DNA of 39,560 nucleotides, from assembly GCA_903854215.1 (NCBI GenBank), contig CAINVT010000033.1, positions 1 through 39,560 on the forward strand, in the 5' to 3' direction. Position numbers and translations under genes: made by a program. The notes beneath the pieces were generated by a model, which was not told where the DNA came from, did not search any database, and saw only the letters and a list, made by a program, of their open reading frames with translations. This document shows positions 1 through 39,560 of this stretch, one piece after another. Source of the stretch: an uncultured bacterium (GTDB lineage Bacteria; Patescibacteriota; Minisyncoccia; Phycocordibacterales; UBA2100). The stretch's first letter is position 1; each line of letters begins with the position of its first letter.

Positions 1-20
1 AAATAATGTACCCATTATTT
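1..20. terminator. inverted repeat, possible terminator of an upstream gene
   Basis: aaataatg-tacc-cattattt, perfect 8-bp stem at the window edge. Confidence 0.3.
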
Positions 21-130
21 GTGACAGTCGCCTTTGTGCCACGTCCTTAACGCTCACCGCAGTGAGCACATTTATGCACGAGGCCTATCGGCGACGATAT
101 ATAACCCATTTTGTGTAGTATTCTTGAGGA

Positions 131-1474
131 ATGAGACGTGTAATTCCATTGGTACTACTTCTCCTGCTGCTATCCCCTTCACTGGTAATTGCACAGACAC
201 TCACCAGTACCGATCGCGCGGCACTTGAGGCACAGCTCGTGCAGGTGCAAGCCCAACAGGCACAGGCACAGCAAGCGCTCGTCGTAGCACAATCAAAATC
301 TTCATCGTTACAAAATACGATCAACGTCTTCGCCGCGAAGGTCAAAGCGGAGCAACTCGATATTCAAGCCAAAAATCTAAAGATCCAGACGCTCGGCGCC
401 AACATTGTGACCACACAAGGACAGATCAATACACTCGCCTCGCAGATCGATCAGAACAAAAAATACATCAGTGATCTTTTCTCAAAAATCCGACAATCGG
501 ATGACACGTCACTCATCGAGGTATTCCTTTCAAACACATCATTGTCGCAATTCTACGACGACGAGATTTCTTTGCAGACACTGCAACAAGATATCAGTAT
601 CCTATCAGCACAGCTCTCGATGGAGGAGGCATCAAGTACGACACAGAAGAACGTCCTTGTAACAGCTCAAAACGCCGCTGTCGACGCGCGGTACGCGATA
701 CAGCAAGAACAGGTAACGATGCAATCCAATGCCGCACAGGAAAAGAAACTACTCGCGATCAGCAAGAGTACCGAGAGCGCGTACACCACACTGATATCGA
801 CGAACAAAAAGGAGATCGCCGCGATCAACGCGAAGCTCTTCGCTTTGGCAGGTGGAAGCAACTCGATTCAGTTCGGCACCGCCTACCAATATGCGCTCTC
901 CGCACAACAAACGACGGGCCTCGACCCTGCGTTTCTTTTGGCAATCCTCACCCAAGAATCCAATCTTGGCAGCAACCAAGGAAATTGTTATCTCGTCGAT
1001 AAAAGTACGGGTGCCGGCGCGAGCATCAAGACTGGCAAAGTTTTCACGAAGACGATGCAACCGACGCGCGATGTGCCACCATTTCTCAACATTACTTCGG
1101 CTCTCGGCGTCGACCCCTTGCATACGGTCGTCTCATGCCCGCAATCCGTCGGATGGGGTGGCGCCATGGGACCGGCGCAATTCATCCCGTCGACGTGGAT
1201 GTTGTTCGCCAATCGCGTTTCATCTGCGCTCGGTACTTCCGGTATGGCAAATCCGTGGAATCCGCAGGCGGGATTCATGGCTTCCGCGCTGTATCTTTCT
1301 GATCTCGGTGCGAGCGGCGGCGGCTATACGGCCGAATATAACGCCGCGTGCCGATACTATTCGGGAAGTCCATGTAGCACTTCATCACTCATCGCAAGCT
1401 ACGGCAAAAGCGTCATGTCCCTCACCTCGACGATCCAAACGACCGAGATTGATAAATTACAGGCGATTCAATAG
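131..1474 (+). CDS. secreted coiled-coil peptidoglycan hydrolase with C-terminal lytic transglycosylase (MltB/SLT-like) domain
   Basis: signal peptide MRRVIPLVLLLLLLSPSLVIAQ; long Gln/Ala coiled coil; ILTQESNLGSNQG and GAMGPAQFIPSTWMLF motifs; GAGG just before ATG. Confidence 0.85.
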   Translation: MRRVIPLVLLLLLLSPSLVIAQTLTSTDRAALEAQLVQVQAQQAQAQQALVVAQSKSSSLQNTINVFAAKVKAEQLDIQAKNLKIQTLGANIVTTQGQINTLASQIDQNKKYISDLFSKIRQSDDTSLIEVFLSNTSLSQFYDDEISLQTLQQDISILSAQLSMEEASSTTQKNVLVTAQNAAVDARYAIQQEQVTMQSNAAQEKKLLAISKSTESAYTTLISTNKKEIAAINAKLFALAGGSNSIQFGTAYQYALSAQQTTGLDPAFLLAILTQESNLGSNQGNCYLVDKSTGAGASIKTGKVFTKTMQPTRDVPPFLNITSALGVDPLHTVVSCPQSVGWGGAMGPAQFIPSTWMLFANRVSSALGTSGMANPWNPQAGFMASALYLSDLGASGGGYTAEYNAACRYYSGSPCSTSSLIASYGKSVMSLTSTIQTTEIDKLQAIQ

Positions 1475-1480
1475 CTATTT

Positions 1481-1554
1481 TGGTGCGAGATGCGGGAATC
1501 GAACCCGCGTTTAATGCTTGGGAAGCACTCGTTTTACCACTAAACTAATCTCGC
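1481..1554 (-). tRNA. tRNA-Gly (anticodon UCC), CCA encoded
   Basis: minus strand GCGAGAT..TTAGTTTAGTGGTAAAAC..GAGTGCTTCCCAAGCATT..GCGGGTTCGATTCCCGC..ATCTCGCACCA folds as a cloverleaf. Confidence 0.95.
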
Positions 1555-1560
1555 TTGTCC

Positions 1561-1614
1561 GCCCGTAGCTTTAGCGAAGGAGGGCATTGGTACGCCGAAG
1601 CCTGAGCGAAGGCG
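1561..1614. repeat. two tandem diverged copies of a short quasi-palindromic repeat
   Basis: gCCCGTAGCTTTAGCGAAGGAGGGC (1561-1585) and CGCCGAAGCCTGAGCGAAGGCG (1593-1614) share CG(T/A)AGC(TTT/CTG)AGCGAAGG. Confidence 0.6.
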
Positions 1615-1672
1615 ACCATCACCCTACGACTTCGCATCAAAATGTAACAGAATTTCACGCAGAGAGCGAGGT

Positions 1673-1797
1673 CGGCTGTTACATGGTGGAGCCTGTGCAG
1701 ACGCGAGGGCTTGGCCTCCGCGTATTCGCGGAGCCTCGTGTCGAACCTAAGAACATTTTCGCTGGAAAAATGTTCGGGCTCCACCGTGCAATAGCCG
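1673..1797 (+). ncRNA. putative structured RNA or structured repeat: long closing stem plus two internal hairpins (three-way junction)
   Basis: P1 1673-1693/1777-1797 (21 bp, one A.C mismatch, two G-U); P2 1701-1708/1734-1741 with nested CTCCGCG-TATT-CGCGGAG (1716-1733); P3 gaacatttt..aaaatgttc (1751-1775). Confidence 0.5.
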
Positions 1798-1806
1798 CCG
1801 AGCGGC

Positions 1807-2184
1807 TCACCACCACGAAAACGTATCCTGCAGCCACGTCTCAAATGACGTCGAGGTCGCCGTGGTCGTTGCGGGCTTCAGCGGTTCGACGATAATCACC
1901 ATCCCCTCGCCTGCGTTGCCGACATTGTATTCCTGTCGCAACGCCGCCTCTTTGCCGCGCTCGGTCTCAAGGTCGGCGATCGACGCCGTGAGTTGATCCT
2001 GTTGTGCCGAAAGCGTCGCGAGCTGAGCAAGCGCCTCTTGCTTCAGCACTGCCGATTCCCGCTCCTTACGATAGATGCCCCAGACGCCCGACAATGCGAC
2101 GACGACCAAAAAAAAGAGCCCCAGCAGCATGAGCCTTCGGCCGAAGATTCGCACCGGATCCCGTCTTTCCTTCAAAGTCGCCAT
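1807..2184 (-). CDS. septum formation initiator family protein (DivIC/FtsB-like)
   Basis: short N-terminal TM followed by a coiled coil and LRQEYNVGNAGEGMVIIVEP, typical of DivIC/FtsB. Confidence 0.75.
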   Translation of the reverse strand: MATLKERRDPVRIFGRRLMLLGLFFLVVVALSGVWGIYRKERESAVLKQEALAQLATLSAQQDQLTASIADLETERGKEAALRQEYNVGNAGEGMVIIVEPLKPATTTATSTSFETWLQDTFSWW

Positions 2185-2191
2185 GGTGTAT

Positions 2192-2197
2192 ATTATA
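2192..2197 (-). promoter_or_regulatory. -10 box TATAAT, putative leaderless start for the divIC-like gene
   Basis: minus strand TATAAT-atacacc-ATG, 7 nt spacing. Confidence 0.5.
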
Positions 2198-2209
2198 CGG
2201 CATCAACGT

Positions 2210-2341
2210 ATGAGTTTCCTTTTTCACAAACGAACCCAAAAAGCCCTCAATGTCGTCTGGGGCGTCGTCGCTATCCTCGTAACCCTCGGCATGGTCATAT
2301 TTTTCGCCCCCGGCCTCATGACCTGGCTCACGAGTCTCTAA
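2210..2341 (+). CDS. 43-aa single-TM small protein
   Basis: MSFLFHKRTQKALNVVWGVVAILVTLGMVIFFAPGLMTWLTSL, divergent from the divIC-like gene; ATG internal to ORF 2075-2341. Confidence 0.6.
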   Translation: MSFLFHKRTQKALNVVWGVVAILVTLGMVIFFAPGLMTWLTSL

Positions 2342-2376
2342 GAGAGACAAGTTTGACTTCAAGTCAGACTTGATGA

Positions 2377-4230
2377 TTAGGAATCCCGAATCACCTTCAA
2401 GAATACGTCGTTCGGGATATCGACTTTGCCGCGCGCGAGCATGCGCTTCTTACCTTTCTTCTGCTTTTCCCACAACTTCATGCGACGTGTGATGTCGCCA
2501 CCATAGAGGTAATCGGTGACATCCTTGCGCATTGCCGGCTTGCGGCGCGCGGCGATGATGCGGCCGTCGGCCTTGGCTTGGATCTTGAGCTCGAACATCT
2601 GCCGCGGCAGTAATTTTTCCAATTTCTCAACCATCGATTCGGCCTCCTGCTGGATGCGACGACGCGACACGATGCGCGCAAATGCCGGCATCATCTCTTC
2701 GGCAACGAGCACATCGAGTCGCACGACGTCCGCAGGCTTGAGTCCCTCGATCTTGTACGAAAGCGACGCATAGCCCGAGGAGACGCTCTTGAGCCGATCG
2801 AAGAATCCACGCATGAGCTCACGCAACGGCATGGCGGCTTTGATCTCGGTCTTTCCATCGGGCAAGGTCTCGGTGTCGCCGACGATTCCCTCGTGATCGT
2901 AAAAAAGCTGCGAGATACCGCCGATGTATGCGGGTGGTGTGATGACGGCCACACTTGTCCACAGTTCGCGCACACCTTTGGTCGAACCGTCATCGGGAAA
3001 ACGTGCCGGTGCGTAGATCTCCTCGACTTCCCCGTTCATTTTCGTGATCTCGTAGACAGTCGTCGGCTGGGTGACGACGAGCTCCATGCCGAATTCGCGT
3101 TTGAGGCGTTCGATGATAATTTCGAGGTGGAGCATGCCCAAGAATCCACATCGAAATCCTTTGCCCATGACGCCGGATGATTCTTCTTCATATGAAAGCG
3201 ATGAGTCCGAAAGCCGCAGACGATCAAGCGAAAGGCGCAACACCGAGAGATCATCCTGTGATTCAGGGTAGACAGACGCCCAGATGACCGGCGTCGGTGA
3301 TTTGTAGCCATGTAACTCCGGCGCAGGATTACGCACGGTCGTGACCGTTTCGCCGACCGAGGCAATGCCCGGCTTCTTGATGCCCGTCACAATGTATCCG
3401 ATCTCACCCTCGGCAATCTCGGCACATGGCTTTTCTTCCGGCGAAAGGATGCCGACTTCGAGCGCAGTGAAATCTGCATGCGCCGCGACGAATCGTAGCG
3501 CATCACCCTTCCCAATCTTCCCGCCAAAGACGCGCATATACACGATGACACCGCGGTGATCCGAATAGCCGAAGTCGAAGACAAGCGCTTGTACACCGTT
3601 ACCGCCGTGCTTCGGTGCCGGTATTTTCTCGACGACAGTATTCAAAAGTTCCGTAACTCCCTCACCGGTCTTTCCCGACGCACCCAAGACATCGGATTCG
3701 TCACATCCAAGCAAAAGTGCGAGTTCACTCTTAATATCCTCAACGCGCGCATGTGGTGCATCGATCTTCGAGACGACGGGGATGATGACGAGCCCGAGCT
3801 CGCGCGCAATCGCGAGCACCGAGAGTGTTTGCGCCTCGACTCCCTGTGTCGCATCAACGAGCAATATCACGCCCTCGACCGCCGAAAGGGCGCGTGATAC
3901 CTCGTATGCAAAGTCCACGTGACCGGGAGTGTCGATGAGATTGAGAATATACGAACCGGTCGGCGGCAGAACATTCGTTTCGTGACCCGAACGATAGGCG
4001 GAAGCACGAAACGAATGTTCTGCCGCCGCGCTGTTATAATTCCACTCCATTCGCACCGGCTGCATCTTGATCGTGATGCCACGCTCGCGTTCGAGATCCA
4101 TGCGGTCAAGTACCTGCTCCTGCATATTTCGCGGCTCGATCGTACCCGTGAGCTCAAGCATGCGGTCGGCAAGGGTACTCTTCCCATGATCAATATGGGC
4201 AATTATTGAGAAGTTACGGATGTTTTTCAT
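2377..4230 (-). CDS. lepA: elongation factor 4 (LepA)
   Basis: MKNIRNFSIIAHIDHGKSTLADRMLE, DTPGHVDF, full-length with C-terminal GKKRMLARGKVDIPNDVFLKVI. Confidence 0.97.
   Translation of the reverse strand: MKNIRNFSIIAHIDHGKSTLADRMLELTGTIEPRNMQEQVLDRMDLERERGITIKMQPVRMEWNYNSAAAEHSFRASAYRSGHETNVLPPTGSYILNLIDTPGHVDFAYEVSRALSAVEGVILLVDATQGVEAQTLSVLAIARELGLVIIPVVSKIDAPHARVEDIKSELALLLGCDESDVLGASGKTGEGVTELLNTVVEKIPAPKHGGNGVQALVFDFGYSDHRGVIVYMRVFGGKIGKGDALRFVAAHADFTALEVGILSPEEKPCAEIAEGEIGYIVTGIKKPGIASVGETVTTVRNPAPELHGYKSPTPVIWASVYPESQDDLSVLRLSLDRLRLSDSSLSYEEESSGVMGKGFRCGFLGMLHLEIIIERLKREFGMELVVTQPTTVYEITKMNGEVEEIYAPARFPDDGSTKGVRELWTSVAVITPPAYIGGISQLFYDHEGIVGDTETLPDGKTEIKAAMPLRELMRGFFDRLKSVSSGYASLSYKIEGLKPADVVRLDVLVAEEMMPAFARIVSRRRIQQEAESMVEKLEKLLPRQMFELKIQAKADGRIIAARRKPAMRKDVTDYLYGGDITRRMKLWEKQKKGKKRMLARGKVDIPNDVFLKVIRDS
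3961..4028. repeat. perfect 24-bp inverted repeat (20-nt loop) inserted in frame in lepA
   Basis: cggcggcagaacattcgtttcgtg (3961-3984) and exact reverse complement cacgaaacgaatgttctgccgccg (4005-4028). Confidence 0.9.
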
Positions 4231-4306
4231 GACGTTCTAACCCCGTGGCGACTCTGTCGCTTTACCGGGTTCACCGCTCTACTGTAACCTTCTTTGAAGC
4301 TTTAGA

Positions 4307-4894
4307 CTACTGGACCGTATGACCGGCCGAATAATGATGGTTTTGATCTTGTGCATCGTAAGAAGCATGTGACACCAAACCAAATGTTCCTGAGTCGGCA
4401 CCTTCCACCAAGTGACCCATCCAATATACATGCACTCGATCTTTGGAATAAAAAGTATCCACATCGTATACGGCATCAAGAGGCTGAAATGTATTCGGAT
4501 CAGCCTTTGGAAGCATTCTTATGAAAACTCCACTATCTCCAACTAGGTCAAAAAAATACACATGTTGGTCGTCCTTCGCGTAAAGTGTAGGCTTTCCATT
4601 TGAGTTAAAACTGACAAGAAAACTGCTAGGATTAGAGTCTGGGAATACCGAGTCGGCTGAACCTGGCGTAGTCTTATCAGAAAGATATATATGTGTATTC
4701 ATTTCTGCAAAGCCAAATTCTTGGTTGTCTACCTGAGCGAACGGAATCCACTTCACCTTATTTGATATTTGCGGCGTAAAACCAGCTTGGTCGTTCGTGG
4801 ATCTGATTGCACCTTTAGAAAACCAATACAACCCAGCACCACAAAGAGCAAAAAACAGTACGGCTAAAACTGTGATTCTTGCGATATTTTTCAT
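4307..4894 (-). CDS. DKNYY-family-like membrane-anchored protein
   Basis: N-terminal TM; repeated YAKDDQHVYFFD, YSKDRVHVYWMG, DAQDQNHHYSAG motifs. Confidence 0.6.
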   Translation of the reverse strand: MKNIARITVLAVLFFALCGAGLYWFSKGAIRSTNDQAGFTPQISNKVKWIPFAQVDNQEFGFAEMNTHIYLSDKTTPGSADSVFPDSNPSSFLVSFNSNGKPTLYAKDDQHVYFFDLVGDSGVFIRMLPKADPNTFQPLDAVYDVDTFYSKDRVHVYWMGHLVEGADSGTFGLVSHASYDAQDQNHHYSAGHTVQ

Positions 4895-4908
4895 GCAGAA
4901 AGTATATC

Positions 4909-5193
4909 TCAGATCCGCTCCTCTACTCCCCCATATCCATGGGAGCGGTGGATGATCGCAAGAACCCTGATAATATTCCTCTCTATGCAATAAACGACCC
5001 GATAATCGCCGACGCGCAGGCTTCGGCAGCCTTTGAGAGACTGACGCAAAGGCTTGCCGAACAAATCTGGAGCACTGAGGAGCTTAGCCTCTATCGAAGT
5101 TCGAATCTCTTCAAACCAAAAGGAATCGAGTCCCGATATGTCATCAGAAACAAGGCGATGGTATGTTAGCGAGTATTCTTTTTCTGACCCCAT
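4909..5193 (-). CDS. RelE/ParE-family toxin
   Basis: LFGKPLRQSLKGCRSLRVGDYRVVYCIERNIIRVLAIIHRS; overlaps the antitoxin 3' end. Confidence 0.85.
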   Translation of the reverse strand: MGSEKEYSLTYHRLVSDDISGLDSFWFEEIRTSIEAKLLSAPDLFGKPLRQSLKGCRSLRVGDYRVVYCIERNIIRVLAIIHRSHGYGGVEERI

Positions 5194-5408
5194 ACTTCTT
5201 CGTGCGAGAGCCACGGACCCCGATAATTCTTCAATCGCTCGTCAGCGATCTCGCTTAACACACGATCCTCCTCGATCTCAAGGGCGAATTCAAGCAATGC
5301 GCCCGCTTTCGTCGCGACCGGCTCTTGGTCACGTTTGGCCAAATGTGCGAGCGCTCGAGCCGTACTTTTGGAAATACTGATATTGATGCGTTGTTTTGTC
5401 GTTGCCAT
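5166..5408 (-). CDS. ribbon-helix-helix antitoxin
   Basis: MATTKQRINISISKSTARALAHLAKRDQ..., 80 aa, upstream of and overlapping the RelE-like gene. Confidence 0.8.
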   Translation of the reverse strand: MATTKQRINISISKSTARALAHLAKRDQEPVATKAGALLEFALEIEEDRVLSEIADERLKNYRGPWLSHEEVWGQKKNTR

Positions 5409-5410
5409 AG

Positions 5411-5429
5411 GTGTATCAAAAGTGTATCA
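5411..5429. promoter_or_regulatory. tandem operator-like repeats upstream of the antitoxin
   Basis: GTGTATCA (5411-5418) and GTGTATCA (5422-5429), exact 11-bp period next to the antitoxin ATG. Confidence 0.6.
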
Positions 5430-5444
5430 CTTCACCCGTGGGCG

Positions 5445-7127
5445 TCAAGATACATCACTCGGTGCGACGACGACTTGCCGCGCGTCAATGAACTTCCGCT
5501 TGAATGATGTAAACGCTTCTCCGAACTCCGGATTTTTGAGCAACATGAGGATGCCTGCGCATACAGCAAGACCGATACCACCGGCAATCGTCGCCTGCAC
5601 TATGAGACCGACCGTCGTATTGATCGTCCCCGCAATGCCTGTCGCTGCAAGAATAAGATACGTCACACCCGCACCGATCATGGCGGCAGAAAAACTCTCG
5701 AAGACGAGACGTGCCATACGTGCATGTGGAATTGCAAAATCGCGAATGAAGAAGTAGTAGCTCACGACACCCTCGGCGATTGATCCCAGCGCATAGCCGA
5801 GCGCGAGCATCAAAACCGCAGCCCCCGGTACATCCTTCACACGGAAGAGCGCTTCGATGAACGCGCGGAGAAACGAACTCTCATGAAATGCAACAAGAAG
5901 GAGCAGCGCCGAGATGACCGACACCGAGATATCGGCGATCCCGTAGTAGAGCGGCTTTCTCGTATTGCCGATCGCATAGTATGTGCGTGCGATCAAGAGC
6001 GTGATCGACTGCGCCGCGAGCGAGATCACAAAGAGCGCGAGTGCGGCTGCGGTGAGACGTGTCGCATCCCAGTTGAATTGTCCTGCGCCGAGAACGATAC
6101 GTACGATCTGTGCCCGCATCACGATCATAAAGATAGTTGCCGGAATCGCCCAGAACATAATGTGACGCATTGCAGCCTCGACATATTGCAAGAATTCATC
6201 CTTGGCACCGCGTGCATGCAAGCGAGATAACGTCGGAAATGCAGCGACTGCATACGAAACACCGATGATAGTAAGCGGCACCGATTGAAGATTAAAAGCG
6301 AAGGTGAATACGGTGATAGATCCGGAGACGAGGAACGAGGCCATTGCGATCAACGCGACGAGCGAGATCTGGGTCGAAGCGAGCGCAAGTGTCCGCGGAA
6401 TCGAAAGCAGCAAGATCTCGGTCAAGCCTTTGCGCATACGTTCGAGTGAAAGCCGTCCGACACTTTTCTCGGTGAAGAGGTACGGTAGTTGTACCATCAC
6501 GTGCATCAAGGCACCGAAGACAACACCCCATCCAAGACCCGCGATGCCGAAGATGGGATACAAAACAATGGCACCAAAGATGATACCGAGATTATATAAG
6601 AGCGGACTGACTGAATAGAGAATGAATCGGTGCCGCAGCTGAGTCAATGATGCGATCGTGTTGGAGGCACCCAGCAGGATCGGTTGCAACAGCAGTATGC
6701 GCATGAGCATGACCAGATCGGCACTCGAACTCGCAGTAGCTGTAAGGCCTGGGGCGATGAGAGGTGCAAGGACCGGGGCAAGCGCATACAGAATGAGCGA
6801 GATGAATGACATTCCGATGAAGAACACCCAGAGCGTGTTGCGCAAAAAAGGTATCATCAGTCCTTCCTGTTCCGCTTCGAGCCGCGAGAGGATCGGCAAG
6901 AGCGCGTAGAGCGAGAAGAGCGATGCAATCGTCGCAAAAAGCAGGTCTGGCATACGAAACGCCGCATAGTAGAGATCGAGCGTGTGTCCGGCGCCGAATG
7001 CGAACGCGAGTATCCTGTCGCGAAAAAGCCCCAGGAGCTGCGATGCCAAAGCAAAAGCAGCAAGCAGATACGCCGCCTGATGCATACCACGTGTCTCACG
7101 TGAGAGGAAACGAAACGGTTTGATCAT
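5445..7127 (-). CDS. murJ: lipid II flippase MurJ/MviN
   Basis: 560-aa multi-TM MATE-like protein; ASQLLGLFRDRILAFAFGAG N-terminus typical of MviN. Confidence 0.93.
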   Translation of the reverse strand: MIKPFRFLSRETRGMHQAAYLLAAFALASQLLGLFRDRILAFAFGAGHTLDLYYAAFRMPDLLFATIASLFSLYALLPILSRLEAEQEGLMIPFLRNTLWVFFIGMSFISLILYALAPVLAPLIAPGLTATASSSADLVMLMRILLLQPILLGASNTIASLTQLRHRFILYSVSPLLYNLGIIFGAIVLYPIFGIAGLGWGVVFGALMHVMVQLPYLFTEKSVGRLSLERMRKGLTEILLLSIPRTLALASTQISLVALIAMASFLVSGSITVFTFAFNLQSVPLTIIGVSYAVAAFPTLSRLHARGAKDEFLQYVEAAMRHIMFWAIPATIFMIVMRAQIVRIVLGAGQFNWDATRLTAAALALFVISLAAQSITLLIARTYYAIGNTRKPLYYGIADISVSVISALLLLVAFHESSFLRAFIEALFRVKDVPGAAVLMLALGYALGSIAEGVVSYYFFIRDFAIPHARMARLVFESFSAAMIGAGVTYLILAATGIAGTINTTVGLIVQATIAGGIGLAVCAGILMLLKNPEFGEAFTSFKRKFIDARQVVVAPSDVS

Positions 7128-7252
7128 GGTGAACCTACTCTACCACAGCAAAATCACGGCTGAAATACACGGCGTATTGCACGAAAAAAGGAGCCTACGC
7201 TCCTGTTTAGTCTGCGCCATACTCGCTGCGCTCGTTTTGCTTGTTCCCCTCG

Positions 7253-7280
7253 GAAGAGGGAGTGCGGACACTCCCTCTTC
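7253..7280 (-). terminator. perfect 12-bp hairpin just downstream of the RNase P RNA
   Basis: gaagagggagtg-cgga-cactccctcttc; no clear U-tract. Confidence 0.45.
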
Positions 7281-7290
7281 ACTCGGGTTC

Positions 7291-7677
7291 TCTGCGCAAT
7301 AAGCCGGATCCTGTCCCTCTTGCCGGTCGGCAAGGATGAGTAGTCATATATCTAGGATGAATGTTGCCATTCACCTCAAGCGGCTCTCTTATCAGTACAC
7401 GTGGCGCTGACAAGCACGGCCTTGCTCGCGGGTAGGAATTTTGCCGTTGCATCCGAGCCTTTGGTTATAGGCCGGTTCGCCCTACTTCGCTCTTACGAGC
7501 TTCGCAGGGCGTTTTTTCGCTCTCGCAAAAAAACGTTTCTGTTCGCATCCCTTGAATTACCCAGGCGGGCGTTACCCGCTACCTTTCTGCCAATTCTGTA
7601 AACAAAATTGGCGCGAGTCCGGACTTTCCTCCGCGTAAAATGACCGAAGTCATCACGCGGCGACTGCTTAGCGCAGG
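7291..7677 (-). ncRNA. rnpB: RNase P RNA (bacterial class A-like)
   Basis: minus strand GAGGAAAGTCCGGACTC, GGTAGCGGGTAACGCCCGCC, 3' ACAGGATCCGGCTTAT; terminal CTGCGC/GCGCAG pairing. Confidence 0.92.
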
Positions 7678-7716
7678 CGGTTATTATCACATGGAAGCAG
7701 ATGGCTGGCAATACGT

Positions 7717-8412
7717 TTAGCCCAACGCCAGTTTAACGGCAAGAATGGTCACATATTGTAAGAAATAGAAAATGTAGAACAGATATTTTGCGGGTATGCC
7801 CCGTTTATTGTTATAAGAATAGATTATGAATAGCGAAAGCAACCCGAAAAACTCCAAGAAAGAACTGTCGTAAAGGTATGAAAGATCAATGACAAAATGT
7901 GATTGAAGTTGGTATATGAACATTGGTAATATGCCTAAGATCACCGTTTGAGAAAATACCATTGCGCGAAAATCGTTCCGAAACACATAGAATGCGACCA
8001 CCGAGAGAACACCGGCCGCTCCGTAGTCTGTATTACATATGACAGCGAGCACTGCACAACAAAGCGTCGTGGTCAGCCACAACCATCGATTTGAGACATT
8101 TTGTATGACCATGATCGCGGTAAGCCCAAGAACGAGTGTGAAAACGACATCAAAATACAATGCGGGAGAGCCGACAAGTTGATTGACGTACCAAAATGGG
8201 ACTTGCGTAACAACAGCGAGAGCAAGGAGCCGGAGGATGTACACTTTTATGTTGTGCGTATAGTGGGCACCATTAGCTATGAGCCACGCGAAGAGTGGAA
8301 AAGCGAGTCTTCCGATGACGCGCATAATGACGATGTGCGGAAAAAAGAACAATCCAACATGATCAATGACCATGCATACAATGGCAAATATCTTTATCTG
8401 AAATGAGTTCAT
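7717..8412 (-). CDS. TraX-family membrane protein
   Basis: MNSFQIKIFAIVCMVIDHVGLFFFPHIVIMRVIGRLAFPLFAWLIANGAHYT N-terminus matches the TraX family. Confidence 0.85.
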   Translation of the reverse strand: MNSFQIKIFAIVCMVIDHVGLFFFPHIVIMRVIGRLAFPLFAWLIANGAHYTHNIKVYILRLLALAVVTQVPFWYVNQLVGSPALYFDVVFTLVLGLTAIMVIQNVSNRWLWLTTTLCCAVLAVICNTDYGAAGVLSVVAFYVFRNDFRAMVFSQTVILGILPMFIYQLQSHFVIDLSYLYDSSFLEFFGLLSLFIIYSYNNKRGIPAKYLFYIFYFLQYVTILAVKLALG

Positions 8413-8570
8413 GACAGATGGACCTCACTTGTTTCTTGGTGATTCAAACCGATTGTCCCTACATTGTGTGCATACAGAAGATAGAACGTCCCGGAGATTG
8501 CGGCGCAGACACCGACGACCCCAAGGAATGTTAGTACGCTGCGCGGTTTTGGAAGTGATCCGTGTGCCAT
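8409..8570 (-). CDS. 53-aa single-TM small protein, stop/start overlap (ATGA) with TraX
   Basis: MAHGSLPKPRSVLTFLGVVGVCAAISGTFYLLYAHNVGTIGLNHQETSEVHLS*; below the ORF-track cutoff. Confidence 0.6.
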   Translation of the reverse strand: MAHGSLPKPRSVLTFLGVVGVCAAISGTFYLLYAHNVGTIGLNHQETSEVHLS

Positions 8571-8591
8571 AGCAAATAATGCGAAATGTTA

Positions 8592-9011
8592 TTAGAAGAG
8601 CAATACAAGCGCCATCGCTATGAACGCAACGAGCCAGTAGAGCGCATTGATAAGATACAAGCGAAATGGGCGTTGCTCCCAGATTGTTGAACCGAGCAAG
8701 AGTGGTGCAGCAAATCCTATCCAACACCAGAACGCGAGCTGCAACGCCGTCGTCCAATCATAGACGCTCCACGCAGCTCCGAACCAAAACATCACATACG
8801 CAACGAGCACACTTGCCAATAATCCGAGAACGGCATGAAGTAGCTTACGATGCTGCGCTCGCTCCGCCATCTCCGGAGTAATACCCGCGAGTCGCATCCA
8901 AAGCCCCCCGAATATACGCGGATGATACCAGATGTAGCCGATAATGACCGAGACGACACCTGCGGCGAGAATGACCAAGAGCGTCGTGGTCGAAAAAGGA
9001 TACTGATACAT
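8592..9011 (-). CDS. DUF1761-family membrane protein
   Basis: IGYIWYHPRIFGGLWMRLAGITPEM typical of DUF1761; four TM segments. Confidence 0.8.
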   Translation of the reverse strand: MYQYPFSTTTLLVILAAGVVSVIIGYIWYHPRIFGGLWMRLAGITPEMAERAQHRKLLHAVLGLLASVLVAYVMFWFGAAWSVYDWTTALQLAFWCWIGFAAPLLLGSTIWEQRPFRLYLINALYWLVAFIAMALVLLF

Positions 9012-9068
9012 ATCAAGCTAATGGTACCGCATCGGTGGGTAACGTCCAGCCATGGGTGTGCGTAACAA

Positions 9069-9183
9069 GCAGGCCGGTAGCGCATTGCTATTTTTGGGTC
9101 TTTGCAACGCGACTGGCGCGAAACGGAGGGAATTTATAGCAATAAATTCCCGATCCCAAAATAGCAATGTGCTATCGGTCTGC
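9069..9183 (+). ncRNA. putative structured RNA or structured repeat: ~30-bp closing stem plus internal hairpins
   Basis: 9069-9098 pairs with 9155-9183 (4 G-U, no A.C, one bulge); inner gggaattta-tagcaa-taaattccc (9128-9151) and cgcg-actgg-cgcg hairpin. Confidence 0.5.
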
Positions 9184-9191
9184 GCTCGTTT

Positions 9192-10130
9192 CTATTGCAA
9201 AAAAGTGAAGCTCTGAGCGATGGAATCAAGCTTCGTCTTGAGCGCTGATTCGTCAAATTCCTTCACCGCGCCTTTTGGATAATTCTGGATAACTCCGTAA
9301 TGGATCGTGTACTCGATCGCATAGCACTGACTGTTGCGTGCGGTTCGATAACTCGTCGTATCGTAGCGATTACCCGCAGCAGCATCGGCGAAGTGGAAAA
9401 CGGTATAGCTCGTACCGGCTATCGTGACTGAGCTCGTAGCGGCCGCTTTGCCGCCGGTAGGATTATAGGTGAGACAGGTCGCAAGAGCCGACGGGTCGGC
9501 GCTCGTTCCGACAGAAAATGTCGCATCGCCAAAGTTCGTCCCTGGCAGATACGTGCGCGGGATCTTAACCTCTGCAAGGATCATGCCTGATGTCGTCGCA
9601 TTGACCATCCAACTCTGCGTGTATCCCCCGCCGGCGCCCGAGACGCTCAAATCGGATGGGAAACTGAAAGAAAACGTTTTCGACACATCAGTGAATGTAT
9701 TCGCATCCACTCCGGAGGCCGTGATCGTCCCTGCAAGACAATTTTGATATGTGCTCGATGCGTTTTCGGTCATGAATGCATTGTCGCCTTCGCTCCAGAA
9801 GATACTATCGGTCGACGATGCAGCACCCGTTGATGTCGCCACCAGTTCATATCGAATACCCGAGCCGGATTCTGTCTGCGGCATAGTAAGACTTCGTCCG
9901 TCGGAGAGCGTGAGCGCAACGGCGTTCTGCGTGTACGATGCCGCGATTGTATTTCCGCCGTCGCATGAATAGGTGACGGAATTTATGACCGGCGACGTCG
10001 TGGTCGCGGCAGTCGTCGTCGCGGTTGTCGAAGTGTTCGAACTACCGAAGAAATGCCGGGTGATCGCAAAGTACCCGCCAACGATCAGAATTATAAGCGC
10101 GATTATCGTCCAAAATGAATTTTTTGACAT
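9192..10130 (-). CDS. membrane-anchored protein with MliC-like (C-type lysozyme inhibitor) domain
   Basis: VTYSCDGGNTIAASYTQNAVALTLSDGRSLTMPQTESGSGIRYE...FWSEGDNAFMTENASSTYQNC matches the MliC motif pattern; N-terminal TM anchor. Confidence 0.75.
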   Translation of the reverse strand: MSKNSFWTIIALIILIVGGYFAITRHFFGSSNTSTTATTTAATTTSPVINSVTYSCDGGNTIAASYTQNAVALTLSDGRSLTMPQTESGSGIRYELVATSTGAASSTDSIFWSEGDNAFMTENASSTYQNCLAGTITASGVDANTFTDVSKTFSFSFPSDLSVSGAGGGYTQSWMVNATTSGMILAEVKIPRTYLPGTNFGDATFSVGTSADPSALATCLTYNPTGGKAAATSSVTIAGTSYTVFHFADAAAGNRYDTTSYRTARNSQCYAIEYTIHYGVIQNYPKGAVKEFDESALKTKLDSIAQSFTFLQ

Positions 10131-10237
10131 AGATGCGTATTTAATTGTAAGCAAACGAACGAACCGATTATTTTGCACGAATTATAGCACAAAGACGATG
10201 CTACCGCCGTACAATGAGCAGTGATCCCGAAATGTCG

Positions 10238-10243
10238 TATACT
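10238..10243 (+). promoter_or_regulatory. -10 box TATACT, putative leaderless start for the amylase
   Basis: TGAGCA-N17-TATACT-gcgaga-ATG(10250). Confidence 0.45.
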
Positions 10244-10249
10244 GCGAGA

Positions 10250-11518
10250 ATGACAGAGCCGCGAACGTTTTGGTGGAAAACTGCAAAAATATACGAATTG
10301 TACGTAGATGCATTCGCGGGGACGTTCGCCGGACTCACGGAGCGCTTACCATATTTCACAAGCCTCGGTGTCGATTGTCTCCACATCCTTCCACACTTCC
10401 CCTCTCCGATGATCGACGATGGTTACGACATCGTCGATTTCCGAGGAGTCCGTGCGGAACTCGGCACACTCGAGGATTTCGAACGATTCGTCGAGGAAGC
10501 ACACCGGCAACACATTCGCGTCATCATCGATTTCGTACTCAACCATACATCCGACCAACATCCCTGGTTCGTCGAAGCACGAAGAAGTCGTGATAACCCG
10601 AAGCGAGATTTTTATCTCTGGAGCGACGATGCGAGCGGTCTCAGGGACGCGATAAATGCGTTTCCCGATATCAAATCGCACAATTGGATACCGAACCCCG
10701 CGACCGATGATTTTTATTTCGCGACATTTTATCCGCAGCAACCGGATCTCAACTGGGACAATGATGCCGTTTTCGACGCTATGTTCGCGAACATGGAATT
10801 CTGGATACAGCGCGGCGTCGACGGTTTCCGACTGGACGCTGCGTCACATCTCATCAAGCGCGAAGGCACGACGTCGACTAGCATTCCCGAGACGCACATC
10901 CTCTTGAAGCGCATCCGACAGCGGCTTGCGCATACCTATCCCGATGTCGTACTGCTTTCAGAAGCATGCGAGGACATCGAAACGGCAAAGGCGTATTTTG
11001 GAAACGGCGACGAATGCCATATGACCTATCATTTTCCGCACATGGCGAACTCATGGCTCGCGCTCTGCGACAACGATCGCGCACCGCTCGACGCGGTCAT
11101 TGCGCAATCAGCCGGCATTCCTGAAAACTGCGCATGGGCGACGTTCTTGCGCAATCACGATGAGATCAACCTCGCGACACTGAATGCAGAAGATCGCCGC
11201 CGGCTCATCGATTTTCTCGATCCAAAGCACGCGTATCTTTTCAATGCAGGCGAAGCAACGAGTATGCGCATCGCAAGTGTCTTTAACGGCGACACGAAAC
11301 GCATCTGTGAAGCGTTCGAATTGCTGTATCACACGCCGGGTACGCCCATCATGTATTACGGCGATGAGATCGGGATGCAAAATCTTCCGCCGGAATATCT
11401 GCAGATCGACAGCCGACATGCCGTGCGCGGCGTATTCGATTGGCATGCGGCGGATGCGCAATCAAAAGAGCCCGCTTCGCTTCTCAATCAAGTGGCTCGG
11501 GTGATTCGAAACAGCTAG
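10250..11518 (+). CDS. GH13 alpha-amylase family / trehalose synthase-like glycosidase
   Basis: GYDIVDFRGV, VIIDFVLNHTSDQHPWF, VDGFRLDAASHL, FLRNHDEI, IMYYGDEIGM motifs; the ORF track also allows a start at 10214. Confidence 0.9.
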   Translation: MTEPRTFWWKTAKIYELYVDAFAGTFAGLTERLPYFTSLGVDCLHILPHFPSPMIDDGYDIVDFRGVRAELGTLEDFERFVEEAHRQHIRVIIDFVLNHTSDQHPWFVEARRSRDNPKRDFYLWSDDASGLRDAINAFPDIKSHNWIPNPATDDFYFATFYPQQPDLNWDNDAVFDAMFANMEFWIQRGVDGFRLDAASHLIKREGTTSTSIPETHILLKRIRQRLAHTYPDVVLLSEACEDIETAKAYFGNGDECHMTYHFPHMANSWLALCDNDRAPLDAVIAQSAGIPENCAWATFLRNHDEINLATLNAEDRRRLIDFLDPKHAYLFNAGEATSMRIASVFNGDTKRICEAFELLYHTPGTPIMYYGDEIGMQNLPPEYLQIDSRHAVRGVFDWHAADAQSKEPASLLNQVARVIRNS

Positions 11519-12267
11519 GACTGTGTCGAACGCGTCAGTTCTTTGAGCAACGTTTCGTAACCGTCGGTCGTCAGATGCCATGCGCCCGGGCGAAACGGGC
11601 TGTCGAGATCATCGACGACCAAGATCAACGCGAACGCAAGAACACTTATCGCGGCGGTGAAGATGTAATCAATGTAGATGTTATTCACGGCAAGGAAGAG
11701 CGAGAGAATGATAAGCAGAATATCGGCAAAGATAACGATCCGCTTCAAAATACTCGGCATGTGCTCGTTGCTATAGTTGAGTCGCAGATCGCGCGCTTGT
11801 ACAAGATTGGTGAAGGCACCTTGCAACGGGAAGCCCAAGTTCCCTGCCGCGAGCGACATGTTCGCGAGGATATCGCGCAAACCGTCCAGCTCTGCATCGA
11901 CTGCATGGCTTCGCTGGTTCACATGACCGGCGTCCCATTCCGCGACGATCAGCGTGAGATAATTTTCCAGATGGTGATGCGCTTTTTCGCAGAGCGCCCC
12001 TTCTGCATACATGCTCCATTTCCACATCTCTCGCACGGCGTCGATCTCCGCGCGGACCGATTCCGACAGGTTGACCCACATTTCCCATTCTCGCTGAATG
12101 ACGAACGCGGCGATGAGACCGAAGATGAGGCCATCGGCCGAATAGAATCCCGAGAGGCCGTTCAGCGTTGAACGAGAAATGATCGTCTCGAATTGTTCAT
12201 GGACGAGCCAAAAGACCGCGGTGAACGGTACGAAAAAATACAGGATGCGCCGAACGATAGTGAACAT
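11515..12267 (-). CDS. DUF4239/bestrophin-like membrane protein
   Basis: two N- and two C-terminal TM segments; FGLIAAFVIQREWEMWVNLSESVRAEIDAVREMWK; LVVDDLDSPFRPGAWHL ending. Confidence 0.6.
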   Translation of the reverse strand: MFTIVRRILYFFVPFTAVFWLVHEQFETIISRSTLNGLSGFYSADGLIFGLIAAFVIQREWEMWVNLSESVRAEIDAVREMWKWSMYAEGALCEKAHHHLENYLTLIVAEWDAGHVNQRSHAVDAELDGLRDILANMSLAAGNLGFPLQGAFTNLVQARDLRLNYSNEHMPSILKRIVIFADILLIILSLFLAVNNIYIDYIFTAAISVLAFALILVVDDLDSPFRPGAWHLTTDGYETLLKELTRSTQS

Positions 12268-12369
12268 ATATATACAATACCATACTGTACTTTTGGGTGA
12301 ACTACTCGACAAAGACAATAATAACGAATAATGGACCACCGGTCATATGGTCGATAGTCGATTACTTGT

Positions 12370-12397
12370 AAAAAGAGGCGCCCATTGTGTGGGCGCC
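12370..12397 (-). terminator. rho-independent terminator of the PhaC-like gene
   Basis: minus strand GGCGCCCA-cacaa-TGGGCGCC-TC-TTTTT. Confidence 0.85.
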
Positions 12398-12413
12398 CCG
12401 CTGTTATTCGTCG

Positions 12414-13814
12414 TTATGCGGCTTCGAGTTTGAGATGGAAGTCGACGTCGGGAGAGATCTCGCCATCCTTCCATGCTGTGACGAACGGCTTGATGTGTCC
12501 TCCAGGTGTTAACGCGACGTCGACGACCCCTTCAGGCAAAGCATTCGCCAGTGCGAGCGCCGCAGGCAACGGAACGGTGCGATCCTCCGTTGCCGCGTTC
12601 ACATGCACGCGAGTGCCGAGCTCGACGAGTGTGTTGACGTTGAGTGTCTGTCCGAAGATCTTGACCGGGAGTGTGCCATCGGCACCGATCGGATTCAAGA
12701 ACACTGGCAACATCCATTCGGTCAGGCCGTACGGCATGTCGTCGCATTTTTCGAGCCATGCCCTGATCGCGAGCGCCTTGTCTGACGGATGCTTCGAGGC
12801 CATCTCGAGAGACGCGAAAAAATCCGACCACATCGTGCACTGTTCAGCGCCCAGCATGTTCGATTTCGTAATCCCGCCTGAGATGTCGATGTCTCCGCCG
12901 ACATGGTGCGACGCAGCATGCAGGTCGTTACGCACCGCATCCGGGAGCGCCTGCAGACCACTTGCGAGCGAGGTGCACTTGCTTCCGTCGTAGGGCGTGA
13001 CGTCTGTCGAGAGCGCGTCGACGATGCCCTCGAATCGCTTCGTGAGAAGCATCGCAAGTGCGAAGTACCCGCCCTGGCAGATGCCGGCCAACGTCACCTT
13101 ATGACCGTGGAGTTCCATGATGCATCTGGCGAAGTACGAGACGTCCTCGGTGTAGTCTTCGATCGTCATGGTCCGGACCTCATGCGACGTATCGCAGCTA
13201 TCGAGAATCACGATATAGGTCGGAATCCCGAGGTCGGCATAGCTCTGGAGCGAGCCGATACCCATTTCCACCAGCAAGTTCGCGATGTCCGCCGAAAGAA
13301 TCGTCGGCACTATCATGATTATCGGCTTGCAATTTCTTAACGTTCTGACTCCCGGCTTCAACGGACGGATTCGATAGAGCTTGGCCCGAGCAGTTTTGAA
13401 CAGGCATCGAGCCCGCCGCCGATTATTCAGCTGGAGACCAGAGCGCGTCCGGATTTTTTTGACATTCTCTTCCAGTTCAACGACTGCCTTGAGCCGTTCG
13501 ATTTGAACGTCGATTTCGGCACAGACTGAGTCCCAATCGCCCACTGTCCACGCGCCAACGATCTTCGCGAGTGGCCCCTTCGTGACGCGGCAGAGAGTGG
13601 CGAAGTCGCGAAGCCCGAGCTCTGTAGCCTGACCTTGGATCGCGGCCAGCTTGCAGAGATCAGCGAAGCTGAACTGCTTCGGCGGCTCGTTCGCGAGCGC
13701 ACCGAGCATATCGAGTGCTCGGGAGGCGTATCTATTGTACTCAGGACCGACCGCAAGCGCTTGCCATACAGCCAACGCCTGGACGGCAGCGACCGCCGTA
13801 AAAAACGTAGCCAT
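12414..13814 (-). CDS. PHA synthase (PhaC)-like / DUF3141-like alpha/beta hydrolase
   Basis: lipase-box variant LAGICQGGYFAL (G-x-C-x-G-G), late Asp region TEDRTVP and GGHI; GAGG SD before ATG. Confidence 0.7.
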   Translation of the reverse strand: MATFFTAVAAVQALAVWQALAVGPEYNRYASRALDMLGALANEPPKQFSFADLCKLAAIQGQATELGLRDFATLCRVTKGPLAKIVGAWTVGDWDSVCAEIDVQIERLKAVVELEENVKKIRTRSGLQLNNRRRARCLFKTARAKLYRIRPLKPGVRTLRNCKPIIMIVPTILSADIANLLVEMGIGSLQSYADLGIPTYIVILDSCDTSHEVRTMTIEDYTEDVSYFARCIMELHGHKVTLAGICQGGYFALAMLLTKRFEGIVDALSTDVTPYDGSKCTSLASGLQALPDAVRNDLHAASHHVGGDIDISGGITKSNMLGAEQCTMWSDFFASLEMASKHPSDKALAIRAWLEKCDDMPYGLTEWMLPVFLNPIGADGTLPVKIFGQTLNVNTLVELGTRVHVNAATEDRTVPLPAALALANALPEGVVDVALTPGGHIKPFVTAWKDGEISPDVDFHLKLEAA

Positions 13815-14013
13815 TTTTTTACCCTCTTTTCATTGCCAAAGACCAGCCAGACAGTGATTGTTTCATTTCTGGCTCCATTCCGTTTATGAGCATATACCTC
13901 TGCAGCAATTGTTCAATGAGTCTGGAACAATGATGTGCACGAAAAAGCAGGCTCCGAGGTGAGGCCGCCTCATAGTACATTCCGCGCTCGACGCGTGTTC
14001 ATATATACTCAAT

Positions 14014-14038
14014 GCGGCGGGCGCCACGCGCCCGCCGC
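14014..14038. terminator. GC-rich 10-bp hairpin
   Basis: gcggcgggcg-ccacg-cgcccgccgc. Confidence 0.5.
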
Positions 14039-14066
14039 TTAACACCCGAAGGACATGCCGCTACGA

Positions 14067-14225
14067 TCACTTCTGATCTTTCTGACTTTCGCCGACTTTT
14101 TTGTCCTGTGATTCTGACGACGTATCTGACGAACAATCGTCGTTTTTTTCTGCCATATCCTGCTTGTCCATCTGCACATCCTTGTCCGCGACGGTCGCGT
14201 TGCTGTCTCCGTGTTGCTGTTGCAT
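14067..14225 (-). CDS. possible 52-aa hydrophilic small protein
   Basis: MQQQHGDSNATVADKDVQMDKQDMAEKNDDCSSDTSSESQDKKVGESQKDQK*; followed by the 14014-14038 hairpin. Confidence 0.35.
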   Translation of the reverse strand: MQQQHGDSNATVADKDVQMDKQDMAEKNDDCSSDTSSESQDKKVGESQKDQK

Positions 14226-14391
14226 ATGATTATTTTTCTTATCTATATAATAACTAGTACGACCATGTGTTTCTCAGTGTACGCAACAGTACATGAAAAT
14301 AAGTTGAATGATCTGTTCTCCGATTCAAAAACCAAGGCGGCTCACAGACAGTGCTAACGAGTACGCTGTTCACCGTATCTTTCGAGCAGGG

Positions 14392-14523
14392 TTAAGACAC
14401 CAGCTGAATGATGAGCACCACCGCCGCTATCACCAAGAGCGCATGAATCAAACTCCCGCCCATGTGGAAACTAAATCCGAGGAGCCAGAGAACTATGAGA
14501 ACTATGATGATCGTCCAAAGCAT
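14392..14523 (-). CDS. lmo0937-family small membrane protein (43 aa)
   Basis: MLWTIIIVLIVLWLLGFSFHMGGSLIHALLVIAAVVLIIQLVS*. Confidence 0.8.
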   Translation of the reverse strand: MLWTIIIVLIVLWLLGFSFHMGGSLIHALLVIAAVVLIIQLVS

Positions 14524-14544
14524 AGCAATTTTGCGTGAGAGCTA

Positions 14545-14754
14545 TTAATTGGTAGCCGGAGCGGGCGTTGTCGGATTTGGTACCGTGACATTGATGTTTG
14601 TCGTACCAGCCGGAGCTGCGGCACCGAACACGCCGTGTCGATAGAAATAGATTCCACCCACAATGACTGCGACGAGAATGATGAGTGCGACAACCCACCC
14701 CACGGCGCTGCTGTCGTTCGTGCTCGGTGTAGTGGTGACGATTGTGTCTGCCAT
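14545..14754 (-). CDS. 69-aa single-TM small protein
   Basis: MADTIVTTTPSTNDSSAVGWVVALIILVAVIVGGIYFYRHG...; upstream of the lmo0937-like gene. Confidence 0.6.
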   Translation of the reverse strand: MADTIVTTTPSTNDSSAVGWVVALIILVAVIVGGIYFYRHGVFGAAAPAGTTNINVTVPNPTTPAPATN

Positions 14755-14895
14755 ATGAGAATGTACAAAATAGAGCGAGTAAGTTTTAACTGTACTTGTG
14801 AGAGGTTAAGTTATGATGAATTATTTTTCTCTTTGCATCCCGCCGATGCCGCAGCGTAGGTCGGGTATATAATGGGCATACGAGATTCGCTCAGT

Positions 14896-15432
14896 ATGAA
14901 AAAACGAAATCTCCCCCTTTCACGCGTGTACCAACTGCTCGAGACGGGGCCGGTCGTCATGGTGACGACCTCATACAAAGGCAAAGATAACATCATGACC
15001 ATGTCGTGGCACACGATGATGGAATTCGAACCGCCGCTCGTCGGCTGTATCATCAGTGAACGCGATCACACGTTCGAAATGCTCAAGGCGACCAAAGAAT
15101 GTGTGCTCAACATCCCGACAGCAGATCTAGCGAAGCAAGTCGTCGGTATCGGAAACACCTCCGGACGGACCATCGATAAATTTGAGAAGTTTGGCCTCAC
15201 CCGCCTGCAGGCGTCCCGTGTGAAAGCTCCGCTCATTGCCGAGTGCTACGCCAATCTCGAGTGCACGGTCGTCGACACGCGCATGGTCACCACATACAAT
15301 CTCTTCGTTCTCGAAGTGGTCAAGGCATGGATCGACCCATCAGTGAAGGACCCCAAGACCCTCCATCACCGCGGCAACGGCGTCTTTATGATCGCAGGGG
15401 AGACGATCAGATTACGTTCGAAAATGAAGTGA
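14896..15432 (+). CDS. flavin reductase family (FMN-binding) protein
   Basis: ETGPVVMVTTSYKGKDNIMTMSWHTMMEFEPPLVGCIIS...; the upstream in-frame ATG at 14872 overlaps a TATAAT box, so 14896 is preferred. Confidence 0.85.
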   Translation: MKKRNLPLSRVYQLLETGPVVMVTTSYKGKDNIMTMSWHTMMEFEPPLVGCIISERDHTFEMLKATKECVLNIPTADLAKQVVGIGNTSGRTIDKFEKFGLTRLQASRVKAPLIAECYANLECTVVDTRMVTTYNLFVLEVVKAWIDPSVKDPKTLHHRGNGVFMIAGETIRLRSKMK

Positions 15433-15452
15433 CATCGAGATGTACAAGTCCT

Positions 15453-16448
15453 TTATGCGCTCTCGCCGTTCCCACCGCTCGGATCCCGGTGAGGTCGTGC
15501 CTTGCCGACTCGCCGATATCCTGCTTCTCGTTCAGATTGATACGAAGTGAATGTTTCGACTGGTCCCGATACGTTCGCCATGGTTCGTTTATGCGGACCA
15601 TGGTTTCGGTAGGAGTCGAAGACGACGGCGAGCATCCTCTGATACTTTTCGAGGATCTTGGGGGTTTCGTGCGACTTGCTACCGAAATAATCCGCCTTCG
15701 CCTCTTTTATGAATGCCGAAAGCAACGCAGATTCGTCTGGTGTCAGTGCCCGATTGCCATATCCATCTACAATGGACTGCACCTCTGCCATTGTGCGAGT
15801 TCCCCGCTCACTCCGACTCCACGTCCCATATCCCTCTCCAAGCTTCCTCGATGTGCTTTCGAGCGCGTTTCTAAGTTCGATCAAATTCGTCCTCGCTTGC
15901 TGTTCAAGTAATGATGCGGCGACTTCTTTCCTCGCATCTCCTTCTGTCATTCCACCTTCAATACGTTTGGCTATCTCATTTTGTGCACGTGCTTCAACGA
16001 CACGATCGAACATGTGCTCGATCTTTTTGCGCTTCATCGTGTATGGATAGCCGAGCGACATTTTCCCGGCCTCCTCTTTGGCGGCATATGCTTCACGCTC
16101 GAGCGCATCGATCTCTTCATCCGTGAGGTTCTCGGGTGCGAATCGTCGAACCATCTCTTTCATCCCGCGAATGACGGCTTCTTCCGCTACCACTTCGCTC
16201 TCATGACGCTCGCCCATTTCAGGCTTTGCCTGCTGAAGTATCTCCTTCGCTTGCGTGACGGATGCCGCGACGCGTTCGCGACGCGCCTGTGCATTCAAAT
16301 ATCTGTTGAAAACAGCCGGTGTGAATCCCTGCGCCTGAGCCATTTCCGCGAGCGCTTTCTCTGAATATTCATCAAGCAATTGCGCTGCCGTCGTGCCTTC
16401 CGGCAATTGCGGCTCATCCTCTGTCGATTCGAAATTCATAGCTGCCAT
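15453..16448 (-). CDS. hypothetical charged alpha-helical protein
   Basis: long uninterrupted ORF with low-complexity helical composition; no family recognised. Confidence 0.6.
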   Translation of the reverse strand: MAAMNFESTEDEPQLPEGTTAAQLLDEYSEKALAEMAQAQGFTPAVFNRYLNAQARRERVAASVTQAKEILQQAKPEMGERHESEVVAEEAVIRGMKEMVRRFAPENLTDEEIDALEREAYAAKEEAGKMSLGYPYTMKRKKIEHMFDRVVEARAQNEIAKRIEGGMTEGDARKEVAASLLEQQARTNLIELRNALESTSRKLGEGYGTWSRSERGTRTMAEVQSIVDGYGNRALTPDESALLSAFIKEAKADYFGSKSHETPKILEKYQRMLAVVFDSYRNHGPHKRTMANVSGPVETFTSYQSEREAGYRRVGKARPHRDPSGGNGESA

Positions 16449-16489
16449 TATAACATTGCGAAAAACGAGGCCAGCCCCGTTACCCAAGA

Positions 16490-16849
16490 TCAAAATTCGT
16501 ACAGCGTATCCGCGAAATTCTTGATCCGGTCGTTCTTATCGAGCTCGATCCCCTCCTTCTTATAGAGCGCAAGACGTCGCGCGCGATATTCGTCGCTCAC
16601 CCAGATGCGCCCGTCACTGTACACGATGCGATGGAATGGAATTCCCTTCTCCCCAGATTCCCACGCTTTCCCTAAGATCGCCGTGACACTTCGCGCAGCC
16701 ATCCCGCCGCCCCCGGCAGCGCGTGCGATCGCGCCATACGTAGAAACCCGCCCCGGCGGAATCGCGAGCGCACATTTCACCACCCGCTCGCTAAAAGTCT
16801 GCATTGCAGCCCTATGCGTCTGCGGCGGTTTTTCTGGAAATAAGGTCAT
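16490..16849 (-). CDS. alkyltransferase-like protein (ATL, MGMT DNA-binding domain without the active Cys)
   Basis: ALAIPPGRVSTYGAIARAAG...SVTAILGKA...IPFHRIVYSDGRI; PCHR replaced by PFHR. Confidence 0.85.
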   Translation of the reverse strand: MTLFPEKPPQTHRAAMQTFSERVVKCALAIPPGRVSTYGAIARAAGGGGMAARSVTAILGKAWESGEKGIPFHRIVYSDGRIWVSDEYRARRLALYKKEGIELDKNDRIKNFADTLYEF

Positions 16850-16929
16850 AGCGAATTTGTCTCGGTAATCATATCAAAAACCGGCGATGGAAATCACAAT
16901 AAAGTTACCTGACATCATTTTTTCACTCA

Positions 16930-17301
16930 TTATCCATTGTGAGCCGAAGAGTAAATTACTATCGCCTGTAAAAGACCGACTGTAAAAGTCGTAAGAATTA
17001 ATGCAATCGTTAGCCACTTACTCCAAAATACTGCTTTTCTACTCACCTTAAAAACCTCATCATTTGATGCAAGGATTTTCTTTGTTTGCTGTTCAATAGT
17101 TGTGCTTAATACATAGGTAAGTCCACTAACGTTTGCCGATAGATTCTCCATCGATTTTGCAGTTTTTTCTGCGGATTCGGCATTTAACAAACCAATACCA
17201 GTATTTACTTGATCGTGATTATCTCCATTAAAATTATATAAATCCGGACTAGCTTCCTGCATTATCTTTTCTAATGATCGCTGAATTTTGCTTTTTTCCA
17301 T
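16930..17301 (-). CDS. hypothetical protein with C-terminal TM segment
   Basis: MEKSKIQRSLEKIMQEASPDLYNF...; starts just after the upstream gene stop. Confidence 0.5.
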   Translation of the reverse strand: MEKSKIQRSLEKIMQEASPDLYNFNGDNHDQVNTGIGLLNAESAEKTAKSMENLSANVSGLTYVLSTTIEQQTKKILASNDEVFKVSRKAVFWSKWLTIALILTTFTVGLLQAIVIYSSAHNG

Positions 17302-17305
17302 GCGT

Positions 17306-17758
17306 TTAATTCTCCATGTATGGTTTAACAAAATTTTTAAACTTATCGAGGTCATATTTTTCAGTTGAACCTTCCTTATAGCTACAACTGCTTATATCGG
17401 GTGCGGCCGTAAAGGAATCACAAGAAGCTAGTGCTTTATTTTCATAAGCATTCCATAACTCGTCAGTCACTCCACCGGCACCAAAACCATGAATTAATAT
17501 GTAACATTTATCAAGACTACTGTTGTAATGATTTTGATAAGTAAGATTGTCAACGCCTCCATTATTACCACCTGTAATTTTGTCAAACGATTCACTGGCT
17601 TGAGTCGCGCATTTTTGTTGTGCATCAAGACTGCTCGTTTTTGCTTGTGGTGTATTTGTTGGCTGCGTTGAATTGTTTGAACTTTGCCCAATAAAATAAG
17701 CAGCCGCAACTGCAACTACGAACAGGAGTCCAGTCCCAATCCATGTTTTATTTTCCAT
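17306..17758 (-). CDS. small secreted/anchored Cys-containing hypothetical protein
   Basis: MENKTWIGTGLLFVVAVAAAYFIGQSSNN signal/anchor; conserved-looking Cys residues. Confidence 0.55.
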   Translation of the reverse strand: MENKTWIGTGLLFVVAVAAAYFIGQSSNNSTQPTNTPQAKTSSLDAQQKCATQASESFDKITGGNNGGVDNLTYQNHYNSSLDKCYILIHGFGAGGVTDELWNAYENKALASCDSFTAAPDISSCSYKEGSTEKYDLDKFKNFVKPYMEN

Positions 17759-17807
17759 ATTTCTATAGAGATTACGCCCAAAGGGACACTTTGCAAGCAG
17801 GAGGGAT

Positions 17808-17860
17808 GGTGCCAGGCACGTCAAAAACACAAAACTTGTGCCGTAATAATTGTTTTGCGG
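17808..17860. repeat. tRNA-Ser-associated repeat copy 1
   Basis: GGTGCCAGGCACGTCAAAAACACAAAACTTGTGCCGTAATAATTGTTTTGCGG. Confidence 0.75.
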
Positions 17861-17994
17861 TGTCGTGACGTTTCGAACTTCCATGGCCAACCCCCACAAG
17901 GGTTTTTGAGGGGCTCCAAGCCCACCCCACCGGGGGCTTGGCATAGGTCATATTTTGACTTGAATCGTGACATTTATGGGCGTACTGTAATCGT

Positions 17995-18654
17995 ATGGAT
18001 TACTTCGGACGCGTCGCCGATAACATCTTCCCAGTGAGCCGGGAAAAAAGCGACGTGCGCACCGCCCTTCGCGAATGGGAATATCACGATACCCACTACG
18101 ACACCGGCTATGCCTCAGAGATTTGTCAGCTGTGCAATCAGGAGGACATCCGTTACCAATTTGAGATCGTTAATAAATACAACGGGAACGAGCTCCTAAT
18201 CGGATCTCAGTGCATCAAGCGATACGACGATATCTCCGTTGTGGACGACACTGGAGTGCGACTATCCAAGGACCTCGCGCGTAAAAAAGTAGATCGAGAT
18301 CGTCGCAAGCTTATCACCGATGCTCAGACGAATAGCGTTCTAAGCACACTAGTGCGACTGAGCCGAGTGAAAGAGGGTGAGCAGATTGATTTCGAGGCGA
18401 TGCTCGAAACGTATCGTGAGCATGGAGCATTTTCTCCACGCCAACTCTTTGCCGTACAATTTCGTGCATCAAAAAACAACATCCCATGCCAGAACGGGTG
18501 CTTCAAGGTGAGACTACGTGGAAAGTGGAAGCAGCAACTCATGGAAATGGATGCGTGGCGCGTTGCTAAGATATACGAACTCCTGTCACCGCAGCAACGA
18601 ACTACTGTTATGCGCGCACGTCCCGACGCCTTTCCCTCGGACGCTAAACGTTAG
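17995..18654 (+). CDS. hypothetical protein with Cys motif (CQLCNQ...GSQCIKRY)
   Basis: 219-aa ORF between repeat copies 1 and 2; possible zinc-binding N-terminal region. Confidence 0.7.
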   Translation: MDYFGRVADNIFPVSREKSDVRTALREWEYHDTHYDTGYASEICQLCNQEDIRYQFEIVNKYNGNELLIGSQCIKRYDDISVVDDTGVRLSKDLARKKVDRDRRKLITDAQTNSVLSTLVRLSRVKEGEQIDFEAMLETYREHGAFSPRQLFAVQFRASKNNIPCQNGCFKVRLRGKWKQQLMEMDAWRVAKIYELLSPQQRTTVMRARPDAFPSDAKR

Positions 18655-18664
18655 CGGAGGAGTG

Positions 18665-18716
18665 GGTGCTAAGTACGTCAAAAGAACAAAACTTGTGTTG
18701 TAAAAATGCTCAGCGG
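18665..18716. repeat. tRNA-Ser-associated repeat copy 2
   Basis: GGTGCTAAGTACGTCAAAAGAACAAAACTTGTGTTGTAAAAATGCTCAGCGG. Confidence 0.75.
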
Positions 18717-18758
18717 GGCGTTCTATATTTCGATCAAAGTTGACACCTTTTTCACTTT

Positions 18759-18971
18759 TTACCGTACCCGCGCGAGTGCAGCTACTTTTCTGCGCGTCAT
18801 CAAAGCGACAGTAGCGTGTAAGCAGATGCCTGCAACCGGGTAGACAAGGTCTTGATATTGACCAGTCCATCTCAGGACGACTACGAGTGTGGTCATTCCA
18901 TACCCAGTTGCCCAGAGACACCAAGGTAAGGCCTTTTCGACCGTAGGGTTTTTCCAAACTGAGCGATACAT
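18759..18971 (-). CDS. 70-aa hypothetical membrane protein
   Basis: MYRSVWKNPTVEKALPWCLWATGYGMTTLVVVLRWTG...; sits between repeat copies 2 and 3. Confidence 0.4.
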   Translation of the reverse strand: MYRSVWKNPTVEKALPWCLWATGYGMTTLVVVLRWTGQYQDLVYPVAGICLHATVALMTRRKVAALARVR

Positions 18972-19114
18972 AGGAATGAATGAGATGGCAACTGCACCAA
19001 CGACAATGGGAACATTCCGTTACATCAAAATCTTCTGAATTGTCCGAATTGCGTGAAAGTACCGTGATACCTGCGACGCAGTTTGTCCCATCGACTCCAT
19101 TTGAACCTAGAATC

Positions 19115-19167
19115 GGTGCTAAGCACGTCCGAAGAATAAAAGTTGTGTTGTAATAATTAGTTGGCGG
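19115..19167. repeat. tRNA-Ser-associated repeat copy 3, overlapping the tRNA 3' end
   Basis: GGTGCTAAGCACGTCCGAAGAATAAAAGTTGTGTTGTAATAATTAGTTGGCGG. Confidence 0.75.
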
Positions 19168-19249
19168 AGAGAGAGGGATTCGAACCCTCGGTGGGTTGCC
19201 CCACGCACGCTTTCCAAGCGTGTCCTTTAGACCACTCAGGCATCTCTCC
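19162..19249 (-). tRNA. tRNA-Ser (anticodon GGA), CCA encoded
   Basis: minus strand GGAGAGATGCCTGAGTGGTCTAAAGGACACGCTTGGAAAGCGTG...GAGGGTTCGAATCCCTCTCTCTCCGCCA with long variable arm. Confidence 0.95.
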
Positions 19250-19256
19250 TCTGCAT

Positions 19257-19568
19257 TCAAAGCTTTGATCTAGCACCGACTATTCTCTGCATATTCTTCG
19301 GATTATGTGAGCCCACAACATCCATGTACGCCATTATATCGGCAAACGAATATATGTACACTTTTGTCTCGTTTTGCAAAGAACATGCAATACCGTGTTC
19401 GTGTAATATATCCATCACTCCCTTAATGATAGGGCGCGAGTGATTCGAGAACGGCCATCCGATATACGTGCGTTTTTCTTTCTTATGGCGATAGATGCCG
19501 CCGTCAGTATCAAACAATCCCCGTAGACACGCCCGTTGGTACTTCTTATTTGTCAAAATCCACACCAA
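19257..19568 (-). CDS. half-size LAGLIDADG homing-endonuclease-like protein (single motif)
   Basis: RACLRGLFDTDGGIYRHKK...SFADIMAYMDVVGSHNPKNMQRI; TTG start; AGGAGG upstream. Confidence 0.7.
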   Translation of the reverse strand: MVWILTNKKYQRACLRGLFDTDGGIYRHKKEKRTYIGWPFSNHSRPIIKGVMDILHEHGIACSLQNETKVYIYSFADIMAYMDVVGSHNPKNMQRIVGARSKL

Positions 19569-19632
19569 ATCACTATGCGAACCCTCCTAACGTCGTAGAG
19601 TATACGCGGGCATTTGAAAGATACCAAAATAA

Positions 19633-20124
19633 TTAATTATGTTGACGATTGATCTTGTGCGCGCGCCGGCGCTCGCGGTTGGCAAAGAACTTCTCGCGAC
19701 GTTTTTCGAGATCAATGCGGAGTTTGCGCTCAAGCTCATCAGCCTTGCGTGATTCGAGCCAGCCGACTGCGGCCATCGAGATATTCCACATAAGTACGAG
19801 TCCGAGGGCGATCATGAGCTCGATGCTCGAGAGATGTGGTGCCGCGAAAAGGAATGTCGGCAGGAAGCTCACCATACCGACCACCACGTCCATGAATCTG
19901 TTTTGCGGTGTCTCCTCAATCTTCACCATTGCCTCCCACATTTCATAGGCAACCAAAAGGAGGAATACGATGATGATCGTACTCATCGTTCCGAGCTTGA
20001 GGAGATACATGCCGAGTCCGAGCGATACACCGGAGAGAAAGTGCACGACACTCCAGAGATCGAGCCACTTCCCTTCGCGCCAGATGTCCGTCCGCTCGAA
20101 TTTTCCGTTACGAAGAAGGGGCAT
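19633..20124 (-). CDS. hypothetical multi-TM protein
   Basis: MPLLRNGKFERTDIWREGKWLDLWSVVHFLSGVSLGLG...; starts just after the htpX stop. Confidence 0.6.
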   Translation of the reverse strand: MPLLRNGKFERTDIWREGKWLDLWSVVHFLSGVSLGLGMYLLKLGTMSTIIIVFLLLVAYEMWEAMVKIEETPQNRFMDVVVGMVSFLPTFLFAAPHLSSIELMIALGLVLMWNISMAAVGWLESRKADELERKLRIDLEKRREKFFANRERRRAHKINRQHN

Positions 20125-20129
20125 AGTAT

Positions 20130-21023
20130 TTACACCTTCATACCTTCGAGTGCCTCGATACGATCTTCGATCGGCGGATGCGTCGAGAATAACTTTTGTA
20201 CCCATTGCCCCGCCGGATGCGCACCGAATGGGTTGGTGATGAACATATGCGCGGTCGTCGTTGATGCATTCATCATCGGTGCTTGGTAGCTCCCGAGCTT
20301 GCGTAGTGCCGACTCAAGACCTTCGGGATATCGGGTGAGCAAAGCGCCGGATGCATCTGCAAGGAATTCACGCTTGCGCGATATGGCGAGCTGGATGAGC
20401 TGTGCCGCGATCGGCGCCAAGATCATTGCAAGGATCGTCGCGATCGCGATCAAAGGCCCGGCGTTGCGATCGCGTTCTCCCCCGCCGAAGAAACTGATGC
20501 GCAGAAAAAGATTGGCGAGAATAGAAATGAACCCAACGAGAACGACGGCAACGGTCATCACGAGAATGTCGCGATTGCCGACGTGTGAAAGTTCGTGTGC
20601 GATCACGCCCTGGAGCTCGTTGTCATCCATCATACCGAGAAGTCCTGAGGTGACGGCGATGACCGCATGATCCTTGTCGCGGCCGGTCGCGAAGGCATTC
20701 GGTGCCGGATCGTTGATGATGTAGACCTGCGGCTTCGGGAGTCCTGCAGTTATCGCAAGATTCTCAACGATGCGATGCAGTTCCTTGTATTGTCCCGGAT
20801 CAGCCGGCACCGCACCGACACTACGGATGGCGATCGATGCCGAGAACCAGTACGCCCAGATATTGGTGAGAAACGCAAAACCGACGGCGAAATAAAGAAT
20901 CGTCGAATCACCGAAATATTGCGACGCGAGGAAGCCGACAATGATCACGAACGTGAGAAAAACGCCCATGAGAAGCCAGGTGCGGAAAACATTTTTGCTC
21001 TGTTGCGTATAAAGAGATACCAT
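20130..21023 (-). CDS. htpX: M48 family metalloprotease HtpX
   Basis: VIAHELSHVGNRDIL zinc motif; multi-TM; PPIEDRIEALEGM C-terminus. Confidence 0.95.
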   Translation of the reverse strand: MVSLYTQQSKNVFRTWLLMGVFLTFVIIVGFLASQYFGDSTILYFAVGFAFLTNIWAYWFSASIAIRSVGAVPADPGQYKELHRIVENLAITAGLPKPQVYIINDPAPNAFATGRDKDHAVIAVTSGLLGMMDDNELQGVIAHELSHVGNRDILVMTVAVVLVGFISILANLFLRISFFGGGERDRNAGPLIAIATILAMILAPIAAQLIQLAISRKREFLADASGALLTRYPEGLESALRKLGSYQAPMMNASTTTAHMFITNPFGAHPAGQWVQKLFSTHPPIEDRIEALEGMKV

Positions 21024-21053
21024 ACTTTTTCGGCTGGGCAGTATTACCTCGAA

Positions 21054-21371
21054 CTAGACTTTCTGTGAGCGTTCGAGTTTCCTGATCCGTGTTTCGTGGT
21101 CATGAATCTGCGGCTCGACCGAACCCTCCAGATGGCGATAGATGTCTGTCGAAACTTTGGCGATGCGATATTGCAACCGTTCTTCGACTTCTCGAATCTC
21201 GGTGCGAAGATTTCCTTCGGTTTCTTTGATTGCGTTACCTATTTCTTTACGCAGATTCGTTTCCACATCATCAAAACCCTCTTTCATCATCCGCGCGAGA
21301 CGATCGAAGCCGTCTTCCTTTTTAACAGAAGACTTTTCTTTCTTATTTGCGCGCGATGCTTGTTTCGCCAT
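21054..21371 (-). CDS. hypothetical coiled-coil protein
   Basis: KKEDGFDRLARMMKEGFDDVETNLRKEIGNAIKETEGNLRTEIREVEERLQ. Confidence 0.6.
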   Translation of the reverse strand: MAKQASRANKKEKSSVKKEDGFDRLARMMKEGFDDVETNLRKEIGNAIKETEGNLRTEIREVEERLQYRIAKVSTDIYRHLEGSVEPQIHDHETRIRKLERSQKV

Positions 21372-21378
21372 AATCGAT

Positions 21379-21960
21379 TTAGAACTGCACCTTCACCGGT
21401 TCCTTTGCTGCCGCATCGGCTTCGGAAAGCTGGAAGAAATCACTTTGCTTGAAACCGAACATACTGCCGACAACATTGCCCGGAAATGACTGCAAACGTG
21501 TATTGAGATCCATGACGACGCTATTGTAGAAGCGACGCGCGGCTTGCATCTTGTTCTCGGTATCAGAAAGCTCTGTCTGGAGCGCGAGGAAATTTTCGTT
21601 CGCTTTCAAGTTGGGATAATTTTCGGAGACCGCAAAAAGTGATTTCAAGGCACCGCTCAACATGTCGTCGGCCTGCGCTTTGCCAGTCGGCGTCGTCGCG
21701 TTCATGGCCGCGGTGCGCATCTCGGTCACCTTCTCGAGCGTGCCTGACTCATGTGCGGCATACCCCTTGACCGTTTCAACGAGATTGGGAATAAGATCAA
21801 AGCGGCGCTTCGATTGCACGTCGATGTCGGAAAGCGCTTCCTTGACGCGGTTGGTAAGCGTGACAAAACCGTTATACGACAGAACGAACCAAATAATAAG
21901 TATCGCAACAACCGCCAAAAGAATAAATGTAATCATATGCGGGAATTGTATCATCCGCAC
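21379..21960 (-). CDS. lemA: LemA family protein
   Basis: FVLSYNGFVTLTNRVKEALSDIDVQSKRRFDLIPNLVETVKGYAAHESG. Confidence 0.95.
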   Translation of the reverse strand: MRMIQFPHMITFILLAVVAILIIWFVLSYNGFVTLTNRVKEALSDIDVQSKRRFDLIPNLVETVKGYAAHESGTLEKVTEMRTAAMNATTPTGKAQADDMLSGALKSLFAVSENYPNLKANENFLALQTELSDTENKMQAARRFYNSVVMDLNTRLQSFPGNVVGSMFGFKQSDFFQLSEADAAAKEPVKVQF

Positions 21961-21976
21961 CGTCGTACGCTAGCGT

Positions 21977-24900
21977 TTATGGAACCGATACCGTCGTCGT
22001 CGCGATCACTTTCTGACCGATAGGATCAGTACACACCGCAGTAAATATCGTCGTTGCGGTGAGTACCGGAGACTTTGCAGTGCTACTGGTTGCCTGCGAG
22101 CCGATCTGCGTCCCACTCGGATCGTTAACCGTACAGATCGAAGCGTTCACCGATGTCCATGAGAGGTTCACGGTGCCGCCGGAGGCGATATGTGCAGGAT
22201 TGGCGATCAGGGCGACGGTCGGATTCATCGCCGTGGTCGATGTCGCGGATTTCGGTGCGGAAGCGGGCGGGACGATACTTACATAACACATCACCGGCGC
22301 CGTTTGCTGCATTCCCGAGATACACGAGAGCGAGAACTGGAGCACACCGGATGCATTCGATGGCACTGAAACCCATGTAGTCCCATATGAAAGTCCATTG
22401 GTTGAAAATCCGCTTGAGACCGGGGTGCCGGAAAGACATGACCATTGAATCGAGATCGGAACCGTAGTCGGCATGGTCACAGATGTTGGCGAGCACGAGA
22501 GTTGCGGGGTGCCAAGCGGTGTCAGCATCGGCTGCGAGAGCGGTGATGGGGTTGGCTGTTGAGCGGACGACTGCGGGAGCTGCATGGCAGGAGCGGTCGG
22601 CTGTTGAGTAGACGGGGCTGTTTGTGGTGCTGGCGCTGTTTTTGGCGCGGCTTCAGCAGGATTTTTGGATGACGGTGCTTTTGTCGGCGTTTTCTCCGGT
22701 TGAACGACCGGCGGCTTCGCCACCGGTGGTACTGGCAGCTTCGGTGGATTAGGAGCAGGTGCAGGGATAGGGGCGGGTGTTGGAGTTGGAGTTGGTGTTG
22801 GTGAAGGATGATTCGACTGCGTTAGCTGAGTATTACTCGGCGCCCAGAGACCATTCCAAAGATTCGATACCCACGAATACGCTCCGTAACCAATAGCTGA
22901 GCAGATGCCGAATCGAATGATTCCACCCGTACAAACGCCCGTTGCAACCTTCGCAACACTCCGTGCAATACCGGAACCACCGTTTGAACTTCCACCAGAA
23001 CCGCCACCACCGGATCCCCCACCGCCCGGCGGAGTCGGAGGTATCGGCGGTGTACCTCCTGTGCCTCCGCCACCGAGCGTTGGAGTAGGCGTGGGAGTTG
23101 AGACCGGTACTACGACGGGAATCGGCGTTGAGGCGACTGGCTGCGGTGCCGTTCGTACCGAAGGTGAAGGTTGCAGCGGCACGGGCGTGACCGGAGAAGC
23201 TTCTTCATTTTTTGATGATCCTGCTGCCGGAGTCGGTTCGGTCACGGACGCAGTCGCGACGGGAGGTGTTTCAACGGTCTGCCCTGCTGCCGGAGTCGGT
23301 TCTGATACGGGTTCGGTCGCGGCGGGTGTCGGTGCGACTTGCGGCGCAGGGGCGGATGTCTCCGTAGCGGGAGCGGTCGCGTTCGTACCTTGCAATACCC
23401 CGCGCACGCGCGTAGCGAGATCGAGCACGTCCGCACGATAAGAGCCGTTGAGAAGAGAGCGATATCCGGTATTCAAGATCGGCCACACGAGCGTTCCAAA
23501 TGGCCCTGCGACACTGTGCGCCACGGAGAAGGTGACAACGTTCACCGCGACATTGCGAAACACCGTACTTGCCGGAAATACGGCTCCGCGAAGCACTCGC
23601 ACGAAGAGTGTCGTGTTGTTCCAGATGGAATTCGTCGTGGGCGCGGCAGGTGTCGTTGCCTCCGATGTCGGAGACTCAAGCGGCTTCACCTCCGGCACAG
23701 TTTCGACCTTCAAAACGGCCAAAATTGGTGCAACGGCCGAGGATGAGACTGGCGCCACTACCGGAGCTGTGACCGATTGAGATGCCTGCTCACGAGCTGT
23801 GCGCGCAGCAACGTATTGCTGAATAACAGGAATTTTTGAAAGGTAGTTCTGGTACATATCGACATACGAATTCTTTCGCATCGAATCATTTCCATACCCG
23901 CCTGTTTGATCCGTTGTCTGCGTTTTGTATTCATACGCAGGAGTAGTCAGGTCGCCGCCGCTTACCCACGATTGCGTCAGCCCGGTCGGCTGTACATCCC
24001 CGAGATAACCGATTCCCCCGATCCAAACTCTGCCATCGAGAGCCGTATTGAACATGTATACGAACTCTCCATTGTTTGAAGGAAATACTTCAACCGAAAC
24101 GGTGCCGTACAAAGTCGTCTCTTGTTTCCAACTGGTCACCAGCCTTGAGAAGTCAGGCGACTGGTCATGCGTCAAAACCATGTCTTGCGGCGCAGTCTTC
24201 CCTTGCATCGCATAAAAATCTCCATCCAGAAGAATAGGGTTTGCATCAACCTGTTGATAGTAATCGTAGTGACGGCTTGTCTCCTTACCCCTGACTTCGG
24301 TAGTGCCCGCGAAGACAAATTCAGGATTATCAAACTTCAAGACGGGCGTGCCGGCTTGCGAGATCTCAGAGAGCGCCTGTTGAATTTCGAACGGAAGTGT
24401 GATGCTTTCCTCTCCGTATCCCTTCCCATACAACGTAACCTCTCCTGCAGGATTTGCTTCATAGTCTGGCAGGTATCGCCACACCCCCTGTGAGTTACTG
24501 CGATAATATGATTGCGCCGTGATGAAATATCCATCTTTGTTGACGTACGCAACAACAGCAACGTATCCATCGCCAAGATCGTAGACAGGAGAGAACGCCA
24601 CCGAAACGCCTGCGACATCGACTGATTGCGTCGGAGTCAGACCTCTTTGTCGGAGATCGTCTGTAGACAAATACGTGTCCAGTAAGGGGTCTCCATAAAT
24701 CCTTGTCGCTTCAAGAATTTGTTCGCCTTCTTCGGGAGAAAGTTTCTCGAGCTGCACGTGCACCAGCGGCTGGTTCGATAGCTGTACGGCCGGTTCCACA
24801 CGAGTGGTTTGTGTAGATGGAGCTACGACGATTTTTGAGAAGTCTACCTGCTGCGGCCTGATGTTGAGCAGCAACGATTCTGTGAGTTGTGACTGAGAAG

Positions 24901-27900
24901 GAGTAAACGGATTCGTTAAGACGTTTTTTGGCAGTGGCACTCCGGACACTGACGACTGAGCAAGATTCGCTGGAACGTTGTCTGTTAACGATACTGCGAG
25001 ACGGTCGTTCTGACCCTGCAGCTCTTCGTAATACTTCAAGGCGGCGGAGACTACCGGGTCTTGGACGAGAAGGCTTTGCCGTTCCGCGCTCGAAAGCAGA
25101 TTCCAATTTTTCACGCTCCGGCTGTCAGCGGCTTCGACCTGCTGTTCGGCACGGAACAGATCGAGCCGCGCAATGAGCGCATCAACTGCCGCAGTCTTGT
25201 AGACATCGCTCTTTTTTGGAATCTCGTATCGCGTGGATGTCTTCGGGTCCGTATAAGAATCCGGCGATGGTGGCACCATATTCAACAGCGACGATTGCAC
25301 AAGCTCCGTCTCCGTAGGCTCGTAGATGCTCGACAAGTCTATTCCGGAAAGCTGACTGCCGGAGGTATCCGATGTAGGCGCTGGGAGCCGCAGCAACGAA
25401 GTATCCGGTCCGGCCAGCGCGAGCGGCGATGGCGGGGTTTGATACGAAGTCGTGAGCTGCGGTAGTGCAGTAACGTTCGGACCAGTCACGGCCAGCCATG
25501 ACGGTTTCTGATTTGAAGTCGTGAGCTGCGGCAACGGAGCGTTCTCAGTTGCTGGTAACGCGGCTGGTGCTTTTGGCGATGGCGATGCGGTGACCGAAGG
25601 AGCGTTGTTGGTCTCGTTTGCTGTGACGCCACTTGGCGCGACATTCGACACGTCACCGAGTATGACGTGGTATACGCCGTCGGGACCTTTCACTGTATTG
25701 AAGTTCTGCACGCCCGATGGGATAGCTTCTGGATTGTTGTCCAGATATATCTGCGGAGCGGGCGTGTAGGTCGTCGCGTATGTGAGTGAATTATTCGCGT
25801 CGGACCACGGAACGAGTTGTGTCGGACTGTTCGCAGTAGTCATTGCGGAAGATTTTTCCAACACCGCTTCCGGCTCCTGCATGCGGATACCTTCTGGAGT
25901 GAACGCGACATATTTCCATGGAGACGGTGTCTGTGCCGGATTGCTCGCTTCAAACCAAGCGATCGCGGGAGATGGCACTGGCGACACAGTTGCACGTGCT
26001 GTTTGCGGCGCGGCTGCCGCTGGCACTGGCACTGAAGCAACCGCCGGGACTTCGGGCAATGTAGGTGTCAGTTGATTCTGTGCGAACTTAACAGATTCTT
26101 CGGTGTTCGGCACAATAGTGTCAGTGGGTTCTGGTGCTGGCTGCGAAGAAGCCGTAGCAGGTGTCTCCAGGATCGGCACCTTAACGGATGATGGGGACGG
26201 CTGCGGTACGACCGCCGCAACTGTCGGAGCCGGGGTCTGATTTACAGCGCCAACAGGCACATTTCCAGCAGCAGGAACCGTTGCCGGAGCCAACGACCGG
26301 GTTTTGTGATGTGCTAGAGCTGCCAGAATCTGACTGTCAGTAACGACCCCTGCATCTGCAGGAGCAGCCGGAGACGGAGCAGGTGTTGCTGCAGCGACTT
26401 GCACAGGAGCCGGAACAGATGCCGTGAAAGAAAGACCTTTGTTAAATTGGACTCCTGCAACTTTCAAATCGATAACGAATCCCGGTTGCGGGACAGCGGC
26501 GACAAACGAGAATGGAGTCACGAGCCGCACAGCGGGCGTGGCAGAGCGGGTCGATGCTGCCGAATTCGCGGGCGGATAGCTCGCCTGTATAGTGACCCTC
26601 TGCGCTGGCAGTCCCGCAACGACAGTCAGTGGCGTAGTTGCGACCATTGCGTCCGATGCGACATTCTCCATATCGGTTATCGCTGCGAGCGCAGTGTCAC
26701 CAAAAAGCGACGTGACCGCAGCACGATATGCTGCCACGAGCGTCGGTATATCCGTTACCTCCGTAGCAGCTGCACTGAATTCGCGACGCGAATTTTCGTT
26801 CATCGCATTCACCATCTGCGTCTCATCGTAAATGTTAATGGTGGCATTCGGCCCCTGGAGACCCGCCGCGGCGGAAATGGTCCGAGCCATCGATTCTGGA
26901 TCATTACCATTACTACGCGGAGAAAGACCCGCCAATGTCGGTGTACCGGCCAAGATAGTTTCCCATGTGGTCGCACCTCGCTGGAAGTGCGCGAACACAT
27001 TCATGAAATACGCGCGTGCACCATTTTGAGCGCTATTGAAACAAACGAAACCGCCGATACTACAATTAATAGTTCCTTGCCAGTTATAAAGTGCGTACTG
27101 TCGTATGTTCCCAAAATTATATCCTCGATTGATGAGTTGTTGCGCCGCAGCACTGAGTGGTTTTGTTGGAGCTGAAGCGGCAGTCGGTGCAGACGTAACA
27201 GCTATTTTGTTCGGCGGCGCTGGTGTTGCTGCCGGTGTTGCGGCTGGGATGGGAATCTTTGCTGCGCTTGGCGCCGGTGCCGAAGCTGGAGCGGGCGTTG
27301 GAGTTTGAGAGGCGGCGGGAGCCGGAGCAGGTGTTGATACAGTTGCAACTTTGACAGGCACAGTTGTTGGAGCAGCGGCAGGTCCAGCTAATGTTCGAGT
27401 AGCCTCTTTAATTACTGCAGGCGGAGCTACAACGGGAGCTGGAGCAGCAGCCGCTTTTGCTTTCGCCTCTGCAACAAGCTGATTCATATCAGTAGCAAGC
27501 TGGTCGGTTTTTGGCTTCATACTCGCTAGTCCCATGAGGGAGAATATGCTCTTGGTCTCGCGATAATTAGTGAGTGCTCCCTGAAGCGTACCGATATATT
27601 GATTTGCACGACTGATGATACTTGTTGCAGAAGTTCCGAGATTTCCGCTGGTATCCGGAACACGAGCAGCAATTGAGGCGAGTTTTTCTGTCGCTTGCAG
27701 TGCCGCTATGCCGTTTACTAATGCGCCGTCATAATCGCTTCCGTTATAGGCAGCGGTCGCGCGCGCAGCAGCGCCGGATATCTGCGCTTGCGCTGCATTC
27801 ATACTTGCGATCGCCGTTGGGCCTTGCACTGCTGGCGCAGCCTCCGCCGAAGAAATCGGACTAAGATTCGAAGGAAGATTTACGATGGGTACACCTAAGA

Positions 27901-30900
27901 AAAGCGAAAGAGCGAGACCAAAAGGAGCTAACGCTCGGGTGATCGGAGATGTTGATTGCGGCGCTGGTGACACAGTTGGGCTGGCAGCCGGTGCTGGCGC
28001 AGTTATGGGCGTTGTGGCAGTCAAAACAGGAATGACACCTGAAACGTTTTGAATTCGTTTGTTTCGAGGTACATAATTCGGATTTGCTTTTAAATAGGCG
28101 TCTCGAAGCGACTCTGCATCTGGCGCTCCTGCAATCATGGCGTCAATCATTGCCTGAAATTCCGGACTTCTCCAAATCGGAACTTCAGAGGTAAACCATG
28201 AATATGGATACTGCAAAACATCGGGAGTAAGGGGACCATACCTACTTATTGCGTAAGGACTACTGAAAGGATTGGCATCCTCGTTGGGCACTGCGATTCT
28301 AATCAATGTCCCATTTGGATTGTTTCTTAAAAAGAAAAGCGCCCCGTCTGGCGAACTAGTAAACTGCTGATCGCTCTCGGGTACCGCATAAGGTTGATCT
28401 ATGCCCCGATACAAGTACGTATATCCCTCTGGCACTTGTTCACCCTTGATAGCGTCGATTACATCCGGGGTCAGAGCTTGTGCAGGAATGGTTTCAGCAG
28501 AGAGTATCGGGGAGTCCGCTGGAAGGCTCAGTTGAGTAAACGCAACATTAACGGTGAGGGGTGGCGTAGCGGACGGAGTCGGTGACACTGTCATCGTCGG
28601 AGTCAACGTGGTTTTGCCAGTAAGGAGTGAGACGATGGGGGCGGTTACGGCTGCTATTTTCGCCGCGATTGCTTGGACCAGGGTCGGTGTAGGCAACGGA
28701 TTCGCAGGCGCCGCTCCCGCTCGTGCAACAGATGGGGCGGTCTCGCTGGAAGGTGCGGCGCTCGCGGCTGGTGCAGGTGCGGGTGCGACAGTTGCAACTT
28801 CGGGGGCTGGCGCTGCCGCAATCGGCGCGGGCGTTGGGGACACTTGATTTGTCGTTTGGGGGGCCGCTGGCTGCGTAGTTACTGGTGCCGGATTATTTGC
28901 AACGGCGACTGGCTGCGGTGTCTGCTGCACGATGCTCGGTGTCGGCGATTGCACCATAGCAGGCGCGGTCGCTCCCGCAGTCGGCCCGACAGGACCTTTG
29001 GCCGAAAGGTCGGATACGCTCGCGGCGGCATGATTCGAAGTGCTCGGCCACTGTCCGATCGTAGCGAGGACCATTTTGTTGAATGCGTCTATCTGCTTCT
29101 GCGCTTCATTCCAAGCATCGTTCGACGCAGGAGCGGAATTGAACGGATTGGTATTCACTGGTACTTCGATTGGCGCAGTCGGGTTGGCAGATACGGATGG
29201 TACTGGCGCGGCGGAAGCGACAGGTACAGGATTGTTATTGTCATTCGCCGCGGCAATTCCAACATTGGTACTGGCGGCTACCGTTGGGATTTCAACTGTC
29301 GCCACGATGTCATGCGACACCGATGCAATAGCTCCTGTCAAAGGCAGTGCGACAGTTGCTCCATTCGAGCTCGCGATTATCGCGCCAGTGAGCAATTGCT
29401 GAAGACCGCGGGCGTCGAGATTTTGAAGTGCGGCCGTTACATTCGCATCCGCCGCAACACTGATCTCGTGGGCAGTATCTACACTGACGTCCGCAGGAAT
29501 CGACTCTGCTCGTACAGCCTCGGCCGCATCCAATTCTCGTATTGCTGTATCCTGGGCAAACGTTATGGTAGGGTCGGCGTACGCAAGGGCCGCACTGCTC
29601 ATGGAATCAACTTTTTCCGCAATCGTCGGAAACGGCGTCTCTGCTGGAGCCACTCTCATATTGGTAAAAGGATTTTCCATAACAGTGCGCTCCATAACCA
29701 ATGGCTCAGCGCCACGCGCCGCTTCTGTTGTCACAGAAGATGCTGATCCTGCAGATGTCGGAGCAGGCGATGAAGGTAACGGGCCTCCCGATCCCGAGTA
29801 TGATCCACCGTTTCCAAGCTGAGGCTTCACACTTGTCTCGCCGTTTAGCGCAGACTTGAGTTCACCAAGATTATCTGCCGTAACAATGACTCCCTTGTAG
29901 TTATCGATCGCCTTGAGCTGGTTTGCAGTAATAGTATCAGCGAGAGACTTCTGCGCATCCACTATGGCTTGCGATGCATTGACCGCCGGATTGGTAGCAG
30001 CAACTTGGTCGAGCGCTTGAACGATTTCTGGATTCGTTATCGGCGTAATGGTGCCTGTAGTGGGATCTATCTGGGCATATCGCGCACTTGGGTCGTTCGA
30101 GAGCTTTGCATACTGCGCTTCCGATGCGCTTCCCGCAGAATCGTCGAGCAATGTTGCGCCGCGAGCCTGAGATACTTGTGTGATGTCGCTCGCATTCAAA
30201 ATGGGGCCCGTATATTCCCGAGCAGCTGCAAGAGCATCGGCATGATTGAGCGCGGCGACTCCGTTTTTCAGATCCTGCGCATTACTCAGAGCCTCGCCGA
30301 CCGTCAGTAACGGATTTTCTCCCGCAGTGATTGTCGCGATAACGTTTGAATTAGTGATAGGCGTCAACGAACCGTCGGTACCGATCTCATAAACACTGCC
30401 CGCGCTCGCCTTGATGTCTGCGGGCGTTGCGGTGAAGGAGACAGCGCCTGTTTCGGAATCGACAGCAAAGAAATCGGCCAGTGATGATTGGTCGACCACG
30501 ATGCCGTACCGGACCCCGAACGCTCCTCCGGATTTTGCTGCCTGCTGAAGTCCCGCAACATCACCACCAGAAAGCACGGCTCCTGAATATTCCTTTGCAG
30601 CGGTGACCGCCGCAGTGTTAGCCGTCATATCGCTCACTGCCCGCTGTTCGGCATCAAGTGCTTTCTGTAGCGCAGCAGTGCTTTGTGCATCGGCGACCAC
30701 TTGTGCGGCTTCGATTTGCGGATTCACCGCAAGTGCATCGGCAACAGCACCATCGGCATCTTTGATTGAAACGAGTGACTGAGATCCTGAATCAATCTTA
30801 TATACTCCAGTAATGTTCCCCTTACCATCAATGATAGCGGCGTACTGAGCATCAGCCGTACCACCCGATGCAACCGCCTTATTGAGATCTTGCATCGTGG

Positions 30901-33900
30901 AACCTGTGACAACATCACCCGAATATACCTTCGCGGCCGATACTTCATTTGCGCGTGCAGCTGCAGTATCTGCAGCTGTTTGAGCCGCAGTCATTGCATC
31001 TGTTTGAGCGACGACATCCGATGCGGTGATTTGTGATAGACCTTTTGCCTGCAGTGCGTCTGCGATAGCACCATTAGAATCTGCGATCTGCGTTACAGCT
31101 CCGTTGAGCGCATCGTATTCATACACACCGGTAATCGATCCGCTACGATCTACGGTGGCAGCATATCCAACGTCCAACGCACCCCCTGAACGCGCGGCCT
31201 GAGAGAGTTCCTGCACCGTTGATCCTGTAACGACACCGCCATTGTATGTATCGATCTTGGCAAGCTGACCCGCCTGAACCTCTGCAGCTACTGCATTCGT
31301 TGCTGCAGTTTTGACCGCATTCGCATCGACGGACACTTGCGAAGCGGCAACTTCAGATAACCCCGCCGATTGAATCTTATCGATGACTGCAGAATCTGTA
31401 ATTGGCGAGAGAGACACAGTGCCATCTTTGATGCTGTAATTGTAAAATTGAGGGGTGGAGCTAAGATCGGCCCTCGCGATACCTTCCGCTGGAATCACCT
31501 CAGCTTTGACCCCAGCCGCAAGACTGTCCGTCAACTGCGACGGCGTACTAGCTGTGACGACGGGCTGGCCTTGCGTTTGATAGGTATTTATTTTAGTCAA
31601 AGCGTCTGCCTGCGCGTTATCAGCGGCAAAAACAGCAGACAATTTCGAATCGGCGATGACGGCGGTCGCGGCAATCGTCGGCACTTCTTTTGCTACAAGG
31701 GCAGTCACTTCCGCATTCGTAGCTGGAATGAAAGTACCACCCGAAACTCTATAATAGGTATCTCCAACCTTCGCATATTCCGCCGCCTGAGCTGTTTGCA
31801 ATGTTGCAGTGGGCGTCGATGCGGCCGCAGCGGGCACTTCGGAAACATTCTCTGCAGCAGTTGCTACTGAAACTGCCGGAGGTGTCGCAGCAATCGCTTC
31901 TGGCGTGGTAGCCGCAGCGACACTAAATGCGCCATTGGTGCCCTGTACAGCATCTAGAATGATTGGCTCAACCGGCGGTAACACTCCGCCTGCAACGGAT
32001 GTGATTCCTACAGTTTCTCGAGTTGCCACAGTCTCTGGAGCAAGACTTAATTCATTGACAACGGCCAGACGGGCGTCGTTATATACGGCAGGCGCAATGT
32101 CGCTCCCGAGAATAGGAAATCCGTTGGAAAGAACGGACTTTGCAGCCGAACCAACCACCAACATGTTGAGTGCCGTATTAGCTCCTGCCTCCGTGCGTGC
32201 TGTAAAATTTTGCAAATCAGTCTGCACTGTTGCATTCGCCCATTGTGTCGGCGTTGTCGGACCATTGAAAGTAAGTAATCCTTGATCAAATGCAGTGGAT
32301 GGGAGCATGACAGTACTATTCCAGATCGCCTTGGCGAAAGGATCACCCATGTATGAAAGGACTGCCCCAGGCGCGGCGAGTTTATTAGCAACCCACGTAT
32401 ACGCTGCATCAGTTCCCGTTTGATTGCCAGTCATCGCATTAATAGCTTTTTGCTGGTCGGCCGGAAGCGGAGTCCCATTGTTGATATTCGCCGCATACGA
32501 TTGAGCGTTTCGAATAAGATCATCGGTATTAACCTTCGACGCGGCGGAATAATCGTCGCTTATATTGGACTGCATTATCGTTGCTGTATTAACGATGGAT
32601 GGAGAGGCGCCAGCCGTAACCTCCGGTAGCGTTGCCTTCGCGATCACCGCTGCGCTCATATTTCCGGTCATAGCCGACTGTTCGGCGGCAATCTGTGGCG
32701 TCGTCGCGGGCGCGGCCAATGCTTGCGCCATCGCATCAGCTCCTTGGTAATTTTTCACGATGTATTCTGCTGCGGCACCATACGTATCTTTCCGCGCCGC
32801 ACTTGCATCAATTTCACTTTGAAGATGGTTGATCTGAGCATCAACAACATCTGTCGACAGTCCCGCCATTGCTGCTTTTTGACTCTTCAGAACATCAATG
32901 GCAGACTGATCCGTCGCGATCAAGGTATCCTCGGCTGTGATCGCTGCCCCGTACTTGACAAGTGCGACATTCGACGGACTTGAGAATGTATTAAGCGCGT
33001 TTACGTTCTGATTGTATGTATTCGCGTCAGTGGCATATTTCATTGCCTCCAGATCCGCACCAGTCGCCGGCGGAGACCAATATGTCGCGGTCAGACTTCC
33101 GGTCTTTGGATCGTACTGGTAGCCGTCGAAGACGTACGCCGAGTTGAATGAAGCGTAATAGTTTTTCCAATCAGAACTCATGCCGGACGTATCTACAGTT
33201 GCCGAGGTACCGCCAAGCAGATTGGCATTTGAGCTGAACAGATCCGCTTTGGACTGACCAAAACCTCCGGTTATTTGATAGGTTTGATTGTTCGTGTCAT
33301 ATGCGTTTGCATCCAAAGAGAGCGGGAATGTAGTATTGGGGCCAATTATTCCTGACGGAGTCGCCCACGGAGAGCTATTAATATAATCCCGAGTTCTCAC
33401 GTCTGTATTCAGCACTAAGGTGTCTTTATTTATCACATCACCAAGTTGTTGCTGTTTTGCAAAGGCATCAGCCGCAGCATTCGTTCCATTCTGCACGCTG
33501 AGTTGTGGATCCGTCTCAAGCGAAGAAGAATGCGGAGACGTTAAATTGAGATTCTGGGCATCAGAAGTATCCGGCGAAATTGTACTAACGACCGACGCGA
33601 CCCAATTTCCCGCAGTCTTTAATGCGCTCACAACGGACGACTCAGTTTTTGCGAGTGCGCACCCCCAGCTGCAAGCCTCTGTATTCGCCGACACGGACGG
33701 AGTCGGCGCACCTGATCCAAAGGTTGAAGGAGCATCTGTTGGAGTCGGGCTCGGTGTTATTCCTCTTGAATTCGGTGCATCTGTATTCGGCGGCGACAAT
33801 TGCGACACCTGCTGGATAGTGTCATTCGTGAGATTCACACCCTGTCCGTTCGGCGGAGTGTAGGTCGGGTTTGGTGATAGTGCATCTGGAGAAAAAGGGA

Positions 33901-34390
33901 TCGATGGCTGCGCGGCGGGCGCGGTCACTGAGGGGGTGGGGCCGCCAACGTTGTCAGGCGACGGCAATGCGGAATTTTCAAACGTGTCCGCAGGCTTAGT
34001 CGATACCGGCGCCACAGAAGCAGGTTGTGCCGTTTGAGAATAATCAGCTTGGCCATTCGCGCCGATTGCTGCGGGCGGCGGCATGTACGAAGATAAGGGC
34101 TTGGTCAGCTGAGGCGCTTTGCCGCAGGCACTCGTATCATTGCAATGATTGGGTGCATCACATACCCCCGAGACAACGCACGAATCTTTAACTTCCGCGC
34201 ATGGTTTGTTGCGCATACATGGTTGACCATCCTGATGATTCGGATAATCGCATGAGTAGAGTCCTGCGGTGCATTGAGCATCAGCCGCATCTAGCGCATA
34301 AGCAGTGCTGATCATCGAGCATCCGGATATGGCAAGCGCGAAAAATGCACCGAATACGTACAGAAAAATCGTACCGCGTTTGCGGGTCAT
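21977..34390 (-). CDS. giant (4137 aa) multi-module lipoprotein-like surface protein
   Basis: single uninterrupted ORF; lipobox-like LAISGC; Pro/Ala/Thr linkers separating repeats and globular modules; C-terminal Ig-like domain. Confidence 0.9.
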   Translation of the reverse strand: MTRKRGTIFLYVFGAFFALAISGCSMISTAYALDAADAQCTAGLYSCDYPNHQDGQPCMRNKPCAEVKDSCVVSGVCDAPNHCNDTSACGKAPQLTKPLSSYMPPPAAIGANGQADYSQTAQPASVAPVSTKPADTFENSALPSPDNVGGPTPSVTAPAAQPSIPFSPDALSPNPTYTPPNGQGVNLTNDTIQQVSQLSPPNTDAPNSRGITPSPTPTDAPSTFGSGAPTPSVSANTEACSWGCALAKTESSVVSALKTAGNWVASVVSTISPDTSDAQNLNLTSPHSSSLETDPQLSVQNGTNAAADAFAKQQQLGDVINKDTLVLNTDVRTRDYINSSPWATPSGIIGPNTTFPLSLDANAYDTNNQTYQITGGFGQSKADLFSSNANLLGGTSATVDTSGMSSDWKNYYASFNSAYVFDGYQYDPKTGSLTATYWSPPATGADLEAMKYATDANTYNQNVNALNTFSSPSNVALVKYGAAITAEDTLIATDQSAIDVLKSQKAAMAGLSTDVVDAQINHLQSEIDASAARKDTYGAAAEYIVKNYQGADAMAQALAAPATTPQIAAEQSAMTGNMSAAVIAKATLPEVTAGASPSIVNTATIMQSNISDDYSAASKVNTDDLIRNAQSYAANINNGTPLPADQQKAINAMTGNQTGTDAAYTWVANKLAAPGAVLSYMGDPFAKAIWNSTVMLPSTAFDQGLLTFNGPTTPTQWANATVQTDLQNFTARTEAGANTALNMLVVGSAAKSVLSNGFPILGSDIAPAVYNDARLAVVNELSLAPETVATRETVGITSVAGGVLPPVEPIILDAVQGTNGAFSVAAATTPEAIAATPPAVSVATAAENVSEVPAAAASTPTATLQTAQAAEYAKVGDTYYRVSGGTFIPATNAEVTALVAKEVPTIAATAVIADSKLSAVFAADNAQADALTKINTYQTQGQPVVTASTPSQLTDSLAAGVKAEVIPAEGIARADLSSTPQFYNYSIKDGTVSLSPITDSAVIDKIQSAGLSEVAASQVSVDANAVKTAATNAVAAEVQAGQLAKIDTYNGGVVTGSTVQELSQAARSGGALDVGYAATVDRSGSITGVYEYDALNGAVTQIADSNGAIADALQAKGLSQITASDVVAQTDAMTAAQTAADTAAARANEVSAAKVYSGDVVTGSTMQDLNKAVASGGTADAQYAAIIDGKGNITGVYKIDSGSQSLVSIKDADGAVADALAVNPQIEAAQVVADAQSTAALQKALDAEQRAVSDMTANTAAVTAAKEYSGAVLSGGDVAGLQQAAKSGGAFGVRYGIVVDQSSLADFFAVDSETGAVSFTATPADIKASAGSVYEIGTDGSLTPITNSNVIATITAGENPLLTVGEALSNAQDLKNGVAALNHADALAAAREYTGPILNASDITQVSQARGATLLDDSAGSASEAQYAKLSNDPSARYAQIDPTTGTITPITNPEIVQALDQVAATNPAVNASQAIVDAQKSLADTITANQLKAIDNYKGVIVTADNLGELKSALNGETSVKPQLGNGGSYSGSGGPLPSSPAPTSAGSASSVTTEAARGAEPLVMERTVMENPFTNMRVAPAETPFPTIAEKVDSMSSAALAYADPTITFAQDTAIRELDAAEAVRAESIPADVSVDTAHEISVAADANVTAALQNLDARGLQQLLTGAIIASSNGATVALPLTGAIASVSHDIVATVEIPTVAASTNVGIAAANDNNNPVPVASAAPVPSVSANPTAPIEVPVNTNPFNSAPASNDAWNEAQKQIDAFNKMVLATIGQWPSTSNHAAASVSDLSAKGPVGPTAGATAPAMVQSPTPSIVQQTPQPVAVANNPAPVTTQPAAPQTTNQVSPTPAPIAAAPAPEVATVAPAPAPAASAAPSSETAPSVARAGAAPANPLPTPTLVQAIAAKIAAVTAPIVSLLTGKTTLTPTMTVSPTPSATPPLTVNVAFTQLSLPADSPILSAETIPAQALTPDVIDAIKGEQVPEGYTYLYRGIDQPYAVPESDQQFTSSPDGALFFLRNNPNGTLIRIAVPNEDANPFSSPYAISRYGPLTPDVLQYPYSWFTSEVPIWRSPEFQAMIDAMIAGAPDAESLRDAYLKANPNYVPRNKRIQNVSGVIPVLTATTPITAPAPAASPTVSPAPQSTSPITRALAPFGLALSLFLGVPIVNLPSNLSPISSAEAAPAVQGPTAIASMNAAQAQISGAAARATAAYNGSDYDGALVNGIAALQATEKLASIAARVPDTSGNLGTSATSIISRANQYIGTLQGALTNYRETKSIFSLMGLASMKPKTDQLATDMNQLVAEAKAKAAAAPAPVVAPPAVIKEATRTLAGPAAAPTTVPVKVATVSTPAPAPAASQTPTPAPASAPAPSAAKIPIPAATPAATPAPPNKIAVTSAPTAASAPTKPLSAAAQQLINRGYNFGNIRQYALYNWQGTINCSIGGFVCFNSAQNGARAYFMNVFAHFQRGATTWETILAGTPTLAGLSPRSNGNDPESMARTISAAAGLQGPNATINIYDETQMVNAMNENSRREFSAAATEVTDIPTLVAAYRAAVTSLFGDTALAAITDMENVASDAMVATTPLTVVAGLPAQRVTIQASYPPANSAASTRSATPAVRLVTPFSFVAAVPQPGFVIDLKVAGVQFNKGLSFTASVPAPVQVAAATPAPSPAAPADAGVVTDSQILAALAHHKTRSLAPATVPAAGNVPVGAVNQTPAPTVAAVVPQPSPSSVKVPILETPATASSQPAPEPTDTIVPNTEESVKFAQNQLTPTLPEVPAVASVPVPAAAAPQTARATVSPVPSPAIAWFEASNPAQTPSPWKYVAFTPEGIRMQEPEAVLEKSSAMTTANSPTQLVPWSDANNSLTYATTYTPAPQIYLDNNPEAIPSGVQNFNTVKGPDGVYHVILGDVSNVAPSGVTANETNNAPSVTASPSPKAPAALPATENAPLPQLTTSNQKPSWLAVTGPNVTALPQLTTSYQTPPSPLALAGPDTSLLRLPAPTSDTSGSQLSGIDLSSIYEPTETELVQSSLLNMVPPSPDSYTDPKTSTRYEIPKKSDVYKTAAVDALIARLDLFRAEQQVEAADSRSVKNWNLLSSAERQSLLVQDPVVSAALKYYEELQGQNDRLAVSLTDNVPANLAQSSVSGVPLPKNVLTNPFTPSQSQLTESLLLNIRPQQVDFSKIVVAPSTQTTRVEPAVQLSNQPLVHVQLEKLSPEEGEQILEATRIYGDPLLDTYLSTDDLRQRGLTPTQSVDVAGVSVAFSPVYDLGDGYVAVVAYVNKDGYFITAQSYYRSNSQGVWRYLPDYEANPAGEVTLYGKGYGEESITLPFEIQQALSEISQAGTPVLKFDNPEFVFAGTTEVRGKETSRHYDYYQQVDANPILLDGDFYAMQGKTAPQDMVLTHDQSPDFSRLVTSWKQETTLYGTVSVEVFPSNNGEFVYMFNTALDGRVWIGGIGYLGDVQPTGLTQSWVSGGDLTTPAYEYKTQTTDQTGGYGNDSMRKNSYVDMYQNYLSKIPVIQQYVAARTAREQASQSVTAPVVAPVSSSAVAPILAVLKVETVPEVKPLESPTSEATTPAAPTTNSIWNNTTLFVRVLRGAVFPASTVFRNVAVNVVTFSVAHSVAGPFGTLVWPILNTGYRSLLNGSYRADVLDLATRVRGVLQGTNATAPATETSAPAPQVAPTPAATEPVSEPTPAAGQTVETPPVATASVTEPTPAAGSSKNEEASPVTPVPLQPSPSVRTAPQPVASTPIPVVVPVSTPTPTPTLGGGGTGGTPPIPPTPPGGGGSGGGGSGGSSNGGSGIARSVAKVATGVCTGGIIRFGICSAIGYGAYSWVSNLWNGLWAPSNTQLTQSNHPSPTPTPTPTPAPIPAPAPNPPKLPVPPVAKPPVVQPEKTPTKAPSSKNPAEAAPKTAPAPQTAPSTQQPTAPAMQLPQSSAQQPTPSPLSQPMLTPLGTPQLSCSPTSVTMPTTVPISIQWSCLSGTPVSSGFSTNGLSYGTTWVSVPSNASGVLQFSLSCISGMQQTAPVMCYVSIVPPASAPKSATSTTAMNPTVALIANPAHIASGGTVNLSWTSVNASICTVNDPSGTQIGSQATSSTAKSPVLTATTIFTAVCTDPIGQKVIATTTVSVP
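26775..27135 (-). other. internal phage-lysozyme/P5-like peptidoglycan-degrading module of the giant protein
   Basis: NRGYNFGNIRQYALYNWQGTINCSIGGFVCFNSAQNGARAYFMNVFAHFQRGATTWETILAG...ESMARTISAAAGL. Confidence 0.5.
27825..27955 (-). other. internal signal-peptide-like hydrophobic segment of the giant protein
   Basis: ITRALAPFGLALSLFLGVPIVNLPSNLSPISSAEAAPA at about residue 2150. Confidence 0.45.
28050..28440 (-). other. possible ADP-ribosyltransferase-like module of the giant protein
   Basis: GYTYLYRGIDQ...QFTSSPDGALFFLRNNPNGTLIRIAVP...WFTSEVPIW. Confidence 0.35.
29830..31790 (-). repeat. about six tandem ~110-aa protein repeats in the giant protein
   Basis: recurring (Y/T)Y.G.VV(T/L)(G/A)S....L..A..SG......YA...D..G.I..(V/P)(Y/I).......ADAL.....I.A.....DAQ. 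Confidence 0.75.
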
Positions 34391-34398
34391 ATTGTTGC

Positions 34399-34426
34399 TT
34401 CATAATACCAGAGAAATGCACGTCAA
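34399..34426 (-). promoter_or_regulatory. putative promoter of the giant gene (leaderless)
   Basis: minus strand TTGACG-N16-TATGAA, 8 nt before ATG. Confidence 0.45.
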
Positions 34427-34489
34427 ATGCCTATAAATCAGCACTTCTGAGGATTACTTAGGGCGAATATCGGGGGCGTAGCGCATACC

Positions 34490-34522
34490 AAAATCACCAC
34501 TACCTATCGTAGTGGTGATTTT
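34490..34522. terminator. bidirectional rho-independent terminator after groEL
   Basis: aaaatcaccactac-ctatc-gtagtggtgatttt, perfect 14-bp stem with A/T flanks. Confidence 0.85.
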
Positions 34523-34575
34523 GATTGAACTGACCCGGAAAATTCAGATCTGCGCGGTGCGAGTCTTTGTCAAAA

Positions 34576-36225
34576 CTAGTCCATGTCCCCCATGCCCGGC
34601 ATTCCGCCGCCAGCAGAGGCTTTCTTTTCTTCTGGAATATCGGCGACCGCCGCTTCGGTCGTCAGAAGTACCGCTGCTGCTGAAGCCGCGTTCTCGATGC
34701 ACGAGCGCGTGACTTTCACCGGATCGATGATGCCCGCTTCGAACATGTCGACGATCGTCGGTTCGACGGTGTCTTTGGAAGCGTCGTAACCGTAGGCACC
34801 TCCCTTCGCGGCAATATCGCGCAGGATCACCTGTCCGTCTTCGCGTCCCGCATTCAACGCGATCTGCAAGAGCGGCGCACCGAGTGCTGATATGAGCACA
34901 CGATAGCCGACGGAGAATTCGTCGTGCGCATCATCTGCAACTTTCTTCGAAAGCTTATGCGCGACTTTTGCCAAGGCAGCACCGCCGCCCGGCACGATTC
35001 CCTCTGCGATTGCGGCTTTGGTCGCATTGACTGCATCCTCGATCTTATCTTTGAGATATTTCATCTCGGTCTCCGTCGCGGCACCGACTTTGATGACGGC
35101 GACACCACCGGTCAGCTTCGCGATACGCTCGTTCAGCTTCTCCTTGTCGAACTTCGACGTAGTGTTCTCGAGCTGTGCCCGCAGCGATGCGGCGCGCTTG
35201 TCGATGTCAGATTTCTTTCCTTTGCCGCCGACGATCACCGTCGAATCCTTCGTCGCGACAATGCGTGAGGCACGTCCGAGCACGGACAGATCCGCATTCT
35301 CGAGCTTCAATCCGAGGTCTTCGGAGATGACCTGTCCGCCGACAAGAATCGCGATATCGGCAAGTATTTCCTTCTTGCGATCACCGTATCCCGGGGCCTT
35401 GATCGCGAGCACATTGAAGATACCGCGCAGCTTGTTGACGACGAACGTCGCCAGTGCTTCGCTGTCGACATCGTCCGCGATAATGACAAGATCCTTCTTG
35501 CCGGACTGCGCGACTTTTTCAAGAAGCGGCAGAATATCTTTGACCGTCGAGATTTTTTTGTCAGTGATGAGGATCGGCACATCTTTCGCCTCGGCCTCCA
35601 TGCGCTCACTGTTGGTGATCATGTAGGCAGATACATAGCCCTTGTCGAATTCCATTCCTTCCACGAATTCCGATTCGATGCCGAACGATTGTGATTCCTC
35701 CACGGTGACGACGCCGTCCTTACCGACTTTCTCCACGATGTCAGCGATCGTCGTCCCGAGTTCTTCGCTCTCGGCCGAGATCGTCGCGACTTGCCGGATG
35801 TCGGTCTTACCTTTGACCGGCTTTGCCATTTTCTTGAGCTCTTCGACAGTATCTTTCGCAGCAGCCTCGATACCGCGGCGCACCATCATACTATTGGCAC
35901 CGAGTGCGGTGCGCTTGAGGCCTTCGTGAATGATCGCTTGTGCAAGGACGACGGCGGTCGTCGTGCCGTCACCTGCTTTGTCGTTGGTCTTGGTCGCGAC
36001 TTCCTTCATGATCGACGCGCCCATGTTCTCGAACTTGTCGGCGAGCGTTATTTCCTTCGCGATCGAGACGCCGTCGTTGGTGATGGTCGGCGAGCCCCAC
36101 GACTTGTCGAGGGCGACATTGCGGCCGCGCGGACCGATGGTGACCTTCACCGCACCGGCAACGATATCAACGCCGCGCTTGAGGGCCGAGCGGACTTCTG
36201 CATCAAAAATTACTTGTTTTGCCAT
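34576..36225 (-). CDS. groEL: chaperonin GroEL
   Basis: [33 protein letters not shown]-terminal [11 protein letters not shown]. Confidence 0.98.
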
Positions 36226-36230
36226 AAGAA

Positions 36231-36262
36231 TTAGCTTCTAGCTGCTAGGTTCTAGCTTCTAG
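36231..36262. repeat. CTAG-rich short repeat between groES and groEL
   Basis: ttagcttctagctgctaggttctagcttctagg. Confidence 0.6.
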
Positions 36263-36270
36263 GAAATTAG

Positions 36271-36627
36271 TTATTTTATAATTGCAAGAACACCCGATTC
36301 AGAAACGATGTAATACTCCACATCATCGATCTTCACCTCGTCGAATCCGTATTTGGAGAACATGACGGTATCACCTACTTTGATACTCATCGACAAGACA
36401 TCGCCACGTTCATTACGCTTGCCTTCGCCTACTGCAACGACTATACCGCGCTCCGGTTTCTCCTTGCGTGCCGTGTCGGGAATGATGATGCCCGACGGAG
36501 ATCGCTCATCCATCGCTTCTTCCGGCTTCACGACGATGCGATCGCCCAATGGCTGCACCTTGAATGCGCTCTTAGGCGTCGTCGGACGAGCACTGCTCTT
36601 CTTAGAAACTTTTGATTTCTTTTTCAT
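36271..36627 (-). CDS. groES: co-chaperonin GroES
   Basis: VQPLGDRIVVKPEEAMDERSPSGIIIPDTARKEKPERGIVVAVGEG. Confidence 0.97.
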   Translation of the reverse strand: MKKKSKVSKKSSARPTTPKSAFKVQPLGDRIVVKPEEAMDERSPSGIIIPDTARKEKPERGIVVAVGEGKRNERGDVLSMSIKVGDTVMFSKYGFDEVKIDDVEYYIVSESGVLAIIK

Positions 36628-36663
36628 ACAAAAATACTTGTAATTAGAACTAATAACGGGAAT

Positions 36664-36677
36664 GCCACCGGAGTGGC
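36664..36677 (-). promoter_or_regulatory. groES 5'UTR hairpin with cUCCGg tetraloop
   Basis: minus strand GCCAC-TCCG-GTGGC. Confidence 0.45.
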
Positions 36678-36686
36678 GATGGCGTT

Positions 36687-36715
36687 ACTATAGAGGATTG
36701 GGCGATAAGTCTCAA
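36687..36715 (-). promoter_or_regulatory. sigma70-type promoter of groES-groEL
   Basis: TTGAGA-N17-TATAGT. Confidence 0.6.
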
Positions 36716-36764
36716 CTTGACAATATATTCTTTATTATATGCAATAATCTGGCCATACCGCCAT

Positions 36765-36793
36765 TTGCACGACACTCCTTTCCGTGCTATCGT
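36765..36793 (+). promoter_or_regulatory. promoter of secG (leaderless)
   Basis: TTGCAC-N17-TATCGT, 8 nt before ATG at 36802. Confidence 0.5.
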
Positions 36794-36801
36794 GGCTCTA
36801 C

Positions 36802-37035
36802 ATGGCAACAATCGCACACGTTCTCCCCTACGTGCAGATAATTCTCTCCGCACTCATCATTGTATCTGTCATAATGCAACGGACGGGGGCAAGCCTCGGC
36901 GGTGCATTCGGTGCAGACAATTTCGGTTCGGGTTTTCACACCCGACGCGGTTTGGAGAAAACACTCTTCTACGCAACCATCGTACTTGGTATACTGTTTG
37001 CGATTTCGGCATTGGTAAGCCTTCTTATAAGCTAA
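36802..37035 (+). CDS. secG: preprotein translocase subunit SecG
   Basis: two TM; VIMQRTGASLGGAFGADNFGSGFHTRRGLEKTLFYATIVLGILF. Confidence 0.92.
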   Translation: MATIAHVLPYVQIILSALIIVSVIMQRTGASLGGAFGADNFGSGFHTRRGLEKTLFYATIVLGILFAISALVSLLIS

Positions 37036-37046
37036 TCTGCTTCCTG

Positions 37047-37063
37047 TCGTGCACGGTGCACGA
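37047..37063. terminator. short palindrome between secG and the SBP gene
   Basis: TCGTGCAC-G-GTGCACGA. Confidence 0.3.
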
Positions 37064-37089
37064 ATACACGGGACCAGTAAACATGCGGT

Positions 37090-38937
37090 ATGGATTCCTA
37101 TTCGGACCCCGACCATTCAGATAAAAAAAGCGTGCATCATGAAGACGTCGTTGTGACGCTCACTAAGACCCGCCGATTCGGACGTCTTTCGATACTTGAA
37201 GATCTCCTCTTCCGATTTTCACCGGCAGAGCGACTCGTTTTATATATTCTCTCTGCGGTACTTGCGATCAGCGTACTCATGATGATCACCTCCATTGATC
37301 GTGCAGCATCAGTCGATATCCCGACGCGCGGCGGATCGCTCGTCGAGGGTGAAGTCGGACCGGCACGTTTCATCAATCCGATTCTCACCCTTTCGCAACC
37401 GGATCAAGACATCGCTGCGCTCGTCTATTCGGGACTCATGCGCGAGCTTCCCAACGGTTCGTTCGTGCCGGATCTCGCATCCAGCTATACGATTTCTTCC
37501 GACGGTACGATCTATACATTTACGATCCGATCAAACGCGAAGTTCCAAGACGGTACGCCCGTGACTGCTGCTGATGTGGTATTCACGATCGCCGCCACGC
37601 AAAATTCCGATCTCAAGAGTCCGCAAGCGGCGAACTGGACAGGGGTCGTCGTCTCGAGCCCTGATGCGCACACTGTCGTATTCACACTGCCGCACGCCTA
37701 CGCACCGTTCATCGACAACACGACACTTGGCATCTTGCCCAAACATTTGTGGCAGAATGTCTCCGACGAAGAGTTTTTGTTCGACCCCCTGAATACGCAT
37801 CCGATCGGCAGCGGCCCGTATGAAGTTTCCTCCGTCGGGACCGACTCAACCGGTTCGGCAACACGATACGACCTCGTTCCGTTCAACAATTACATGCTCG
37901 GACGACCCTATCTCGGCAAGATCACTTTCCTCTTTTATGCGGACGATACATCAATGGAGAAGGCGTTCGATGCTGGCAAGATCGATGCAATGGCGGGGAT
38001 CTCTTCGGGTGATCTTTCATCGCTCTCCCGTCCTGATTCGAATATCGTACAAGCTCCCCTGCCGCGCGTCTTCGGAGTCTTCTTCAATCAAGGTCACAAT
38101 ACGGTTCTCGCAGATGCCAATGTCCGTGCCGCGCTGAACGCCGCCGTCGACAAGCAGCAGATCGTCGATTCCGTGCTCGACGGATACGGCGTGATGCTCG
38201 ATGGACCGATACCGCCGGATGTATTGGGAAATGCCGCATCTGCGACCGCGCTTCCGTTCGTCGCTACGCAGATCAAGACGACGAGCACCGCATCATCAAC
38301 GCCGGATGAGTCCTCATACGCAAGTGCCGCTCGTGCACTCTTGCAAAAAGGCGGCTGGAGTTTCAGCAGCACCGACAATATGTGGGAGAAAGGAAAAGAG
38401 AAATTATCATTCGTCCTTGCCACTGCCGATGAACCGGAGCTGGTGGCAACCGCCAACGCCGTCGCCCATTTCTGGAGCACGGCCGGCATCCACGCAACCG
38501 TTCAGATCTACCCGCTTTCCGAACTCAATACCGCAGTGATCCGCCCGCGCAATTATGATGCAGTTCTCTTCGGCGAGGTCGTGGGGCCGGAGCTCGATCT
38601 CTATGCATTCTGGCATTCATCCCAGCGTACCGATCCCGGCTTGAACCTCGCCATGTATGCCAACGAGACGACCGATGCGCTTCTTTCGCAGGCGCGTGCG
38701 ACGACTGACGCTGCGACGCGCGACGCGCTCTACACGAAGTTCGCTGCTGATGTCGAGAAGGACCAACCAGCGGTCTTCTTGTACGCGCCCGACTTTTTGT
38801 ATATAGTACCCTCGTCAATCAAAGGCATCACACTCGGAGCTTTGGCAACACCCGCCAATCGTTTTTCAGGTATCGACGACTGGTATACGCAAACACAAAG
38901 CGTATGGCGGGTCTTCGCGCAGAACGTGTCACGGTAA
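37090..38937 (+). CDS. peptide ABC transporter substrate-binding protein (SBP_bac_5)
   Basis: N-terminal TM anchor; YTFTIRSNAKFQDGTPVTAADVVFTI; NTHPIGSGPYEV. Confidence 0.9.
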   Translation: MDSYSDPDHSDKKSVHHEDVVVTLTKTRRFGRLSILEDLLFRFSPAERLVLYILSAVLAISVLMMITSIDRAASVDIPTRGGSLVEGEVGPARFINPILTLSQPDQDIAALVYSGLMRELPNGSFVPDLASSYTISSDGTIYTFTIRSNAKFQDGTPVTAADVVFTIAATQNSDLKSPQAANWTGVVVSSPDAHTVVFTLPHAYAPFIDNTTLGILPKHLWQNVSDEEFLFDPLNTHPIGSGPYEVSSVGTDSTGSATRYDLVPFNNYMLGRPYLGKITFLFYADDTSMEKAFDAGKIDAMAGISSGDLSSLSRPDSNIVQAPLPRVFGVFFNQGHNTVLADANVRAALNAAVDKQQIVDSVLDGYGVMLDGPIPPDVLGNAASATALPFVATQIKTTSTASSTPDESSYASAARALLQKGGWSFSSTDNMWEKGKEKLSFVLATADEPELVATANAVAHFWSTAGIHATVQIYPLSELNTAVIRPRNYDAVLFGEVVGPELDLYAFWHSSQRTDPGLNLAMYANETTDALLSQARATTDAATRDALYTKFAADVEKDQPAVFLYAPDFLYIVPSSIKGITLGALATPANRFSGIDDWYTQTQSVWRVFAQNVSR

Positions 38938-39026
38938 CAGATCAATCTTAGTACTATTTATTATTAGTAGCCATTAACAAATCACGGATCATTCGATCCG
39001 GATCAACAACATAATCAGCAATCAGT

Positions 39027-39560
39027 ATGAACACTCCAAACAACCTAGGGAGTGCCGGCACGCCGGCTCCCGGTGGACGACCGCAACAACGCCGTCCGCA
39101 AAATCAACGTCCTCCGCAACGATCAAACGTACCGGGTCATGGCCCGAACAATGCGACCGTGCCGAATGGCCCGCGTTCTAATACGGGAAGCAGACCGTTT
39201 CGTCGCGGACGACCGCTCTCGCAACAACCCGCGCGTCCTATGAAGCCGCGCGGCGGCAGACCGACACATGCCACCCCGACTGATCTCGGCCGCGTATCGA
39301 CCGCGACAAAGATTCCGCCGCCGGCAGAAGGCGTCGTACGTATTATTCCCTTAGGCGGTGTCGAAGAGATCGGCCGCAACATGACCGCGGTCGAGTTCGG
39401 CAACGATATTTTCATTCTCGATTGCGGATTCGCCTTTTCTGAGGACGACACGCCGGGTATCGATTACATCTTGCCCAATACCGGATATCTCGAAGAGCGT
39501 CGCGACAAGATCCGCGGACTTCTCATCTCGCACGGTCACCTCGATCATATCGGCGGTATT
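39027..39560 (+). CDS. rnj: ribonuclease J (5' part, runs off the window)
   Basis: Pro/Arg-rich N-terminal extension, then VVRIIPLGGVEEIGRNMTAVEFGNDIFILDCGFAFSEDD...ISHGHLDHIGGI. Confidence 0.92.
   Translation, partial: MNTPNNLGSAGTPAPGGRPQQRRPQNQRPPQRSNVPGHGPNNATVPNGPRSNTGSRPFRRGRPLSQQPARPMKPRGGRPTHATPTDLGRVSTATKIPPPAEGVVRIIPLGGVEEIGRNMTAVEFGNDIFILDCGFAFSEDDTPGIDYILPNTGYLEERRDKIRGLLISHGHLDHIGGI

Follow-up and report, generated by a model that had tools for sequence, protein, structure and literature searches.

RAYT-like genes with terminal inverted repeats that include a GGGGWSAS motif, designated TIRtrons or TIRYT, are accompanied by single, dimeric and grouped copies of these repeats elsewhere in the genome (Di Nocera et al. 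2013, PMC3733652). Most TIRYTs are in subclass 2.1 of the TnpA-Y1 proteins, and Y---NP is the class-2 Y signature (PMC6006769). According to PMC6006769, subclass 2.1 corresponds to group 1 in the RAYT classification by Bertels et al. 2017. Published REPs that are tagged with an unpaired CGTC possess stems of 8-9 bp and loops of 4-5 nt, and have no associated transposase (PMC3733652). The three repeats considered here are located in a 39,560-nt stretch of DNA, referred to as the window, from a tiny, Kaiserbacteria-like genome (G000) that comprises 1.10 Mb in 73 contigs and is 97% complete. They are very probably (probability ~0.87) solo terminal repeats of ~45 nt that belong to a single subfamily of tyrosine (HuH, Y1_Tnp) transposase elements of the REP/TIR-associated type (RAYT/TIRYT TIRtrons).

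An earlier note on this DNA had placed repeats at positions 17808, 18665 and 19115, and the assignment was borne out: the copies share one orientation and are spaced by 857 and 450 nt. The third copy indeed is situated at the 3′ end of a tRNA-Ser gene and, as the note also had stated, a recombinase is not apparent in the part of the window that was examined. The features of the locus are:

17803..17860, plus strand: repeat copy w1, read as a solo terminal repeat; core GGTGCCAGGCACGTCAAAAACACAAAACTTGTGCCGTAATAATT; 69.9 bits by the 58-nt model
18660..18717, plus strand: repeat copy w2, likewise read as a solo terminal repeat; GGTGCTAAGTACGTC...; 62.6 bits by the 58-nt model
19110..19167, plus strand: repeat copy w3, likewise read as a solo terminal repeat; GGTGCTAAGCACGTC...; 69.3 bits; the inner end abuts or overlaps the last ~6 nt of tRNA-Ser
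19162..19249, minus strand: tRNA-Ser(GGA); the 3′ end is one edge of the region that varies in comparison with the closest relative
16924..19162, no strand: variable segment of 2.24 kb; holds all three repeats; unrelated DNA in the closest relative, G024
17309..17758, minus strand: 150-aa ORF left of w1; N-terminal TM segment; low GC (0.38)
17995..18654, plus strand: 219-aa ORF in the w1-w2 interval; without a Pfam match; sporadic in distribution
18759..18971, minus strand: 70-aa ORF in the w2-w3 interval; doubtful coding status

Over the first 44 nt, w2 and w3 match w1 at 35/44 and 34/44 positions, respectively. The best match to w1 in 200 Markov-1 control sequences of 4 kb each, which had the dinucleotide make-up of the real DNA, was 29/44 with a mean of 22. 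The T-A/C-G change that had been viewed as compensatory sits in the 3-nt loop of GTGC-YAR-GCAC, where the pair would span a loop of 1 nt, and the claim was set aside. No pair in the 4-bp stem is altered on both sides among 19 copies and the covariation score equals that of shuffled sequences; the predicted single-strand folds of the repeat also are no more stable than those of shuffles. The sequence TTCGA, which had been attributed to all copies, is confined to the three window copies. As the C61 and C10 copies described below lack TTCGA, the sequence does not belong to the repeat and was ruled out as the mark of a shared att core.

The 219-aa and 70-aa proteins that the repeats were said to enclose do exist as ORFs, but the smaller is questionable as a gene and produced only a sub-threshold match in a Pfam search in which the 219-aa protein had none. 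Among 396 other genomes of the order, one has a homologue of the 219-aa gene (42% identity). The stretch retrieved around this homologue lacks the repeat, and a link between gene and repeat was rejected for that genome. The ORFs have no fixed direction relative to the repeat: of those that are bounded by repeats in the window and on C10, some run with the repeat and some against it.

The 58-nt covariance model returned 12 matches in G000, 10 of which do not flank a transposase. Besides the three copies in the window, matches are located on contig C10 (2326, 3245 and 3725, plus a partial copy at the contig start), on C61, C64 and C46 (one each) and on C51 (two). The genome scan that the note had advised thereby revealed a dispersed family with many copies outside the window, of which only the three window members had been recognised before. 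Most copies are not at tRNAs, and CGTC adjoins the palindrome in the majority. The repeat is present in 4 of 69 other genomes of the family with one or two matches each (5/70 when G000 is counted). A strict pattern scan of the GTDB contig collection, from which records near the window's genome may be missing, matched 1 contig, labelled Candidatus Kaiserbacteria and apparently identical with C7 of G024; a strict pattern scan of viral contigs gave no match.

The three C10 copies are identical over the first ~50 nt. A unit of ~80 nt (GTATCGGTGC...GAACC) was observed in G000 and G024 (L011 on C10, 2305-2390, 3225-3305 and 3705-3790; L099, 4855-4963), in which the first ~50 nt are almost invariant and a tail of ~30 nt has diverged. 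This tail lies beyond the common repeat in the C10 and G024 copies and, between the C10 copies, is more diverged than the repeat. It is unaccounted for by the terminal repeat, and its similarity to transposase start codons does not exceed that of shuffles. Short tandem partial copies adjoin the repeat copies in G024 and G053. Another dispersed repeat was noted at window positions 1-86, which recur twice on C10 (L011:6538-6626 and 14705-14781) with 90-94% identity.

The two C51 copies are inverted and bracket L018, a Y1_Tnp (RAYT-like) transposase gene. The inverted repeat at L018 (37 nt, 78%) includes GTGCCAGGCACGTCAA and the tail. The most similar transposase of species G032, with 64% identity, also is bracketed by two inverted copies (L029:1501+ and 2183-), and one transposase in G058 has two head-to-tail repeat copies at a single end. 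The transposase matched Y1_Tnp (PF01797) with an E value of 2e-17 and NF047646 REP_Tyr_transpos with an E value of 4e-22 and 78.7 bits, which is just below the cut-off of 80. The protein possesses the HxH (NHWH) and Y---NP (YIERNP) signatures.

As circularity had to be avoided, a further model, R2, was built from seven solo copies only and was searched over 27 transposase loci. Its top matches all were to ends of the closest three transposases: L075 (E 4e-5), L074 (two ends, E 0.002-0.003) and L076 (E 0.02). The next match, an end of L077, was at chance level (E 0.65) and yet is at the corresponding place. More distant transposases of the genus end differently, e.g., with GGGGACAGGCAC, AATGGGGTCAGCCACCATT or GGTGTCAGGAACC, and the type of repeat therefore goes with that of the transposase. 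As inverted copies flank Y1_Tnp genes in both G000 and G032, and R2 ranks the ends of the closest transposases first, the repeat most probably is the terminal repeat of a TIRtron. The C51 transposase gene is outside the window, and its two ends diverge from the solo copies more than the solo copies do among themselves. Therefore, the solo copies may have been spread by a different element, either unseen or lost. The proposal that the start of the transposase coding sequence is contained in the solo copies was rejected since their similarity to it was not above that of shuffles.

Nine Y1_Tnp genes are present in G000: L018 on C51 and eight more (L019-L026). Inverted or palindromic flank repeats are found at all nine loci, mostly as a pair ~670-730 nt apart, with a different sequence at each locus. 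At the eight further genes, complementarity in the flank repeats is 100% over up to 28 nt and 98% over up to 55 nt.

The full element has two inverted repeat copies around a transposase gene of ~210-219 aa. The short palindrome GGTGYYARGCACSTCAA in the outer part of the repeat is the presumed site of transposase binding and cleavage, and in relatives the inner part (GTRTAATA) immediately precedes the start of the transposase gene. If IS200/IS605 and RAYT systems are a guide, the enzyme would recognise the hairpin in single-stranded DNA, would cut at the hairpin foot and would mobilise repeat-bearing DNA. Solo ends would stem from partial transposition, deletion or decay, and would be retained in clusters where accessory DNA is free of constraint, as in the variable segment on the 3′ side of tRNA-Ser. 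We infer the single-strand mechanism and this origin of the solo copies, as well as the lack of a mechanistic role for adjacency to the tRNA.

The elements fit the TIRYT/TIRtron kind and may belong to subclass 2.1. HuH and Y---NP signatures, inverted flanking copies (L018, L029) and dispersed solo copies, which characterise TIRYT/RAYT elements, all were found. In common with TIRtrons, the Y1_Tnp gene encodes ~210-220 aa and has inverted terminal repeats, single and grouped copies are present in the genome, and related transposases here have ends of the GGGGACAG/GGGGTCAG type that fit the published GGGGWSAS motif. In contrast, the motif of the present repeat is GGTGCCAG/GGTGCTAA, which makes a short palindrome; a Kaiserbacteria-like Patescibacterium is the host; and whole genes separate the solo copies, which are grouped in same-orientation triplets. 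The GTAG-tagged REP/REPtron (RAYT) systems likewise combine an HuH Y1 transposase with palindromic repeats, both flanking and dispersed, whereas the stem here is only 4-5 bp, the copies are few (12), and among the listed copies no GTRG guide was found directly on the 5′ side of the palindrome. The likeness to CGTC-tagged REPs extends to the four letters CGTC only: here the C is within the 4-5 bp stem and a transposase is associated. Identity with CGTC-REPs was rejected as the stem does not fit the published families.

The variable nature of the DNA around the repeats emerged from comparison with G024, in which the tRNA-Ser is identical (87/87 nt). Synteny between the window and G024 extends to position 16923 and resumes at 19163. 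At the matching place (L098; C16 of G024, 83000-93060), G024 has an unrelated island of ~10 kb that encodes a large serine recombinase, an HNH protein and an N6/N4 methylase, and the 3′ flank of tRNA-Ser therefore is an insertion hotspot. The comparison with relatives that the note had advised thus revealed different DNA beside the same tRNA in G024, but no copy of the repeat in the ~10-kb island. On its left, the variable segment extends ~880 bp past the nearest repeat and, therefore, is not delimited by the repeats. No second tRNA 3′ end was detected in the window, either with ≤3 mismatches over 24 nt or at ≥15/20. Just upstream of tRNA-Ser, window positions 19257-19568 hold a fragment of a LAGLIDADG homing-endonuclease-like gene; the G024 gene is longer and the window version has an internal deletion of ~702 bp at 19563.

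Other repeat loci also are in variable DNA. No counterpart of C10 is present in the G024 stretch beyond the tRNA-Arg at 17659, the copy at 4886 on C7 of G024 is outside the stretch common to G024 and G000, and the surroundings of the C61 copy lack a good G024 match. An orthologous repeat copy is joined to different segments at the mraZ-linked locus on C46 of G000 and on C4 of G024: in G000 the repeat directly follows the terminator of the left gene with 3 nt of common sequence at the junction, whereas in G024 a segment of ~1.1 kb separates the left gene from the repeat. The repeat is identical in kind to transposon ends, is dispersed, and has a variable neighbourhood. As a separate observation, window positions 21977-34390 encode on the minus strand a 4137-aa ORF that is rich in Ala, Pro, Thr and Ser and has an apparent signal/lipoprotein start; the syntenic G024 stretch has no nucleotide match to positions 21879 to 34476.

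Other explanations for the repeats were weighed. As w3 abuts the tRNA 3′ end, and the DNA 3′ of the tRNA is wholly different in G024 where the serine-recombinase island resides, the copies might be remnants of att sites left by repeated integration of phages or islands into tRNA-Ser by a tyrosine integrase. This is very unlikely given that the tRNA 3′ end is unduplicated in the window, that most repeat copies are away from tRNAs, and that the G024 island is devoid of the repeat. Still less credible is an integron-like (attC-type) cassette array in which the repeats are recombination sites, the single-gene segments are cassettes and a tyrosine recombinase is the mover. In common with attC arrays, single-gene segments are bounded by direct repeats in the window and on C10, the cargo is accessory and variable, and the orthologous repeat at C46/C4 adjoins different segments in two species. 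However, the sole Phage_integrase protein uncovered in a genome scan of this 97%-complete assembly is of Xer type, on C64, and integron models scored far below the cut-off, so the search for a tyrosine recombinase recommended in the note yielded no integron integrase. Furthermore, GTTRRRY/RYYYAAC attC core boxes are absent around the window copies, ORF orientation varies relative to the repeat, and the repeats serve as ends of Y1_Tnp elements.

The repeats alternatively might be RNA or regulatory elements, either terminators or promoters, that are kept for host function instead of being mobile ends. The inner part does resemble a -10 box upstream of transposase starts, but the folds are no better than shuffles, covariation is lacking, and the spread is very patchy (5/70 family genomes and 1 contig in the GTDB collection), which makes this the least probable of the explanations. 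The preferred interpretation as solo ends of TIRtrons retains part of what the earlier note had advanced as site-specific insertion at a tRNA or a minimal cassette array: the mobile-element origin and the variable accessory DNA 3′ of the tRNA stand, but the mechanism does not as the repeats are ends of Y1_Tnp elements.

When ten copies are placed at random, two same-orientation triplets that each fit within 1.4 kb, as in the window and on C10, arise with a probability of about 5e-6, and such clustering is not predicted by simple random transposition. Accumulation in accessory regions combined with a tendency to insert near existing copies plausibly underlies it, in line with the tandem partial copies in G024 and G053 and the head-to-tail copies in G058. 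The clustering and the bounding of genes are the sole unusual aspects of the system; the type of element is already known. The triplets in the window and on C10, as well as the differing segments at C46 and at C4 of G024, also are the basis for the view that solo Y1 (HuH) ends act as boundaries for the gain, loss and exchange of single genes, whereby a reduced Patescibacterial genome would have a cassette-like array that works without an integrase. This view is unlikely to be correct.

A literature search on transposases of this type in the candidate phyla radiation recovered no paper. The data describe a reduced genome with at least nine Y1 transposase genes that have flank repeats, and a dispersed repeat that is tied to one transposase subfamily across species. 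If gene capture between solo ends were true, it would provide reduced genomes with a means of gene turnover that needs no integrase.
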